Part shown: positions 1 through 64,000 of the stretch, piece after piece | How positions within the stretch are numbered: the first letter of the stretch is position 1 | Layout: each line of letters opens with the position of its first letter | Source of the DNA: a bacterium | GTDB taxonomy: Bacteria; Bdellovibrionota_C; UBA2361; SZUA-149; JAEUWB01 | Direction: 5' to 3' | Length of the DNA stretch: 64,000 nucleotides | NCBI GenBank assembly: GCA_016786595.1 | Contig: JAEUWB010000054.1 | Span: forward strand, 1-64,000 | Made by a program: the position numbers and the translations under genes | Notes under the pieces: model-generated | What the model saw: the letters and a program-made list of their open reading frames with translations, nothing else | Database searches by the model: none | What the model was told of the DNA's origin: nothing

Positions 1-259
1 CCTCAAGCAAACTCTCGTGTTTAACATGAATTTGAAAATCATTCCCCACTTGAGCTTTGAGCTTCAAAGCTGCTTGCTCGTTGCTGACAGCTAAATCTCG
101 AAGCTTAAACTCGCGCGCCAAACTTAAGAGCTCATCAGTTCTAGTATGGGCAGAAATACCCACGACAGTAAATTTATCTTGATTGCGTCGAATCACATCT
201 AAGGTTGAACGTCCAATCGAACCTGTCGCACCAAGAATAATGACTTTGCACTGATTCAT
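1..259 (-). CDS. dxr: 1-deoxy-D-xylulose 5-phosphate reductoisomerase, N-terminal part (cut by window edge)
   Basis: Reading back from the ATG at 259, the first 86 residues are visible. They begin with a Rossmann NADPH-binding fold in which the loop GATGSIG spans residues 10-16, followed by a strand and the ISAHT turn typical of DXP reductoisomerase. The enzyme converts DXP to 2-C-methylerythritol 4-phosphate in the cytosolic MEP isoprenoid pathway. It is the last visible gene of the rpsB operon, 9 nt after cdsA and three genes after frr, an order common in bacteria. uppS in the same operon uses isoprenoid precursors, so the linkage makes functional sense. The catalytic and C-terminal domains lie outside the window. 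Confidence 0.93.
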   Translation of the reverse strand, partial: MNQCKVIILGATGSIGRSTLDVIRRNQDKFTVVGISAHTRTDELLSLAREFKLRDLAVSNEQAALKLKAQVGNDFQIHVKHESLLE

Positions 260-268
260 GAGAAAATT

Positions 269-1048
269 TTACCAACTGATAAAATGCACTAGTGGTGCAG
301 CAAAGAGCAGTCCATCGATGCGATCTAGTAGTCCGCCATGTCCAGGCAAGATTGCACCTGAATCCTTCACGCCAAACAAACGCTTAATAGCTGATTCAAA
401 TAAATCGCCAACAATTGCGGCAGCACTAGCGGCAAAGCTGAGCAAGAGCAGTAACCAAAACGTGCTCACCGGTGCTAAATACTCACCGCAAATCACTCCC
501 AGCAGAGTTCCGAGAATCAAGCCCCCCAGAGCTCCACTAATGGTTTTTTGCGGACTAATGCGCAAAGCGAGCTTCGGTCCTCCAATCCGCGAACCAACAA
601 AATACGCTCCCGTATCGGTTGCAGTTACTATGGCAAAGAGCCAAATTAAAGCTTGTGTCGCATGCGGAGTCAGTGTTGTGGCAACAAAAATCGAACCTAA
701 TACGCCAATATAGCAAAAACCAATCAAGGCCGGCATCAGCACTTCAGCAATTGTTTCATCTTGCTTCAGACGTTCAGTCATTAAACAAATCACGGCGGCA
801 AGTAAAAGTAGTGGGATCGCTAGCATGAACGCGGGAAGTTGATTGGAAAATAAATAGAGTAGCAGAAAATTCGGGAAACTATAGAGTAAAGCTTCGCGCT
901 TCAGCACTGGGCTAGAAAAGTTACAAAACTCTTGGTGAATCAGTGCAAAAATGACCACCGCCGCTGACCACATCGCAAAACGCCCAGCATAAAGAATTGC
1001 AGCTAAGAGTAGTAATAAAGCTGTCGCCGTAAAGACACGCTGCGCCAT
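269..1048 (-). CDS. cdsA: Phosphatidate cytidylyltransferase (CDP-diacylglycerol synthase)
   Basis: This 259-residue polytopic membrane protein makes CDP-diacylglycerol from phosphatidic acid and CTP, the branch point for all phospholipids. Several hydrophobic helices precede the family signature near the C-terminus: KDSG at about 228-231 and PGHGGLLDRIDG at about 235-246, with the conserved acidic residues in place. Length is normal for the family. Its ATG overlaps the uppS stop as TAATG, so translation is probably coupled. The gene sits between uppS and dxr in the translation/lipid operon. Confidence 0.95.
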   Translation of the reverse strand: MAQRVFTATALLLLLAAILYAGRFAMWSAAVVIFALIHQEFCNFSSPVLKREALLYSFPNFLLLYLFSNQLPAFMLAIPLLLLAAVICLMTERLKQDETIAEVLMPALIGFCYIGVLGSIFVATTLTPHATQALIWLFAIVTATDTGAYFVGSRIGGPKLALRISPQKTISGALGGLILGTLLGVICGEYLAPVSTFWLLLLLSFAASAAAIVGDLFESAIKRLFGVKDSGAILPGHGGLLDRIDGLLFAAPLVHFISW

Positions 1049-1797
1049 TATTTACCTTCGGCTTTAAGCTTTGCGCTGCGGATTTGTTCTGAAGTTTGAC
1101 CAAAGCGGCGTTCACGCTGGGCATACTCTTCAAGCGTGCGATCGAGCACAGCTTCACTGAAATCAGGCCAGTACTCAGGAACGACTACGAGTTCCGCATA
1201 AGCAATTTGCCAGAGTAAAAAATTTGAAACGCGCATTTCTCCACTGGTGCGGATTAGTAATTCAGGATCGGGAATACCTGCCGTCCAGAGCTCTGCAGAA
1301 AAATCTTCCGCACTAAAGTCCTCTGCTAATTCGCCCACTTGGACGCGCTTAATGATGCGCCGTGTGGCATTTAATAGCTCTTCTCGCGCGCCATAACTAA
1401 CAGCTAAAATCAAATCCAGCGTAGAATTTTCTTTTGTCTCGGCTAAGTTACGCTCGAGTCTTGTGCGCACCGCCCAGGGCAGCCGTGACAAGTCTCCAAC
1501 TGCACGCAAACGAATGCGATTGTCCTTCAATAAACTTCGTTCTGAGTCGAGGTATAATTGGAAGAGTTCCATCAAACTAGTAACTTCTTCGGTAGAGCGA
1601 TTCCAATTTTCAGTGGAAAAACTATAGAGTGTCAGGTAGCGCACTCCGCGCTTAACGCAGGCTTCGACAATACGGCGCACATTTTTGGCGCCTTCCTTGT
1701 GGCCCTCAAAGCGCTTAAGTCCACGCTCTTCGGCCCAACGGCCATTTCCGTCCATGATAATGGCAATATGTTGGGGTAGTTGCGGAGCAGCTGGCAT
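1048..1797 (-). CDS. uppS: Isoprenyl transferase (undecaprenyl diphosphate synthase)
   Basis: The 249-residue protein carries the cis-prenyltransferase signature MDGNGRW at residues 15-21, with the catalytic Asp at 16, then a SFSTENW motif and the RTSGEMRVSNFLLWQ block that binds isopentenyl diphosphate. It condenses IPP units onto farnesyl diphosphate to make the C55 carrier lipid for peptidoglycan and surface glycans. That links it to murJ and the glycan locus in this window. It lies between frr and cdsA, with a one-base stop/start overlap with cdsA. Confidence 0.95.
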   Translation of the reverse strand: MPAAPQLPQHIAIIMDGNGRWAEERGLKRFEGHKEGAKNVRRIVEACVKRGVRYLTLYSFSTENWNRSTEEVTSLMELFQLYLDSERSLLKDNRIRLRAVGDLSRLPWAVRTRLERNLAETKENSTLDLILAVSYGAREELLNATRRIIKRVQVGELAEDFSAEDFSAELWTAGIPDPELLIRTSGEMRVSNFLLWQIAYAELVVVPEYWPDFSEAVLDRTLEEYAQRERRFGQTSEQIRSAKLKAEGK

Positions 1798-1813
1798 GAA
1801 TTAACTTCGATTC

Positions 1814-2368
1814 TTATGTCTCAAGAATTTCTTTTTCTTTGATTGCAAGTAGTTTATCAACTTCGGCAATATGCATATCAGTTAATTTTTGCACACGATC
1901 TTGTCCGCGTTTAGAATCGTCTTTAGTCAGGCTGGAATCTTTTTCTAATTTCTTGATCGCATCATTGGCATCACGTCGGTGGTTGCGGATCGAAACGCGG
2001 ATTTCCTCTGCCATCTTGTGCAAATGCTTTACTAAGTCGCGGCGTGTTTCCTCGGTAAGCGGTGGAACGACGATGCGAATCACGTTACCTTCACGCACGG
2101 CGTTAAATCCTAAACCTGCAATGTTAATTGCTTTTTCTACTGCTTGTCCGGCACTGGCATCATAAATCTGCACTGTAATCAGGCGGGGCTCTGGAGCTGA
2201 AATCTGGCCCAATGATTGCAATGGCGTTCTTGAGCCGTAGTAATCAACAGTAATGCCTTCAAGGATTGAAGGGTTAGCGCGGCCAGTTTTAACTTTTTGC
2301 AAGTCACGCTTAAAAGCTTCAATCGTTTGCTTAGATTGACTATCATGTTTAGAGATAATTGCTTCCAT
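1814..2368 (-). CDS. frr: Ribosome recycling factor
   Basis: At 184 residues this is the standard length for RRF. The N-terminal helix contains the KVKTGRANPSIL segment, and the C-terminal part has REGNVIRIVVPPLTEETRR and the three-helix-bundle charge pattern. RRF works with EF-G to split post-termination ribosomes. It starts 12 nt after pyrH ends and precedes uppS by 16 nt, the usual position in this operon. Confidence 0.97.
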   Translation of the reverse strand: MEAIISKHDSQSKQTIEAFKRDLQKVKTGRANPSILEGITVDYYGSRTPLQSLGQISAPEPRLITVQIYDASAGQAVEKAINIAGLGFNAVREGNVIRIVVPPLTEETRRDLVKHLHKMAEEIRVSIRNHRRDANDAIKKLEKDSSLTKDDSKRGQDRVQKLTDMHIAEVDKLLAIKEKEILET

Positions 2369-2380
2369 TTTATTAATCCC

Positions 2381-3088
2381 TCAATTCGTCACTAATGTAC
2401 CTACGTCGGCATCTTTCATCACGCGTGGAATATTTCCCACTTGGTTCAGGTTAAAAACACGAATCGGAATATTTTCTTCCATGCAAAGTGAAATCGCTGT
2501 TGCGTCCATGACTTCAAGTTGATTTTTTAAAGCATCAAGAAAAGTAATCTTGTCGTAGCGTTTCGCTTGAGGATTCTTAACCGGATCGCTATCGTAAATA
2601 CCATCAACCTTTGTCGCTTTGAGAATTACCTGCGCTTCGATTTCCTTAGCACGTAGCGCTGCTGCTGTGTCAGTTGTAAAAAATGGGTTACCAGTACCAC
2701 AAGCAAAAATCACAACGCGACCCTTTTCGAGGTGACGCTTTGCTTTGCGTGTAATAAATGGTTCGCAGATTGCGTTCATTGCGATTGCCGACATGACGCG
2801 CGTCATTACATTTAAATGTTCGAGGGCATCTTGTAAGGCTAGTGAATTAATCACCGTGGCAAGCATACCCATATAGTCAGCAGAAACTCGGTCCATTCCC
2901 TGCGCGCTGGCCTGTAAGCCGCGAAAAATATTTCCCCCGCCAATCACAACTGCAACTTGAATGCCGTCGCGATAAACTTCTGAGATTTCAGAGGCAAGCC
3001 GTTTAATTACCTGTGGCTGAATTCCGTAGCCATTGTCACCGGCTAGCGCTTCACCACTTAATTTAAGAAGTATTCGTTTATAAAGCAT
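2381..3088 (-). CDS. pyrH: Uridylate (UMP) kinase
   Basis: The 235-residue product is a bacterial hexameric UMP kinase of the amino acid kinase fold. Visible family features are the N-terminal [12 protein letters not shown] strand and phosphate loop, [11 protein letters not shown], the [16 protein letters not shown] segment and the [16 protein letters not shown] block. It phosphorylates UMP to UDP in pyrimidine synthesis. It lies between tsf and frr, in the usual order. Confidence 0.97.
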
Positions 3089-3179
3089 AGTAAACCTTTA
3101 ATTGATAAAACGGGCTTACTATAGCGCTTCGTTCGTAGAGAAGAAAGCGAAATTAGCTTAAGTAATTTCGCCTTAATTA

Positions 3180-3815
3180 CTATTGAGCGCTTGATTTCTC
3201 GCCCGTAGTTGCCTCGAGTTCCTCTCCAAGCTCAAAACGTATGAAGCGGCGTAGCACAACTTTTTCTCCAACTTTTGCGCTATGCTCATTGAGCATGGAG
3301 CCGATTGTGCGTTTGCCTTGCGGATCACGCGCATCAAGTTGCTCGACTAAACAATTTTCTGTGAAAAACTTTTCTAGTCGACCAGTCACAATTTTATCAG
3401 CCATTTTTTCTTGTTCTGGCTTAAGTTGACTGCGAAAAATTTCTGACTCCTTGGCAATTACGTTGGCGGGCACTGATTCACGGTCGAGAAAGCGTGGTTT
3501 TGCCCAGGCAACGTGCATGGCCACAGCATTAGCAAGTTCTGTGAACTCGGCATTACGTGCTACGAAATCTGTTTCGCAGTTGAGTTCAAGCATTACCCCA
3601 ACGCGGCCGCCAGTATGCAAATATGTATGCACAGTGCCCTCGCGTGCATCTTTCGTAGCGCGTTTAGAAATATCCTTTAGTCCTTTCTTACGTAGATACT
3701 CGATTGCCTTATCGAGGTCGCCGGAGCTTTCTTGGAGTGCCTTTTTACAATCCATCATGCCCGCGTTAGTTTTATCTCTTAATTCACGAACTAGTTGTGC
3801 ACTAATTTCAGTCAT
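3180..3815 (-). CDS. tsf: Elongation factor Ts
   Basis: EF-Ts exchanges GDP for GTP on EF-Tu. The N-terminal UBA-like region (LVRELRDKTNAGMMDCKKAL) is followed by the core motif ETDFVARN. At 211 residues it is the short form with a reduced core, well below the roughly 280 residues of the E. coli protein. A charged tail after about residue 195 is poorly conserved in such proteins. It follows rpsB after a 206 nt spacer that carries a copy of the window's double-hairpin repeat, an unusual insertion inside a normally tight ribosomal operon. Confidence 0.95.
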   Translation of the reverse strand: MTEISAQLVRELRDKTNAGMMDCKKALQESSGDLDKAIEYLRKKGLKDISKRATKDAREGTVHTYLHTGGRVGVMLELNCETDFVARNAEFTELANAVAMHVAWAKPRFLDRESVPANVIAKESEIFRSQLKPEQEKMADKIVTGRLEKFFTENCLVEQLDARDPQGKRTIGSMLNEHSAKVGEKVVLRRFIRFELGEELEATTGEKSSAQ

Positions 3816-3957
3816 GGTCCCTCTTTTAATTTTAAGTTTGTTGTCTGCTTAGATTTTTATATATTTAATCGCTATTCTTCTCTCGACAAGCTTCACTGCT
3901 TAACGAATTTTTACAATCTCTCTTTACAGTCTCGCTTTAATCAACACTGTAGTGCTT

Positions 3958-4018
3958 ACCTGCGTAGCAGGTTCGTTTTCCTTGGTCTTACCTTTCTTTT
4001 TCGTAAAAGAAAGGTAAG
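3958..4018 (-). repeat. Double-hairpin repeat, copy A (between rpsB and tsf)
   Basis: Read on the minus strand, a 14-bp perfect stem (CTTACCTTTCTTTT with its complement, loop ACGA; plus coordinates 3987-4018) is followed by the linker ACCAAGGAAAACGA and a second hairpin ACCTGC-TAC-GCAGGT (3958-3972). The same layout occurs at 19436-19726 and 27099-27269. The second hairpin here has a different stem sequence from the other copies but still pairs. It lies in the rpsB-tsf spacer, so it would be part of the operon mRNA. Confidence 0.8.
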
Positions 4019-4025
4019 GAAGAAT

Positions 4026-4913
4026 TTAAGCGACTGGAGTTTTATCTAAACCGGAGTCCGAGTTAACTTCGTCGCTTTTTCCGCGCATGATTTGTGCGCG
4101 TTCGCTGTAGATCGAGCGGCCTTCGTTGACGGCATCGCCGACAGCTTGGCAGAACAAGCGAATTGCGCGAGTTGCATCATCGTTTGAAGGGATTGGGTAG
4201 TCGATCACGTCAGGGTCACAGTTAGTGTCAACCAGGGCGACTACTGGAATATCCAAGCGATGCGCTTCTTTCACGGCGATTTCTTCACGCTTAGTATCAA
4301 TCACGAAAACTAGCTTTGGTGGGGCATACATTTCGCGGATACCGCCAAGAGAGAATTCGAGCTTGACGATCTCGCGCTCCATTAAAAGTAGTTCTTTTTT
4401 GGTATATTTGCGACGTTCGGTTTCGTCAGCAAGTAGCGCTTCGAGTTTTTTCAAGCGTTCGATACTGTTGCGAATAGTTGAAAAGTTAGTGATCATTCCA
4501 CCAAGCCAGCGACGTGCGACATAGAAAGCGCCGCAACGCTTAGCTTCTTCGATGATTACATCTTGGGCTTGTTTTTTAGTGCCGACAAAAAGCACTGAAC
4601 CACCACGACTTGTTGTATCGACGATGACTTTGCGCGCGTATTGCCAACACTGTAATGTCTTGGGCAGATTAATAATATGGATGCCATTCTTTACTGCGTA
4701 GAGATATGGAGCCATGCGCGGATTCCAGCGCGAGGTTTGGTGTCCGAAGTGTACACCGGCTTGTAGAAGTGTCTGCAAGCTGACTTCGACTGGAGCGCGA
4801 TCTGCATCAGCATTGGTTGCGCCGCTATGCATTTCGCCGCGAGCATTTGCGGCTGAGTTTCCTTGGCTCATGCGACTTGCGTCAGCTGAACCTTCAAATA
4901 TTGTTTGTTCCAC
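4026..4913 (-). CDS. rpsB: 30S ribosomal protein S2 with N-terminal extension
   Basis: Residues from about 42 onward match S2: VSLQTLLQAGVHFGHQTSRW, then MAPYLYAVKNGIHIINL and the FVGTKKQAQ block. About 40 hydrophilic residues precede this, whereas S2 normally starts a few residues before the VSLQ-like segment. I place the start at the GTG at 4913, because an AGGAG ribosome-binding site lies 8 nt upstream. The in-frame TTG at 4919 is only 2 nt from that site. ATG codons further in exist, but I see no better site for them. The C-terminal tail after about residue 265 is also hydrophilic. First gene of the translation operon. Confidence 0.94.
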   Translation of the reverse strand: MEQTIFEGSADASRMSQGNSAANARGEMHSGATNADADRAPVEVSLQTLLQAGVHFGHQTSRWNPRMAPYLYAVKNGIHIINLPKTLQCWQYARKVIVDTTSRGGSVLFVGTKKQAQDVIIEEAKRCGAFYVARRWLGGMITNFSTIRNSIERLKKLEALLADETERRKYTKKELLLMEREIVKLEFSLGGIREMYAPPKLVFVIDTKREEIAVKEAHRLDIPVVALVDTNCDPDVIDYPIPSNDDATRAIRLFCQAVGDAVNEGRSIYSERAQIMRGKSDEVNSDSGLDKTPVA

Positions 4914-5049
4914 GTTCAATTCTCCTCTTGGTTAAGCCACCCTTAAGCCAAAAATACCGATACGGCATAGTTTATGAACGTCTCAGGTTTTCTGGTCTGA
5001 ACGTATCTTAAACTTGCATCACCAAGAGCTGGCTAAAGGTGCGATATAA

Positions 5050-5102
5050 AGTGGGGCGATTGATAACTCAAAGGAAGGAGATGATCAACTTTTAGCCCCA
5101 CT
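5050..5102 (-). promoter_or_regulatory. Long hairpin in the rpsB leader presenting an anti-Shine-Dalgarno-like loop
   Basis: AGTGGGGC (5050-5057) pairs with GCCCCACT (5095-5102), and inside it TTGAT (5060-5064) pairs with ATCAA (5084-5088). On the minus strand, the direction of rpsB, the apical loop reads CATCTCCTTCC. This resembles the 3' end of 16S rRNA and is complementary over 6 nt to the AGGAGA of the rpsB ribosome-binding site. S2 autoregulates through its leader in enterobacteria, so a control element is plausible here, but this particular structure is my inference. Confidence 0.4.
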
Positions 5103-5107
5103 GATAT

Positions 5108-5123
5108 AGGGGGCAAGCCCCCT
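5108..5123. other. GC-rich hairpin in the rpsB/murJ divergent spacer
   Basis: AGGGGGC and GCCCCCT form a compact 6-7 bp stem directly beside the larger 5050-5102 hairpin. No T-run follows on either strand, so it is not a convincing terminator. It may be part of the same leader structure. From here to the murJ start at 5245 I see no other clear element and no convincing promoter. Confidence 0.4.
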
Positions 5124-5244
5124 GAACTGTTTAATTCCAGAGATTCTACCCTATTTTAGTGCCCAAACGCAAGTTTTTATTGATAAAAAACGCGCTGTTA
5201 GAAGCAGAGATTATTAGCTAGGATCATTCGATTACGACTATATA

Positions 5245-6882
5245 ATGAGCACAGAAGAAACCCCAAAAACGAAGCCATCCCTTTTTAAGGCCTCAGGTAG
5301 TGTCGGATTATCGACGCTATTGAGCCGTGTTCTGGGGCTTTTTAGGGATATGTTAATTGCTAAGACGTTCGGGGCTGGCGCTCAGACTGATGCGTTTTTT
5401 GTTGCATTTAGAATTCCCAATTTATTGCGTTCGTTACTTGCGGAAGGTTCGCTTTCGACGGCGTTTATGCCAGTGCTAGCAGAGGAAGAGCGTAAGTCGC
5501 ACGAGGCAGCCGTGCAAGCTGTGCGGGCGATTTTATCGTTTATGACGATTATTACGATTGTACTTTCAATTATTGGAATGTTTTATGCCAAAGAGCTGAC
5601 GTTGTTATTTGCACCTGGTTTTGGGGAAGGCACTGCAAAGACGGAGCTAGCTTCATATTTACTACGGATTATGTTTCCGTATCTTGTGCTGGTTACGTTG
5701 CTGGCGTTGGCCGGAGGGGTATTAAACGCGCATGGTTCGTTTGCCTTACCAGCGCTTGGACCGGCGATCATGAATCTTGTGATGTTGATCTCAATGCTTT
5801 TAATTCCAGGGAATGCTGGGATTGAGGCTTTGGCTTGGTCAGTCTTGTTGGGGGGAGTGATTGCGTTAGCGCCGCAGGTCTATCTAACGTATCGAAAAGG
5901 GTTTTCGTTGCGCTGGGCCTCGCCTTTGAGTAATCCGGCAGTGGGCAAAGTCTGCAAGTTAATGTTGCCTGCGGTATTTAGTTCTTCGCTGTATCAAATA
6001 TTAATTTTCATTAACACCCTACTTGCTTCGCTTTTAATTGAGCGGAGTATTTCCTGGTTATTTTACGCTGACCGTCTATTTCAATTTCCGATTGGCGTTT
6101 TTTCTTTAGCGATTGCTACTGCCTTGCTGCCTTCACTTTCACGGCGTGCAGCTGCTGGCGACATACAAGGTTTAGGGGATGAAATTTGCGGGGCTTTGCG
6201 TTGGACAGTTTTTATTGCAGCGCCAGCGACTGCAGGTTTAATTATTCTTGGCGAACCGATTATTCGGACGCTTTTTGAGCGGGGTCAGTTTAGTGCATAT
6301 GATACGACGCAGTCGGCGCGAGCGCTTGTGGCTTATTGCATTGGAATTATTCCTGCAAGTTGTCAGAGTATTTTGATTCGATCATTCTTGGCGCAAAAGC
6401 GCGTTGGTGTGGCAACGGCGATCAATTCAGCAAGTGTGGTGGTAAATATTCTGCTGGCCTTGATGCTGCTTGGTCCGGCACAGACTGAAAGCGTAACGCT
6501 ACTTTCTAAATATTTGGCGAGTTTTGCTGAAGCGTTAAATTTATTACCGCTTGGTCATGTTGGACTTGCGCTGGCTTGGAGTCTGGCGACTTGGTTTGCC
6601 TGTATTTTATCGGCGCTAATGCTGCGAAAGGTTGGGGTTAAGCTTAACCTGGCTGAGTTATTGCATTCCTTTTCACGAACTTTTGTGGCGACAAATGCGA
6701 TGTCTGCGGCTTTAATTACGTTAATGCGGTTGGATGCACCGTCAGTGTTTTTGGTATTTATTGGGATTCCCTTAGGCGCGATAATTTACTGGGCGAGTGG
6801 ATTAATGCTAAACTCGAGTGAGAGTTTAGCGACGAAAGAAGTTAGTTATGAGTATCTGAGAAAATGGAAAAGAAAAAACTAA
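5245..6882 (+). CDS. murJ: Lipid II flippase MurJ (MviN family)
   Basis: This 545-residue polytopic protein has the MOP-superfamily layout of about 14 hydrophobic helices. It opens with GLSTLLSRVLGLFRDMLIAKTF and continues with AFFVAFRIPNLLRSLLAEGSLSTAFMPV, a hallmark of MviN/MurJ. It flips lipid II across the inner membrane for peptidoglycan synthesis. Length is slightly above the usual ~510 residues. Its last 19 nt overlap the start of the FliH/SctL-like gene. The coding strand is G-rich, in contrast to plus-strand genes beyond about 9 kb. No strong ribosome-binding site is visible near the ATG. Confidence 0.95.
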   Translation: MSTEETPKTKPSLFKASGSVGLSTLLSRVLGLFRDMLIAKTFGAGAQTDAFFVAFRIPNLLRSLLAEGSLSTAFMPVLAEEERKSHEAAVQAVRAILSFMTIITIVLSIIGMFYAKELTLLFAPGFGEGTAKTELASYLLRIMFPYLVLVTLLALAGGVLNAHGSFALPALGPAIMNLVMLISMLLIPGNAGIEALAWSVLLGGVIALAPQVYLTYRKGFSLRWASPLSNPAVGKVCKLMLPAVFSSSLYQILIFINTLLASLLIERSISWLFYADRLFQFPIGVFSLAIATALLPSLSRRAAAGDIQGLGDEICGALRWTVFIAAPATAGLIILGEPIIRTLFERGQFSAYDTTQSARALVAYCIGIIPASCQSILIRSFLAQKRVGVATAINSASVVVNILLALMLLGPAQTESVTLLSKYLASFAEALNLLPLGHVGLALAWSLATWFACILSALMLRKVGVKLNLAELLHSFSRTFVATNAMSAALITLMRLDAPSVFLVFIGIPLGAIIYWASGLMLNSSESLATKEVSYEYLRKWKRKN

Positions 6883-7439
6883 ATCAAGCGGTAGGTGCGG
6901 CGGCGGACATGAGTTTTGCTGAGTTTTCGCGGAGCGTGATTGCGGCGGCGAAAACTGATGCTGAGCGGATTCTCGATGCGGCTGAAGCTGAGGGGGCGCG
7001 GCTGATTGAGGCGGGTCAAGTCAAGGTGCAGGCTGATGCTCTGCATGAGCTTGGGAAATTAATTGCGAATTTTAAGGTTTTGGAGAGAAATTTTCTGATT
7101 GAGCAAATCAAGCGATTTTCGGAATTAAGTTTGGAGGTAGCGGCGGAAGTAATTGGAGAGGAGTTAGTTACGAATCCAGCTAGTCTAAAGAGTCGGATGG
7201 AGAGGGCATATCGGATGTTGCCGAGTGGCAATGTCTCGATTCGGATTGTTGTGGCTGATGAGGATCGAAGTTATGCTGAGGAGTTTGTTACGAGTCTGGG
7301 GGGGACGAAATTTCTGAGTGTAGAGACGAGTGCTGCGATGCCGCGGGGCAGTGCTGAATTTCAAATTGGGGGGAGTTCGATTATTCTTTCGATAGCGGAT
7401 CATTTTTCGAGGATCAAGGCTGAGATTCTCTCCTTATAG
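6864..7439 (+). CDS. FliH/SctL-like stator protein of a type III secretion or flagellar ATPase
   Basis: The 191-residue protein has an Ala/Glu-rich helical N-terminal half, probably coiled coil (about 20-100), and a C-terminal FliH/YscL-like domain. That domain contains ELSLEVAAEVIGEELVTNP and ends in a MPRGSAEFQIGGSSIILSI segment that matches the family's conserved glycine turn and acidic strand. Such proteins bind the export ATPase (FliI/SctN); a candidate ATPase lies 10 kb away at 17675. It overlaps murJ by 19 nt, and no other secretion genes adjoin it. A V-type ATPase E-like subunit is the main alternative, since the families are related. Confidence 0.65.
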   Translation: MEKKKLNQAVGAAADMSFAEFSRSVIAAAKTDAERILDAAEAEGARLIEAGQVKVQADALHELGKLIANFKVLERNFLIEQIKRFSELSLEVAAEVIGEELVTNPASLKSRMERAYRMLPSGNVSIRIVVADEDRSYAEEFVTSLGGTKFLSVETSAAMPRGSAEFQIGGSSIILSIADHFSRIKAEILSL

Positions 7440-7475
7440 CTATCCGATTTGGCACTCTATTTCCTATCCCTATTT

Positions 7476-8792
7476 GGTATGGGGTCTATTTGGTATGGGG
7501 TTACTTTTTTCAAACCACAAAGCAACATAGAGCCAAGAACGGCCGAAAATACTTATGTAAGCAAACTCATACATAAGGAGGCTCGTATGCCTAAAAACCC
7601 CAAGTGTTTTTTTAACAATACCGTCATAGAACTCTGCAGTAGCATTCAAGAAGGTCTACCTCTAGCAACAACAGCATATCTTGCTGTAATCATTGAGGGA
7701 ATTTTAGCAGCCGCAGCTAAGCAGTGTCCAGTAACCATTTGTCACTACATGTTCATGGGAAACCATTTCCATCTCATTGCAATCGTAAATAATCCTGAAG
7801 ATGTGCCTAGGTTCATGCGGTATATCAAATGTGAACTTAGCCACGCGATTAACCGGCTATTGGGCCGAAGTCAGCGTAACGTCTGGGTTTCTGATTATGA
7901 CTCAATAGTGATACTTGATTTAAGAAAAGCCCTAGAAAGGATTGCATATCTTTACCTAAATCCTGTCAGCGCAGATTTAGTCGAAAAAGTCTCTGAATAT
8001 CCGGGAGTCTCGAGTTATCAGGCCTTACTCAAAGGCCAAATGACTAAATCGTGCAAGAATGTTTCAAGAGATGCCATTCTACCGTTACCAGAAGCTGAAA
8101 TGAGTTTAGCAGCTCAGGCAGACTTTGCCGATTCGCTACTTAAGGGTAAGGGGAAGAAATATTCACTAACCGTATCACCGTGGGCTTTCTTAGCTTGCTT
8201 TAAGCGAGCTGATAATACTAGCGTTAAGCACTTCAAGGAAGAACTACTGAAGACCATAAGCGATCGCGAACATGGGCAAAAAATTAGACGCAAGCGGCCG
8301 GTCTTAGGGGCGCATGCACTCAAACTTCGAAGCATCAAAACTAGTTATTCATCCAAACGTTCAGGTCTAAAAATGTTTTGTATTTCTTCGAACGCTGAAC
8401 TTAGAACAGCCTTTATTACTTGGTTCAAAGATCGTGTTGTGTTCGCTCGTGAAGCATTCTTGGCATGGAAATTTGGTAACTTTCAGCTAAGACCTCCTCC
8501 AGGCTTTTTTTCGCCAGGTGGGAGTCTCCTAGCAAGCGCACTCCTACCTTTCCAAATCGCATAAGCGGCTTGATGAATCCTTACTGTGAAAAAAAGCTGA
8601 ACGCTTAGATAGACAGATTTGTCTAAATTTCCTTATTTACTTGGTATTTTTGTAGCTTATCAGTTGCTAGATACTAAAAATCGGGGGAATTGCACGTTCA
8701 TAAGTGGAAAGTCTGTGCTTCTTCAGGGCAGGATTGAGAAATTATGCTACATTTAACACTTTGCTCTAGTAGGAACCCCATACCTAGTAGGA
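7476..8792 (+). mobile_element. Possible RAYT unit with short flanking inverted repeats
   Basis: The transposase-like gene at 7587-8564 is bracketed by GGTATGGGGT (7476-7485, repeated at 7492-7501) and its exact reverse complement ACCCCATACC (8775-8784). The left copies sit in a 16-bp tandem repeat, and the right copy lies between two copies of CTAGTAGGA (8766-8774 and 8784-8792). This could mark the ends of a single-copy IS200/REP-type element. No target duplication is evident, and element mobility is unproven. Confidence 0.35.
7587..8564 (+). CDS. REP-associated tyrosine transposase-like (Y1_Tnp/RAYT) protein
   Basis: The 325-residue product shows the Y1 transposase core: a hydrophobic strand with MFMGNHFHLIAIV (the HUH-type His-x-His pair), then a helix containing FMRYIK and INRLLGRS, then WVSDYDSI and a YLYLNPVSADLV block typical of RAYT proteins. 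Where many RAYTs have the catalytic Tyr a few residues before the INR motif, I see Leu, so single-strand nicking activity is uncertain. I chose the ATG at 7587 because AAGGAGG lies 5 nt upstream; the reading frame is open further upstream but without such a site. The C-terminal ~120 residues are basic and unassigned. Confidence 0.75.
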   Translation: MPKNPKCFFNNTVIELCSSIQEGLPLATTAYLAVIIEGILAAAAKQCPVTICHYMFMGNHFHLIAIVNNPEDVPRFMRYIKCELSHAINRLLGRSQRNVWVSDYDSIVILDLRKALERIAYLYLNPVSADLVEKVSEYPGVSSYQALLKGQMTKSCKNVSRDAILPLPEAEMSLAAQADFADSLLKGKGKKYSLTVSPWAFLACFKRADNTSVKHFKEELLKTISDREHGQKIRRKRPVLGAHALKLRSIKTSYSSKRSGLKMFCISSNAELRTAFITWFKDRVVFAREAFLAWKFGNFQLRPPPGFFSPGGSLLASALLPFQIA

Positions 8793-8806
8793 TCCAGCGG
8801 TAAAGT

Positions 8807-10663
8807 CTACAAGTCCGCAACTTGCGAACCATCTAAAAGTTTTCGCGCCGTCACCACCAACTCCTCCAACCGCACCGGCTTCGACAAACAACGATCCACC
8901 CCCTGCTTAAGAAATCGCTCGATATCAAAAACAAACGCCTTGGAACTCAAAAGTATAATCGGCAATGTCGACGTTTTTGGATTTGACCGCAAAACCCCCA
9001 CAAGATCCTGCGCACCACTCGCCAAATCTCCCTCAATCACCGCAAGCTTAAAACTAGACTCCCGCAAAAGCTTGATCACCTCAGGCGGCGTTTTCGCAGT
9101 AAGCACAGTATATCCATTCTTTCCCAAATACTGCTGCAACAACTTCGCTTCGTCCACATCCGCATCTGCCAATAAAATAGTCTCCCCATTCCCCTGCCGC
9201 AAACTCGCAACCTGATCACTCTCCACTGCAAGCATCGTTTGCGTTGTTTGATCTTTACTTGCTAAATCCTCTGCAGGTAGAATCAAATAAAACGTCGAGC
9301 CCCTTCCTTCCTCAGACTCAAATCCAACCATTCCCTTATTCACTTCAGCTAAACTTTTAGTTAAAGGCATTCCCAAGCCAGTCCCCTGCTGCTGGTTCGA
9401 GTAAGCATTGTCCACCCGCTCAAAAGCAGCAAAAACTTTATGTTTCTCCTTTTCCGCAATACCAACACCTGAATCTTTAACTGCAATTTTCACTCTATTT
9501 CCCGGAGATCTCTCAGCGGAAAGCGTAATACTGCCTCCATTCGGAGTATATTTAATTGCGTTGGTTAAGAAGTTAATCAGCATCTGACGAATGTGACGCT
9601 TATCGCAAATTACAGCAAGATTCGCCTCAGCTTCTAACACCTCAAGTTTATGCCCTTTCGCAACCGCCTGTGAACGCACAACCAACGCCAAATCGTCAAG
9701 CAGCCCTCGCACCTCCATACTTACAGCTTGTGGAGTAATCGTCCCCGACTCGGCCTTGGCGTAATCAAGCACATCGTTCACTAAGTCAAGCAGATGTTCG
9801 CTATTTTTACGCACCATTTCCAATGTCGACTTTTGATCCTCATTCAACTCTCCAGTTAAGCCATTAATCATTACCTCCGTGGCATTTAAGACAATTCCCA
9901 ATGGCCCACGAATCTCATGACTTAGATTTGCAAGAAATCCAGTCTTCGCTTTAAGCGACTCATCCCCGATTCTACGCATCCGCAATAGTTCATTGGTAAA
10001 ACGCGCATCCGCCAAAAGAATCCCCCCTTGCAAGGCAAGCAATTTAATAACTTGCAAATCAGCATCAGAAATCACCCGATCCCGTTGAAATTCAACACTG
10101 AGCATTCCGAAATTAGTTCCGGCAAAATTCACTGATTCAGTCTTGACACTCGCATCCTCATCCAAGTCACTGGCAGCCTCAACCAGCATCGCCTGTCCAC
10201 GTAAAGTTTTTGGGTAGCCCGCAAGCAAGACCTGGGAATAAAGTCCTGTAGCACGATCAAAAAGCGCAAGTTCAATAGCTTGAGCTTTAAGTTCACGCAG
10301 TCCCGTGTTAATAATTTTTCGTAAGTGGTCCCCCAAAGCTTTTTCGTCAGTGAGTTGGCGTTTCTCCCAGAAAGCAAAACTCGTGCGGTTGAACCGCCCA
10401 TACTCACGCAGTAAATGTCGCAACTGACTTTCAATATCAATTGAATTTGATTGCAGGTTAAGTCGCGAGAGAACCTTATCAATCGCCGCAGTGACACGTT
10501 CTTCAAGTTGGATATAGAGCGCAACTCCAAACCAACCTAAAAAATTTAATATCGCCAGTAATAGCACCAGCCGATCGGAAGAATGCTTTAGCGCATAGGC
10601 AACCGGAAAGACGCCTAGCGTCAGACAAATTGCGCCTGAGATAAAAAATAGAAACTTCCTCAC
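8807..10663 (-). CDS. Hybrid sensor histidine kinase with degenerate receiver domain
   Basis: The 618-residue protein has two N-terminal membrane helices (about 4-26 and 31-51), a short linker and a GAF-like sensory region (about 105-225). These are followed by a HisKA domain with the phosphorylatable His249 in NLSHEIRGPLG and a HATPase domain with the N box (NFLTNAIKYTPNGG, about 364), DSGVGI (about 397) and GTGLGM (about 427). A C-terminal receiver spans about 494-612. In an ungapped comparison with typical receivers, Glu544 occupies the phosphoacceptor Asp position and Ala501 replaces one metal-binding Asp, while Lys595 is kept. It probably has a GTG start. The partner regulator is unknown; the OmpR-type regulator at 13417 is the nearest candidate. 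Confidence 0.88.
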   Translation of the reverse strand: MRKFLFFISGAICLTLGVFPVAYALKHSSDRLVLLLAILNFLGWFGVALYIQLEERVTAAIDKVLSRLNLQSNSIDIESQLRHLLREYGRFNRTSFAFWEKRQLTDEKALGDHLRKIINTGLRELKAQAIELALFDRATGLYSQVLLAGYPKTLRGQAMLVEAASDLDEDASVKTESVNFAGTNFGMLSVEFQRDRVISDADLQVIKLLALQGGILLADARFTNELLRMRRIGDESLKAKTGFLANLSHEIRGPLGIVLNATEVMINGLTGELNEDQKSTLEMVRKNSEHLLDLVNDVLDYAKAESGTITPQAVSMEVRGLLDDLALVVRSQAVAKGHKLEVLEAEANLAVICDKRHIRQMLINFLTNAIKYTPNGGSITLSAERSPGNRVKIAVKDSGVGIAEKEKHKVFAAFERVDNAYSNQQQGTGLGMPLTKSLAEVNKGMVGFESEEGRGSTFYLILPAEDLASKDQTTQTMLAVESDQVASLRQGNGETILLADADVDEAKLLQQYLGKNGYTVLTAKTPPEVIKLLRESSFKLAVIEGDLASGAQDLVGVLRSNPKTSTLPIILLSSKAFVFDIERFLKQGVDRCLSKPVRLEELVVTARKLLDGSQVADL

Positions 10664-10765
10664 AATCCTTAATAATCCTTCATACTTATATACGACAGAT
10701 CGCCTACCTTAGCTTAAGCAAGATGTGAATTGCGAAATATACGATGTGATTCTAATAAGTTATCT

Positions 10766-11845
10766 ATGAAAACTAATCCAAATACAATTCTTTGTTCACC
10801 TGATTTTTTAAAAGAAAATAAAAAGGGGCGCATCACATATACTCAAGCGCAGTGGATTGAAGGTTTGATTGATACTGGATTTGGTTTGATGGTTTTTAGT
10901 TATAGCGTTCTTTTCCCATTATTAATTCTACTTCCTGCCTATATCGTTTTCAAACGCAATCAATCGACAATGCAAGTATTTGATCATTACTTATGGTGGG
11001 TATTTGGATTTTTTTGTTTAGCCTTCCCGCTTGGCCTAGCGATTGGATACAGCAAACGGCGCGCGATTAAAATGGATTTAAATGCCGGACTAGTTGCCCA
11101 AGGCTTCGGAGAAGTCAGACTTTCAGGCAAAGCGCTGCATGCCTTGATTGAGGGACGCGAACTCAAAGCAATTGAAGGTGCCTATAAAATAAACCTCCCA
11201 CCAGGTCGCTATCAATTTTTTTTCCTCCCGCGATCAAGATATTTACTATCTGCAGACAAACTCGACCGCAACGATAAAACAAACGAAGAATTAATTACTC
11301 TGCTCAATCAAGCTTACCACGTCGATCGCGCAACCTTGCAACAAAATCAAGCCCAGAAACTTTCGGCCAAACAGCGCATCCGCACCTTAAATGATCTCTT
11401 ACTTCAACTCTGCAGCGTTATTTTATTTATATTTTTAATCTGTGCTGTTTTATATTTCATACCAGTCAATCAACTAAGTTTTAATCAACCCCAAAATATT
11501 AATCCTAAACTTTTCTGGGCTGGACTCAGCACAGCAGGACTTACTTTGATCGCCATACTTGGTTTCGGATTCCTTTCAGCGCTACGTGCTTGCAAGCTCT
11601 TTTTTGACCTAATTAATTCTCGAGTTGCCGCGATCGAGGGTATACTAGAAAAAGGTTGGGATTCTGAGACAAACGCAAATTATTTTTGGTTCAAAATCGG
11701 CACTGAACACTTTGAAGTTTCACGCTTTGTACATGACGTTGGTGTTGAAGGTATCAAGTACCGTGCCTACTATTTACCAAAAAGTAAAAAACTTGTCGGA
11801 ATCGAACCCTTAGAACAAGCTGCGCTTACGTCAGATCTAGCATGA
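10766..11845 (+). CDS. Uncharacterised membrane protein with four predicted helices
   Basis: I do not recognise this ~359-residue protein. Two hydrophobic pairs can be seen: helices at roughly 45-70 and 80-105, then after a cytoplasmic-looking charged region a second pair near 215-240 and 250-280. The region between the pairs contains a proline-rich segment (NLPPGRYQFFFLPRSRYLL) and a charged helix. A similar PGRY/YYLPKSKKLVGIE pattern returns at the C-terminus, suggesting two related beta modules. The reading frame is open from a TTG at 10730, but the ATG at 10766 is the likelier start. It is divergent from the kinase gene. Confidence 0.6.
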   Translation: MKTNPNTILCSPDFLKENKKGRITYTQAQWIEGLIDTGFGLMVFSYSVLFPLLILLPAYIVFKRNQSTMQVFDHYLWWVFGFFCLAFPLGLAIGYSKRRAIKMDLNAGLVAQGFGEVRLSGKALHALIEGRELKAIEGAYKINLPPGRYQFFFLPRSRYLLSADKLDRNDKTNEELITLLNQAYHVDRATLQQNQAQKLSAKQRIRTLNDLLLQLCSVILFIFLICAVLYFIPVNQLSFNQPQNINPKLFWAGLSTAGLTLIAILGFGFLSALRACKLFFDLINSRVAAIEGILEKGWDSETNANYFWFKIGTEHFEVSRFVHDVGVEGIKYRAYYLPKSKKLVGIEPLEQAALTSDLA

Positions 11846-11908
11846 TCAGCTCTAAGATCTACAGCCACACAGCACAACCCTAGAGCGTCAATTAATTATA
11901 TCTTCGGT

Positions 11909-13231
11909 CTAATACCGATAATGATCCGGCTTATAGGGTCCTTCGATCTTCACACCTAAATACTCGGCTTGCTTCTCAGTTAGCTTGGTGAGCTTGACAT
12001 TCAGCTTTTCGAGATGTAGGCGCGCGACTTGCTCATCAAGGTGCTTTGGCAACACATGCACGCCGACTGGATATTTATCGCGTTCAGTCCAGAGACTGAT
12101 CTGCGCTAGCACTTGATTTGTAAATGAGCAGGACATCACAAAACTAGGATGCCCAGTTGCGCAACCTAAGTTTACGAGCCGACCTTCAGCTAAGAGAATG
12201 ATTGATTTCCCGCTAGGCAATACAAAGCGGTCAACTTGCGGCTTGATGTTGATGCGTTTAATTCCCGAAGTTTGCATTAACCATGAAACTTCTATTTCCG
12301 AATCAAAGTGTCCAATATTACAAAGGATTGATTCATTTTTCATCAACTGCATGTGCTTGGCTGTCACGACATGATCGCATCCAGTCGCTGTGACAACGAT
12401 ATCAGCAAGCGGTGCAGCCTCTTCCATAGTGAGAACTTCAAACCCAGCCATGGCTGCTTGCAGCGCACAAATTGGGTCGATTTCTGTAATCAAAACACGC
12501 GCACCAAAACCACGCATTGACTGCGCGCAACCCTTACCAACATCTCCGTAGCCACAAATTACAACGGTTTTACCGGCAACCATAATATCCGTTGCACGTT
12601 TGATGCCATCAGCAAGCGATTCACGACAACCGTAGAGGTTGTCAAATTTAGATTTAGTGACCGAGTCATTTACGTTAATAGCTGGGCACTTAAGCTTACC
12701 CTCAGCCAACATACGATAGAGGCGATTTACTCCTGTTGTTGTTTCTTCAGAAATACCAACAATATCCTTAAGCATTTCTGGATATTTTTCGTGAACGACA
12801 ATCGTTAAATCTCCACCGTCATCGAGGATCATATTTGGACCCTGGGTTGTGCCATTTGGACCAGAGAATTTTAGACTCTCTTCAACACACCACCAATATT
12901 CCTCTTCCGTTTCACCCTTCCAAGCAAATACTGGGATATTCTTTGCAGCGATCGCGGCAGCAGCGTGGTCTTGTGTCGAAAAGATATTACAGCTCGACCA
13001 ACGCACAGCAGCGCCAAGTTCAATTAAAGTTTCAATTAAAACTGCAGTTTGAATGGTCATATGCAAGCAGCCCGCAATGCGCGCACCTTTGAGTGGTTGC
13101 TTTGCGCCGTATTGTTTACGCACAGCCATTAAGCCGGGCATTTCATTTTCTGCGAGTTCAATTTCCTTGCGACCCCATTCAGCAAGTGACATGTCTGCGA
13201 CTTTATAATCGGTATGAAGATCTTGTTTCAT
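11909..13231 (-). CDS. ahcY: Adenosylhomocysteinase (S-adenosylhomocysteine hydrolase)
   Basis: The protein matches SahH throughout. It begins with [18 protein letters not shown], followed by the substrate region [29 protein letters not shown], the NAD-binding loop [10 protein letters not shown] and the C-terminal PDHYRY end that contributes to the neighbouring active site. It hydrolyses SAH to adenosine and homocysteine, clearing the product inhibitor of methyltransferases. I prefer the ATG at 13231 because AAGGA lies 7 nt upstream; an in-frame ATG at 13252 has no such site. No riboswitch-like structure is evident in the 185 nt upstream. Confidence 0.96.
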
Positions 13232-13416
13232 GTGCTTTTCCTTATTTGTCATGCGCTGGGGAAACTACCTTAAAATCTCCACTTCACACAAGTCTTGCTT
13301 ATTTGGGCTCTGACTTTGGTAAATCTGAGTATGCGCTAGGTATTAATTGTTTTCAGATTAAAGTCGAAGGATTCTCTAATGCTTCTTTCTCGCGCCGTGT
13401 GTTCGGCAGAGCTACC

Positions 13417-14145
13417 CTAACTGTTGGCAACAAATTTATAGCCCACCCCATGAACTGTCAGGATGTGGCGGGGGCGATCCGGAATGTCTTCTAGTTTTTG
13501 GCGCAGGCGTGCGATGAAGTTATCGACAGTGCGAGTTGTGGGGTAACTATTGTAGCCCCAAACTTGATCGAGGAGCACATCGCGAGAGACTGGAATATCT
13601 TCATTTTTTGCAAGAAACTTGAGCAGTTCAAATTCCTTGGCTGAGAGTTCGAGTTCCTGTTGGCCGCGGCGTGCGCGATAAGACTTAAAATCAATTTCAA
13701 CAACACCAAAGTTAAGCTGTTCGACTGGTTTTTCTGTAGTCGGCGTAGCACTTTCTTGCTGTGGTCGGGCCTTAGCGCGGCGCAGTACAGCTTTAATGCG
13801 GGCGATTAGTTCTCGAATAGCAAAAGGTTTAGTGAGATAGTCATCGGCTCCAAGTTCGAGGCCTACAACTTTATCGATTTCGGCGCATTTCGCAGTAAGC
13901 ATAATGACTGGGATATCGTCGCGGCTTGAGCGAATATTGCGACAGACTTCAAGCCCATCCATTTCTGGCATCATTACGTCAAGAATCACGAGATCGGGAT
14001 TTTGAGCTTGGAATGCTTCAAGGCCGAGGCGGCCATTCTCGCAGGAGATCACTTCATAGCCTTCACATTTGAGGTTTTCTTCAAGACCCAGACGTACAAC
14101 TTCCTCGTCTTCGATAAGAAGTATTTTAGTTGCTGTTGCCGTCAT
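13417..14145 (-). CDS. OmpR/PhoB-family response regulator
   Basis: This 242-residue regulator has an intact receiver domain (acidic pair in LLIEDEEVV, phosphoacceptor Asp in VILDVMMPEMDG, conserved Lys in DYLTKPF). A linker of about 25 residues rich in Gln/Pro/Thr leads to a winged-helix DNA-binding domain (LSAKEFELLKFLAKN, then TRTVDNFIARLRQKL and HGVGYKF). It should bind promoter DNA after phosphorylation by a histidine kinase. No cognate kinase adjoins it; the hybrid kinase at 8807 is 3 kb away, so this may be an orphan pair. Confidence 0.92.
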   Translation of the reverse strand: MTATATKILLIEDEEVVRLGLEENLKCEGYEVISCENGRLGLEAFQAQNPDLVILDVMMPEMDGLEVCRNIRSSRDDIPVIMLTAKCAEIDKVVGLELGADDYLTKPFAIRELIARIKAVLRRAKARPQQESATPTTEKPVEQLNFGVVEIDFKSYRARRGQQELELSAKEFELLKFLAKNEDIPVSRDVLLDQVWGYNSYPTTRTVDNFIARLRQKLEDIPDRPRHILTVHGVGYKFVANS

Positions 14146-14213
14146 ATGCTTTGGCTGTAGATAACGCTCTTAAGTTACTAGAATAAATGGAATATGTATA
14201 TTAAGCAAGAATT

Positions 14214-15143
14214 TTAACTCAAAGCTAAATAATAAATTTTCGGACCAGATAACATCCGGAATAGTCTAAAAAATACGCTTTCTTCAGCACCTTCGACAAA
14301 TCCCATAATCCCTTTTTTCTTCGGTGGGTATACAAGATGGGGCTTCTGATTAGGTTCACCAGCCTGAGTAAGAGCATCGTTTGCAGCGTCGTGCAAATCT
14401 CCGACGACATCAGCAAGTTTAAGTGCGACAGACTGCTCGCCAAGAATAATTCTTCCGTCGGCAAATTTTTTCACATCTTCAACCGGAATTTTGCGTGATT
14501 CTGAGATCACCTTAACAAACTGCTCATAAGTTTGGTTAATTAGACCTTGAATTAAGCTTTGATCGTCTTCTGTCATTTTGCGAAATGGCGAGCCGGTATC
14601 CTTGAAGCGACCGGACTTTACGATATTCATTTGGAATCCAAGTTTAGCAACAATTTCAGACACATTAGGCATCATCATAATCACGCCAATCGATCCGGTG
14701 AGTGTCCCATTTTGCGTATAAATCTTACGACAACCCATTGAGGCATAAAGTCCTCCCGAGGCGGCAATGTTTCCAAGTGAACAGATTACCGGCTTAACCG
14801 CATCAACGCGTTTAATCGCACGAAAGATTTCTTCGCTAGCGCCGACAGCGCCGCCGGGCGAATCAATTTTTACGACCAGCGCCTTGATCTCTTTATTTCT
14901 GGAAAAACGGTCCAAGTCTTTAATGATCTTTTTTGATTCCATAATCTCGCCACTAAGTTCAACAACGCCAACAGAGTGTGCAGGGACGATCCCGATTTTT
15001 CCGTCTTCATCTCCGCTCTGTGACAAGAAAAAAATACCTGAAGCTAAAGTGCCAACCAGAGCAAGAATCACAACACCGAGCACGCTCCAAGAAATAACCG
15101 TAATCCAGGAAAGACAAGAAAATAATTTTTTACCGAAACTCAT
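14214..15143 (-). CDS. sppA: Signal peptide peptidase SppA, short form
   Basis: The 309-residue protein has one N-terminal membrane anchor (about 13-40) and an S49 protease domain. Visible elements are KIDSPGGAVGASEEIFRAI, the nucleophile region NIAASGGLYASMG containing the catalytic Ser, TGSIGVI, and SGRFKDTGSPFRKM containing the likely general-base Lys. It degrades leftover signal peptides in the inner membrane with its active site on the periplasmic side. It is the single-domain form found in many bacteria, not the tandem form of E. coli. It lies 68 nt upstream of the response regulator and in the same direction. Confidence 0.92.
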   Translation of the reverse strand: MSFGKKLFSCLSWITVISWSVLGVVILALVGTLASGIFFLSQSGDEDGKIGIVPAHSVGVVELSGEIMESKKIIKDLDRFSRNKEIKALVVKIDSPGGAVGASEEIFRAIKRVDAVKPVICSLGNIAASGGLYASMGCRKIYTQNGTLTGSIGVIMMMPNVSEIVAKLGFQMNIVKSGRFKDTGSPFRKMTEDDQSLIQGLINQTYEQFVKVISESRKIPVEDVKKFADGRIILGEQSVALKLADVVGDLHDAANDALTQAGEPNQKPHLVYPPKKKGIMGFVEGAEESVFFRLFRMLSGPKIYYLALS

Positions 15144-15202
15144 ATAAATAACTTAGAATAAGAAGCTTTGTTCAAATAATAAAACTCAGCTATGTAGACT
15201 AA

Positions 15203-16870
15203 ATGTCGGCGTCGCAACAATCAAGCTCTAAATTTAGGGCATTTTTTCTAAGCATTATTGTCTTTTTATGGCTCTATCTACCGGTGCACAGCCGACCCTT
15301 TACCTCACGGGGCGAAGCACGAGAGGCAGTGGTTGTTGAAGATATGATACGACAGAATAATTATATTTTACCACGAAGAAATGACGAAGCTTACCCCTCC
15401 AAACCTCCACTACTACATTGGACTGCCGTTTTAGGTCGTAACTTAATCACAAAGATTACCGGAGTAGAGTCTGAGGGTTTTATTCGCCTTCCATCAGCAC
15501 TAGCATCTGCAACTACTTGTGGAATCGTTTATTTTATTGCGGCAACAAACATTGGCCCGACTGCCGGCATAGTTGCAGCATTGGGATTACTTTCCACATT
15601 TGAATGGCTACGTTACAGCACACTCGGTAGGGTCGATTTACTTTTTAGCTTAATGATTTTTTTAAGCTTAGTCTGCCTCGCCCGCGTACTCAGCAATAAA
15701 GACGGATGTTTTGCGGATAGCGCTTTTTTAGGTTTGTTTCTAGGTTTTGCAACTCTGACTAAAGGCCCCGCAGCAATCGTGCTCATTGGTGTCACTGCAC
15801 TGCTCGATCAAAGCTATCAACAACGGCGCATTTTCCCTAAGTTTCCAGTCAAACATTTAAGCTTTGCAGCATTTACAGCGCTTGCGCTCGCTCTACCGTG
15901 GTATTATTTTGCCTACAAAATAGGCGGAGAACAATTTTTAGATGTGCAACTAATGCGCGAAAATGTTGCCCGACTGACCGGGGACGAAGGTTATAATATC
16001 GGCCACCGTCAGGCCTTCTACGTAGCTCCACTATTATTTTTCCTGGTGCTGATCCCCTGGGTATTTTATTTACCAGTATTTTATACTGCGGCAATTAAGC
16101 GCACGCAGATTCGCATACCGCAGACAACAATTTTTATTAGTTATGCGATTGTGCTTTTAACTTTCTGCTCGATCGCAGCCAGCAAGCGCACTGTATATTT
16201 TATTTCTGCACTTCCTGGTTTAGTCTTAATCTTTGCCGACATTCTCACCAATACTTCATTCTTGAATTTCAACGCAGGAAAGTTTACTAAATGGATTTTT
16301 AATATCCTGACTGTCACACTTGGCACTTTATTGATCGCAATTTGCCTAGGAGTCCTTGTCCCAGACTTGGCCCTGAAGTTATTACCGCTTTCTGACAAGT
16401 TACTACGCAAAACTTACACTTTTATCCCGATTCTACAGTTCAATAGCTGGGCCATAATTTTTCTCTTACTCGGCTGCTACTGTTTTTTTAAGGCTCGGGT
16501 TAATCTTGCTAACCCGCTGTACATGATTTTTGGCTGCCTAGCTGTGATTAGCTATGCACAAGTCGGACCTGCCCAAGGCTACAGCGAACTAGTTTCCCCA
16601 GCAGAATTTGCTCAAGATATTTCCGCAAGAATCAACCCTCATGATAGTTTAGTGCAGTACCGCCTCGACTATTATCCGCTCGTTTACTACGCAAAACGAC
16701 CGATTCCTTTCCTGGATACACTGCCTCTGCTCAAGGATAGCTATGTGATCGGTATTGAATCGACTGCAGCTGAACTAACACAGGCCGGTTGCAACTTAAT
16801 GACTGCCAGTGAAAAGCTAATCTTTCGTGGGCGTGAACGCCTCGGCTTATATTTCTGTAAAGGACATTAG
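15203..16870 (+). CDS. ArnT-like family 39/83 glycosyltransferase (membrane)
   Basis: This 555-residue protein has an N-terminal helix, then a periplasmic loop with FTSRGEAREAVVVEDM and RNDEAYPSKPPLLHW, the signature of GT-C enzymes such as ArnT that use polyprenyl-phosphate-linked sugars. Ten or so further hydrophobic helices follow, then a soluble C-terminal part (about 455-555). The acidic residues in the first loop are the likely catalytic ones. The acceptor is unknown: lipid A or protein are possible. It is divergent from sppA and followed 9 nt later by the flavin-reductase-like gene. Confidence 0.82.
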   Translation: MSASQQSSSKFRAFFLSIIVFLWLYLPVHSRPFTSRGEAREAVVVEDMIRQNNYILPRRNDEAYPSKPPLLHWTAVLGRNLITKITGVESEGFIRLPSALASATTCGIVYFIAATNIGPTAGIVAALGLLSTFEWLRYSTLGRVDLLFSLMIFLSLVCLARVLSNKDGCFADSAFLGLFLGFATLTKGPAAIVLIGVTALLDQSYQQRRIFPKFPVKHLSFAAFTALALALPWYYFAYKIGGEQFLDVQLMRENVARLTGDEGYNIGHRQAFYVAPLLFFLVLIPWVFYLPVFYTAAIKRTQIRIPQTTIFISYAIVLLTFCSIAASKRTVYFISALPGLVLIFADILTNTSFLNFNAGKFTKWIFNILTVTLGTLLIAICLGVLVPDLALKLLPLSDKLLRKTYTFIPILQFNSWAIIFLLLGCYCFFKARVNLANPLYMIFGCLAVISYAQVGPAQGYSELVSPAEFAQDISARINPHDSLVQYRLDYYPLVYYAKRPIPFLDTLPLLKDSYVIGIESTAAELTQAGCNLMTASEKLIFRGRERLGLYFCKGH

Positions 16871-16879
16871 ATCTAGTTT

Positions 16880-17500
16880 ATGCAGAATGAATTTTCTAGT
16901 TTCGACTCCAAATCCCTTCCCGCGAAAGAAATCTATAAATTAATGATTGGGTCGATTATTCCACGGCCAATTGCATTTATCACAACCATCAACACTTCCG
17001 GCTCAATTAACCTTGCGCCATTTAGCTATTTTAATGGCGTATCTAGTAGCCCACCATGTTTATCCGTCTCCTTTGCCGATAAACCAGATGACACAAAAAA
17101 AGATACGCTAAACAATATCCTACGCACAAAAGAATTCGTCGTGAATACGACAAGCGTTACAATGATTGATGCAGTTGCAGATTCAGCAGCGGACTATCCG
17201 GCAGAAGTAAGCGAACTCGATCTACTAAGCCTAGAAACACTACCTGCCGCACTGATTAAAACCCCACGCTTAAAAATTGCCCCCGTACAGATGGAGTGCA
17301 AACTTTATACAACGCTCGAGATTGGCCGAAATACGCTAGTGATCGGAGAGATCCTCATGTTCCATTGCCGCAGCGACTCATTTTCTGGCACTAAAAGTGA
17401 TGCTCAGCGGATTGACCCACTAGCTCGATTGGGCGGAGCAAATTACGCTACCATCGGTAAAATCATAAATCATCCGACTCCAGACGTTAAAACAAAGTAA
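16880..17500 (+). CDS. Flavin reductase-like FMN-binding split-barrel protein
   Basis: At 206 residues this is a typical member of the flavin reductase-like (DIM6/NTAB) family. The N-terminal half contains MIGSIIPRPIAFITT, INLAPFSYFNGVSSSPP and the KDTLNNI segment, which form the FMN-binding barrel in known members. The family includes flavin reductases and FMN-binding proteins, so the substrate cannot be read from sequence alone. It follows the ArnT-like gene at 9 nt spacing and is likely co-transcribed. Two perfect 17-bp repeats begin immediately after its stop. Confidence 0.85.
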   Translation: MQNEFSSFDSKSLPAKEIYKLMIGSIIPRPIAFITTINTSGSINLAPFSYFNGVSSSPPCLSVSFADKPDDTKKDTLNNILRTKEFVVNTTSVTMIDAVADSAADYPAEVSELDLLSLETLPAALIKTPRLKIAPVQMECKLYTTLEIGRNTLVIGEILMFHCRSDSFSGTKSDAQRIDPLARLGGANYATIGKIINHPTPDVKTK

Positions 17501-17534
17501 CCCCGTACCTTCGCCGACCCCGTACCTTCGCCGA
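17501..17534 (+). repeat. Perfect 17-bp tandem duplication
   Basis: CCCCGTACCTTCGCCGA occurs twice in direct succession, directly after the stop codon of the flavin-reductase-like gene. I did not find a third copy. It is probably a slippage product and is noted because another short repeat follows 8 nt later. Confidence 0.9.
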
Positions 17535-17541
17535 CAGCTCA

Positions 17542-17559
17542 AAAGTAGCCCCCCTACTT
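17542..17559 (+). repeat. 18-nt self-pairing motif shared with the 53.8 kb terminator
   Basis: AAAGTAGCCCCCCTACTT is identical to the left arm of the terminator-like hairpin at 53795-53837. Within the motif AAGTAG and CTACTT can pair around a five-C loop, so each arm is itself a mini-hairpin. Here the second, long-range arm is missing. It lies in the spacer before the export ATPase gene. Confidence 0.75.
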
Positions 17560-17674
17560 CCTAAAACTGACTAAATCCGAAAATATTTTTCACCCCACGC
17601 AACAACTGCCTCCTTCTGGCCGATAATATATAGGGAAGTAACATATTCAACATATTCAAATATGAGAAATATCC

Positions 17675-19078
17675 ATGCAATCTACTGTCGAAATAAATAA
17701 ATACTCGAGACTAATCGATTTTAACCGCGTCAGCTCCTGCACAATCCGCGGTCAGGTCCGCACCGTCAAAGGCCTTGTCATCGAAGCCGAACTAGTCGGC
17801 GCAGAAATCGGTAGCATCGTCAATATCTCCCGCCCCAAAATCACCACAATTCAACACTCCCAACATCAAAATAATTTTATCAAAGCTCAAGTAGTAGGCT
17901 TCGAAAATTCAACCGCAATCTTACTGCCCTACTCCGACACAAAAGGCCTCTTCCCCGGCGCCTCAGTTGAAATCCTCCCCACAAAACACGAACTCGCCGT
18001 CGGCAACTTCTTGCTCGGCAAAGCACTCAATAGCCTCGGTGAAGTAATTACAGATACTCTTGAATTAGAACTCAACCAGCAAATAAACCACCCCACCCCA
18101 ACCTACATCGATCTCAATTCCAGCCCACCACCTACACTCCAACGCCAACCCGTCAATACACAACTTATCACCGGCATCCGCGCACTCGATGGCTTCTGTC
18201 CAATCGCTCACGGCCAACGCCTAGCAATTTTTGCTGAACCTGGCGTCGGAAAGTCCAGCTTAATGACCATGCTCGCACGCTCCTCCGCTGCCGAAATCAA
18301 CATCATCGCACTCATCGGTGAACGCAGCCGCGAAGTCGGAGAATTTCACCGCGAACTATTAAAACCAGAACTCCGCAACAAAACAATTCTTGTCGTCAGC
18401 ACCAGCGATGAACCCGCCCTCTCTCGCGCTACCGCCGCACTCACCGCCACTCGAATTGCAGAATATTTTCGCGATCAAGGAAAAAATGTCCTACTACAAA
18501 TCGACTCACTCACTCGACTCTGCCGAGCAATGCGCGACGTTGGACTCGCCGCCGGCGAAATGCCCGTACGCCGCGGCTACCCCCCATCCGTCTTCGCCGC
18601 ACTACCCAAACTACTCGAACGCGCAGGCACAGGTACAACCGGCAGCATCACCGCCTTCTACACTATGCTCCTTAGCGCCGATATCGACGAAGACCCCATG
18701 GTCGAAGAAGTCAAAGGAATCCTCGATGGACACATCATCCTCAGTCGCCGCCTTGCCGAACGTAGCCACTACCCCGCAATCGACATCCTACGCTCCCTTT
18801 CACGACTGCAAACAAAACTACAGCCGCCCCAAATCATCAAAGCAACTCAAAAAATCAAAAAACTCATTTCACGCTTAGAAAACGATCGCGACCTACTAAC
18901 CCTCGGCGGTAAAGCCGACTCAGAACTACAATCCGCCCTCCAACTTGAAAAATATATCGAAGATTTTCTTGTTCAGAATATTAATTCAGAAACGAACTTA
19001 CTGGAAACAAATGATCAATTACGAGAAATCGCTAACGCCGCAGAACACTTCAGACCTTCAGCTACGCAGCCATCCTAG
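17675..19078 (+). CDS. FliI/SctN-family type III export ATPase
   Basis: The 467-residue protein has an F1-beta-like N-terminal barrel, then a catalytic domain with Walker A EPGVGKSSLM (about 191-200), IALIGERSREVGEF, the Walker B strand VLLQIDSLTRLCRAMRD, and GEMPVRRGYPPSVFAALPKLLERAG, which is characteristic of FliI/YscN rather than F1 subunits. The tail SADIDEDPMVEEVKGILDGHIILSR completes the match. It would energise unfolding of export substrates at the base of a flagellum or injectisome, anchored by a FliH/SctL stator such as the one at 6864. No other apparatus genes adjoin it. Coding-strand bias is strongly toward C, unlike the sctL-like gene. It overlaps the next gene tail to tail by 17 nt. 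Confidence 0.88.
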   Translation: MQSTVEINKYSRLIDFNRVSSCTIRGQVRTVKGLVIEAELVGAEIGSIVNISRPKITTIQHSQHQNNFIKAQVVGFENSTAILLPYSDTKGLFPGASVEILPTKHELAVGNFLLGKALNSLGEVITDTLELELNQQINHPTPTYIDLNSSPPPTLQRQPVNTQLITGIRALDGFCPIAHGQRLAIFAEPGVGKSSLMTMLARSSAAEINIIALIGERSREVGEFHRELLKPELRNKTILVVSTSDEPALSRATAALTATRIAEYFRDQGKNVLLQIDSLTRLCRAMRDVGLAAGEMPVRRGYPPSVFAALPKLLERAGTGTTGSITAFYTMLLSADIDEDPMVEEVKGILDGHIILSRRLAERSHYPAIDILRSLSRLQTKLQPPQIIKATQKIKKLISRLENDRDLLTLGGKADSELQSALQLEKYIEDFLVQNINSETNLLETNDQLREIANAAEHFRPSATQPS

Positions 19079-19355
19079 CTTCATGCACTTCGCGAATTAA
19101 ACCAAAATGCCTCCGAATCGTAGTCGGACATAAACCCAAGTGCGCACAAATACTGCGGAAAGAATAAAGATAATACTCACTGTCATCAAGTAAATAACGA
19201 ACAGCATCGCGCCTCTCATTCACACCCCGATTCAAATCCGCAAACGCCGAATGCAAAATCGATCGCATCAAATTACGCTCCGGCGAATACAAATCCGGCG
19301 CCACCCAATCATCAAATGCAGTTGAAATCGCTATTTCTCTCATATGTAATACCAC
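19062..19355 (-). CDS. Small helix-turn-helix protein
   Basis: The 97-residue protein has an acidic N-terminal half with PERNLMRSILHSAFADL and a C-terminal HTH-like segment (SFRSICAHLGLCPTTIRRHFG, about 66-86). Small proteins with this arrangement occur in several deltaproteobacteria-like genomes and are usually annotated hypothetical; DNA binding is inferred. The start is either the GTG at 19355 or an ATG at 19343; neither has a good ribosome-binding site. An 8+8 bp palindrome covers the start region and might be its own operator. It converges on the export ATPase gene with a 17-nt overlap. Confidence 0.6.
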   Translation of the reverse strand: MVLHMREIAISTAFDDWVAPDLYSPERNLMRSILHSAFADLNRGVNERRDAVRYLLDDSEYYLYSFRSICAHLGLCPTTIRRHFGLIREVHEARMAA

Positions 19356-19366
19356 TACTTACATAT
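19342..19366. promoter_or_regulatory. Palindrome over the start of the small HTH gene
   Basis: ATATGTAA (19342-19349) and TTACATAT (19359-19366) are perfect inverted repeats with a 9-bp spacer, and both candidate start codons fall inside. The half-site spacing of about 17 bp centre to centre would suit a dimeric regulator, so autoregulation is possible. The sequence is AT-rich and could be chance. Confidence 0.35.
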
Positions 19367-19435
19367 ACTCCATCGACAGAGATTCCAGAGTTCTAAAGGG
19401 ATAAATCATACGAGAATCACCTATTTCCACCACCC

Positions 19436-19726
19436 CTTACCTTTCTTTTACGGAAAAGAAAGGTAAGACCAAAGAAAACGAACCACTCCGTGGTTTGCCT
19501 CTTCCTAGCTACTGGCTAAATCACCAACTTAACCAAAGCTCACCTGCCACCTTTCCCTTCCTTCTACGGAAAAGAAAAGTAAGACCAAACACAACAAACC
19601 ACTCCGTGGTTTGCCCCTTCCTAGCTACTGGCAAATCACCAACTTAACCAAAGCTCACCTGCCACCTTTCCCTTCCTTCTACGGAAAAGAAAAGTAAGAC
19701 CAAACACAACAAACCACTCCGTGGTT
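19436..19726 (+). repeat. Double-hairpin repeat, tandem copies B, C and D (~115 bp unit)
   Basis: Three units start with a purine/pyrimidine hairpin and end with the hairpin AACCAC-TCC-GTGGTT at 19481-19495, 19597-19611 and 19712-19726, giving periods of 116 and 115 bp. Copy B has the full 14-bp first stem (19436-19449 with 19454-19467). In C and D the left arm has drifted (TTTCCCTTCCTTCT) while the right arm and second hairpin persist. The array fills most of the 413-nt spacer between the HTH gene and the helicase gene; I see no gene in it. Confidence 0.9.
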
Positions 19727-19768
19727 TGCCTCTTGCCACTTATAAGTTATCGCCAAAAATAAAAAGAA

Positions 19769-21178
19769 TTATATGTCTGTGCTAATCGCATCCGAAAGCG
19801 GCGGCCTTAGAATCTTACGCTTGGCCTCCTCCGCACGCTGCGCAAGCATCGGATGCGACTCGTAAAGACGCGTTAATTGATTAAGTTGATCTGCAGTCTG
19901 AGTAATCAACCGCGCGGCATCACCCTCCGCAACCCCATTCAAGAATAAATAACCACGGAAAACATTCCAATTTTCCGCCTGCATCCAAAGCATCACAGTA
20001 TATGCCGCAGACTCCGAGGCAACTCGCTCAGAACTCACCCCGGGCAAATTCTCCGCCTGAACACGTGCCACAATCGCACTGAGCGTTTCCAAATCCTTGT
20101 CACTGATTGCCCGGGACTTAGGTTCAAGATACCCACGCCGCGAATCTCCCGTAATCGCTCCAACCAACGCTGCTAAATATTCAGGTGAAGCATCCTGCAA
20201 AACTTTCGCTTCAATCAACTCCGCTAACTCTAGCACCAGACTCGTACAGAGATTCGATGACCAGTAACCTTTCTCAGAAAGCGTTAGGCCTTCAATAAAT
20301 CCAAGATTCTGCAATCCACGAATCGCAATCTGCAACAGTTCCTGCTGCTTTGTTTTTAGTTCAGCTGCTTCACGGTCAAGACGATTCGCCCGCTTTTCGA
20401 GCTTCTTCTTATGCTGCGAAGTAAGATCGGTCTGCCTTGCACCGCGCGCTCGCTCAGCTTCGGCTTCAAGATCCTTAGCCTGCTGTCGATCAAGAAAAGA
20501 AGCCAAACTGCGGTCAACTGTAAATTCAAGGTCATCGACATTTCTGTAACGCAATAAATTTAATACCGAACTAGGTCCAGGAAAATAAGACGACTTAAGC
20601 GGTTCTGCAGCACGTCGCGCCACCCGCGAAAGTTGGCGTGCATCACAATAAGGAGTTGGCGCAATCACACAAAACCCGACTGTATCTTTTCCCCGACGTC
20701 CCGCTCGACCAGACATTTGTTGAAACTCTGCCGCGGTAAGCTTCTGAAAGCCTTCACTGCCACGCTTGGAATGCGCAGTAATCACAACCGTGCGCGCAGG
20801 GAAATCTACTCCCGCAGCCACTGTTCCAGTTGCAATCAAAATTCTCAACAGGCCCGCACTCATCAACTCTTCGAGCAGCAAACGCCAAACTAGCAGTTGT
20901 CCCGCATGATGCGCTCCGACACCAGCTTGCACCAGCGACTCATACTGCGGATGCGAAGTAATCAGATCTAAATCAATCTCACTACTTCTGGCAAATTCTT
21001 GGACTTTCGCTAATAGCGCAGCTTTATCCGTGCGACTAAATTCAAGACGCTGATTGCGACCCGCCTGCATTACATCACGATCACATTGGTCCCGCGACGT
21101 GCGAAAAACGATTGCCGGTAGCAAATCTGCATTTTCCAGTTCAACAAAAATTTGAGCAATCGAGATATCAGAGCGCAT
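19769..21178 (-). CDS. C-terminal half of a Ski2-like RNA helicase (RecA2 and accessory domains)
   Basis: The 469-residue product begins directly in the second helicase domain with LLPAIVFRTSRDQCD. It continues through VGAHHAGQL, IATGTVAAGVDFPARTVV and the motif VI block FQQMSGRAGRRGKDTVG, all typical of Ski2/Mtr4-type superfamily 2 helicases. A helical, charged region (about 230-290) and a C-terminal winged-helix/ratchet-like region follow. Motifs I and II are missing; they are in the preceding gene, which ends 2 nt upstream in another frame. The two together look like one helicase of about 725 residues. The product may assemble with its neighbour or be the remnant of a frameshift. Confidence 0.8.
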   Translation of the reverse strand: MRSDISIAQIFVELENADLLPAIVFRTSRDQCDRDVMQAGRNQRLEFSRTDKAALLAKVQEFARSSEIDLDLITSHPQYESLVQAGVGAHHAGQLLVWRLLLEELMSAGLLRILIATGTVAAGVDFPARTVVITAHSKRGSEGFQKLTAAEFQQMSGRAGRRGKDTVGFCVIAPTPYCDARQLSRVARRAAEPLKSSYFPGPSSVLNLLRYRNVDDLEFTVDRSLASFLDRQQAKDLEAEAERARGARQTDLTSQHKKKLEKRANRLDREAAELKTKQQELLQIAIRGLQNLGFIEGLTLSEKGYWSSNLCTSLVLELAELIEAKVLQDASPEYLAALVGAITGDSRRGYLEPKSRAISDKDLETLSAIVARVQAENLPGVSSERVASESAAYTVMLWMQAENWNVFRGYLFLNGVAEGDAARLITQTADQLNQLTRLYESHPMLAQRAEEAKRKILRPPLSDAISTDI

Positions 21179-21180
21179 AC

Positions 21181-21954
21181 TTAACCGCGCCTCCGGTTTC
21201 CACGATAACTGCCACGACGTGCACCCTTGGGGAAAAACATCCGATCTCCACTATAATAGTGGTTCACTTCGGGAAGAATTTGACCATCATCATCAAGTAG
21301 TGGGATCACCCCAAAGTCTGAATGCAAAAATCCAAGCCGTAAGGCAACCGGACGCTCTTTAACTGTCACAATCCGCACTGGCTTCTTACGCACTTCCTCA
21401 ATCCAGGCAGCAACTTGCTGAGCATTAGAAATCGAGGCCGAGAGTAAAAGTAGAGTGGCAGTTTGCGGTGATAAGATAATACTTTCTTCCCATACAGGGC
21501 CCCGCTGCGGATCAGCTAAATAGTGAAATTCATCGAGCACAACCAGACTATAGCGCCCCTCACCAGAATAAAGTTCATTGCGGTAAATTTCAGTAGTGGC
21601 AACAACTACCGATGAGTCAGAGGCAATTTTGCGATCGCCAGTTAAAATTCCTACAGAATATTCCGGCTCAAAGCGCCGCTTAAAGTCTGCATACTTTGCG
21701 TTAGACACAGCTTTTAACGGAGCTGTATATACAGCTTTTTCTCCACGAGCCATTGTGGCTCGAATTGCTTCAATCGCAATATAAGTCTTGCCTGCGCCTG
21801 TCGGTGCAATTACTAAAGTATCAACTCTTTCTTCAAGCAACTTAATCGCCTCAAGCTGAAATTCGTCCGGCTTAAAAGCAGTTTCCTTAGGCACGCCAAT
21901 GCCTTGAAAAAAGTCGCGTTTTAATTCTTTGATTGTCTTATCTCGTTTAGTCAC
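21181..21954 (-). CDS. N-terminal half of a Ski2-like RNA helicase (RecA1 domain)
   Basis: The 257-residue product has a Q-motif-like segment, Walker A in APTGAGKTYIAIEAI (about 49-63), YTAPLKAVSNAKYADFK, motif Ib LTGDRK, the DEFH box in VVLDEFHYLADP and motif III LLSASISNA. It stops after a basic, Arg/Gly-rich tail (KGARRGSYRGNRRRG). The rest of the helicase is encoded by the next gene, whose ATG is 2 nt beyond the TAA in a different frame. The break falls in the linker between the two RecA domains, where a genuine two-subunit split could be tolerated. It overlaps nothing upstream; the MlaF-like gene ends 14 nt before it. Confidence 0.8.
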   Translation of the reverse strand: MTKRDKTIKELKRDFFQGIGVPKETAFKPDEFQLEAIKLLEERVDTLVIAPTGAGKTYIAIEAIRATMARGEKAVYTAPLKAVSNAKYADFKRRFEPEYSVGILTGDRKIASDSSVVVATTEIYRNELYSGEGRYSLVVLDEFHYLADPQRGPVWEESIILSPQTATLLLLSASISNAQQVAAWIEEVRKKPVRIVTVKERPVALRLGFLHSDFGVIPLLDDDGQILPEVNHYYSGDRMFFPKGARRGSYRGNRRRG

Positions 21955-21968
21955 AAATCTTAATCACT

Positions 21969-22718
21969 TCAAGGTTGCGTCGCGTGATTATCGCTTTTTC
22001 GATCGCTTGGATTTAGGTCGTAGCGTTGAGAGATAAAGTGCGTAAGCGCTGAGGGAGCATGACTTAGCGCCTCACCGTCAAATTGTCCATCATAGATAAC
22101 TTTACCAGCGAATAAGCCAATCAGTCGCTCTGAACGTGGCAAAAGTCGACGCAGGTCGTGACTCACCATAATTACTAAAGGATTGTATTGACTATGTAGT
22201 GTGGCAATCAATTCCATAATCACACTTGCTGTTACAGGGTCCAAACCACCAGTCGGGTCATCTAATAGCAACACATCTGGCGCAGCAACAATCGCCCGTG
22301 CAATCCCCACACGGCGCTGCATGCCGCCACTAATTTGACTCGGGTATTTTGCGTAGGCTTTTGCAACGCCAACTTTTTTTAACGCATCAAAGGCCCGATC
22401 ATATACCTCATTGCGGGTAAGCTCAGGGTTATTTTCGAAAAGCGGGAAGGCTACGTTTTCAAGCACAGTCTGCGAATCAAATAAGGCTCCCTCTTGAAAG
22501 AGGAAACCAAAGCGCACGCCTGCTTCATAGTTAATTTCCCCTAACTCAGCTTGATACACCCGGGCTAGAATTTTCAAAAAAACACTTTTTCCACTTGCCG
22601 ATGGACCAATTAAGGCAACTCTCTCGCCACGCTTAAACTCAAGATCAATACCAGACAAAACCGCGGACGAGCCAAAAGACTTGTAAATATTTTTAACGCT
22701 AAGCATAAGATCTGTCAT
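21969..22718 (-). CDS. MlaF-like ABC transporter ATP-binding protein
   Basis: This 249-residue ABC ATPase has Walker A GPSASGKSVFLKIL, the Q-loop region FLFQEGALFDSQTVLENVAFPL, which is characteristic of MlaF/TTG2A-type ATPases, signature SGGMQRR, Walker B VLLLDDPTGGLDP and the His switch VSHD. In known systems MlaF with the permease MlaE and an MCE-domain protein moves phospholipids between the membranes. No mlaE or mce gene adjoins it here, so its partners must be encoded elsewhere. Its start overlaps the end of dusB by 20 nt. Confidence 0.82.
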   Translation of the reverse strand: MTDLMLSVKNIYKSFGSSAVLSGIDLEFKRGERVALIGPSASGKSVFLKILARVYQAELGEINYEAGVRFGFLFQEGALFDSQTVLENVAFPLFENNPELTRNEVYDRAFDALKKVGVAKAYAKYPSQISGGMQRRVGIARAIVAAPDVLLLDDPTGGLDPVTASVIMELIATLHSQYNPLVIMVSHDLRRLLPRSERLIGLFAGKVIYDGQFDGEALSHAPSALTHFISQRYDLNPSDRKSDNHATQP

Positions 22719-23763
22719 TTACATGTTCAGCTTCTACCTGAAAAGCAGAATCTGAAGCATCAATTTGCTCAAAACCAGACACTGCTGCGGCAGAGACGAT
22801 TTCTTCAGCACGTCCTAGAGTCTCTAAGAAAAGCTGCAAGTTTGGGGTCAAACATAGGGCCTTGCGCAATTCTTGAGCACCGCGAAACTCTCTAATCGCT
22901 TGCGTAGCAAGCTGTTTGAGTTTGCCAATGATTGCCTTGTCCGGGAAATCTTCCTTGAGTAACTCCGTATAACGCTTAATTACACGCACTAACTCTGGAA
23001 TCGCTTGCTTCGTATCTGCAGGCCCTTCAACTAATTCATTAAAGATCCATGGATTTTGTAACGCCCCACGCCCAATCATTAGTCCGGCAATATTATTCTT
23101 AAAAACTTGCTGAGCAAAGCCCGCGGAAGTCACATCACCGCTGCCAATCACAGGAATTTTTACAGTATTGGCAACTTGCTCGATCACTTGCCAATCAGCT
23201 TCACCACGATAAAGCTGCACACGAGTACGTCCGTGAACAGCCAGCATCGCCACGCCAGAGTCTTCAGCAATCTTTGCAATTTCGAAAACATTTCTATGCT
23301 TTTCATCCCAGCCGGTACGGCACTTTAAAGTTAGGGGAATCTTGATTGCTTGCTTAACAGCAGCAAGCATTTTGCCTAAATGCTCAGGCTGCCGCATCAA
23401 CTCACAACCGCCTCCGCGCTTAACTACACGTGGCACAGGGCAGCCAGAATTAATATCCAGAATATCTGCTCCAGCATCTTCCACCATTTTGGCCGCCTCA
23501 ACCATGCGCTCAAGATCTGATCCGAAAATTTGAATAGAAATCGGCCGCTCCCATTCAGCATACTTCATCATGTTTAATGATTTGAGATTTTGCCGAGTTA
23601 AACCTTCAATACTGATAAACTCCGTAACAACAAGGCCGACGGTTTTGGGATTCTCGAGTTTAATTAATCTACGGAAAGCAGAATTCGTCACGCCCGACAT
23701 CGGCGCCAAAACCAATCCTGGAGAAATCTTAATTTTCTCGATGTTAAATTCCGTGTTCCGCAT
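22699..23763 (-). CDS. dusB: tRNA-dihydrouridine synthase, DusB-like
   Basis: The 354-residue protein has the Dus TIM barrel. It begins with LVLAPMSGVTNSAFRRL (FMN binding), followed by the INSGCPVPRVVKRGGG segment with the catalytic Cys, LKCRTGWDEKHRN, the VHGRTR motif and GSGDVTSAG and IGRGALQNPW near the end of the barrel. A helical domain and an extra ~35-residue tail follow. It reduces uridines in the D-loop of tRNA using FMN and NADPH. It overlaps the MlaF-like gene by 20 nt, implying translational coupling. Confidence 0.92.
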   Translation of the reverse strand: MRNTEFNIEKIKISPGLVLAPMSGVTNSAFRRLIKLENPKTVGLVVTEFISIEGLTRQNLKSLNMMKYAEWERPISIQIFGSDLERMVEAAKMVEDAGADILDINSGCPVPRVVKRGGGCELMRQPEHLGKMLAAVKQAIKIPLTLKCRTGWDEKHRNVFEIAKIAEDSGVAMLAVHGRTRVQLYRGEADWQVIEQVANTVKIPVIGSGDVTSAGFAQQVFKNNIAGLMIGRGALQNPWIFNELVEGPADTKQAIPELVRVIKRYTELLKEDFPDKAIIGKLKQLATQAIREFRGAQELRKALCLTPNLQLFLETLGRAEEIVSAAAVSGFEQIDASDSAFQVEAEHVNDRSYA

Positions 23764-23800
23764 TTATTTTTGTTTTGCTTTTTATATGCCAATTAAATTG

Positions 23801-23926
23801 TTAGATGAGTGAGGTTGGGTCAGAGCCGAGGCGCGGAAATTTTTGAGGATTTCCAATGTATCGTAATACATGAAATACGAAAAAATGTTCCGCAACGAAG
23901 GACATGACCCAAGATCGCTCATCTAA
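23801..23926. repeat. 126-bp multi-stem palindromic element
   Basis: The ends TTAGATGAG (23801-23809) and CTCATCTAA (23918-23926) are exact inverted repeats. Inside them TGGGTCA (23816-23822) pairs with TGACCCA (23905-23911), GCGGAA (23833-23838) with TTCCGC (23888-23893), and ATGTAT-CGTA-ATACAT forms a terminal hairpin (23856-23871). The element begins immediately beyond the guaA stop codon and ends about 40 nt from the dusB start. It may be a miniature inverted-repeat element or a structured 3' UTR; no flanking duplication is evident. Confidence 0.7.
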
Positions 23927-25516
23927 CTACTCCCATTCAATCGTTGAAGGAGGCTTAGTGGAAATATCTAAAACTACACGATTCACCCCAGGAGTTTCAT
24001 TAATAATTCTTGAAGCCATGCGCCGTAATACTTCCTCAGGAAACATATACCAATCCGCAGTCATTCCATCGACCGAAGTTACCGCACGCACAGCAATTGT
24101 TTGTTCATAGGTACGACCATCACCCATCACACCAACACTTTGAATCGGAAGCAATACTGCAAAAGATTGCCAGATCACAGTTGCTAAATCAGCACGCTCA
24201 ACCTCTTCCCGCACAATGCTATCAGCCCGACGTAAACGCACGAGCTTGTCATCAGTAATTTCTCCAAGACAACGCACCGCCAACCCCGGACCAGGAAAAG
24301 GTTGACGATCAATAATTTTATCCGGAATTTTTAAACCTCGGCCAATTACCCGAACCTCATCCTTAAATAACTCACGCAACGGCTCAATCAACTTAAGCTT
24401 CATCACATCCTTAAGACCACCGACATTATGATGACTCTTAATCGTTACCGATTGGCCAACGACAGAAACACTTTCAATCACATCGGGATACAGCGTGCCT
24501 TGCACAAGATACTCCACAGCTTCAATGCGCTGCGCTTCCTCTTCAAAGACATCAATAAAGACTCGCCCAATAATCTTGCGCTTCTGCTCCGGGTTAGTCA
24601 CCCCTTTGAGTTCGTCAAGAAAACGTCGCGATGCATCAACAATATGCAAATTAAGCCCCAAAGGCTTAAGAAATTTCTCAACGTCATCACGCTCGCCCTC
24701 ACGCAACAATCCATTATCCACAAATATACAGTGCAGCCTCGAACCAATCGCTTTGTGCACAAGCACAGCCGCAACAGTCGAATCAACACCACCACTTAAA
24801 CCACAGACAACATTCCCCTGCGGTGCCTTGGCCCGCACATCAGCAATTACAGTGTCTGCAAATTGCGCTGGATTCCAATCTTTCTCCAGCTTGGCAACAT
24901 CAAATAGAAAACTTTTTAGAATTTCTTTGCCTTGCGGCGTGTGATGAACTTCAACGTGAAACTGCACGCCATATATTTTTCGCGCCTCGTCCCCAAACGC
25001 GCAAATCGGAGCCCCCTCAGAAGTAGCAATCGTCCTAAACCCTGGGGGGTTTTGCGTGATCTTATCACCATGACTCATCCACGCAGTAAACGTCTTTTGA
25101 CCTCCAAGCGCCTTAAATGGACCCTCAGCGCTAGCTAAAGAAACCTCTGCACGCCCAAACTCACGTATACCAGATTCATCCGCTCCAGTTTGCGCCTCAT
25201 CAGCAGCATGCGCAGCCCGCCCCCAACCCGTAACCACGCCCCCAAAATGCTTCGCTAAAATCTGCATGCCATAGCAAATCCCAAACATCGGTAACTTAGC
25301 TTCAAGAATTTGCTTGTCAGCAAAAAGCCCGTCCGCAGCTAAAACAGAAGAGGGCCCCCCAGAAAGAATCAGCGCCTTCGGATTTCTCGATAAAACCTTG
25401 TCCGCCGCTGCAGTCCCCGGAAGAATTTCACAATAAACGCCCTGCTCTCGCACAGCTCGCGCAATTAACTGCGTATACTGCGAACCAAAATCTAAAATTA
25501 CTACTTGAGCTTGCAT
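23927..25516 (-). CDS. guaA: GMP synthase (glutamine-hydrolysing)
   Basis: The 529-residue enzyme has an N-terminal class I glutamine amidotransferase domain (nucleophile Cys in GICYGMQ, catalytic His in GVQFHVEVHHTP), then the ATP pyrophosphatase loop GLSGGVDSTVAA and the C-terminal dimerisation domain ending TKPPSTIEWE. It converts XMP to GMP using glutamine and ATP. Length is as expected. It follows guaB after 60 nt, the usual purine pair. The stop codon is followed at once by the 126-bp palindromic element. Confidence 0.97.
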   Translation of the reverse strand: MQAQVVILDFGSQYTQLIARAVREQGVYCEILPGTAAADKVLSRNPKALILSGGPSSVLAADGLFADKQILEAKLPMFGICYGMQILAKHFGGVVTGWGRAAHAADEAQTGADESGIREFGRAEVSLASAEGPFKALGGQKTFTAWMSHGDKITQNPPGFRTIATSEGAPICAFGDEARKIYGVQFHVEVHHTPQGKEILKSFLFDVAKLEKDWNPAQFADTVIADVRAKAPQGNVVCGLSGGVDSTVAAVLVHKAIGSRLHCIFVDNGLLREGERDDVEKFLKPLGLNLHIVDASRRFLDELKGVTNPEQKRKIIGRVFIDVFEEEAQRIEAVEYLVQGTLYPDVIESVSVVGQSVTIKSHHNVGGLKDVMKLKLIEPLRELFKDEVRVIGRGLKIPDKIIDRQPFPGPGLAVRCLGEITDDKLVRLRRADSIVREEVERADLATVIWQSFAVLLPIQSVGVMGDGRTYEQTIAVRAVTSVDGMTADWYMFPEEVLRRMASRIINETPGVNRVVLDISTKPPSTIEWE

Positions 25517-25576
25517 GCTATCCTTTAATTGAATTGTAATTGTAAAATATGAGATTTAAGCCAAGTTGGCCAAATC

Positions 25577-27082
<1,506 letters not shown>

Positions 27083-27098
27083 TCAACATTTTCCGCAA

Positions 27099-27269
27099 CT
27101 TACCTTTCTTTTACGGAAAAGAAAGGTAAGACCAAAGAAAACGAACCACTCCGTGGTTTTCCACTTCCTATCCATCAACTACGCGCCAGCACCAACCAAA
27201 AAACCGCACCTCGCCGCCTTTCTTTACAAAAAAGAAAGGTAAGACCAAAGAAAACGAACCACTTCGTGG
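27099..27269 (+). repeat. Double-hairpin repeat, copies E and F (upstream of guaB)
   Basis: Copy E has the perfect 14-bp first stem (27099-27112 with 27117-27130, loop ACGG), the linker ACCAAAGAAAACGA and the second hairpin AACCAC-TCC-GTGGTT (27144-27158). Copy F has a shorter first stem (CCTTTCTTT with AAAGAAAGG, 27217-27239), the same linker and CCAC-TTC-GTGG (27259-27269). The second hairpins are 115 bp apart, the same period as at 19.4-19.7 kb, and the spacer between them resembles the spacer there. It lies between guaB and der. Confidence 0.88.
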
Positions 27270-27447
27270 CTAAACATATATTCTTTCAGCGTAGACTAAG
27301 GGAGATAATCTGCTTGCGCTTTGTGTCATTAATGAAATTGGCCTTTACTTTAAGCTCCGAGGGCTCCGCTCTGCGCTTTATCGAATATTGATTGAACCTA
27401 AATAACCATAGAAAAACAACTGTTAAAATTAATGCTGTGGGTGGCTG

Positions 27448-27571
27448 AGGCTCTGGGTGGGGAGAGGTTTGAAGAAAGTAAAGCGCAGCCCGAGTCATAT
27501 TTGCTGGTAGTTAGCAGATCAGTTTGGCCGAGGGCGAGCCATTTCTGAAAACCTCTTCCCGCCCAGAGTCT
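27448..27571 (+). ncRNA. Candidate structured RNA closed by a 23-bp stem
   Basis: Positions 27448-27470 pair with 27549-27571 across 23 positions. Twenty pairs are Watson-Crick and the three exceptions are all G-U when read as plus-strand RNA; on the minus strand they would be A-C mismatches. The enclosed ~78 nt contains two smaller hairpins (TGCT with AGCA and TGGC with GCCA). The region has no convincing open reading frame and lies in the 575-nt gap between guaB and der. I do not recognise it as 4.5S, 6S, tmRNA or RNase P RNA. No clear promoter or terminator was found, so transcription is unproven. Confidence 0.4.
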
Positions 27572-27639
27572 ATAAACATGTTGATCAAAAGGTCTATTTC
27601 AGTAAGGACTACTGATTAACTAAGTGCGTAGAACTTTGC

Positions 27640-29238
27640 CTAGCGCTCGCGCAGAACAAACTTAATGTCCGTCCCCACAAACCTAAATCTCTCACGAATC
27701 GCGTTTTTCAAGTGGCGAATAAAAGAAAAATGCACCTGCTCAGGATAGTTAAAGAACAGCGCAAAACGCGGCGGAGCAACAGCAACCTGCGCTCCATAAT
27801 AAAGCTTAATCTCTTGACCACGATAAAACGGAGTCGAAGCTTCCTCCGCAGCAGACTTGAGCACACGATTTAACTGCGCAGTCGGAATCTTCCTCAGCCG
27901 CGACGCCGCAATCCGCCGCGCAGCATCAAGAATCTTCGGGGCACGTCGCCCCGAAAGCGCACTAGTCGTCACAATTTCAGCATACGGCGCAAACTTAAAA
28001 ACTTCTTTTACTCGTAACTTATACTCGTTTGCCGTCTTATGATCCTTCTCCACCAAATCCCACTTGTTTAACACCAGCACAATCCCCACTCCTTCCTCAT
28101 GCGCCATTCCTAAAATCTTGGCATCATGCTGACTCGGCCCATCCGTTGCATCAATCACCACAATCGCGACATCCGCTCCCGCAAGCGCACGCAAGGTTCT
28201 CAATGAACTATAATACTGAAGCGACTCAGCACGATTATCTCGCTTCAAGCCAGCAGTGTCAGTCAGCAAAAATGTCTGATCCTTAAATTCAAACGGCACC
28301 GTCACCGCATCACGCGTAGTCCCAGCCTCACTCGAAGTAATCACCCGCGACTCACCGAGAATCGCATTTAAAAGCGTAGATTTTCCTACATTCGGCCGAC
28401 CAATAAAAGCTAATCGAATCAGCTCCGGCACCAGACTTTCCGGCGCTTCCGTCGCAAGCTCTTCCTCAGCTGGCGCCTCAACGCGATCTTCCTCAAGCGG
28501 ACGTAAACGATGCAACTTAAGATAAGCTGAGACATTCGCCTGCAATCCTGCTTCATCCCCTTCAGTCACTTCAAAAACAGGCGCAAAAATTGGACTGCGG
28601 TCAATCTCTACACTTTCCTGATCAGCCAAGCCTTCGCGACGATAAGAATTCTCGAGTTCCGTTTTAATTTTTTCTATTTCTGCCTCATGATCAACTTGAT
28701 CGGAAGTTGAAAGTTGCCGCAATTCATCGGCATTAGGTAATAAGGAGAAAACTTTATCGACAAGCTTTTGCACTTGATAGCCATGCTTGGCACTCAGCGC
28801 ATGTAACTCATCAAAACCTAATTCGAAAAATTCACAAATCTTGCCTTGCTGTTCAACCCCATCACACTTATTCACAGCAAAAATTACAGGTTTTGTTTGC
28901 GCGCGGAGCATCTGCACAATCTCACGGTCATCTGGATGCAATCCATCGTTGCCATCAAAGAGCATCACGATTACGTCAGCCTCAGCAATTGCCGCCTGAG
29001 CTTGCTCGACAATTTGTGTGTCAATTTCAGAATCAGCTCCGATAATAATGCCGCCAGTATCAACAAAGTAAAACGGGATTTCATAACGGCCTACTAAGGC
29101 GTAGTTGCGGTCACGCGTTACACCCGGGATATCGTCGACAACGGCAAGTTCTTTGCCTACAACACGATTAAAGAGTGTCGATTTGCCAACATTGGGGCGA
29201 CCTAAAATGGCAATAATCGGAATACGTTTTTTTTCCAT
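27640..29238 (-). CDS. der: Ribosome biogenesis GTPase Der (EngA) with long interdomain linker
   Basis: The 532-residue protein has two consecutive GTPase domains, each with GRPNVGKST, plus DTGGI / DTAGL switch motifs and NKCD / NKWD specificity motifs, and a C-terminal KH-like domain. It acts in maturation of the 50S subunit. The linker between the two GTPase domains (about residues 175-275) is long and acidic, which makes the protein longer than the usual ~440-490 residues. It starts 9 nt after era ends, an operon of two ribosome-assembly GTPases. Confidence 0.96.
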   Translation of the reverse strand: MEKKRIPIIAILGRPNVGKSTLFNRVVGKELAVVDDIPGVTRDRNYALVGRYEIPFYFVDTGGIIIGADSEIDTQIVEQAQAAIAEADVIVMLFDGNDGLHPDDREIVQMLRAQTKPVIFAVNKCDGVEQQGKICEFFELGFDELHALSAKHGYQVQKLVDKVFSLLPNADELRQLSTSDQVDHEAEIEKIKTELENSYRREGLADQESVEIDRSPIFAPVFEVTEGDEAGLQANVSAYLKLHRLRPLEEDRVEAPAEEELATEAPESLVPELIRLAFIGRPNVGKSTLLNAILGESRVITSSEAGTTRDAVTVPFEFKDQTFLLTDTAGLKRDNRAESLQYYSSLRTLRALAGADVAIVVIDATDGPSQHDAKILGMAHEEGVGIVLVLNKWDLVEKDHKTANEYKLRVKEVFKFAPYAEIVTTSALSGRRAPKILDAARRIAASRLRKIPTAQLNRVLKSAAEEASTPFYRGQEIKLYYGAQVAVAPPRFALFFNYPEQVHFSFIRHLKNAIRERFRFVGTDIKFVLRER

Positions 29239-29247
29239 GTGTTGCTG

Positions 29248-30183
29248 CTAATTTTGATGATGCTGCTCGGCGCGGACTAGCCCAGCTTCACTTTGCGTCC
29301 AATCAGTAATTACTTTAACAAATAATGAGATATAAACCTTGCGCTCCAGCTGATCCTCTAACTCGAGCCGCGCTTGTGTGCCAATTTGCTTTAAAGTCTT
29401 ACCGCCTGCTCCAATAATAATACCCTTATGCGACTCTTTTTCCACAATAATACAGGCTGATATTTTAATTAATTCAGCAGTTTCTTCCCAAGATTCGAGA
29501 TGCACAGCAACTCGATAGGGAATTTCTTGATGAATAACCGCAAAAAGTTTTTCACGAATCACTTCGGATGCAAGGAACTTCTCTGACCGGTCAGTCAAAA
29601 ATTCATCAGCATACTGCTTTGAGCCCTTGGGCAACAAACGTAATAACTCACTAACTAATGGAGAAACTCCATCGCGCTCTAGCGCCGAAACTGGCACAAT
29701 CGTAATACTTTTCCGCGTTTCGCTGCTCAGTAACAAATCTTGAAAGCTTGCGATCAATGGCAGCAACCGCTGCTTGTCGATTTTGTCAATTTTATTAAGT
29801 GCAATCACCACTGGGCAATCCACAGCTAAATTATTAATTTCTGACTTACTTGCCTCCAGTAGCTGTTTGTCGCGAATAACTTTTACACTATCAATCAAAT
29901 AAATGATTACGTTGGCACTTTCGCGGGTTTCGCGAATTGCATTTTTCATCAGTGTCTTTAGTGCGCTTTTTTCTGCTTTACGTATAAATCCCGGAGCATC
30001 GAGAAAAGCAATTTGAGCTGCCGCAGTCGTGAGCACCCCGAGGATTTGATTTCGTGTCGTATGCGGTTTATCCGAAACAATCGAGAGTTTCTCGCCGAGT
30101 ATGGCATTAAGCAGGGTCGATTTCCCTGCATTGGCTTCCCCTAAGAGGGCAACATATCCGAATTTGTAGTCTGTAGCGTCCAT
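29248..30183 (-). CDS. era: GTPase Era
   Basis: The 311-residue protein has G1 GEANAGKSTLLNAI, G3 DAPGF, G4 NKID and the C-terminal KH domain with KGIIIGAGGKTLKQIG. Era binds the 3' end of 16S rRNA and aids 30S maturation. Length and order are standard. It precedes der by 9 nt. A short, structureless spacer of about 157 nt separates it from the divergent tag gene. Confidence 0.95.
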   Translation of the reverse strand: MDATDYKFGYVALLGEANAGKSTLLNAILGEKLSIVSDKPHTTRNQILGVLTTAAAQIAFLDAPGFIRKAEKSALKTLMKNAIRETRESANVIIYLIDSVKVIRDKQLLEASKSEINNLAVDCPVVIALNKIDKIDKQRLLPLIASFQDLLLSSETRKSITIVPVSALERDGVSPLVSELLRLLPKGSKQYADEFLTDRSEKFLASEVIREKLFAVIHQEIPYRVAVHLESWEETAELIKISACIIVEKESHKGIIIGAGGKTLKQIGTQARLELEDQLERKVYISLFVKVITDWTQSEAGLVRAEQHHQN

Positions 30184-30340
30184 AAACGAGGCGCGACTAC
30201 TAGCATATCAGACAAATAAATAATAGCCTGATGTATTGAGGTTAAGCTAGGATTTAAGCCCAGATCCTCAGAATAGTCCCCCTTTCTCGGCGAGCAGTTA
30301 TAGCGGATCGTTGCCGACTAGGAGAATATAGATATTATAT

Positions 30341-30937
30341 ATGACCATGAATAAGTCCTTAACGCTTAATGCTGATACTAAACCGCGTTGCTGGTGGTGC
30401 GGAGCTGACCCACTCTACGTTAAATATCATGATTCTGAGTGGGGAGTTCCCGTGCATGACGATCGCAAGCTCTTTGAGATGTTAATTCTTGAAGGTTTTC
30501 AAGCCGGCTTAAGTTGGATTACAATTTTACGTAAGCGTAAGAATTTCAAAAAAGCATTTTGCAATTTCAATGCAAAGAAAATCGCTAAATTCACAAAGCG
30601 TGACATCGCGCGATTAATGCGGGACGAAGGCATCATCCGTAATCGTCTTAAAATTGAAGGTGCAGTTAAAAATGCACGGGCCTATTTAAAAGTTAAAGCA
30701 GAATTCGGTTCGTTTGCGAAATATATCTGGCAATTTACAAACTACAAAACGATTAAGCCTAAGAAGCGCCCGACGCGCACAAGTATTCAAGCCACTTCAA
30801 GAGAATCTGACGCGATGTCAAAAGACTTAAAGAAGCGCGGCTTTACTTTCGTCGGTAGCACAATCTGTTACGCTCATATGCAGGCTACCGGCATGGTTGA
30901 TGACCATGTGGCAGGATGCTTTCGCGCTAAAAAATAA
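30341..30937 (+). CDS. tag: DNA-3-methyladenine glycosylase I
   Basis: The 198-residue protein contains RCWWCGADPLYVKYHDSEWG with the zinc-binding Cys and His, LILEGFQAGLSWITIL, and the C-terminal TGMVDDHVAGCF block with the other zinc ligands, as in Tag. It removes 3-methyladenine from alkylated DNA, starting base-excision repair. It stands alone, divergent from era, and its 3' end faces a minus-strand terminator. Confidence 0.93.
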   Translation: MTMNKSLTLNADTKPRCWWCGADPLYVKYHDSEWGVPVHDDRKLFEMLILEGFQAGLSWITILRKRKNFKKAFCNFNAKKIAKFTKRDIARLMRDEGIIRNRLKIEGAVKNARAYLKVKAEFGSFAKYIWQFTNYKTIKPKKRPTRTSIQATSRESDAMSKDLKKRGFTFVGSTICYAHMQATGMVDDHVAGCFRAKK

Positions 30938-30951
30938 GACTAAAAATAAAA

Positions 30952-30972
30952 AAGGCGGCACAAGGCCGCCTT
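30952..30972 (-). terminator. Rho-independent terminator of the small secreted Cys-rich gene
   Basis: AAGGCGGC (30952-30959) and GCCGCCTT (30965-30972) form an 8-bp stem with a 5-nt loop. On the minus strand the stem is followed by a T-rich run (complement of the A-run at 30942-30953), the arrangement of an intrinsic terminator for the gene ending at 30996. On the plus strand the T-run is weak, so termination of tag is less certain. Confidence 0.75.
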
Positions 30973-30995
30973 GATTGTCTTTATGATTTAGAATA

Positions 30996-31430
30996 TTAGC
31001 AGCCTTTATCAAAGCCAGCTCGACGACAAGCTTCCTTAATCGCTTCAAGTGCCAGTCTGTTCTGCTCATTATCACAACCACAAAAGGCTACATCCTTAAT
31101 GATTGTCGAACATTTAATCTTGGTTTTAATTGGACCAATTTTTTCTTCCCGATAACAATTCGCGCGAAATTCCTTACAGGCTTCGTTTGCAGGACAGTTT
31201 GTCTCACCCGTAGGACAGAATTTTCCCTTTTGCGCTCCCTCTTTGCACTCATGAGAAACCGAACATGTAGCAACTAAAAATGTTAATTCTTCAGGGGATA
31301 CGACTCCATCAAAGTTCGTATCTCCAGCTACTTCTTCAACAATTGGGCAGATACTTGGAATGGCAAACGCACTCGAAGTGAAACAGCAACAAAATATAAA
31401 TGTTAGGAAAATTTTCTTAGTAATTTGCAT
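30996..31430 (-). CDS. Small secreted Cys-rich protein with an EF-hand-like loop
   Basis: The 144-residue product has a signal peptide (about 1-23, cut after SSAFA). A single perfect EF-hand-type calcium loop follows, DTNFDGVVSPEE (about 37-48), of the kind found in dockerin- and calmodulin-like modules. The remainder carries more than ten cysteines (for example CPTGETNCPANEACK and CGCDNEQN). I do not recognise a named family. The Cys content and calcium loop suggest an extracellular, disulfide-stabilised protein. A GAGG ribosome-binding site lies 4 nt before the ATG. Confidence 0.7.
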   Translation of the reverse strand: MQITKKIFLTFIFCCCFTSSAFAIPSICPIVEEVAGDTNFDGVVSPEELTFLVATCSVSHECKEGAQKGKFCPTGETNCPANEACKEFRANCYREEKIGPIKTKIKCSTIIKDVAFCGCDNEQNRLALEAIKEACRRAGFDKGC

Positions 31431-31722
31431 AAAACCTCATTAAAAAATTAATCAACCAGCCAATCGACTGCCCTTGACAACTATCTGTTGTTGAGGATGT
31501 TATGCTTCTGAAATTCTAAAACGCATCCTTAAAAACCTTAAATTTACTAAAATCACTGTAGTTTTATAGACTTAGAGCAGACAGAGAAAGACCGGCGATA
31601 GTAGACTACTGCTTATTATCATAAAGCCGTCGACTAGCTCTTTGTCCTCGAAATTTATCTTTCGTCTTTAAAAAGGGGATGCCGGGGTGACATGTGAAAA
31701 CATGAGACATCCATCCTTGGGG

Positions 31723-32475
31723 TCAGTTTAGACCAGCATTCCCTGCTCGTCGTTTGGTGCTTTGCTTTGGATAAGAATGTCGGGGAAATGCATTTTTGAG
31801 AATCCGCACCCCAGACTTGTAATAACACAATCGACACCGCAAAGCTGAATCCTCGAACTCTGGCCATACGCGCTCAAGTTGTAAGTAAAAAAGCGGCATG
31901 AAATCAAGCTCGCCCATCTTTGCCTTGGCATTTACATCAAGCACTGCAGCTAGGATCGTCTCAACCGAAATGCGCACGACATAAATGTAACCAAGATCCA
32001 TTGAAGAGATTAGCTGCGAACTCACTGTGCAAAGCTCAACAACTTTTTCACTTTCTTCTGGCTTAAAGACATCAAGTCGGATGACATTTAACGCTTCTGG
32101 CGCTGTGATCGCAATTCGAACTTGATTTTTACCTCGAGTAAACTTTTCAACGATCTCAAGTTCAATCTCCATCTTTCCACGTTGCGCCATGAGCTCATCC
32201 TCAAGCCGCTTAAGGGTTCGACTATGCCCAGGGTCAAGGCTGAAGAGAATGCTGGATTTTAGCGGGTCCCCGCCAAGTGTCCGCGTCAAGGTGAGCTTGC
32301 CGGTTGGCAAGTCATGCACGTCCGTGTTTCGAGATTTGGGTTTTTCATCCATGGTGATAGGAGCTCTGCTCCGGTGACCCAAAGAAGTCAAAGGAACAGA
32401 GCTGTATCTTCCCAAACAACGAAGTAAAACCTTTTCGGTCACCTCGACATCGAAAAACATAGTATGCGACTGCAC
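31723..32475 (-). CDS. Uncharacterised cytoplasmic protein
   Basis: I do not recognise this protein of up to 250 residues. The central part (about 55-165) alternates short hydrophobic strands with charged loops (KLTLTRTLGG, KMEIELEIVEKF, QVRIAITAPEALNVIRLDVF), suggesting a beta-rich fold. The C-terminal part has a helix with VLDVNAKAKMGELDFMPLFYLQLERVWPEFED, then a CRLC pair and a basic tail. No signal peptide or membrane helix is visible. The start is uncertain: a GTG at 32475, an ATG at 32460 or an ATG at 32352 are all possible and none has a good ribosome-binding site. It stands alone between the secreted gene and the rnc operon. Confidence 0.55.
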   Translation of the reverse strand: MQSHTMFFDVEVTEKVLLRCLGRYSSVPLTSLGHRSRAPITMDEKPKSRNTDVHDLPTGKLTLTRTLGGDPLKSSILFSLDPGHSRTLKRLEDELMAQRGKMEIELEIVEKFTRGKNQVRIAITAPEALNVIRLDVFKPEESEKVVELCTVSSQLISSMDLGYIYVVRISVETILAAVLDVNAKAKMGELDFMPLFYLQLERVWPEFEDSALRCRLCYYKSGVRILKNAFPRHSYPKQSTKRRAGNAGLN

Positions 32476-32623
32476 GCGCTAATATGCTTTTCCAGCCGAG
32501 GACAAAGAGTCTTCTACCCAATATTCAATTGTTGAATGAAACTACAAAAATGCTCTTGTTTTATTACTTGTTTCAGTTAATTTCTGCAAATAAATGAAAA
32601 ACTATACGTTCACTCTGAGCACA

Positions 32624-32730
32624 ACTTAGGCTTAGGCTTGAACTTATACTTAATCTTATCCTTTCCCTTTTTCAAAAAAGGGAAGAGTTAAAGGTTAAGG
32701 GGAAGTATAAGTTCAAGCCTAAGTCTAAGT
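32624..32730. repeat. Long inverted repeat with 28-bp arms downstream of rnc
   Basis: The arms 32624-32651 and 32703-32730 match at 27 of 28 positions and enclose a second hairpin (TTCCCTTTTT with AAAAAGGGAA around 32663-32684). It begins 20 nt beyond the rnc stop codon on the minus strand, so it could end that operon's transcript or protect its 3' end. Part of the arm (CTTAGGCTTGAACTT, 32631-32645) recurs at 56207-56221, so this belongs to a second dispersed repeat family. Confidence 0.8.
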
Positions 32731-32750
32731 AATGAAGCCGAAGCAATGCT

Positions 32751-33764
32751 TTACTGGGCTTGAGCAGGCAACACTGTCACCAATAGCGCTGGGGCAAAAA
32801 TCGCATTTTGACCTTCAACTAGATTCAATAGCGGATGCTTCGGAGTGAGTTTTCTCAATACCTCAGATGCGGCTTCTTGTTGCGCAGCTTTCTTAGTATT
32901 TCCTCGTCCACGGCCAACGATCTCATGATCGACAACACAAATTGTCACAAAAGTTGGCGCATGCTCAGGCCCTTCAACCATTTCCACAAGATACTGCGGA
33001 GCTTCGCTGCCAGCAGCATAAAGCGCTTCCTGTAATTCCGTTTTAGGATCACTCGGAACAACTGAAGCCAGATTATCGCCAAAAACACCTTGAATCACTT
33101 CAAGCGCGCGATCAAAAGAACTATCTAGATAAAGCGCGCCAAACACGGCCTCCATTACGTCGGCTAGAATTGACGGGCGCTCCGCTCCACCGCTGGCAAA
33201 TTCACTTCGACCCAAACGGATAAAAGGTCCGATTTCTAATTCTTTGGCAAAATTAGCAAGTGCTGAAGTATTCACCAAAGCGGCTCGCATTTTAGAGAGG
33301 TCGCCTTCTCGCGCTTCAGGGTGAATGTTAATTAGATAATGTGCAACGCCTAGATCCAAGACCGCATCCCCCAAAAACTCCAGGCGCTCGTAGTCAAGCC
33401 GGTCTTGAGGTCCCAACGCCGATCGATGCGTTAAGGCCCGCTCTAAGAGCGAGCGATTTGTGAATTTATAGCCGAGGCGTTCTTCTAAAACTTCAAAATC
33501 CTTACGCGTGGAAACAACTTCATGCTCAAGCCCGACTGCAGTTTCCTTGAGATGATCAAGCACTGCACCTAAGGTTTTTTCCTGCCCTTTTTCGCGCTTT
33601 TCCGTAAAGCGGCCTTCGGCATCTTTCTCGAAGGCGACTTTCTTTTTTTGTTTTTTACCGTCCAGGAAATCATCCCAAATCTCTCTTTCTTTTTGAGAAC
33701 CTTGAGATCGTTTCCCGCCACGAGCTACTTCTTTTGTTTTTTTTGCGGGAACTAAAAATCGCAT
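32751..33764 (-). CDS. rnc: Ribonuclease III with N-terminal extension
   Basis: The RNase III domain starts near residue 90 (LEERLGYKFTNRSLLERAL), contains ERLEFLGDAVLDL with the catalytic Glu129 and Asp133, and ADVMEAVFGALY with Asp202 and Glu205. A double-stranded RNA-binding domain follows at about 238-305. Ahead of the core are about 90 highly charged, Lys-rich residues, absent from ordinary ~230-residue RNase III, and a ~30-residue hydrophobic tail follows. The ATG at 33764 overlaps mtaB by 13 nt; a GTG inside the extension is an alternative start. It is the last gene of a tRNA modification operon. Confidence 0.93.
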   Translation of the reverse strand: MRFLVPAKKTKEVARGGKRSQGSQKEREIWDDFLDGKKQKKKVAFEKDAEGRFTEKREKGQEKTLGAVLDHLKETAVGLEHEVVSTRKDFEVLEERLGYKFTNRSLLERALTHRSALGPQDRLDYERLEFLGDAVLDLGVAHYLINIHPEAREGDLSKMRAALVNTSALANFAKELEIGPFIRLGRSEFASGGAERPSILADVMEAVFGALYLDSSFDRALEVIQGVFGDNLASVVPSDPKTELQEALYAAGSEAPQYLVEMVEGPEHAPTFVTICVVDHEIVGRGRGNTKKAAQQEAASEVLRKLTPKHPLLNLVEGQNAIFAPALLVTVLPAQAQ

Positions 33765-35206
33765 ATTAGTCTGTTACGCTCCTGCTCTACACCAATCACT
33801 TGAACCTTTACAATCTTACCCACTTGCAATTCCTTGCTACGCTCAACATCCTGAGGACGATTAATTCGAGCATTTAGAAATTCACTCGTCGTCCCGCCAA
33901 ACTCACAGTCTCTAGTATTTTCCAGAACAACGTCAACGTTCCGGCCTATCAGACTTCGAGCGAAGGCACACTCCTTACGACTTGATGCGGCGCGATACCG
34001 CGCAGCTCGACGATTACGTTCACTAACTAAAACGCTGTCGGCTAGCCGCGTTGCGGCAGTGCCCGCCCTCTCGGAATACGGAAAAGCATGAAGATAGGTA
34101 AATTGTAGACGTTCGAACTCTACGATTCCGCTTTCACTTTCTTCGCGTAACTCCCCTGGGAAACCGCAAATCACATCGGTTCCAAGACCAATCCCAGGCA
34201 GCACCTGCCCAATATATTCAACAAGTTCGTAGACGTTCTCGAGTGAATACTTACGGTTCATGAGTTTAAGAATTCTATGCGAAAACGCCTGTACACAGAT
34301 ATGCAGGTGTTTGGCGAATTTGTCTCCTTGAGAAATCGAAGCCGCAACTAAGTCAATAAGATCTTTAGATAAATCATTTGGGTCAATTGAGCTCAAACGA
34401 TAGCGAATCGGGAAATCAAGCTTTAATAATTCTTGAATTAGCCCAAGTAAGGACTGCCCAACTTCCTCGCCATATCCACCTAAATGGGTACCAGTTAGAA
34501 CAATTTCGCGGTAGCCTTTTGCGTAGAGAACCTCAATATCACGCTTAATTTCCTCTATTTCACGCGAACTTAATCGTCCTCGAGTTTGCGGGATAATACA
34601 GAATGTACAGGAATTCTCGCAGCCTTCTTGCACCCGTAAATGATAACGCGCACGCTGCACTACTTCCCCGAGTTTTTCTCCAGGACCAACTAACGCAGGA
34701 GAGATTTTATCTCTTAATGAAATTGATTTTCTCTCCGGCAAGCTTCGCTTGGGACGCCTACCCGAGGGGTAAATCTTTGGTAACTGGACTAGCTCTTGAT
34801 TTTTTTCGGGAGTTGTAGACTCTGTTTGATCTACTCCAAAAAAAATTTCGCTAACAAGCTCACTTTTCCTTCCTGGGCCAATGACCGCATCAACTAAGCC
34901 TGTAGCCAAAAGCTCGTCCCGCGAAACTTCAGCCATGCATCCAGTCACTATGATCTTTGCTTCTGGTGCAATTCGTTTCGCACGCTTAAGTTGACGTAAG
35001 ACTTCCTTGTCAGCCTCGTCTGTGACAGTACAGGTGTTTAAGACAAACACATTGGCTGCATTGTTTAATTCACAAGCTGTGGCACCTTTTTCTGCAATCA
35101 GAGCTTGCAGGTCAATTGTATCGGCAAAATTACTGCGACAGCCTAAGGTCTGAAAGGCAATCCGCTGCTGAGGCTGCTGTTTAGTATTATTTACTAATCG
35201 TTCCAC
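33752..35206 (-). CDS. mtaB: MtaB-like tRNA (t6A37) methylthiotransferase
   Basis: This radical-SAM enzyme adds a methylthio group to t6A at position 37 of tRNA. The N-terminal UPF0004 domain contains FQTLGCRSNFAD, NTCTVTDEAD and VTGCMAEV, whose cysteines bind one iron-sulfur cluster. The radical-SAM core has CENSCTFCIIP, and a TRAM domain ends the protein. I place the start at the GTG at 35206, with GAGG 9 nt upstream, overlapping mnmA by 20 nt; the frame is open further upstream but inside mnmA. A ~60-residue insertion with YPSGRRPKRSLPERKS precedes the radical-SAM motif. Confidence 0.9.
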   Translation of the reverse strand: MERLVNNTKQQPQQRIAFQTLGCRSNFADTIDLQALIAEKGATACELNNAANVFVLNTCTVTDEADKEVLRQLKRAKRIAPEAKIIVTGCMAEVSRDELLATGLVDAVIGPGRKSELVSEIFFGVDQTESTTPEKNQELVQLPKIYPSGRRPKRSLPERKSISLRDKISPALVGPGEKLGEVVQRARYHLRVQEGCENSCTFCIIPQTRGRLSSREIEEIKRDIEVLYAKGYREIVLTGTHLGGYGEEVGQSLLGLIQELLKLDFPIRYRLSSIDPNDLSKDLIDLVAASISQGDKFAKHLHICVQAFSHRILKLMNRKYSLENVYELVEYIGQVLPGIGLGTDVICGFPGELREESESGIVEFERLQFTYLHAFPYSERAGTAATRLADSVLVSERNRRAARYRAASSRKECAFARSLIGRNVDVVLENTRDCEFGGTTSEFLNARINRPQDVERSKELQVGKIVKVQVIGVEQERNRLICDF

Positions 35207-36323
35207 CGCCAAAAACCTCAACGAAGCCTGTATGATCTTTTTTAGTTGCGTAGAAAACTGCTGCCTGACCAGGACTAATTGCTGTGCCTTGATCGAAAAA
35301 CTCAACCTCAACTCGCGTGGGGCTTAGTTTTTTGACCCGTGCTAAATATCCTGGACTGCGATAGCGCACTTTAACCAAAGCTTCAAATTCAAGCGGCAAA
35401 TTCTGGTTGATGAAATTTACATCACGAACTTGAAAGCATTTTGTGTCCAAATCTGACTTCTCACCAAGCACAACTGTGCCTGAATCCTGGTCAACTGAAA
35501 GCACATACAATCGCTCTCGGCCACTGACATTTAAACCGCGGCGCTGCCCCACTGTAAATTGATGAACTCCGGAATGACTGCCAAGTTTTTCACCAGCTTT
35601 AGTGATAAACTCACCAGGCTGGATTTGACGATCAGAATAACGATCGGCGTATTTCTCGATAAACTCACCGACTTCGCTGGTAACAAAGCAAATATCCTGA
35701 CTTTCACCTTTAGTTGCCATACTCATGCCTGAAATCGACAAAACCTCCCGCACTTGAGGCTTTTCCATGCCTCCAACTGGAAAGATTGTATGATCAAGTT
35801 CCGCCTGGCTTAGACCGAAGAGAAAATAAGTTTGATCTTTGGCGCGATCAGCTGCCGTATATAGCCCCTTCGAGCCATCAGCACGTTGGAGAATTTGTGC
35901 ATAGTGACCTGTGGCGACATATTCTGCGCCAAGTAAAGCTGCGCGTTCACGCAACACTGAGAACTTTACTTTTTGATTGCAAAGAATGCAGGGATTAGGT
36001 GTTTCGCCGTTTAAGTAGGCATCAACAAATGGCGCGATCACTTCCTTCTCAAACGAACCTTCAAAATCATAAACGTAATACGGGAATCCTAACTTGTCGG
36101 CGACTTCACGGGCATCGTTAAAGTCTGCCGGTGCGCAGCAGGTGGCTTTTTTAGCATTCACCCCATGGTTTGCCGTATTCTTGCGATAATCCCAGACTTG
36201 CATCGACACGCCGACTACGGGGTGCCCGGCTTGACTCAGCAGTAGCGCCGCTGCAGCTGAGTCAACTCCACCACTCATCGCGACACAAACTAAAGGCAGA
36301 TTTTCAGAATTAACTTGCTGCAT
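35187..36323 (-). CDS. mnmA: tRNA-specific 2-thiouridylase MnmA
   Basis: The ~378-residue protein has the PP-loop SGGVDSAAAALLL, the catalytic Cys pair in TPNPCILCNQKVKF and GESQDICFV, and the C-terminal beta-barrel domains. It thiolates U34 of Lys, Glu and Gln tRNAs with ATP, taking sulfur from a cysteine desulfurase. That enzyme is encoded just upstream, so the neighbourhood forms a sulfur relay. The frame is open to a TTG at 36335, but the ATG at 36323, 4 nt past the desulfurase stop, is likelier. Confidence 0.95.
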   Translation of the reverse strand: MQQVNSENLPLVCVAMSGGVDSAAAALLLSQAGHPVVGVSMQVWDYRKNTANHGVNAKKATCCAPADFNDAREVADKLGFPYYVYDFEGSFEKEVIAPFVDAYLNGETPNPCILCNQKVKFSVLRERAALLGAEYVATGHYAQILQRADGSKGLYTAADRAKDQTYFLFGLSQAELDHTIFPVGGMEKPQVREVLSISGMSMATKGESQDICFVTSEVGEFIEKYADRYSDRQIQPGEFITKAGEKLGSHSGVHQFTVGQRRGLNVSGRERLYVLSVDQDSGTVVLGEKSDLDTKCFQVRDVNFINQNLPLEFEALVKVRYRSPGYLARVKKLSPTRVEVEFFDQGTAISPGQAAVFYATKKDHTGFVEVFGGGTISK

Positions 36324-36327
36324 GATT

Positions 36328-37662
36328 TTAAACAATTGTACGGGAAGAGATTGTACCCTGTGTCGCGTTTGTCATCGTCTTACTTTTTGCGGCATGACTT
36401 TTAGTAAAGCGACTTAAGACTTGAGCGAAGATTTTTGTCACTTCCGGAATCATCTCAGCTTTAAAATCCCAATCTAAGCTAATGCGTAGCGCACCTGCAC
36501 TAACTTCCGGGTCAAGCCCGAGTGTATCAAAAACGTAAGATGTTTCTTGTTTGCCCGAAGCACAGGCTGACCCTGTAGAAACGGCAAGACCGGCAAGATC
36601 AAGTGCAACAACTAAGTCCTGCGCAGAGATTCCAGGAAAACTAACAGCCAGCGTATTTACGAGCGTTCCTACTTCTGACTGATCAGCAGACAGGTTAGAC
36701 GAATCGCTTAACTTGGATAAGATCCGGCAAGCCGGATAAATTTCGACTAGCCTTTGGGCAAGTTCGTCACGATAGGCGGCTAAGTTTTCGCGCTCCATAG
36801 CCCAACTCTCAGCAGAACGATCCAAAACCGCACCAAGTGCCGCAATTCCGAAAAGATTTTCTGTTCCCGAACGAAAACGATTTTCTTGACCACCTCCAAC
36901 AAGTAAGGGCTCAAAAAATTTACAGGAATCTTCTCGTGGTGAAAAAATTATTGCGCCAATTCCTTGTGGTGCGCCAAGCTTGTGGCCGGATAAGACGATG
37001 GCATCCACGCCTGCATTAAAAGCTGCGGCCGCAGAAAAATCTGATTTCCCGAAGGCCTGCGAAGCATCGCAAACAATTGCAGCAGTGAACTTTGCTTCAC
37101 GGATTTTCTGGGCAGTTTGCACAATCGGTTGGATAGTCCCAGTAACGTTATTAGCTGCCATCAAAAAACAGCAGACTGTGTTTGGAGTAATTGCTTGGGA
37201 GAATTTTCCTGGGTCAATCCTACCGGTGCTTTCAGGCTGAACTTCTGTAACTTGAACTACTTGTTTAATTTGCAAAGCACGCAAGGGCTCAAGCACTGCT
37301 TGGTGTTCGATTGCACTAGCAACAACTCTGCAGGCTACTTGATTGGTGCTGATTTTATCATAGCGACCACCGACAAAACCGTGGATTAAGCTATTGCAAG
37401 CTTCGGTTCCACCTGAAGTAAAAACGATATTTGCCTGCGTGCGTTCATTAGCAAAAATAAACCGCTCGATGCTTTTACGGGATTTAGTGATTAAGGCCCG
37501 CGCAGCTTGGCCTTCGCGATGAACACTAGAGGCATTTGCTGCTGAATTCGAATGCAGTAATTCGGCAAGGCACTGCTCAGCCTCGGGTCTTAATTTTGAG
37601 CTTGCATTTGCATCTAAATAATAACGCATAAAGTTAGCAGTTTGGGGCTGGTAAAATGACAT
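36328..37662 (-). CDS. Cysteine desulfurase (NifS/IscS family)
   Basis: The 444-residue PLP enzyme has the cofactor Lys in LSGHKLGAPQGIGAI and the sulfur-accepting Cys in STGSACASGKQETSYVF. It also has the N-terminal DANASSKLRPE and HREGQAAR motifs of the family. It releases sulfur from cysteine as a persulfide. Placement immediately ahead of mnmA suggests that tRNA thiolation is a main destination, as for YrvO-type enzymes next to mnmA in Firmicutes. An in-frame ATG at 37629 is an alternative start. A ~25-residue tail after the last helix is unusual. Confidence 0.92.
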   Translation of the reverse strand: MSFYQPQTANFMRYYLDANASSKLRPEAEQCLAELLHSNSAANASSVHREGQAARALITKSRKSIERFIFANERTQANIVFTSGGTEACNSLIHGFVGGRYDKISTNQVACRVVASAIEHQAVLEPLRALQIKQVVQVTEVQPESTGRIDPGKFSQAITPNTVCCFLMAANNVTGTIQPIVQTAQKIREAKFTAAIVCDASQAFGKSDFSAAAAFNAGVDAIVLSGHKLGAPQGIGAIIFSPREDSCKFFEPLLVGGGQENRFRSGTENLFGIAALGAVLDRSAESWAMERENLAAYRDELAQRLVEIYPACRILSKLSDSSNLSADQSEVGTLVNTLAVSFPGISAQDLVVALDLAGLAVSTGSACASGKQETSYVFDTLGLDPEVSAGALRISLDWDFKAEMIPEVTKIFAQVLSRFTKSHAAKSKTMTNATQGTISSRTIV

Positions 37663-37679
37663 AAAACAGCTCGGAATAC

Positions 37680-37713
37680 AAAATTAATCCTAAAGTTGCT
37701 CGGGATTAATTTT
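37680..37713. other. AT-rich hairpin between the desulfurase and korA genes
   Basis: AAATTAATCC (37681-37690) pairs with GGATTAATTT (37703-37712) around a 12-nt loop and is followed by more T on the plus strand. It sits in the divergent spacer, so it is in the leader of korA or of the desulfurase operon, not at a gene end. It could be an attenuator or an operator palindrome. Confidence 0.4.
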
Positions 37714-37773
37714 TCTCCTATAACAAATTTTCGCTAAACTATTTAAACAACTAGTGTAAATAAACGGTTGAGA

Positions 37774-39654
37774 ATGCTTGCTGAAGACCGCCCACATCCA
37801 AGTCATCCCCATAAGATTCAAGAGCTTGAATCTGTAGTCGTGCGCTTTGCGGGAGACTCTGGAGATGGAATTCAAGTCACTGGCGCACAGTTTACTAATG
37901 AATCTGCAATCGCAGGTAACGACTTGGCAACGCTCCCGAACTTTCCTGCAGAAATTCGCGCACCAGCTGGAACACTTCCCGGAGTAAGTTCTTTTCAAAT
38001 TAATTTTGGAAGTCTCGAAATTAATACCCCCGGAGACACTCCCGAAGCGCTGGTCTGCATGAATCCTGCAGCCTTAAAAGCTAACCTTAAGGATTTAAAA
38101 AAAGGTGGCATTCTAATTCTTAATGAAGACGCATTTACCGAGAAAAACCTCTCGCGTGTCGGCTACACAACTAATCCAATCGAGGATCAGTCTTTAAAAG
38201 ATGCCTATCGTGTCTATGTGTGCCCAATGTCGCGCTTAACTAAAGATGCGCTTGATGGCTCTGGTCTCTCAACACGGGAAGTAGAGCGATCGAAAAACTT
38301 TTTTGCCCTCGGCATTGTGCTCTGGATGTTCAGCCGTCCCTATGAACATACTACGCAGTGGATCAAGACTAAATTTAGCAAAACTCCTGAAATCATGGAG
38401 GCAAACCTTAAATCTTTTGAAGCCGGTATTACCTATGCCGAGGCAACTGAGATTTTCGATGTGGCTTACACAATTAAGCCAGCTAAATTAGCTCCGGGTC
38501 ATTACAAAAATATTAATGGCACTACAGCGCTTGCCTACGGACTAGTTGCCGCTGCGCAAAAGTCACGTTTGCCGCTATTTTTTGGTGCATATCCGATTAC
38601 CCCGGCAAGCGACTTACTGCATGAGTTAGCTCGTCATAAGTCGCTCGGTGTTACGACATTTCAAGCTGAAGATGAAATCGCTGCGATTTGTTCAGCCGTT
38701 GGTGCTGCATTCGGTGGCTCCCTTGGAGTTACTTCTTCAAGTGGGCCTGGAATCTCATTAAAAACTGAAGCAATGGCACTGGCCGTGATGACTGAACTTC
38801 CTTTAGTGATCATTAACGTGCAGCGCGCCGGCCCCTCCACGGGTATGCCAACGAAAACAGAGCAAGCCGATTTACTACAGGCAATTTATGGGCGCGCTGG
38901 CGAAGCGCCAGTTTGCGTGCTTGCTGCTTCCTCACCGGACAACGCGTTTTATCTGATTTATGAAGCCTGCCGCATTGCGACAACTTTCATGACACCAGTC
39001 ATTTTTCTCTCTGACGGCTTTATTGCAACAACAGCTGAGCCTTGGAAAATTCCTGATCCGCAAGCACTCGCTGACTTTAAAGTAAATTTTACAACTGCTC
39101 ACAATAATCCTAGAGGTGATTTTCTGCCATACCTCCGTGACGAGAAAACCCTGGCGCGCCCCTGGGTTAAGCCTGGCACACCAGGCCTAACTCACAGAAT
39201 TGGTGGGCTCGAAAAGCAAGATAAGACCGGAAACGTCTCTTACGACCCGGACAACCATCATCTCATGTGCGAACTGCGTCGAGAAAAGATCGAGCGAATT
39301 CAGTCATTCATTCCCGAAACGCAAATTGAAGGTGAAAACTCTGGTGAATTATTGGTCGTAGGCTGGGGTGGCACAGAGGGCACCTTACGCGAAGCTTGCC
39401 GGCTGGCTCGTCAGGAAGGTCACAAAGTATCACGGATTCATCTTCACTACATGAATCCGCTACCACCAGACCTCGGAACAATTCTTCCACGCTTCTCAAA
39501 AATCCTTGTTCCTGAAATTAACTTTGGACAACTTCGCTCGGTGCTACGTGATAAGTATTTAATTAACGCGCTCGGTTTTAATCGAGTTGCCGGACAGCCA
39601 CTTAAAGTTGGCGAGGTCTTAGCTGAAATCAAGAAATTTCTTACGGCTCAATAA
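37774..39654 (+). CDS. korA: 2-oxoacid:ferredoxin oxidoreductase, fused gamma-alpha subunit
   Basis: The ~626-residue protein joins a gamma domain (about 20-205; FAGDSGDGIQVTGAQFT, LPNFPAEIRAPAGTLPGVSSF) to an alpha domain (about 240-620; GTTALAYGLVAAAQ, GAYPITPASDLLHEL, TSSSGPGISLKTEA). This is the KorA type that, with KorB, oxidises 2-oxoglutarate or another 2-oxoacid to the acyl-CoA while reducing ferredoxin, or runs in reverse. The substrate cannot be fixed from sequence. The ATG at 37774 is preferred over a TTG at 37768. The stop overlaps the korB start. Confidence 0.9.
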   Translation: MLAEDRPHPSHPHKIQELESVVVRFAGDSGDGIQVTGAQFTNESAIAGNDLATLPNFPAEIRAPAGTLPGVSSFQINFGSLEINTPGDTPEALVCMNPAALKANLKDLKKGGILILNEDAFTEKNLSRVGYTTNPIEDQSLKDAYRVYVCPMSRLTKDALDGSGLSTREVERSKNFFALGIVLWMFSRPYEHTTQWIKTKFSKTPEIMEANLKSFEAGITYAEATEIFDVAYTIKPAKLAPGHYKNINGTTALAYGLVAAAQKSRLPLFFGAYPITPASDLLHELARHKSLGVTTFQAEDEIAAICSAVGAAFGGSLGVTSSSGPGISLKTEAMALAVMTELPLVIINVQRAGPSTGMPTKTEQADLLQAIYGRAGEAPVCVLAASSPDNAFYLIYEACRIATTFMTPVIFLSDGFIATTAEPWKIPDPQALADFKVNFTTAHNNPRGDFLPYLRDEKTLARPWVKPGTPGLTHRIGGLEKQDKTGNVSYDPDNHHLMCELRREKIERIQSFIPETQIEGENSGELLVVGWGGTEGTLREACRLARQEGHKVSRIHLHYMNPLPPDLGTILPRFSKILVPEINFGQLRSVLRDKYLINALGFNRVAGQPLKVGEVLAEIKKFLTAQ

Positions 39655-40664
39655 TGGAAATTACTACTGAAAAAATTCAACTAAAAAAGCAGGACTTTGA
39701 ATCTGACCAAGAAGTGCGCTGGTGCCCGGGCTGTGGAGATTATTCAATTCTGGCAACTGTGCAGCGCTTTTTACCGTCGCTCGGCATTGAACCGCATAAT
39801 ATAGTTTTTGTTTCAGGAATCGGCTGTTCGAGTCGTTTCCCTTACTACATGAATACATATGGCTTTCATACAATCCATGGACGCGCTCCGGCCATTGCCA
39901 CAGGCCTTAAAGTCACCCGGCCAGATTTAAATGTCTGGATGGTCACTGGCGATGGAGATGCCTTGAGTATCGGAGGCAATCACTTTATTCACATCTTGCG
40001 CCGTAACCCAAATATTAAAATTTTATTGTTCAATAATCGCATTTACGGGCTGACCAAAGGTCAGTATTCACCGACCTCAGAACTTGGGAAAGTCACTAAA
40101 TCTACTCCTCAAGGGTCAAGCGATTACCCACTTAATCCAGTCTTAACAGCACTGGGAGCTCAAGCAACGTTCATTGCCCGTTCAATTGACCGTGACTCGC
40201 AACACCTCACTGAAATCTTTAAAGCCGCAACCGATCACCAAGGCGCTGCGCTAATTGAAATTTACCAAAACTGTAATATCTTCAATGACGGAGCATTTGA
40301 TAATTTCGTCGAGCGCGAAGTTAAAGAGGAAAAGCAGTTACGCCTCATGCACGGCAAGCCTATGGTCTTTGGCAAAGAAAAGAACAAAGGTATTGCCATC
40401 GAGAATTTTAAGGCTCGTCTAGTCACATTTGAGGCTGGCCAAGAACTTGAAGCTGGGGTTTCAATTTATGATGCGCATAACCACGCTCTTGCTGCACTGA
40501 TTGCGCGTCTACCATTTCCCGAATTTCCAATGCCAATTGGAATTTTTTACCAAGAAAAAAGGCCGGCCTTTGAAGCCTTGATTGACTTGCGCCCACCGGC
40601 TGGTAACGCTGATGAAAACTTAAAGAAACTTTTCAACTCTGGCGATACTTGGACAGTGTCCTGA
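39654..40664 (+). CDS. korB: 2-oxoacid:ferredoxin oxidoreductase, beta subunit
   Basis: The 336-residue protein holds the thiamine diphosphate and iron-sulfur parts. RWCPGCGDYSIL (a CxxC pair), SGIGCSSRFPYYM, HGRAPAIATGLK and the TPP-binding GDGDALSIGGNHFIHILRRN are all visible, and the C-terminus has conserved aromatic-rich segments. It pairs with korA through a TAATG overlap, so both subunits are made together. After its stop a 20-codon frame (40664-40729) is present but has no visible support. Confidence 0.92.
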   Translation: MEITTEKIQLKKQDFESDQEVRWCPGCGDYSILATVQRFLPSLGIEPHNIVFVSGIGCSSRFPYYMNTYGFHTIHGRAPAIATGLKVTRPDLNVWMVTGDGDALSIGGNHFIHILRRNPNIKILLFNNRIYGLTKGQYSPTSELGKVTKSTPQGSSDYPLNPVLTALGAQATFIARSIDRDSQHLTEIFKAATDHQGAALIEIYQNCNIFNDGAFDNFVEREVKEEKQLRLMHGKPMVFGKEKNKGIAIENFKARLVTFEAGQELEAGVSIYDAHNHALAALIARLPFPEFPMPIGIFYQEKRPAFEALIDLRPPAGNADENLKKLFNSGDTWTVS

Positions 40665-40725
40665 TGAAAATTCTCCAAGAAATTAAAGCCAATGTAGCAG
40701 TTGCAGTCGAAGGGTTCTTTTTTCC

Positions 40726-41631
40726 CTAGGGCATCTGGAGCAATTCAAGCTCTCCAAATTTAGAAATTTTAAGCTCAGTGCCTTCGAGTTTTCTTGCCTC
40801 TCCGTCGATCTGTAGCGCTAGGTCGGTTGTTAATCCTGAAATTACAAATTGCTGGGCGGAAGCTGTCGTCACGCGTCCGATCAAACCACCTAAGAACGGT
40901 AAAATCATTGTAAGATAATTGAGCAGCTGGTGAACAAAATTCACTTCCAAGAACTGATCACTTGGATTACTGATTTTATTAATCCTGCCTAAGCCCATAA
41001 TCGACTTAATATTTGAAAAAATAATACTCTTAAGTTTTGCGGGTAATTTTAAGTTTTGCCCATCTGCCGAGATCGTAAGCGCAGACAATTTTTGCTTAGA
41101 GCATAAATAGCGGATCGCAATTTTAGCGTAATGAAATCGATTCAGCCAAACACTCGACTTTCTAGCTCCTCTGCTAATCGCAAAATCCGCAACAATCTGC
41201 GCGTCATATCCAAGGGATAGATAATTAGAAAAAACCCAAGTTGCGCCTCCGCACTGGGCTTGCCATAAAGTCAGTTTAATCGGCTGGGCTTTCTGAAATA
41301 ACTCTAAATAAGACCTTAAAGTATGTCCCTGGCCGTCCCATTTTTTGATTTTTAGCTCCCGCGCTAAGTCGTTACCAGTCCCGAGCGGAATGATGCCAAT
41401 TCGACCGGAATACTTAGTCAACTGCGCTAGCACGGCAGAAATTGTCCCATCGCCACCGGCAATTAAAATCAGCGGGTATTGCTGCGCAAGGCGCAGCTGC
41501 TCAGCAAGATTATTGAAGTCAATTTCTTGAGCGTAGGCAACTAGCCTTTTAGCCAGCGACGCACTTGTTGTTAAAAGCTTTTGGCCAGCTTCGTTACCAG
41601 AACTTGTGTTAACTAGGAGGTAAGCTGTCAC
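40726..41631 (-). CDS. Diacylglycerol kinase-family lipid kinase
   Basis: The 301-residue protein has the DAGK catalytic signature GGDGTISAVL and PLGTGNDLAREL, followed by the two-domain beta-sandwich fold (NYLSLGYDAQIV and the final strands). The family includes DgkB, YegS and sphingosine kinase relatives, which phosphorylate lipids at the inner face of the membrane. The substrate is uncertain. It starts 4 nt after the periplasmic binding protein gene, so the two probably share a transcript although no functional link is obvious. Confidence 0.85.
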   Translation of the reverse strand: MTAYLLVNTSSGNEAGQKLLTTSASLAKRLVAYAQEIDFNNLAEQLRLAQQYPLILIAGGDGTISAVLAQLTKYSGRIGIIPLGTGNDLARELKIKKWDGQGHTLRSYLELFQKAQPIKLTLWQAQCGGATWVFSNYLSLGYDAQIVADFAISRGARKSSVWLNRFHYAKIAIRYLCSKQKLSALTISADGQNLKLPAKLKSIIFSNIKSIMGLGRINKISNPSDQFLEVNFVHQLLNYLTMILPFLGGLIGRVTTASAQQFVISGLTTDLALQIDGEARKLEGTELKISKFGELELLQMP

Positions 41632-41635
41632 GGAC

Positions 41636-42736
41636 TTATCTTAAGGGCACAATTTTATTATTTTTTACTTCCTTCATCACAAAGGAAAAGCCAACAAATT
41701 CGCCATTACGATCAAAGCTGTATGGACCGGAAACCCCATCAAATTTTGTTTGATAGAGAAATGCCTTTGGATCTTGTCCACTTTCAATTGCAGCAATTAA
41801 GGCACGAAAGCCATTTAAATTAGTGATAAATAGTGTTTCTATCGCCCGGGGGTTACCATACTTCGCTAAAAACTCCGCATACAACTTTGGTCCATCGCCA
41901 ACCAGAGTATCAGCAATAAAGGGAACATCAGCACCACGGACACCCTCAGCCAAAGGTCCAACTAATTCAAGAAAGCGATTACTACTTGTCCAATATGCTC
42001 CATAGATTTGCGGTGACCATTTCATTTCAGCAAGCTGCTTAACAATTAAGCCAAGCGCCTCCTCAGACTGCGTATTAACAAATAAACTATCAGGCGACTT
42101 AGCTCGCAGCCGTAGCAGTAGCGATCTAAAGTCCTTGTTACCAGGAGCATAATTATCGCTAAAATATTTAAAATCTGGCTGGTTCTCTGTAAAAAGTTGC
42201 CTAATGTTAGACTCAAGCCCCTGACAGTATTCTGTTTCTTCAGAAATAATAGCTAAATTTTTAATCGACTTCTGCATAACCCAATAACCAACGATCGTCT
42301 CGGCTAACTTGCGATCAAGTGGCATACTGCGGAAAATATAGTCGCCAAGGTTCTCGATCTTAGTTGCAGAGGCGCATGTAATCATTGTTAAAACTTTTGC
42401 TTTTTCAAGAATTGGAGCAGCCGCTGAAGCAGCGCCACTACAAGCAAAACCAATGACGTATTTTACTTTGTCGATATTTGCTAATTTCTGAGCAGCAGTT
42501 GCCGCAAATTTTGGGTCACAGCGGTCATCCTCAAAAATAAACTCATACTTTCCATTGCCGAACTTCTCATTCGCAAAAAGTAGCGAGTTTCTAATGTCTG
42601 TGCCGTAGGCCGCAGCCTCACCTGTTAGCGCCGTAGAGACACCGATTTTTATTTTTTCCTCGGCCGCCAGAGCAGTTATGAGCAACAACTGACTGATTAA
42701 AACTAATCCACATAGCCTTACAAGCTTGCTCCGCAT
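41636..42736 (-). CDS. Periplasmic branched-chain amino acid-type binding protein
   Basis: The ~366-residue protein begins with a signal peptide (RSKLVRLCGLVLISQLLLITALAA) and has the type I periplasmic binding fold: IKIGVSTALTGEAAAYG, VIGFACSGAASAAAPI and the ITCASATKIENLGDYIFRSMPLD hinge region. Such proteins bind amino acids or amides for ABC importers. No permease or ATPase gene adjoins it, so it may deliver to a distant transporter or act as a sensor. I use the ATG at 42736, with AAGGAG 6 nt upstream; the frame is open further upstream without a site. Confidence 0.85.
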   Translation of the reverse strand: MRSKLVRLCGLVLISQLLLITALAAEEKIKIGVSTALTGEAAAYGTDIRNSLLFANEKFGNGKYEFIFEDDRCDPKFAATAAQKLANIDKVKYVIGFACSGAASAAAPILEKAKVLTMITCASATKIENLGDYIFRSMPLDRKLAETIVGYWVMQKSIKNLAIISEETEYCQGLESNIRQLFTENQPDFKYFSDNYAPGNKDFRSLLLRLRAKSPDSLFVNTQSEEALGLIVKQLAEMKWSPQIYGAYWTSSNRFLELVGPLAEGVRGADVPFIADTLVGDGPKLYAEFLAKYGNPRAIETLFITNLNGFRALIAAIESGQDPKAFLYQTKFDGVSGPYSFDRNGEFVGFSFVMKEVKNNKIVPLR

Positions 42737-42928
42737 AAAGATCTCCTTGACTATCATCAAGCTGTCATTCATACTGAAATAACTTGTGATAAACAAATGT
42801 TAACAGGCAAATCGAATAAAACATTCCGTTTTTTCTTCTTTTTTGGGGTCTAACCCCAACTATCTTTGACCACGACATCGCTACTTTCAACTATTTTACT
42901 ACTCAGCTAGAACTAATTTATTTACGAC

Positions 42929-43744
42929 ATGAAAAATTTAAAACTTGTATCAAAAGAGAACCGTCCACAATCAATCGTCCAGGTTGGCAAGATTAAAGTC
43001 GGCACTGAACTGGCAATTATTGCAGGGCCCTGCGCTGTTGAATCCGAAGAACAACTTTTAGCTACAGCACGAATCGTTAAGAAGCTTGGAGCGAACATGC
43101 TTCGCGCTGGTGCGTTTAAACCTCGCACCTCGCCCTACTCTTTTCAAGGCTTAGGACTGAAGGGACTGCAAATCCTAGCACGTGCACGCGAAGAAACTGG
43201 ACTGCCGATTGTCACTGAAGTTGTTGACCCGCGCGATGTCACCTGGGTGAGTGAATTTGCTGACGTGCTGCAGATTGGTGCACGTAACATGCAAAACTAT
43301 TCGCTACTGCGTGAAGTCGGGAAAAATTCAAGAGCAGTTTTACTCAAGCGCGGCATGCATTCGACAATTGAAGAATGGCTCAATTGCGCTGAGTATATCC
43401 TCGCTGAGGGTAACCCCAATGTGATTCTCTGCGAACGAGGAATTCGCACCTTTGAGACCTATACACGCAATACTTTAGACCTTAATGCCGTAGCCGCAGC
43501 TCGTGAACTGACACACTTACCAGTAATTGTCGATCCATCTCACGGCACTGGGAAAACATCACTTGTCCCAGCAATGGCTCTAGCCGGCATAGCCGCTGGC
43601 GCGCATGGACTAATTATTGAAGTTCACCATAACCCTGATCTGGCATTGAGCGACAAAGATCAAACCTTGAGTCCGGCACAGTTTGAATCACTAATGCATC
43701 ACGTGCAGAAACTTGCCCCAGCAATTAAAGAAATTCATGGCTGA
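42929..43744 (+). CDS. aroF: 3-deoxy-7-phosphoheptulonate (DAHP) synthase, type I-beta
   Basis: The 271-residue protein lacks an N-terminal regulatory domain and shows IAGPCAVESEEQLLATA, GANMLRAGAFKPRTSPYSFQG, PIVTEVVDPRDV, QIGARNMQNYSLL, LLKRGMHSTIEEW and VDPSHGTGK. These are KDO8P-synthase-like type I-beta features; the Cys and His residues are the probable metal ligands. It condenses PEP and erythrose 4-phosphate, the first step of the shikimate pathway. It is the first gene of the aro-phe operon and overlaps the next gene by 8 nt. Confidence 0.95.
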   Translation: MKNLKLVSKENRPQSIVQVGKIKVGTELAIIAGPCAVESEEQLLATARIVKKLGANMLRAGAFKPRTSPYSFQGLGLKGLQILARAREETGLPIVTEVVDPRDVTWVSEFADVLQIGARNMQNYSLLREVGKNSRAVLLKRGMHSTIEEWLNCAEYILAEGNPNVILCERGIRTFETYTRNTLDLNAVAAARELTHLPVIVDPSHGTGKTSLVPAMALAGIAAGAHGLIIEVHHNPDLALSDKDQTLSPAQFESLMHHVQKLAPAIKEIHG

Positions 43745-45062
43745 AACTAGCAGGACAGAACAAATTATTCTTGGCGTGGTCGGCAAGCCAATTGCCCATA
43801 GCAATAGTCCAGTGATTCATCAGTTGGGATTTAAGCAGGCAAATGTTTGCGGCGCTTCAGTGCGTTTGATCACAGATAGTAGCTTAGAGGCTCTGACTTT
43901 AGCGCGCGAATTAAAGCTTAGTGGGATCAACGTAACTGCACCATATAAAGCCGAACTTGCTAAGCATCTTGGCGCTCAAGAGGTAATTAACACTATCGTC
44001 TTCGACACCAATCAAACGCGCACATATAATACTGACCCTAGTGGAATTATCCGTGCCCTTGAAGAGTGCGAAATTAAAATCAATCGTAAAGTAAAATCTG
44101 CCTTAATTATTGGATCAGGTGGCGCTGCAATTTCTGCCCTAAAGGCGCTCAGCAAAAAAGGTCTCACGCTTAACCTTGCAGCGCGTAACGAGACCGAGCT
44201 CAAGCAACTTGCGGCTGATTATAAAATCGAAAAAAGTTTTAGACTTGAGGACAAGGAACTAACTGAAGCTCTTCAGTCCGTTGATTTAATTTTATCAACC
44301 GTTTCAACTGGAGAGCGCATTATCCCTGCGGCTGCAATTAAGCCCAAACATCTTGTTTTTGATGCTTATTATGCCGCTCCTTCAAGTTTACTGGCAGATG
44401 CTGAAAATGTAGGTGCCACAATTATTCCTCCCCAGACTTGGCTGATTGAACAAGGGCTTGAAGCACTGAAGTGTTTTGGCCTAGAGATTACAGATAAAAA
44501 TCAATTTAAAAGTGACTTTTTTGAAGCGACTCAATTTCGCATTTCCTCAAAGACTTCTACCCCAAAACCACTTGCGCTGATTGGCATGATGGGTTCCGGT
44601 AAAAGTTCTGTGGCAAAAATGCTAGCACAAGTAACAAACAAAACTGCACTCGATCTAGATCAATCGATTACCGACATCGCTGGTAAAAGTATCCCAGAAA
44701 TATTTTCAACCCAAGGTGAAGCCGCTTTTAGACAACTTGAAGAAACCTGCCTCAGCCAGGCACTTCAGCAAAAGCCGGCAATTATTGCCTGTGGTGGTGG
44801 CGTAATTCTTTCAGCTAAAAATCGTAGCCGCTTAATTAAAGAAACTCTACCGATTTGGCTTTATACTGATCAGCAGACAAGTTTGCAGCGCATTAAAAAC
44901 CCCGATTCTCGTCCACTGCTCACAAACGCCGATTTTGCTGAATTATTCAGGCTGAGGCATTTTAACTATGCTCAGACTGCGCACAGCGTGATTGACTCGC
45001 GATCGCGCAACGTCGAAAATATCACGCAAAAAATTTTAGAAGAATACAACCACTACATTTGA
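43737..45062 (+). CDS. aroEK: Fused shikimate dehydrogenase - shikimate kinase
   Basis: The ~441-residue protein joins two pathway enzymes. Residues 1-265 are an AroE domain: GVVGKPIAHSNSPVIHQLGF (shikimate-binding Ser residues), INVTAPYKAELA with the catalytic Lys, the NTDPSG Asp and the NADP loop IGSGGAAISAL. Residues from about 277 are an AroK domain: ALIGMMGSGKSSVAKML (P-loop), LDLDQSITDIAG, ACGGGVILS and DSRPLL. I start at the ATG 43737, inside the DAHP synthase end. A natural aroE-aroK fusion would couple two non-adjacent pathway steps (3-dehydroshikimate reduction, shikimate phosphorylation) that are in fact consecutive. Confidence 0.93.
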   Translation: MAETSRTEQIILGVVGKPIAHSNSPVIHQLGFKQANVCGASVRLITDSSLEALTLARELKLSGINVTAPYKAELAKHLGAQEVINTIVFDTNQTRTYNTDPSGIIRALEECEIKINRKVKSALIIGSGGAAISALKALSKKGLTLNLAARNETELKQLAADYKIEKSFRLEDKELTEALQSVDLILSTVSTGERIIPAAAIKPKHLVFDAYYAAPSSLLADAENVGATIIPPQTWLIEQGLEALKCFGLEITDKNQFKSDFFEATQFRISSKTSTPKPLALIGMMGSGKSSVAKMLAQVTNKTALDLDQSITDIAGKSIPEIFSTQGEAAFRQLEETCLSQALQQKPAIIACGGGVILSAKNRSRLIKETLPIWLYTDQQTSLQRIKNPDSRPLLTNADFAELFRLRHFNYAQTAHSVIDSRSRNVENITQKILEEYNHYI

Positions 45063-45072
45063 GGATTTGACT

Positions 45073-46134
45073 ATGGACGAATTAAAAACGATGCGATCGG
45101 AAATTGACTCTCTTGATCTAGAAGTTGCGCGATTACTTTTAAAGCGCATGGAATATGTAGTGCGCATTAAGCGTTTTAAGGGTGAAAGAATTGAAGACCA
45201 GAATCGTGAATCAGAGGTCATCGATGCAATCAAGCGTGTTTCTTATGGATTACTTGATAGCAATTTTACTACGGAAATGTATGCGCAAATTATGCAGGAG
45301 AGTAAACGCCTCCAAGCTCAGGAGTTAACACTCTGTGGATTTCAGGGCGAACACGGAGCTTACAGCGAGATTGGCGTAAATAGCCTGGGCAAATCCTGGG
45401 TCGCAGTTCCCTGCCCTGAATTTGCCGACGTATTTTCAGGCGTTGAATCAGGCGCAATTGATTACGGAATTATTCCCGTAGAGAATTCAATCGCTGGAGA
45501 AGTTGCCGGTGCAACTGACTTACTAGTGCACACAAATTTGCAGATTGTTTGCGAAGTAGTCGTTCAAGTCAATCATGCTTTAATGTGCTTGCCTGGAACT
45601 GATCACAGAGAAATTCGCACTGTATACTCTCATCCGCAAGCACTTGCTCAGTGTAAGAACTTCTTGTCTCGCAACAAGCTTGAAGCTGAAGCATTTTATG
45701 ATACTGCAGGTTCGGCAATGATGCTCAGACAAAAAAGTCTAAAGGGTACTGCCTGCATCGCCAGCATTCTAGCCGGAAAGCTCTATGGGCTTGAAGTAAT
45801 CAAAGAGGGAATTCAAGACGACAATCCTAATGAAACACGCATGCTTGTCGTCTCTAAACAGCCAAGCGCTGTACCAGGCAATAAATGCACGATTGTCTTT
45901 GGCACCAAAGACGAATCGGGAGCGCTCTTTAAAGCGCTAAAAGCTTTTTCTGAGAATAATATCAATCTAACGCGGATTGAATCCCGACCGAATCGAAGCA
46001 ATCCGGGCACTGTCTTATTTTTGCTCGATTTTATGGGCAACAACCAAGACGGTGCAGTAGCAAAAACTCTCGAGCAGGTAAAAAGCATGTCTACGACTTA
46101 TCGGTTTTTAGGCTGTTATACGAGTGCTAGATAG
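45073..46134 (+). CDS. pheA: Bifunctional chorismate mutase / prephenate dehydratase
   Basis: The ~353-residue protein has an AroQ-type chorismate mutase helix bundle (about 1-88), a prephenate dehydratase domain (about 90-270; GFQGEHGAYSEIGV, IDYGIIPVENSIAGEV, NETRM as a variant of the usual TRF motif) and a C-terminal ACT domain with INLTRIESRP, where phenylalanine feedback usually binds. It makes phenylpyruvate from chorismate. The ATG at 45073 has GAGG 8 nt upstream; a TTG at 45067 is less likely. It follows the fused aroE-aroK gene by 10 nt. Confidence 0.94.
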   Translation: MDELKTMRSEIDSLDLEVARLLLKRMEYVVRIKRFKGERIEDQNRESEVIDAIKRVSYGLLDSNFTTEMYAQIMQESKRLQAQELTLCGFQGEHGAYSEIGVNSLGKSWVAVPCPEFADVFSGVESGAIDYGIIPVENSIAGEVAGATDLLVHTNLQIVCEVVVQVNHALMCLPGTDHREIRTVYSHPQALAQCKNFLSRNKLEAEAFYDTAGSAMMLRQKSLKGTACIASILAGKLYGLEVIKEGIQDDNPNETRMLVVSKQPSAVPGNKCTIVFGTKDESGALFKALKAFSENNINLTRIESRPNRSNPGTVLFLLDFMGNNQDGAVAKTLEQVKSMSTTYRFLGCYTSAR

Positions 46135-46145
46135 CTTGGCTACTG

Positions 46146-49100
46146 TTAACTACTGAGACGTTTGGCTGCGAGCTCGCGAATCGCTTGCAAATCAACCTTA
46201 CCGCTACCCAGAATCGGTATAGCATCAACACAGATAAAATCCCGGGCAGCTGGAATCCACAAATTCGGCACTTGTGATTCGCGAAGTTTCGCTAGTACTG
46301 CCTCAGGATTTATTTCTTGAGTATGAACTACAACTAGCCTTTCGCCGCGTTTGTCGTCTGGTAGCGCGGTAACTACTAACGATCCACTACTAATACCATC
46401 GAGCATTAATTCTTCTAGGCGTTCCAGTGGAACCATTTCTCCACCAATTTTCGCAAAGCGCGATAGCCTACCAGCTAAGTGAATAAATCCATCTGCATCG
46501 ATATATGCGATGTCTCCCGTAGAATACCAGCCATCAATTAAGACTTGGGCAGTTTTGAACTCATCACCTTCGTAACCGAGAAAAACATTAGGCCCCTTAA
46601 CTAATAACAGTCCTGGAGTATCTAGTGGTAAATCTAAAAAAGTCTCCGGGTCAACTACCTTAGCAACAACTCCTGGTAGTGGATGGCCAACCGACCCAGC
46701 TTTATGTCCAATTTGCCTTAAACCTTCCGATTCGTAATTCGGCACATTCAAGGCAACAACTGGAGCAAGTTCGGTTGCACCGTATCCTTCAAAAGGTTCA
46801 ATCCCTAGGATGCTTTTTGTTTCTTCACGTAACGACTGATGTAGTTTTTCCGCTCCAACAATAATTAAGCGTAACGACGATAACTCTTCCTTGGTGTATT
46901 TCTTAAGATATTGTCGTAAAAATGTTGGCGTCGCTAAAAGTATGGTTGAGCGCTTTTCCGTTAAGATCTTGCCAATGCCATCAAAGGGACTTGCTGCATA
47001 GCTGACTGGTAAGTCCTTTAAAATTGGCAAAAGAAATGTCGCACTAAAACCTAGTGCATGAAAAATTGGCAATACTCCCAGCATCGAGTCCGTATGCTTC
47101 AAGTCTACTACCTCAGAAATTGCATCGACGTTAGAAAGAAGATTTCGATGCGAAAGCATTACCCCCTTAGGCATCCCCGAACTACCACTAGTCAGCAACA
47201 TAATCGCCAGATCATCAGGCTTAAGCTGCTTAGCTATTTGTGGTCGAAATAAACTAGGTGTAGCTTTTAGCGCTAGTTCTAGAAGAAAAATTGAAAATTT
47301 ACCAGATTTGGTTTTTACAATAGCTGTAAGGATTTCACCAACATCCTGGTAATTACTAAAATCCTTCCAAGCAATTTTTCTCAAAAAAAGACTACTTGAG
47401 AATACGCGCGAAATACCGAAACGTTTAATTAAGGCCTCACACATTGCCTCCGGGAAAGTGTAGTTTAGATTAATCGGAATGGCTCCGGTGATTAAGCAAG
47501 CGATATTTGCGATAATCGAGGCAGGCCCAGGTGGTAATAAAATGCCGACACGCTCTTTGGGCTGAAGCTTAGTCTTTAATTTCCGAGAAAAAATTCGCGC
47601 TAAAGCATAAACCCTAACCCCACTAAGTGGCTCATTTGCGCCGTCGCTAATCGCATAGCGCTTACTTGAAACCAATGCTTGATAAATTCGTGCCGGTAGC
47701 GTGCCTAAATCCTCACGCACTTTGCGCGACTCAGAACCAAGCTCTAAAACAGACTTCCTTACTGCGCCCGGCTTACTATCGGCAGGAATAGGGTTACCAA
47801 AATTAACAGTCACCGGATAAGGAAAGCGCCGAGGCTTCTTAAAAAAGAATTTCCCTCCAGCAAAACTAAAAACACTGCCCCAGAGCTGATCCAAATAGAC
47901 CGGAATAATCTTAGCATCAACCCCTTTCATAATGCGCGTAAAGCCATCTTGAAACGGCAAGGTAGTCCCAATCCGCGTAATTGCACCTTCAGCAAAAATG
48001 CAGACTAGATCGCCCTGCTCAATGTATTCACGGGCAGTTTTAAGCGACTGCACAAGGGATTTTGGGCCATCTGTAGTAGAAATTGGAATTGCCTTCATCG
48101 TCTTTGCGCCAAGCGAGACTGGAAAAGTTTCATAGATCGGACGATAAATCAGGAAACGGATCGGACGATGTACCGCGCCAAGCAAAAGCAGTGGGTCGAC
48201 AAAGGAAGTGTGATTACAAACTAGTAGCGCACCGCCAGTTTCCGGAATGTTTGCTGAGCCATAAACCCTGACACGATAAATCGTATGCGTCAGAATCCAA
48301 TTTAATGTCCGCAAAACCGATTCCGGAATAATTTTAATGATTAGAATAGTCACCAACAATGCGCCTACAGCAATCGCTAGAAAAATGTGCCGCGCATCGA
48401 TACCTGAAAACCCAAAGCTATGCGGCAAATCAATACAAAGCCAGGGGATAAAGGAGGCAACAAGCATAAAGATAAAAGATAAAGCATTATTCAGCGAAAG
48501 ATAGCGGCCACGCTTAGCGGCAGGACTGTTGTGTTGAAAATAAGCATTCAGCGGAACGACAAAAAATCCCCCACTAAAGCCCACCAAAAAAACCCACGGG
48601 TATGGCACAGTCGGAAAAACTGCGAGGCAGAAATTCCAAAAGGCCATTCCTACTCCACCGAGCGGGACAAGACCTAAATTATAGCTTCCCTGCGTTAACA
48701 CTCCGGCAACGACACTGCCGCTACCGATACCAATTGCCAGCGCCGTATAGAGCAAGGCGATTTCAGCATCAGGCAAATTGAGCACATTTTTTGCCATTAG
48801 CAGCAAAGTGACATCAAAAGCGGTTGCTACAAAAAAGAAATAAATCATCGCCCAAAGTACTAAGTGTAAAGAGCGATTATTTCTGATCTCCTTCCAAGTT
48901 TGCCCCATGCCTGTTAGGGGATTGAAGGGAAAGCGCACATCTTCGGCTTGCGATCGTGTGAGTGGAATTAATAAGCTACTGATCAACCCACTCAGCGCAA
49001 TGACTACAACGATTGTCGCAGAAATTCCCAAACCACTTCCATGACTTCTTGTGGCAGCACCCAAGACAGTGCCGAGCAGACTTGCCAAGAATGTCCAAAA

Positions 49101-49565
49101 TTCAAGATAGCCATTGGCCCGCGAGAGCTTATCGCTGGAGACAATTTCAGGAATGATGCCATATTTACAGGGACTAAAAACAGCACTATGCAAGCCCAAG
49201 AGAAAACACATTAAGAGCAAGCCTTCAACATGTTTCGTCACCAGAAATGGAACCGCAAATGCAGCCAGAAGAATTTCTATAACTTTCGTAAAGCGAATAA
49301 TTTTTGTCTTGGAAAAACGGTCCGCAAAATAGCCCATTTGCGCGGCAAAAATGATGAACGGTAACACCAAAAGTGCTCGCGCCAGACCAACTAAAAATGA
49401 CTGCCGCGTCGGGTCGGTGACAGTGTCAGCGATTAAAAGTGTAACTATTAATTTAAAGAAACTATCATTCAAGCCACCTAAAAATTGCGTAGCCATCAGC
49501 GCAGAAAACCCTCGTCCGAGTTTTTCACTGCTTTGCTGCTTGGGCAAATCTGGACTAGCGTGCAT
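46146..49565 (-). CDS. Fused LplT-type transporter / PlsC acyltransferase / acyl-ACP synthetase (Aas)
   Basis: The 1139-residue protein has three parts. Residues 1-430 form a 12-helix MFS transporter (FSALMATQFLGGLNDSFFKLIV at the start, as in LplT). Residues about 435-640 are a PlsC-type acyltransferase with NHTSFVDPLLLLGA and FAEGAITR. Residues about 650-1139 are an AMP-binding acyl-ACP synthetase with LLTSGSSGMPKGVMLSHRN and YSTGDIAYID. In E. coli LplT and Aas are separate; together they flip and re-acylate lysophospholipids at the inner membrane. The fusion is known in some bacteria. It converges on pheA with an 11-nt gap and overlaps the preceding gene by 11 nt. Confidence 0.93.
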   Translation of the reverse strand: MHASPDLPKQQSSEKLGRGFSALMATQFLGGLNDSFFKLIVTLLIADTVTDPTRQSFLVGLARALLVLPFIIFAAQMGYFADRFSKTKIIRFTKVIEILLAAFAVPFLVTKHVEGLLLMCFLLGLHSAVFSPCKYGIIPEIVSSDKLSRANGYLEFWTFLASLLGTVLGAATRSHGSGLGISATIVVVIALSGLISSLLIPLTRSQAEDVRFPFNPLTGMGQTWKEIRNNRSLHLVLWAMIYFFFVATAFDVTLLLMAKNVLNLPDAEIALLYTALAIGIGSGSVVAGVLTQGSYNLGLVPLGGVGMAFWNFCLAVFPTVPYPWVFLVGFSGGFFVVPLNAYFQHNSPAAKRGRYLSLNNALSFIFMLVASFIPWLCIDLPHSFGFSGIDARHIFLAIAVGALLVTILIIKIIPESVLRTLNWILTHTIYRVRVYGSANIPETGGALLVCNHTSFVDPLLLLGAVHRPIRFLIYRPIYETFPVSLGAKTMKAIPISTTDGPKSLVQSLKTAREYIEQGDLVCIFAEGAITRIGTTLPFQDGFTRIMKGVDAKIIPVYLDQLWGSVFSFAGGKFFFKKPRRFPYPVTVNFGNPIPADSKPGAVRKSVLELGSESRKVREDLGTLPARIYQALVSSKRYAISDGANEPLSGVRVYALARIFSRKLKTKLQPKERVGILLPPGPASIIANIACLITGAIPINLNYTFPEAMCEALIKRFGISRVFSSSLFLRKIAWKDFSNYQDVGEILTAIVKTKSGKFSIFLLELALKATPSLFRPQIAKQLKPDDLAIMLLTSGSSGMPKGVMLSHRNLLSNVDAISEVVDLKHTDSMLGVLPIFHALGFSATFLLPILKDLPVSYAASPFDGIGKILTEKRSTILLATPTFLRQYLKKYTKEELSSLRLIIVGAEKLHQSLREETKSILGIEPFEGYGATELAPVVALNVPNYESEGLRQIGHKAGSVGHPLPGVVAKVVDPETFLDLPLDTPGLLLVKGPNVFLGYEGDEFKTAQVLIDGWYSTGDIAYIDADGFIHLAGRLSRFAKIGGEMVPLERLEELMLDGISSGSLVVTALPDDKRGERLVVVHTQEINPEAVLAKLRESQVPNLWIPAARDFICVDAIPILGSGKVDLQAIRELAAKRLSS

Positions 49566-50946
49566 TGGTCGTTAGATATCTCACCACATCAATTTCACAG
49601 AGCACACCGATGATTTTATCTCCGTCCTTGACGATCGCTGCATTACCGCTCTCGAAAATTCCTTCGAGTCGATGCAGTGAATCAGCTGGCGAAACGATGC
49701 CTTGAATTGGACGAGCAACATGAGAAATTGGCTGGTCGGCTTTAATTTTACCCTGCACGAGTGCATGCAGGATATCGATTTCATGAATAATACGCGTAGC
49801 TGCGTCTCCTGACTCACGAATCGGCATCTGCGAAATTCCGAGCTGATTGAGTCGCGCCGCAACTTCTCCGAGAGTCTCATGCTCAGCCGCAAATTCAACT
49901 CCTCGGCCTTTATGATTTAAAACATCGTTAACTGTGCCCGATCCGCGATCCTCCTCGAGAAATCCATGGTCCTTCATCCACTGGTCATTAAAACATTTAC
50001 TAACATAACGATCCCCAGAATCAGGCAGTAATACGACAATTGTCTTACCCGCACCTACCTCAGCTGCAAGTTCTAGCGCTGTATGGATGGCAGTCCCGGC
50101 AGAACCGCCGACAAAAATTCCTTCTTCTCGACAGAGCCTGCGCGCGGCGACAAAAGACTGTTGATCGGTTACAGGGCGCACCTCATGAATCACACTAAAA
50201 TCTAAAACTTTAGGCACAAAATCCTGACCAATCCCTTCAACTTTGTAGGCTTGTGCCTCAGGAATATTTTTCTCTTGGCGATGAATCGCGCCAAGTACAC
50301 TGCCCACCGGATCAGCACAAACTACTTTAACAGTTTTACCCGTGGCCTTGGATTTATCGCGCAAAAATCTACCGACTCCAGTGACTGTTCCACCAGTTCC
50401 AATGCCGGCGACAAAATAATCTAACTTACCGTCAGTTTGCTCCCAGATTTCTGGGCCAGTAGTTTCATAATGGATTACCGGATTATCGGGATTATCGTAT
50501 TGATTCATGTACATCGCGCTGGGGGTTTCTTTAACAATTCTTTTCGCGACGTTTTTATAAAAGTCTGGAGAATCATGCCCAGCGGAAGCTGGGGTGACAA
50601 TTACTTCCGCTCCATAGGCGCGGAGCATATTGATTTTTTCTTGGCTCATTTTATCGGGGATCGTAATCATGCACTTATAGCCGCGCACTGCAGCCATCAT
50701 CGCCAAGCCTAGGCCTGTATTTCCTGATGTGGCTTCAACCAAAGTGCTGATTCCAGGTTTTAACTCGCCACGCTTTTCCGCCATTTTGACTAAATGACAG
50801 GCCATACGATCTTTTACCGAGCCGCCAGGATTTAGTGATTCAATTTTGACAAGCACGTCGGCCATTCCTGGACGCACTAAACGATTGAGCCTCACTAATG
50901 GAGTTTCACCAACTGCATCAAGGATTGAACTTAATATTTTTTTCAT
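49555..50946 (-). CDS. Cystathionine beta-synthase (PLP enzyme with CBS-domain pair)
   Basis: The 463-residue protein has a fold-type II PLP core: NPGGSVKDRMACHL with the cofactor Lys, VEATSGNTGLGLAMMAA, VAGIGTGGTVTGVGRFL and GGSAGTA. A pair of CBS domains (about 335-463) follows, as in eukaryotic-type cystathionine beta-synthase. It would condense serine with homocysteine, linking to ahcY, which releases homocysteine. A cysteine-synthase activity cannot be excluded. It overlaps the upstream membrane protein gene by 4 nt. Confidence 0.9.
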   Translation of the reverse strand: MKKILSSILDAVGETPLVRLNRLVRPGMADVLVKIESLNPGGSVKDRMACHLVKMAEKRGELKPGISTLVEATSGNTGLGLAMMAAVRGYKCMITIPDKMSQEKINMLRAYGAEVIVTPASAGHDSPDFYKNVAKRIVKETPSAMYMNQYDNPDNPVIHYETTGPEIWEQTDGKLDYFVAGIGTGGTVTGVGRFLRDKSKATGKTVKVVCADPVGSVLGAIHRQEKNIPEAQAYKVEGIGQDFVPKVLDFSVIHEVRPVTDQQSFVAARRLCREEGIFVGGSAGTAIHTALELAAEVGAGKTIVVLLPDSGDRYVSKCFNDQWMKDHGFLEEDRGSGTVNDVLNHKGRGVEFAAEHETLGEVAARLNQLGISQMPIRESGDAATRIIHEIDILHALVQGKIKADQPISHVARPIQGIVSPADSLHRLEGIFESGNAAIVKDGDKIIGVLCEIDVVRYLTTNAR

Positions 50947-51344
50947 CTTCGAATATCTGCTTCAACATTAATATCAAATGGGAAAACATATAATACTTGA
51001 TAGTGTTGACCCACCTGAATATCAAAAATTTCTTCGTACTTTAAGCTGAGCTTAATATTATTATATGAACGATTAATCCGCAGTGCCTCTTTCGGCTTGG
51101 CTATTGGAATGCCTAATTCTACAATTCGTTCAGAAACGTTTTTTCTAATTTCAGAATCAGTAAATTCATCGGCCTTACGTGCCTGAGCAATCATTAAGCC
51201 TTCAACTTCCCAATAGCGATCGTAAATCGGGAAAACTCTAAAGCCAATATAAATCAAAGCAGCAGCAAGCAGTCCCCAAAGGACTAGACCGATTGAAACT
51301 CCACCATGAGTATTACTTAAAAAAGGGTTACGGTTGTCTTTCAT
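50943..51344 (-). CDS. Small inner-membrane protein, DUF4845-like
   Basis: The 133-residue protein has one N-terminal membrane helix (VSIGLVLWGLLAAALIYIGF, about 16-35) and a small periplasmic domain of about 90 residues containing NVSERIVELGIP and a final beta-hairpin (FPFDINVEADIRR). Proteins of this shape are annotated DUF4845; I did not verify the assignment. Function unknown. Its stop overlaps the cystathionine beta-synthase start by 4 nt (ATGA type). Confidence 0.65.
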   Translation of the reverse strand: MKDNRNPFLSNTHGGVSIGLVLWGLLAAALIYIGFRVFPIYDRYWEVEGLMIAQARKADEFTDSEIRKNVSERIVELGIPIAKPKEALRINRSYNNIKLSLKYEEIFDIQVGQHYQVLYVFPFDINVEADIRR

Positions 51345-51375
51345 AGTTTTTCAATTCTATATATAGTATTATCGT

Positions 51376-51705
51376 ATGAAAGCTCCACAACTTTTACTTA
51401 TTGCTTTACTTTTCTCGATAGTGGGTATCGGCAATATTCTTGTCGGTTATAGCAAACTGGGCGAAATTGAACTAATTAATACTGAAACTAGCACTATGCC
51501 TAGTAAAAATTTATCAACCCTCGAACGTTTGGATTTGGCTCAGACTTTTCCAAGTAGCGTGGGCAGTGACAATTTGAAATCCATGGTTCGCTCTGAACTA
51601 TATGGAACAGGTATTTTGGGTGGTCAGATTTTCTTAGTTTTTGGTGGGCTAATCTTCATTGCGGGTCTCTTCAAGCGTCAGCATCAAGGTCCCAAAGATA
51701 GCTAG
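51376..51705 (+). CDS. Small protein with two membrane helices
   Basis: The 109-residue product has hydrophobic helices at about 5-24 and 79-99 around a soluble loop of about 55 residues rich in Thr/Ser/Leu. I recognise no family. The ATG is preceded by an AT-rich region without a clear ribosome-binding site. Its last 57 nt overlap the end of the ComEC gene tail to tail. It may be genuine given its helices, but support is limited. Confidence 0.5.
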   Translation: MKAPQLLLIALLFSIVGIGNILVGYSKLGEIELINTETSTMPSKNLSTLERLDLAQTFPSSVGSDNLKSMVRSELYGTGILGGQIFLVFGGLIFIAGLFKRQHQGPKDS

Positions 51706-53304
51706 AAAAATAAATACCCCTATTAAAGCCGGACTCCAGCGCGCATCAATTTGATAATATTTCAAGCCACAAAATTGCGCTAATGCTGATAAGTAATCAA
51801 TCAGCCGCAGCGAAGCTTCCGTGAGCAGCGCTGCACTTTCTAGCAAAAATGCACTGCCAGGTATTTTCAAAAATGCCCAAATTAGAGCTACACCACCAAT
51901 CCAAATTGCAGTTAAGGTCAATATTGGCGTGACGACTAAATTCAACAATAAGGCTTGTGCACTGAATCCTCCAAACCAATGCAATACAACCGGCGTAGTG
52001 TAAAGCCAAACCATTGTCGTGCTTAACATGAGTCGCTGCAACCAATGTGAAGTCTCTGCTTTAGCGGCGACAAGGAGAGCTGCCAGCGCAGCAAAAGTAA
52101 GCTGGAAACTCACCTCAAAAAAGCTACCTGGGTAAATCACTAGCAGCATACAGAGACTACGTGACAACAATCCTCGAATTGAAAGTTTGCGGTCGATCGA
52201 GCGTGCCGCGAAAATTATCAGCGCCATCACCAATGCGCGGCAAATCGTCAGATCCCAGCCTAAAAGTGCTGCAAATTTTATCCCACAGACTCCTCCAAGT
52301 AAGGTAGTCAGCCAAATCCGGTGGCAGTAGCAATAAATCCAACGCAAACACCAGGCAACTGAACTAACTAGAAAGCTTACCGAGAGATAGATTAATCCAA
52401 TATGAAACCCGGAGACGACTAAGATGTGACTCAACCCAGCCTCGCGGAAATCAGCAATTAGATTGTCTGTCAGCAAGAACTCTGTGCCTAAGTTTGCGGC
52501 AAGAATCACTGCCAGCCCTTGATGTCTGGTTGTCGTGGAATGAAGCTGAGTCAGAAACGTTTCAAAACCGGGACTAGCTCGTTGCGAGATGCGAAGCATG
52601 CTGCCAGTAAGTTCTGCTTGATACCCACGACGCAACATGTAGGCTGAATACGACCACGCGGGCTCTCTACTAGAAAATGTTCGAGTAATTTTAAATGACC
52701 CACTAATTAAGTCGCCCTTACGCAGATTGCCCCACTTATTCCATGGAAAATCTGGCAAACAAAGTTTCAAATCTGCAGTTTGGTTCGTGAGGCTTACGCG
52801 GTAGCAGAATTCTCCATGTTGATTGCGCTCAGCTGTGCTATCTAAAACTAAGAGTTTAAAACGCTGTCCTTTAAGATAGCCAGAAGGTGCAATACCATTG
52901 ATCGCGTGATTTAAAGTAATCTCACCACAGCAAAGCCCGGCAAATATCAGAGTTACTTGCAGCAGATAGGGACGCAACGAGCGTTGGCAAAAAGTGAGCA
53001 AAACAGCTACAAGCAAAATACCTCCCAGGAGATATGAATTAACTGTTTCACCAGCTACTAAGGCCGCATAGAATTGACCAAAAATGAAAGCTCCACTGAA
53101 AGTATTAATCCAATCTACTTTTTTCTTACTGAGCGTTTCTCTGCTACTTGGTTGCGCAAAGACTTCGAGCTCGAGATCGGCGCAATCATTTGAAGCAAGT
53201 GCTGCATTGACAGATGCCGTGCTCAGCTCTAACCCTGGATTTGTACGTAGTGAGATCATGCAAAATTTTCTCGATGCTATTACTGCCGATCTTTTGAGCT
53301 GCAA
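51649..53304 (-). CDS. ComEC/Rec2-like membrane protein lacking the metallo-beta-lactamase domain
   Basis: The up-to-551-residue protein has N-terminal helices, an OB-like periplasmic segment (about 130-235) and the Competence domain with ILVVSGFHIGLIYL and ICRALVMALIIFAA, followed by about seven further helices. In transformable bacteria ComEC forms the DNA uptake channel in the inner membrane. The usual C-terminal metallo-beta-lactamase domain is absent. The start is uncertain: the longest frame reaches 53304, overlapping the divergent M48 gene by 221 nt. A TTG at 53016 with GGAGG 4 nt upstream would avoid this but cut the first helix. Confidence 0.75.
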   Translation of the reverse strand: MQLKRSAVIASRKFCMISLRTNPGLELSTASVNAALASNDCADLELEVFAQPSSRETLSKKKVDWINTFSGAFIFGQFYAALVAGETVNSYLLGGILLVAVLLTFCQRSLRPYLLQVTLIFAGLCCGEITLNHAINGIAPSGYLKGQRFKLLVLDSTAERNQHGEFCYRVSLTNQTADLKLCLPDFPWNKWGNLRKGDLISGSFKITRTFSSREPAWSYSAYMLRRGYQAELTGSMLRISQRASPGFETFLTQLHSTTTRHQGLAVILAANLGTEFLLTDNLIADFREAGLSHILVVSGFHIGLIYLSVSFLVSSVAWCLRWIYCYCHRIWLTTLLGGVCGIKFAALLGWDLTICRALVMALIIFAARSIDRKLSIRGLLSRSLCMLLVIYPGSFFEVSFQLTFAALAALLVAAKAETSHWLQRLMLSTTMVWLYTTPVVLHWFGGFSAQALLLNLVVTPILTLTAIWIGGVALIWAFLKIPGSAFLLESAALLTEASLRLIDYLSALAQFCGLKYYQIDARWSPALIGVFIFLAIFGTLMLTLEETRNED

Positions 53305-53773
53305 GGAGATTGAGACTGCCCATCCAGCGTTGCAAATTAAAATTCTAAAAATTCCGGAATCTAACGCCTTTTCATTGTATCCAAACCGAATCTATGTATC
53401 GCTTGGACTGCTTGCTCAGGTTCAATCTGAAACCGAAATTGCTTATGTGATCGCGCACGAGCTTGGTCACCACCTCCAGGGGCATACTAAGTCACAAAGC
53501 AGCAGTGGTTACGCCCTAGCAAATGAGCTTGAAGCTGATAGATTTGGAATTAAATTATTAAGCTGCGTTGGGTATGATCCGGAGGAGGCGATTTTAGCTC
53601 TCCTAGATACTTATCGGCAAAAACACCTGAATGTTTCCTCGATCGAGTATAAAAAGCGTGCTGTAGAGATTTTAAAACAACTTAATCCACGTAAACACAG
53701 AAATTATATGCGTCTTTCTTCACCACTCTTTTTGCAAGTCAAGCAAGAAGTCTCAATGATTATAAATAGATAA
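53084..53773 (+). CDS. M48-family metallopeptidase, lipoprotein
   Basis: The 229-residue protein has a lipoprotein signal (STFFLLSVSLLLGC, lipobox LLGC, about 11-24), and an M48-type zinc protease domain with AHELGHHLQGH and the third ligand Glu in NELEADRFG. BepA/LoiP-like members process outer-membrane proteins in the periplasm, and that is a plausible role. The gene is divergent from comEC and overlaps its possible N-terminal region. It ends before a strong terminator hairpin. Confidence 0.88.
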   Translation: MKAPLKVLIQSTFFLLSVSLLLGCAKTSSSRSAQSFEASAALTDAVLSSNPGFVRSEIMQNFLDAITADLLSCKEIETAHPALQIKILKIPESNAFSLYPNRIYVSLGLLAQVQSETEIAYVIAHELGHHLQGHTKSQSSSGYALANELEADRFGIKLLSCVGYDPEEAILALLDTYRQKHLNVSSIEYKKRAVEILKQLNPRKHRNYMRLSSPLFLQVKQEVSMIINR

Positions 53774-53794
53774 CTAAAAACTAGGTCTCTCAGT

Positions 53795-53837
53795 AAAGTA
53801 GCCCCCCTACTTCTAAAAAAAGTAGGGGGGCTACTTT
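53795..53837. terminator. Bidirectional terminator hairpin with 18-bp stem
   Basis: AAAGTAGCCCCCCTACTT (53795-53812) pairs perfectly with 53820-53837 around a 7-nt A-rich loop and is followed by T on both sides. It separates two convergent genes (M48 peptidase and Cys-repeat protein). The left arm is identical to the isolated motif at 17542-17559, so this terminator belongs to a repeated family. Confidence 0.85.
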
Positions 53838-53857
53838 TTAGACTTGATAGATCTATC

Positions 53858-55390
53858 CTAACAAGCTGAATGTCCAGCTGGAACTTGCAGAAGAATTTGC
53901 ATATTTGAAGCGTGTAACGCTTGACTGCGCTTTACAAGATGTGACGCAGCTTTACTCAGCTTTTTCTTAGATACTTTTAACATGTAGCGTGAAACCTGAT
54001 AGCCAAGCTCATTCAAGCGAACTGACCGCGCAGTATACCTGTCCTTAAATCCAGTATAACTCACAAACGGACACTCGCTAAATCCCGATTGAGTTGGCGA
54101 ACACTGCTCAGTCAGTCCATAGATCTCAGTCCAGGACGCAATCCAGTTTTCAAGCTGCAAGCGATGCGCTTCCTGAGTAACTTGCGCAATATACTTCATT
54201 GTTTTCTTACTCTTATTCACTTTCTTTAAAGCATTAAGGGCAGTTTTAATTGCAGCTTCTTGATTCTTTGCTCCGCCATCAAGCTTTTGTGAAACATCAA
54301 ACATGTTTTGTGCAGAACAGGTTTGACAGCTCTTTCCATTACCGTCGCAAACAAAACACCGGTCTAACTTCGACGAACCCCAAGGCACGCCAGCACAGTC
54401 AACGCATTCGTTATTGCCATCACAGACATTACAACGGTCTAACTGCTTGCCACTATTGGGCACACCATCGCAACCCATACATTGCGTATTATCACCGCCG
54501 CAAACGCCGCACTGGTCCTCAACTTTGCCGCTGAAACATATTCCATCGCAGCCCTTAGCAGCATTTCCACCGTCACAAATTCCACAATCATCAATCACCT
54601 TGCCGCTAAAGCAAACGCCATCGCAACCCTTGTCGGCATTAGTTCCATTACAAACATCGCAGTCATCAACGATTAATCCGTTCACGGGCACATGGTCACA
54701 GCGACCGTTTGTCCCAAGAAACCCAAGCCGCAAATCGGCATCTGGGGTATTTGTACCGTTGATTACTAGCTGCACCGCACCGATATGTGTCAGTCGCGCT
54801 GGAGAAAGTGAAAATTGACCTTGAACAAATTCCGCAAATGGATATTCGATTTCAGTATATCCGGATGGATTTGAGATCGCCGTATTAAGTGTTTTAGAAA
54901 GCACTGAATAACGATTTCCAGTTGGGCTTTGCGTATCATAAATAATCATTGAAATTGTAATCGGCTGACTATTGGGATAATCGTAGGACTTAACCCGTAA
55001 GATCATTGAGGTTGCGTCGTCTTTTGTAAAATCAACTTCGCCTAAACCACTACCATTCACACCTGTCGTTACTAAGTCACCATCCCAAGTAATCCAGGAA
55101 ATTCCGTAAACACCGGAATCTTGCGAATGACTGAGCACAGAAGCTGAGCCATTGGGCAGTGTGCGCAAATTCATTTCATCGATTTGGCTGGGCGCCTGCG
55201 AAACCTCAACCTGCATTGCGCGAGTACCACCGATTGCGTGCGCCGAGGCTACAGCATTTGCATTCGACATTACGTTGCCGTTTGCCGAAACGCTTTGTGC
55301 AGTTTCAAATGTATCAATCGTAATCGCTGATACAACTTGCGACATTGAAACAAGTAAAAACGGAATTGGCAGTAAACGCTTGATGATCAT
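53858..55390 (-). CDS. Secreted protein with five Cys-rich tandem repeats
   Basis: The 510-residue product has a signal peptide (about 1-22), a 200-residue beta-rich domain (about 23-230), then five repeats of about 25 residues (about 231-358). Each follows a pattern like CDGxCFSGKVxDxCGxCxGxN. A helical, Lys-rich C-terminal domain (about 360-510) completes it. Comparable DCxGVCGG-type repeats occur in large secreted proteins of marine bacteria and resemble calcium-binding thrombospondin type 3 modules; calcium binding here is inferred. It probably acts outside the cell or on the surface. It stands alone between the terminator and the glycan locus. Confidence 0.8.
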   Translation of the reverse strand: MIIKRLLPIPFLLVSMSQVVSAITIDTFETAQSVSANGNVMSNANAVASAHAIGGTRAMQVEVSQAPSQIDEMNLRTLPNGSASVLSHSQDSGVYGISWITWDGDLVTTGVNGSGLGEVDFTKDDATSMILRVKSYDYPNSQPITISMIIYDTQSPTGNRYSVLSKTLNTAISNPSGYTEIEYPFAEFVQGQFSLSPARLTHIGAVQLVINGTNTPDADLRLGFLGTNGRCDHVPVNGLIVDDCDVCNGTNADKGCDGVCFSGKVIDDCGICDGGNAAKGCDGICFSGKVEDQCGVCGGDNTQCMGCDGVPNSGKQLDRCNVCDGNNECVDCAGVPWGSSKLDRCFVCDGNGKSCQTCSAQNMFDVSQKLDGGAKNQEAAIKTALNALKKVNKSKKTMKYIAQVTQEAHRLQLENWIASWTEIYGLTEQCSPTQSGFSECPFVSYTGFKDRYTARSVRLNELGYQVSRYMLKVSKKKLSKAASHLVKRSQALHASNMQILLQVPAGHSAC

Positions 55391-55478
55391 AATTCCTCAC
55401 AGGTAGTTAGACACTATGAGAACAAGTACCAGAGCGCTGTACTCCCAGACAATGCTAAATCGTACGGACTTAATTAGT

Positions 55479-56183
55479 TTAAGTTAGAAAAATCTGCTTG
55501 AGGATTTTGCAATAAAATTTCAAATAGTGTGGCAGCCACTTCCAGAGTTTAAAATTGCTTTGCCCATCAGTGCGATCATACCATTCAGAAGGAACTTCCT
55601 TGATGGTCTTACCTTGAGCATAGGCCAAGTAACAAAGCTCAATTGCGACTTCAAACCCCCCTTGGCTTTCAAGCGTCTGTGACCTGAGCCACGCTCCATC
55701 ATAAAGTTTAAAATTATTGGTCGGATCTGAGGTTGGAAAGCCAAAAAGTTTTAGCGAAACTCCAGCGACTCGAGACATTAATCCCTTCAGCCACGGCCCT
55801 CCGTGCTGTTTGCCGCCCGGCATATAGCGCGAGGCTGAGACAAGTGTCGCCCCTTCGTTCCAAAGCTTAACCATCTCAGGAATAACAGCAAGCTTATCTG
55901 AGCAATCACCCATCACTACAATAACTGGGCCAGGCTGGCTTTTAGAAAATCCCCATTTCAAAGCATTCAGTGCGCCGCGACCAAAATCATTTTTTTCTAG
56001 CTGGATACGGGAATCTAATTTCTGCAACTCCTGTGCCACGGGAACCGTAGTATCACCTGCAAAATCGTAGACAAAGGTCATCGAGTCAAAGTCGACTTGC
56101 GCTTCCTTAAAGCGCTCATAAAGTCGCCTGGCGTTTTCGCCTTCGTTGTAGACTGGGACTAGGATTTGTGTCTTGTTGATCAT
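55479..56183 (-). CDS. Family 2 glycosyltransferase (polyprenol-phosphate sugar transferase type)
   Basis: The 234-residue protein has the GT-A fold: ILVPVYNEGENARRLYERF at the start, FVYDFAGDTTVP, then ALKWGFSK and VIVVMGDCSDK, where the usual DxD is DCSD, and a hydrophobic-basic C-terminus (HYLKFYCKILKQIFL) likely to sit at the membrane. It is similar to dolichyl-phosphate mannose or undecaprenyl-phosphate sugar synthases in size and motifs. The sugar is unknown. It is the promoter-distal gene of the minus-strand half of the glycan locus. Confidence 0.8.
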   Translation of the reverse strand: MINKTQILVPVYNEGENARRLYERFKEAQVDFDSMTFVYDFAGDTTVPVAQELQKLDSRIQLEKNDFGRGALNALKWGFSKSQPGPVIVVMGDCSDKLAVIPEMVKLWNEGATLVSASRYMPGGKQHGGPWLKGLMSRVAGVSLKLFGFPTSDPTNNFKLYDGAWLRSQTLESQGGFEVAIELCYLAYAQGKTIKEVPSEWYDRTDGQSNFKLWKWLPHYLKFYCKILKQIFLT

Positions 56184-56206
56184 TGGAAATTATTACTGTG
56201 ACTGTG

Positions 56207-56233
56207 CTTAGGCTTGAACTTGACCTTATACTT
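56207..56233 (+). repeat. Partial copy of the 32.6 kb inverted-repeat arm
   Basis: CTTAGGCTTGAACTT at 56207-56221, followed closely by CTTATACTT, matches the arm of the inverted repeat at 32624-32651. The opposite arm is not present nearby, so this is a solo arm. It lies in the 173-nt spacer between the glycosyltransferase and epimerase genes. Confidence 0.6.
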
Positions 56234-56356
56234 TAGCTAATCTTTTGGAGATCCGTTAGACTCATTTTATGTTCACGGATTCACATAAAATTCGCTCAGG
56301 ATGACGAACCAAATCTGCTGTGACGAAAAAGTATTCAATTAAATCTGGCGTTTCAA

Positions 56357-57382
56357 TTAGATTGTGCCGAGCTTTACTTGTTCCACTACCCAGGGCACGA
56401 CCTCATCCAAAATTGTCTCGAGTGAAGTTTTAGCCTCGTAACCTAAAACACGTTTTGCTTTTTCGCAGTTAGGTACACGCTTTTGCACATCGTATTCAAA
56501 CGGCTTATCGCTAGTAAAACGGAAAGGCTTAGTCGGATTGATTTTCTTCCAAATTAGCTCCGCTAGTTCGAGCACGGTGGTCGATCTTTCAGTGGAAAGG
56601 TTGAAATCTTGATTGAGGGCATTTTCGTGTTCGATCGCAGTGCGAATTCCACGCGCTAAATCGCCGCCGTAAGTATAGTGACGCACCTGCCCACCGCTGC
56701 CTAAAATATGCAGCGGGTCTTGACCCTTGACCACCTTTTGAATCAAATCCGGCACAACGTGACTCATGGCCAGGCTGACATTTCCGGACAAAATCTCTTT
56801 ATCTCCGAGAGCACGCTGCTCGCCAACGCCAACGCAATTAAATGGGCGCACAATTGTATATGGCAGACCATATTGAATTTTTGCTCCGCGGGCAAAATAC
56901 TCACAAGATAATTTCTGAAAACCGTATGTACTTAACGGTGGAGCACAGCGCAGTTCCTCACCTTCAGGTGTTGGGAAAATAGTTGCTGATTCAAAAACCA
57001 TGCTCGAGCTTAATACTGTAATTTTCTTTAAACTCCCGCGCCTAAAAGCATCGATTGCAGCGTCAAATGTTGAAGCGACAATGCGCTCATTCTCCGCTAA
57101 GAGATCATAGGCATATTCGTGAAAATAACTAATCCCACCGATCATTGCAGCACCAGCCAAGACATCGCTGCAGCCGCCGACAATCTCTTTCATCAGAACT
57201 GTATCTTTTACATCGCCACGAACAAAAGTGTAATTCGGGTGATGATCGTAGGATTTCTTAATTTCACCGTATTTAGAGTAATTATCAATCCCGACAACAT
57301 GCCAACCATGATTGAGTAACTCTTCAACGACATAACCACCAATAAATCCTGCTGAACCTGTGACTAGAATTTTTTTACTCAC
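56357..57382 (-). CDS. NAD-dependent nucleotide-sugar epimerase/dehydratase
   Basis: The 341-residue extended SDR protein has the dinucleotide loop VTGSAGFIGGYVVEEL, the catalytic Ser-Ser and YGFQK (YxxxK) motif, and a substrate domain with FRFTSDKPFEYDVQKRVPN. It modifies an activated sugar, probably for the surface glycan encoded around it; whether it is an epimerase, dehydratase or UDP-xylose-synthase-like enzyme cannot be told. It follows the nucleotide-sugar dehydrogenase gene by 15 nt in the same operon. Confidence 0.85.
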   Translation of the reverse strand: MSKKILVTGSAGFIGGYVVEELLNHGWHVVGIDNYSKYGEIKKSYDHHPNYTFVRGDVKDTVLMKEIVGGCSDVLAGAAMIGGISYFHEYAYDLLAENERIVASTFDAAIDAFRRGSLKKITVLSSSMVFESATIFPTPEGEELRCAPPLSTYGFQKLSCEYFARGAKIQYGLPYTIVRPFNCVGVGEQRALGDKEILSGNVSLAMSHVVPDLIQKVVKGQDPLHILGSGGQVRHYTYGGDLARGIRTAIEHENALNQDFNLSTERSTTVLELAELIWKKINPTKPFRFTSDKPFEYDVQKRVPNCEKAKRVLGYEAKTSLETILDEVVPWVVEQVKLGTI

Positions 57383-57397
57383 GTTACCTCTAATTAA

Positions 57398-58603
57398 TTA
57401 CCTGTTTACCTGCGCCCCTGGAAAAACTTCTAACTTAGCCTTATGCACCATGCCCCAAACATCAACAACTGGCTGTTTGAAAGTCAAACCCTGGTAATGC
57501 GCGTGCGGAGTTCCGATGATGACTGCATCAGCTTTAAGCACTGATTCCAAATCCATACTCTCTGGTAAATATGGATCATGCCAAAGCACGGTTGCTCCGT
57601 TAAACTCCAGGGTTTTCTTGACCTTGAAACTCAACGATTCGCGAATGTCATCGTTATTAGCTTTAAATGCCATCCCCAAAAGCGCAACCTTCTTGCCCCA
57701 AAGATTTCCACCCAGTGCTTTTTTAGCCTTATCAACGGCAAGTCCCGCTAGACCTTCATTGACTAGCATTGCCGTGTGACCGAGATGAAACTGATGATCA
57801 AAGAAACTCGCTAACTGCATTGTATCTTTAAACAAGCATGGTCCGGCAGCAAAACCTGGGGACTTATAACCCTTGGCACGTGGGTATTCATAGCGAATTG
57901 CCTCGTAGAGGCGATAAAAATCAACGCCGTTTTGCTCTGCAATCGCATAAAATTGATTAGCAATCGCAAATTCCAAGTAGCGCCAGGAATTTGCCATCAG
58001 CTTTGTTAACTCAGCCTCAAGTGGGCTAAGCTTGATGATCGAAGGGGCAATTCTGGAAAATAATTCCTTGGCACGATTAAAACTTTGATCGTCAAAAGCT
58101 GAAACAATTTGTGGCAAGTTCCAAATTTCTTCCAAACCTACACCTTGCGCCACACGTTCCGGGCAAAATGCTAACTTGGTTTTGGGATTTACTAGTGCAA
58201 GCTTTTCCTTGAGGTGCGACATCGTTCCAGGGAATAACGTTGAACGCATAATAATCAAAGTATCGTCGGCAAAATACTGTTGATAGTCGGCAAAAATTCG
58301 AGTTACTTCAGAAACTTTTGGGTTCAAGTGCTCATCAACCGGCGTTCCGGTAACAAAAACAATGACGCTCGCATCTCGACAAGCCGCTGAATCAGTTGTG
58401 GCCTTAAGCCCCGCTTGTAGCGCATGTTGTAATGTTTGGTCCCCATCCTTTTCTAAAAAGGGAAAGCGCCCCGAATTAACTGTGCGCACCGCGTTTTCGT
58501 TAATATCAATCAACGCTACTTCCAGGCCAGCAAGAGCAAACGTTACACCGAGAGGTAACCCAACGTGCCCACAACCCCCAATAATCACAACTTTCTTATC
58601 CAT
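57398..58603 (-). CDS. UDP-glucose/GDP-mannose-type nucleotide-sugar dehydrogenase
   Basis: The ~401-residue protein has the N-terminal NAD loop IIGGCGHVGLPLG, FCPERVAQG, and SPGFAAGPCLFKDT, the segment that contains the catalytic Cys of UDP-sugar 6-dehydrogenases. The C-terminal domain begins with LGMAFKANNDDIRESLSF. It oxidises a nucleotide sugar to the uronic acid for glycan synthesis. The sugar (UDP-Glc, UDP-ManNAc or GDP-Man) is not resolved. I start at the ATG 58603, with AGGGG upstream; a TTG at 58621 is less likely. Confidence 0.88.
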   Translation of the reverse strand: MDKKVVIIGGCGHVGLPLGVTFALAGLEVALIDINENAVRTVNSGRFPFLEKDGDQTLQHALQAGLKATTDSAACRDASVIVFVTGTPVDEHLNPKVSEVTRIFADYQQYFADDTLIIMRSTLFPGTMSHLKEKLALVNPKTKLAFCPERVAQGVGLEEIWNLPQIVSAFDDQSFNRAKELFSRIAPSIIKLSPLEAELTKLMANSWRYLEFAIANQFYAIAEQNGVDFYRLYEAIRYEYPRAKGYKSPGFAAGPCLFKDTMQLASFFDHQFHLGHTAMLVNEGLAGLAVDKAKKALGGNLWGKKVALLGMAFKANNDDIRESLSFKVKKTLEFNGATVLWHDPYLPESMDLESVLKADAVIIGTPHAHYQGLTFKQPVVDVWGMVHKAKLEVFPGAQVNR

Positions 58604-58639
58604 CGATAGCCCCTTTCTCAATCTGAATCATGAAGATAC

Positions 58640-59347
58640 TTAAGCTGGGCGCCCCACGACAAATGTTTGCGCACCGAAAAATTTCCATAAAAACGGCATT
58701 TTTAAATACCAGCGAATCAATCCTGAAAAATGCCCAAGTTTCGATTTAACAGTATAGGGCAAAAATCGCGGGATCAATTCTTCTACACTAAAACCACAGA
58801 CTTCCAATGCTTCAGCCAAGCTATGCTCAGTTAAGGCAATATGATGATCAATATAATCCCAATACGACGGGCCGACATAGCGGATATTCGGCTGTAGAAT
58901 TATGACTTTACCTGTAGGTTTTAATACAGCTCGGACTTCATCCAAGACCTGCATCAATTGATCTTTAGATCTCAAGTGTTCGAGAAAGTTACTCATAAAA
59001 ACAACGTCAACTTTCCCTGGCAGTGTGTTGCGAAAATTGGTTGCTGGTTGAATAAAAACTTTCACACCGTGTTTTTCGAGCTCGCGCGCATGTGGGCTTA
59101 AATCAAGTGCATACTTCTGAGCAGCAGAAATCTGCTTGATAAAGTAGCCGTCCCCTGCACCGATATCTAAAACACTAGCAGTCGGGCTAATATACTTTTG
59201 AAAAAAATCTTTACACAAAATTGACCAGACATACTCGCGAGATTGGTTTTCTTGATCGCTAAAACGTCGAGTATAAATTTCATATTCTTTCGGATCGATC
59301 GAATCTTGTAATTCTTTGTCTAAACTCACTTTTTCGGCTGCTTCCAT
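58640..59347 (-). CDS. Class I SAM-dependent methyltransferase
   Basis: The 235-residue protein has a helical N-terminal region, then SAM motif I VLDIGAGDGYFIKQI, the DVVFMSNFLEHL motif and KPTGKVIILQP. It probably methylates a glycan or glycan precursor given its place in the polysaccharide locus; the substrate is unknown. The 3' end lies 36 nt ahead of the dehydrogenase gene and its start overlaps the end of the preceding gene by 22 nt. Confidence 0.82.
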   Translation of the reverse strand: MEAAEKVSLDKELQDSIDPKEYEIYTRRFSDQENQSREYVWSILCKDFFQKYISPTASVLDIGAGDGYFIKQISAAQKYALDLSPHARELEKHGVKVFIQPATNFRNTLPGKVDVVFMSNFLEHLRSKDQLMQVLDEVRAVLKPTGKVIILQPNIRYVGPSYWDYIDHHIALTEHSLAEALEVCGFSVEELIPRFLPYTVKSKLGHFSGLIRWYLKMPFLWKFFGAQTFVVGRPA

Positions 59348-60357
59348 AATTGCTTTATCAGTTGGCTACTGCGGCTCTTCAGGGCGCGCAAAAATCTTTG
59401 ATAATCCCCGCTACAAATCATTGACCATGCTCGGCGCGCCAAGCGTATGACTTCACGCGCAGAAGGAGTTCTTCCAGTGTAAAAGCAGAGTGCCAATTTT
59501 GGCTGAACCTGCCCCACACATGTAAATCCAAATAAAAATCTCGCGGAGATTTCGGGGCTAATTGCTACCTCAAAACTAAGCTTTTCGCCACCCCGCACAC
59601 GATTCCAAGGGGATAATTCGAAAACCAGGTTTTGTCGATGATTTGCGTGAATTCTCAGCTGCTTGGTCCAGCGCTGTACTGTTTTTGTGCGAATAGTTTG
59701 CAGATCGTCAGCTTTCAACAAGCTTACGCGAAATAAAGTTTCCCTGCCGAGTTCTGCTGCTGTCGTGCTTTCTGGATTAAGTCGCAAAGAGATTCCAATT
59801 GAGCGTAGGTCGTCTCCGGGCATGACAAAATCAACTCGCAAGTTCCCCGGGTTGATTTGCAAAAATCTGTCGCAACTTTGAACCAAGGGGTGCGGTCTAA
59901 CAGCATGCATCCCTTGCGGCAGGAAAACACGCGGAAAGGGCGGAATAGAGTTCGACTGAAATTTTTCTAAGCTACTGAGCAGCTCCTCAGTTGTAACTAT
60001 CTGCATAACCCGCTCTGGACAATCGATCACGCGGTCCACTTGAAGCAACAATCCAGCAACGTAATTGCGATCTGCAGGCCTGCTAACAAAAATAAAATCT
60101 GCCGCAGCAATCAACGCTAAAAGTCGGCTTGCGGAAACATTTGCGAGCAAATTATTCTGCGGATCAGATCCCAGACTAGTCAGATCTAAATATTGATACT
60201 GTCCGAATTGCTGTAGCTTGAATGTCCTGTCTGCGGAGCGTGTCCGGCGCGTAGATAAATCTTCAGTTTGCTGCTCGAACTTCGCACTAGAACGATCATT
60301 CGGCGGTTGGCCTAAGAGCTGATTTTTTTTTGCATCTTTTGTAGCAGCTTGCGCCAT
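59326..60357 (-). CDS. Uncharacterised glycan-locus protein with a C-terminal beta-sandwich-like module
   Basis: The 343-residue protein has a charged N-terminus, a central alpha/beta part (about 45-160) with SASRLLALIAAADFIFVSRPADR, and a C-terminal region (about 168-300) with a pattern I also see in the C-terminus of the next glycosyltransferase: NLRVDF, DLRSIGISLRL, RVSLLKADDL, LVFELSPW, FEVAISPE and FTCVG. The pattern resembles galactose-binding-like modules fused to some glycosyltransferases. No catalytic motif is visible. It may recruit a sugar or partner enzyme. It overlaps the methyltransferase gene by 22 nt and is divergent from the glycosyltransferase at 60460. Confidence 0.55.
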   Translation of the reverse strand: MAQAATKDAKKNQLLGQPPNDRSSAKFEQQTEDLSTRRTRSADRTFKLQQFGQYQYLDLTSLGSDPQNNLLANVSASRLLALIAAADFIFVSRPADRNYVAGLLLQVDRVIDCPERVMQIVTTEELLSSLEKFQSNSIPPFPRVFLPQGMHAVRPHPLVQSCDRFLQINPGNLRVDFVMPGDDLRSIGISLRLNPESTTAAELGRETLFRVSLLKADDLQTIRTKTVQRWTKQLRIHANHRQNLVFELSPWNRVRGGEKLSFEVAISPEISARFLFGFTCVGQVQPKLALCFYTGRTPSAREVIRLARRAWSMICSGDYQRFLRALKSRSSQLIKQLWKQPKK

Positions 60358-60459
60358 GGTTGTGTTAGTCTCTTGCAGCTTATTGACTGTGGGCCTACTA
60401 ATTCATCTACAGCCAGCTAAGAACTAATATTAATACTATATCAATTTAAACCTTGATAC

Positions 60460-62058
60460 ATGAGAATTCTTGTCTTTGCTACTGATCTCCTTCCCTTGCC
60501 TGGATTACCGACAAGTGGCACAGCCTTAAGAACTTCCGGATTCATTGCGGGTTTTAAAAATTTAGGTCATGAAGTGCATTGTGCTGTTCCTCGGCAAGCA
60601 CTGGCACTAGCTCAAGCAAAAGGTGCGCTTAAGAATTTTTCTACTGAAGTAGTCGCCAATCTCAGCGCACTTGCCTTTGATAGCACTAACCAAGAAGCGC
60701 TGGCTGCTCAAGTCGCGCCAGATTTAATTTTCTGTGGACATTGGCCTGCATACATTTTTCCAAAAGCTCCGCCAGTTCCAGTGGTAGTTGATCTGGCAGG
60801 ACCACATCTACTCGAAAGACACTATCAAGGCTCGCCCAACCGCACTGACTCGCTCTTTGGCAAACTGACTGTGTTTGCCAGTGCAGATTATTTTATTACC
60901 TCCGGGCCAAGGCAAAAAGAATATTTTCGATCCTTTTTTGAACGCACAGGGCGGAGCGATTTCAACCAAGCCTCAACTGAAATCCCCATGCCTTTGAGTG
61001 AAAATTCTCCCTGCGCCGAAAACTCGAAGCGCAGTTCAAGAAACTATCCGCATTTTATCTTTGGAGGAGTATTTTTACCCTGGCAAGATCCCACTCAAGC
61101 CTTGACTAATCTCAGCGAATTTCTTGCAGCAAAACAAACAGGGAAATTAACACTGATTGGTGGAGTGCATCCACACTACCCAGTGCATAGTGGCGTCTAT
61201 CAAAAATTATTTTCTAAACTCGAACTTAACCCACAGGTTACGCGAAAACCGCTCATGCCGTTTGAAGAATTTGCCTCAGAACTTGCAAGCGCAGATGTCG
61301 CCCTGGACTTAATGGCTTGGAATTTAGAACGCGAACTTGCGCTTACAATCCGCAGCACAACTTATCTCTGGGCAGGTCTACCGGTAATTTATAATGACTT
61401 TTCGGATCTTTCCGACTTAATCCGGCAGTATGATGCAGGGTGGACGGTAAGCCCTGCAGACTTGTCGGCACAGCAAAATATTTTTTCTGAAATTTCGGCA
61501 AATCCTGAGTCTGTTAAGAAAAAAGCTAAAAACGCGCTGCGCCTTGCCGCTGCGGAATTTAATGCCAGCAAGAGCGCTCAAAAAGTGCTCGATTTACTCG
61601 GGGCACCGCGCACAGCACTGGCCGATATTGTCTACATGGACTGTGAGCAGCGCGACACCGCAATTTGGAAGAATAGCGCAGTCTCGACTTTCTTTAGGGC
61701 ACGGCGCAATTCACTTTCCCGCATCGATTTAAGACTTTCGACTCGATTTAACCCACCCGATGCTCCGTTAGAAGTGACTATTTCCAGTGCGAGCGACTTC
61801 GAGTCTAGTCAGGCTGATCTTAAATTTCAAACCACGCTCGCTCCCGAAAGCATCCCTGAGGATGATTGGTACTCAATTCATTTGCCGATGATCCAGACTG
61901 ATCAATTACTGCGACTTGACTTACGATCGCAAGCCAGCGCACCCGATTGCGCAGTTTATGTCTGGGGCATGAATCATAGCCCCGACCCGCTGATGGGTAG
62001 CATTAAAGATGGTAAATTCACAAAAAATTATGCTGTCTGCATGAGGACGTTCTCGTGA
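60460..62058 (+). CDS. GT-B glycosyltransferase (family 4-like) with extra C-terminal module
   Basis: The 532-residue protein has a GT-B fold. The N-terminal part has ATDLLPLPGLPTSGTALRTSGF and VVVDLAGPHLLERH, and the C-terminal part has LTLIGGVHPHYPVH and RSTTYLWAGLPVIYNDFSDL, with the aromatic/glycine pattern of a nucleotide-sugar pocket. From about residue 395 a further ~135-residue module with NSLSRIDLRLSTRF, LEVTIS and DWYSIHLP resembles the module in the neighbouring divergent protein. Its TGA overlaps the next gene's GTG. It probably builds the surface glycan. Confidence 0.75.
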   Translation: MRILVFATDLLPLPGLPTSGTALRTSGFIAGFKNLGHEVHCAVPRQALALAQAKGALKNFSTEVVANLSALAFDSTNQEALAAQVAPDLIFCGHWPAYIFPKAPPVPVVVDLAGPHLLERHYQGSPNRTDSLFGKLTVFASADYFITSGPRQKEYFRSFFERTGRSDFNQASTEIPMPLSENSPCAENSKRSSRNYPHFIFGGVFLPWQDPTQALTNLSEFLAAKQTGKLTLIGGVHPHYPVHSGVYQKLFSKLELNPQVTRKPLMPFEEFASELASADVALDLMAWNLERELALTIRSTTYLWAGLPVIYNDFSDLSDLIRQYDAGWTVSPADLSAQQNIFSEISANPESVKKKAKNALRLAAAEFNASKSAQKVLDLLGAPRTALADIVYMDCEQRDTAIWKNSAVSTFFRARRNSLSRIDLRLSTRFNPPDAPLEVTISSASDFESSQADLKFQTTLAPESIPEDDWYSIHLPMIQTDQLLRLDLRSQASAPDCAVYVWGMNHSPDPLMGSIKDGKFTKNYAVCMRTFS

Positions 62059-63971
62059 GCTCGCAAGCAAAGTCAAAAAGCGTGCTCGTGCATGTTGTAA
62101 CCTATAACCATGGGGATGTAATTAATGCCTGCCTCGATGCGCTCGATACGATCAGCCCAGCAGGCTTAAGTCTCCAAATCGAAGTCACAGACAACTGCTC
62201 TAGTGACGACACAGTTTTTCACCTCCAGAAGCGTCAAGCTCGTGAGCATTTCCGTTTTTTTCTTAATCCAGAAAATACTGGTTTTTCACATGCTCATAAC
62301 CAAGCAGTTCAACGCGTGATTGAAAATAAGATTGATTACTTACTGGTACTCAATCCCGACGTGCGCTTAGAAAGCCCTGCGATCCAGGAGTTAGTGTCAG
62401 CCCTTGAGTTTGATCTGCAGGCTGGCACGGCAACGCCGAAACTGTTTCGCTCGAATCATAATCTTGACCCTGTGCAACCGCGCTGTTTTGATGCCTGCGG
62501 AATGTTTATCACGCCTAGCCTGCGGCACTTTGACCGTGGCTCAAATCAACTCGACCGCGGACAGTATGACGAGCCTGCATATGTTTTTGGCGGAACTGGA
62601 GCTTGCTTATTAATCAAACGCGAGTTTCTAGTTGATGTCTGCTTCGACACTCACGAGCTTTTTGACAATTCATTTTTTGCTTATCGCGAAGATGCAGATC
62701 TTGCTTGGCGCGCTCTGCTTTATGGCTGGAAATGTCGCTATGTGCCAAAGGCAATTGGCTACCATCGACGGGTTGTTTTACCCGAAAGACGAAAATCACT
62801 TCCACCAGCATTAAATCATGCTTCAGTTCGCAATCGCTTCTTAATGCAAATTAATCAATTTCACCCCTTAGACACTCCTCAAGCACTGCTACCTGGACTA
62901 CTACGCAACCTCCTTGTTGTTCTCGGCAGCATTGTCTTTGAACGTAGTTCATTATCAGCATTCAAAGAATTAATGTCCCTCTGGAGCACACAGCTCAAGC
63001 GGCGGGCACTGATTCAAGCGCACCGCAAAATTGGACCAGGAGAAGTGCTCCCTTGGTTTGCCTCGAAGGAATACAGTCAGAAGGCATTAGCTCAAAGTCA
63101 AGCGCCTGAAAAAATTCGCACGATACATGCGGTGATCATTGATTATAAATCACCAGACCGAGTGGAGCGGCTGCTGCAAAGCTTGAAGGCTACGACACTT
63201 CCAGCAGATTTGAGCTTTTCCTACACAGTAGTTGATAATTCGACGGATAATCGTGGTTTTGCTGGTGGAATTAACTCCTGCCTCAAGGGCCGGCACGATG
63301 ATGCCTTTTTAATTTTAAACCCCGACCTCACACTTGAGCCCGCTTCCCTACAATGCTTAGTCAACGATCTAAACCAATACGAGAACCTCGCGGTCGTTGC
63401 GCCAGTATTGCATAATCAAGATTACAGTTTACAATTAGGCTTCACTGCGCGTCGTCTGCCGACGCTGGGGTCAACTCTCTCTGAGCTTCTCGGGCTTAAG
63501 CGACTCTGGCCTAAAAATCCTTGGACTAGCTCATACCACTTAAGCGACATACCAAAGAACTCAGCTCGAGCGCTACAACATGACTTACCTCAGGTAGTTG
63601 AACAACCTGCTGGAGCCTGTCTATTAATCAGACGTAAAGCTTATGAAATTTTGGACGGTTTCGATCAAAGCTTTTACCCTGCATGGTACGAGGATGTAGA
63701 TTTTCTCAAGCGCTTGAGTTGCACACGTTTCGTAGCTGCACTTTCTACCAAGACCACGACAGCAGGCAGCCGCGTGATCCATGAGGGTGGGCATTCGCTC
63801 ACGGCTCTTAAGCGCAGTGATTTTTATAAAATTTGGTTTAAGAACATGGCCCGTTACTGGTGGAAGCATGGAAATTTCTTTGAAATCGCCTTGCTTATGC
63901 CGACGATCCTCCTGGCCTGGTTACTGCGAACAGTATTCGTTAATATGCGCACGATTCTATCTAGCAAATAG
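62055..63971 (+). CDS. Tandem family 2 glycosyltransferase (two GT2 domains)
   Basis: The 638-residue protein carries two GT-A domains. The first (about 7-260) has VLVHVVTYNHGDVINACLDAL, NTGFSHAHNQAV, LVLNPDVRLE and a DxxWR-type acidic motif (FAYREDADLAWRAL). The second (about 350-590) has HAVIIDYKSPDRVERLL, DNRGFAGGINSCLKG, LILNPDLTLE and YEDVDFLKRL. A hydrophobic C-terminal stretch (about 605-628) may anchor it to the membrane. The pattern is rhamnosyltransferase-like. Each domain may add a different residue to one chain. It starts at a GTG overlapping the previous stop. Confidence 0.85.
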   Translation: MSSQAKSKSVLVHVVTYNHGDVINACLDALDTISPAGLSLQIEVTDNCSSDDTVFHLQKRQAREHFRFFLNPENTGFSHAHNQAVQRVIENKIDYLLVLNPDVRLESPAIQELVSALEFDLQAGTATPKLFRSNHNLDPVQPRCFDACGMFITPSLRHFDRGSNQLDRGQYDEPAYVFGGTGACLLIKREFLVDVCFDTHELFDNSFFAYREDADLAWRALLYGWKCRYVPKAIGYHRRVVLPERRKSLPPALNHASVRNRFLMQINQFHPLDTPQALLPGLLRNLLVVLGSIVFERSSLSAFKELMSLWSTQLKRRALIQAHRKIGPGEVLPWFASKEYSQKALAQSQAPEKIRTIHAVIIDYKSPDRVERLLQSLKATTLPADLSFSYTVVDNSTDNRGFAGGINSCLKGRHDDAFLILNPDLTLEPASLQCLVNDLNQYENLAVVAPVLHNQDYSLQLGFTARRLPTLGSTLSELLGLKRLWPKNPWTSSYHLSDIPKNSARALQHDLPQVVEQPAGACLLIRRKAYEILDGFDQSFYPAWYEDVDFLKRLSCTRFVAALSTKTTTAGSRVIHEGGHSLTALKRSDFYKIWFKNMARYWWKHGNFFEIALLMPTILLAWLLRTVFVNMRTILSSK

Positions 63972-64000
63972 TGAAACGCTTTAGGGGCGCGTTGATTGGC

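Follow-up and report, generated by a model that had tools for sequence, protein, structure and literature searches.

A mirror-patterned, AT-rich hairpin repeat at gene ends in a Bdellovibrionota_C genome: a candidate class II intrastrand-triplex DNA element

The window, that is the whole 64,000-nucleotide stretch of contig JAEUWB010000054.1 analysed here, carries six copies of a structured repeat in three spacers: one (A) between rpsB and tsf, three (B-D) separating a 97-aa minus-strand ORF from the 3' end of a minus-strand DSHCT-domain helicase gene (stop at 19769), and two (E and F) between a der-like GTPase gene and guaB. All six are present where the original prediction had placed them, and the core pattern, with 6 matches in the window, is matched 0.10 times in shuffles. 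The features are as follows.

3958..4018, minus strand: copy A, in the rpsB-tsf spacer, 7 nt past the rpsB stop and codirectional with it
4018-3987, minus strand: hairpin 1 of copy A, a perfect 14-bp stem
3986-3973, minus strand: third-strand linker of copy A (putative), one mismatch
3972-3958, minus strand: hairpin 2 of copy A, ACCTGC-TAC-GCAGGT
13376..13395, minus strand: possible remnant of an array module (GCGCGAGAAAGAAGCATTAG), directly after the stop of ORF 13417-14145; weak
19436..19467, plus strand: hairpin 1 of copy B (pyrimidine arm, loop ACGG, purine arm), 14 bp
19468..19481, plus strand: linker of copy B, the putative reverse-Hoogsteen (third) strand; AAAGAAAA mirrors the purine arm AAAAGAAA
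19482..19494, plus strand: hairpin 2 of copy B, ACCAC-TCC-GTGGT
19518..19619, plus strand: copy C unit, hairpin 1 interrupted, linker altered to ACCAAACACAACAA
19633..19734, plus strand: copy D unit, 99% identical to C
27099..27157, plus strand: copy E, ~35 bp before the guaB ATG, guaB being on the minus strand
27099-27130, plus strand: hairpin 1 of copy E, a perfect 14-bp stem
27131-27144, plus strand: linker of copy E, a perfect third strand (putative)
27145-27157, plus strand: hairpin 2 of copy E
27217..27269, plus strand: copy F, hairpin 1 of ~9-10 bp, linker intact, hairpin 2 CCAC-TTC-GTGG

The copies differ in preservation. The original prediction gave every copy a first hairpin, yet the full 14-bp stem is found in A, B and E only, being eroded in C, D and F, and its folding energy as RNA is -15.7 kcal/mol in C and D against -23.6 to -26.4 kcal/mol in A, B and E. 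The linker had been described as constant but for one change in A, which is correct for A and for B, E and F (ACCAAAGAAAACGA) but not for C and D, where it carries three changes (ACCAAACACAACAA); similarly, the tandem spacing of 115-116 bp expected at both multi-copy sites applies to B-D (116 and 115 bp) but not to E-F (113 bp). Over 102 nt, copies C and D share 99% identity, so that they represent one recent tandem duplication; B and C are only 71% alike. The swap in hairpin 2 from ACCAC/GTGGT to ACCTGC/GCAGGT, earlier taken as conserved pairing, is real but constitutes a single event in the window, and this hairpin is not a defining part of the element because several further sites in the genome lack it or have a different one. 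The remnant at 13376..13395 is considered weak because a comparable match arose in 20 of 100 shuffles.

The assembly (2.58 Mb in 60 contigs, ~97% complete) was inventoried by pattern and covariance-model searches, which located about 20 full hairpin-1 sites, two of them (on contigs C59 and C53) not used in building the model. A related hairpin module, AAAGAAAGCGGTAAGCTTTCTTT, is present in 23 copies, often arrayed; contigs C20 and C52 begin inside arrays, and site C58 is nested in a longer inverted repeat. Across 18 of the genomic sites, 99.6% of 258 cells of hairpin 1 are paired, with two-sided changes in 7 of 15 pairs and one-sided changes in none; doubly changed cells number 49, compared with 16.9 +/- 2.8 after shuffling, and this covariation is register-specific, the signal being lost on sliding the partner. 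The proposal of an amplified structured element with conserved pairing is thus upheld by many copies and strong two-sided covariation; the outcome named beforehand as evidence against it, few other copies and no covariation, was not obtained. The stem takes in all or part of the stop codon at three sites, so that its right arm matches the gene's own end. It may be that hairpin-templated correction of imperfect palindromes could produce such perfect pairing without selection on RNA. Low-complexity chance or an assembly artefact, which the A-rich sequence and its simple runs might suggest, deserves practically no credence: dinucleotide shuffles rarely reproduce the pattern, backward-read control patterns gave 0 core matches in this genome, the model found the held-out sites, and independent copies occur in other lineages, controls which together refute this explanation.

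The host genome is the sole member of its family in the genome collection compared. Neither the 14 other genomes compared from its order nor a further 45 from the phylum yielded a close copy; a model (R1) recovered one more distant relative of a different family in the same class (G021), with several clear matches, as well as weak single matches in three more genomes. A search of GTDB genome contigs for the exact core returned only 3 matches, each without the hairpin and taken as chance. Matches to a short-stem pattern (CTTCTTTG..CAAAGAAG) were mostly chance coding matches without the linker, and patterns fixed on linker plus spacer likewise gave mostly chance matches. Rfam at the curated gathering score had no match in the window, and at related loci, even at E 5, nothing covering the hairpin-linker core.

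The element is placed tightly with respect to gene ends. According to the ORF and tRNA maps, 14 of the 20 sites in this genome have their start between positions -4 and +7 nt relative to a codirectional 3' end, that of a coding sequence in 8 cases (rpsB and hisS included) and of a tRNA gene in 6, whereas ~2.7% of random intergenic positions would be expected to sit so (binomial 3e-18). An overlap of 1-4 nt between hairpin 1 and the stop codon or tRNA end is common, and each of the three sites examined in G021 starts where a tRNA-Ala gene ends. The window itself holds exceptions to this codirectional gene-end rule, since B-D and E-F both run opposite to transcription, copy E because guaB is on the minus strand. 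At C53:34092 (L511) the element is preceded by GGCTCCA, which resembles a tRNA-Ala 3' end and may have been copied from one; the end of the actual tRNA-Ala gene lies 120 nt upstream.

The key feature, overlooked in the original prediction, is that the linker mirrors the purine arm of hairpin 1: when A-run lengths are counted outward from the loop, arm and linker are mirror images. This is observed in the window type (AAAAGAAA / AAAGAAAA), in the array type (GAAAGAAAAA / AAAAAGAAAG) and in the other subtypes of this genome, (4,3|3,4), (3,5|5,3) and (4,5|5,4). A viral contig collection was scanned with palindromes of varied run lengths, the linker runs being left unconstrained, and 27 of the 29 unequal-armed stems followed by such a linker were mirrored, with 1 in direct order; permuting linkers among elements gave a mean of 6.6 and a maximum of 15 mirrored, in counts that include related sequences and with a permutation uncorrected for shared ancestry. 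The succession of pyrimidine arm, purine arm and mirrored purine tract on one strand is that of class II purine-motif intrastrand triplexes, known as potential intrastrand triplex (PIT) elements or ITxF motifs (Holder et al, 2015, PMC4666352, citing Hoyne et al, 2000). Under the class II triplet criterion (at least 8 triplets of A.A-T or G.G-C), copies B and E each form a perfect 8, A has one mismatch, and C and D fall short; the 2 perfect motifs of the window (B and E) compare with 0.017 per shuffled window, and the type II motif of this genome has 10 perfect triplets. Type II loops, of 4 and 6 nt, lie within both the ITxF limit of 1-6 nt and the Hoyne limit of 0-10 nt, and those of the window type I, of 4 and 9 nt, within the Hoyne limit only (limits from PMC4666352).

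Intergenic elements of the same layout are found in replicons of Paraburkholderia, Caballeronia, Burkholderia, Variovorax, Pseudoalteromonas, Aeromonas, Pasteurella and Ilyobacter; Burkholderiales and Fusobacteriota are among the groups represented. Both here and among the viral contigs, pairing tends to arise between the loop and the nucleotides that immediately follow the linker (TCGCC/GGCGA, GTGGCC/GGCCAC and AGACCC/GGGTCT are examples). Among 48 elements of other lineages the mean pairing is 3.92 bp, against 2.61 +/- 0.12 with permuted tails (maximum 3.04 of 5000), again uncorrected for shared ancestry; in the window's own genome it is only 2-3 bp, and a pseudoknot was rejected for the window copies, whose loop and tail share just 2 bp. 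A few IMG/VR contigs carry the motif, but consensus queries against 50,697 phage records gave no match covering at least 80% of it; the IMG/VR carriers therefore probably hold host or prophage DNA, and a phage origin was rejected on that search. In Pseudoalteromonas, Aeromonas and Burkholderia loci, the Rfam families TwoAYGGAY (RF01731) and Bp1_684 (RF02421), the latter a Burkholderia sRNA, have matches directly beside this kind of hairpin (L124 1395-1506; L119, L120), extending over neighbouring hairpins and no further than the left arm, so that the hairpin-linker core is left uncovered. Because they adjoin the hairpin, these families may belong to larger repeat islands and not be RNAs in their own right.

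The placement at gene and tRNA 3' ends also suits an RNA-level 3'-end element, in which the transcribed hairpin would terminate transcription, block 3' exonucleases or signal processing, while the A-rich linker would run alongside the helix in the manner of H-type pseudoknots. The very stable RNA folding of A, B, E and F (z -3.8 to -6.8) is consistent with this, as are the loop-tail pairing outside this genome, which has the H-type pseudoknot topology, and the minus-strand hairpin 2 followed by CGTTTTCTTT, which is terminator-like in B, E and F. However, no U tract follows hairpin 1 on either strand; an intrinsic terminator was rejected for this hairpin, an AT-rich stem followed by A-rich sequence, and only hairpin 2 on the minus strand, with 3 G-C pairs, scores as terminator-like. 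The 258 cells without a single one-sided (G-U) change would be unusual for a conserved RNA helix, the orientation of B-D and E-F is wrong for a 3' end, loop-tail pairing in this genome is confined to 2-3 bp, and A-minor contacts need no mirror repeat with a matched G position. Purine-motif triplexes fold in single-stranded DNA in vitro and reportedly cannot form in RNA (PMC4666352). Since the mirror repeat is the signature of such a DNA triplex, the repeated RNA motif offered by the original prediction is not the best reading, and we regard an RNA 3'-end element as unlikely, though its role would be compatible with a triplex.

It can also be proposed that the repeat is a non-autonomous mobile palindrome of the REP or MITE kind, the hairpin serving as a transposition substrate and the gene-end position reflecting target choice or tolerated insertion. 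Such mobility would account for the ~20 dispersed full sites and the arrays, for the lack of close copies in nearly all relatives, and for the inverted pairs bounding ~0.4-0.6 kb units in Paraburkholderia, Pasteurella and Variovorax; site C58, within its longer inverted repeat, and six Y1-type transposase genes in the genome point the same way. In Paraburkholderia, 46 motif matches were counted on one 2-Mb replicon, largely as inverted pairs ~0.5 kb apart, and the 2-Mb replicon of Paraburkholderia caribensis (L123, L131-L154) shows many palindromic islands of 0.5-0.6 kb bounded by inverted triplex-type motifs and GC hairpins. The element shares with REP/BIME sequences and their RAYT a dispersed extragenic palindromic nature, arrays and genome-specific families, but no RAYT gene adjoins it and REP sequences are not characterised by a mirrored third tract; a RAYT-driven REP was rejected, as none of the six Y1_Tnp genes adjoins an element, the nearest lying 3.6 kb away, in the window. 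Moreover, an overlap of 1-4 nt with a stop codon or tRNA end is odd for an insertion, and mobility alone does not predict the mirror rule. A mobile palindrome is accordingly given a low probability as the explanation, while a mobile role may coexist with triplex formation.

One of the six transposase genes, of the Y1 (IS200-like) type, occupies 7449-8564 of the window (plus strand), with GGTATGGGGT repeats at 7476, 7492 and 8775, at both of its ends; gene and repeats are probably the genome's real RAYT/REP-like system, separate from the triplex-type element. A short tandem GGTACGGGGT at 17500-17526 (minus strand), directly after ORF 16880-17500, resembles these transposase-side repeats. Another repeat, AAAGTAGCCCCCCTACTT, is single at 17542-17559 and forms a large palindrome on both strands at 53795-53837 (3 matches, 0.01 expected). 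Period-like GCTTGAACTT...CTTAACCTT palindromes lie near element arrays (~32660-32750; L103, L098, L094), and the copy at 32663 also scores as a class II triplex motif with one mismatch. A GTCATTGCGAGG...CGTGGCAATC-type intergenic repeat, which we take to be very common in unrelated bacteria, is found near several element arrays (L076, L099, L116).

The preferred reading, a DNA triplex repeat, rests on the likeness to class II PIT and ITxF motifs: the same strand order (pyrimidine, purine, reverse-Hoogsteen), the same triplets, an intergenic, multi-copy distribution with inverted pairs at times, and a stem of 8-10 triplets. The differences are that the present element is AT-rich where theirs are GC-rich, that its window-type spacer is 9 nt (ITxF limit 6, Hoyne limit 10), that it is tightly placed at gene and tRNA 3' ends, and that stem and third strand vary together; in other lineages the loop also pairs with the tail. 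A purine-motif triplex that is A-rich should be weaker than a G-rich one. The best-studied class II motif, E. coli BoxC or TMECO, is likewise structured, intergenic and dispersed; its consensus is CCCTCNCCC-N3-6-GGGNGAGGG-N3-GGGNGAGGG (PMC4666352). Membership of TMECO/BoxC was rejected, the AT-rich arms departing from this GC-rich consensus, and a search of 5,426 E. coli genomes with the consensus of a related AT-rich form found no match. For BoxC/TMECO itself, a block to DNA polymerase in vitro and an association with genetically unstable loci have been reported; earlier tests detected neither promoter nor terminator activity, its distance from genes follows no trend, no function is assigned to it, and a stable triplex was not observed in vivo (PMC4666352). 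The statement that no described family has this layout needs amending in that hairpin 1 and linker fit the published class II PIT arrangement, and it stands in that the AT-rich gene-end family is absent from PMC4666352, whose main text nowhere mentions tRNA, stop codons, pseudoknots or covariation; looking up the literature by sequence strings gave nothing relevant. New relative to the known class II kind are the AT-richness, the placement at gene and tRNA 3' ends and the evolutionary evidence for the third strand from several phyla.

Layout, copy number, covariation, mirror rule, gene-end placement and arrays are established. Reasoning from sequence, we propose that the repeat is an AT-rich class II potential intrastrand-triplex DNA family that has been amplified in this lineage and acts at the ends of genes, and we give this reading, mechanism included, a probability of roughly 0.55; the mechanism alone is less secure than the DNA-triplex identity. 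The element strand would become single when it is the coding strand behind RNA polymerase, the lagging strand, or a strand under repair. The first two arms would then pair as hairpin 1, and the third tract could return in antiparallel orientation onto the purine arm, giving A.A-T and G.G-C triplets in the cell. Such a triplex may constitute a DNA-level block or pause for polymerases at gene ends, as punctuation or insulation, and the same stalling might favour slippage and hence tandem arrays; the C-D duplication and the contigs that start inside arrays fit local instability. The triplex reading is weakened by the eroded copies C, D and F and by the orientation of B-D and E-F against transcription. 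It is further weakened by the pyrimidine arm that follows the linker at many sites of this genome, on account of which the third tract is able to pair instead as a second hairpin.

It can be hypothesised, more tentatively and on comparative grounds, that these repeats represent a widespread, unnamed class of bacterial DNA element, a one-strand triplex locked by a pseudoknot and made up of stem, mirrored third strand and loop-tail pairing, in which selection would act on all three strands, as triplet covariation across phyla suggests, and which some lineages might use to punctuate the exact 3' ends of genes and tRNAs. The finding bears on whether triplex-forming repeats matter to bacteria: joint change of stem and third strand in several phyla is evidence from evolution that the triplex arrangement itself has been retained. 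The gene- and tRNA-end placement offers a concrete, testable candidate job for the element, and dispersed hairpins that are easily filed as RNA motifs can be DNA-structure elements.
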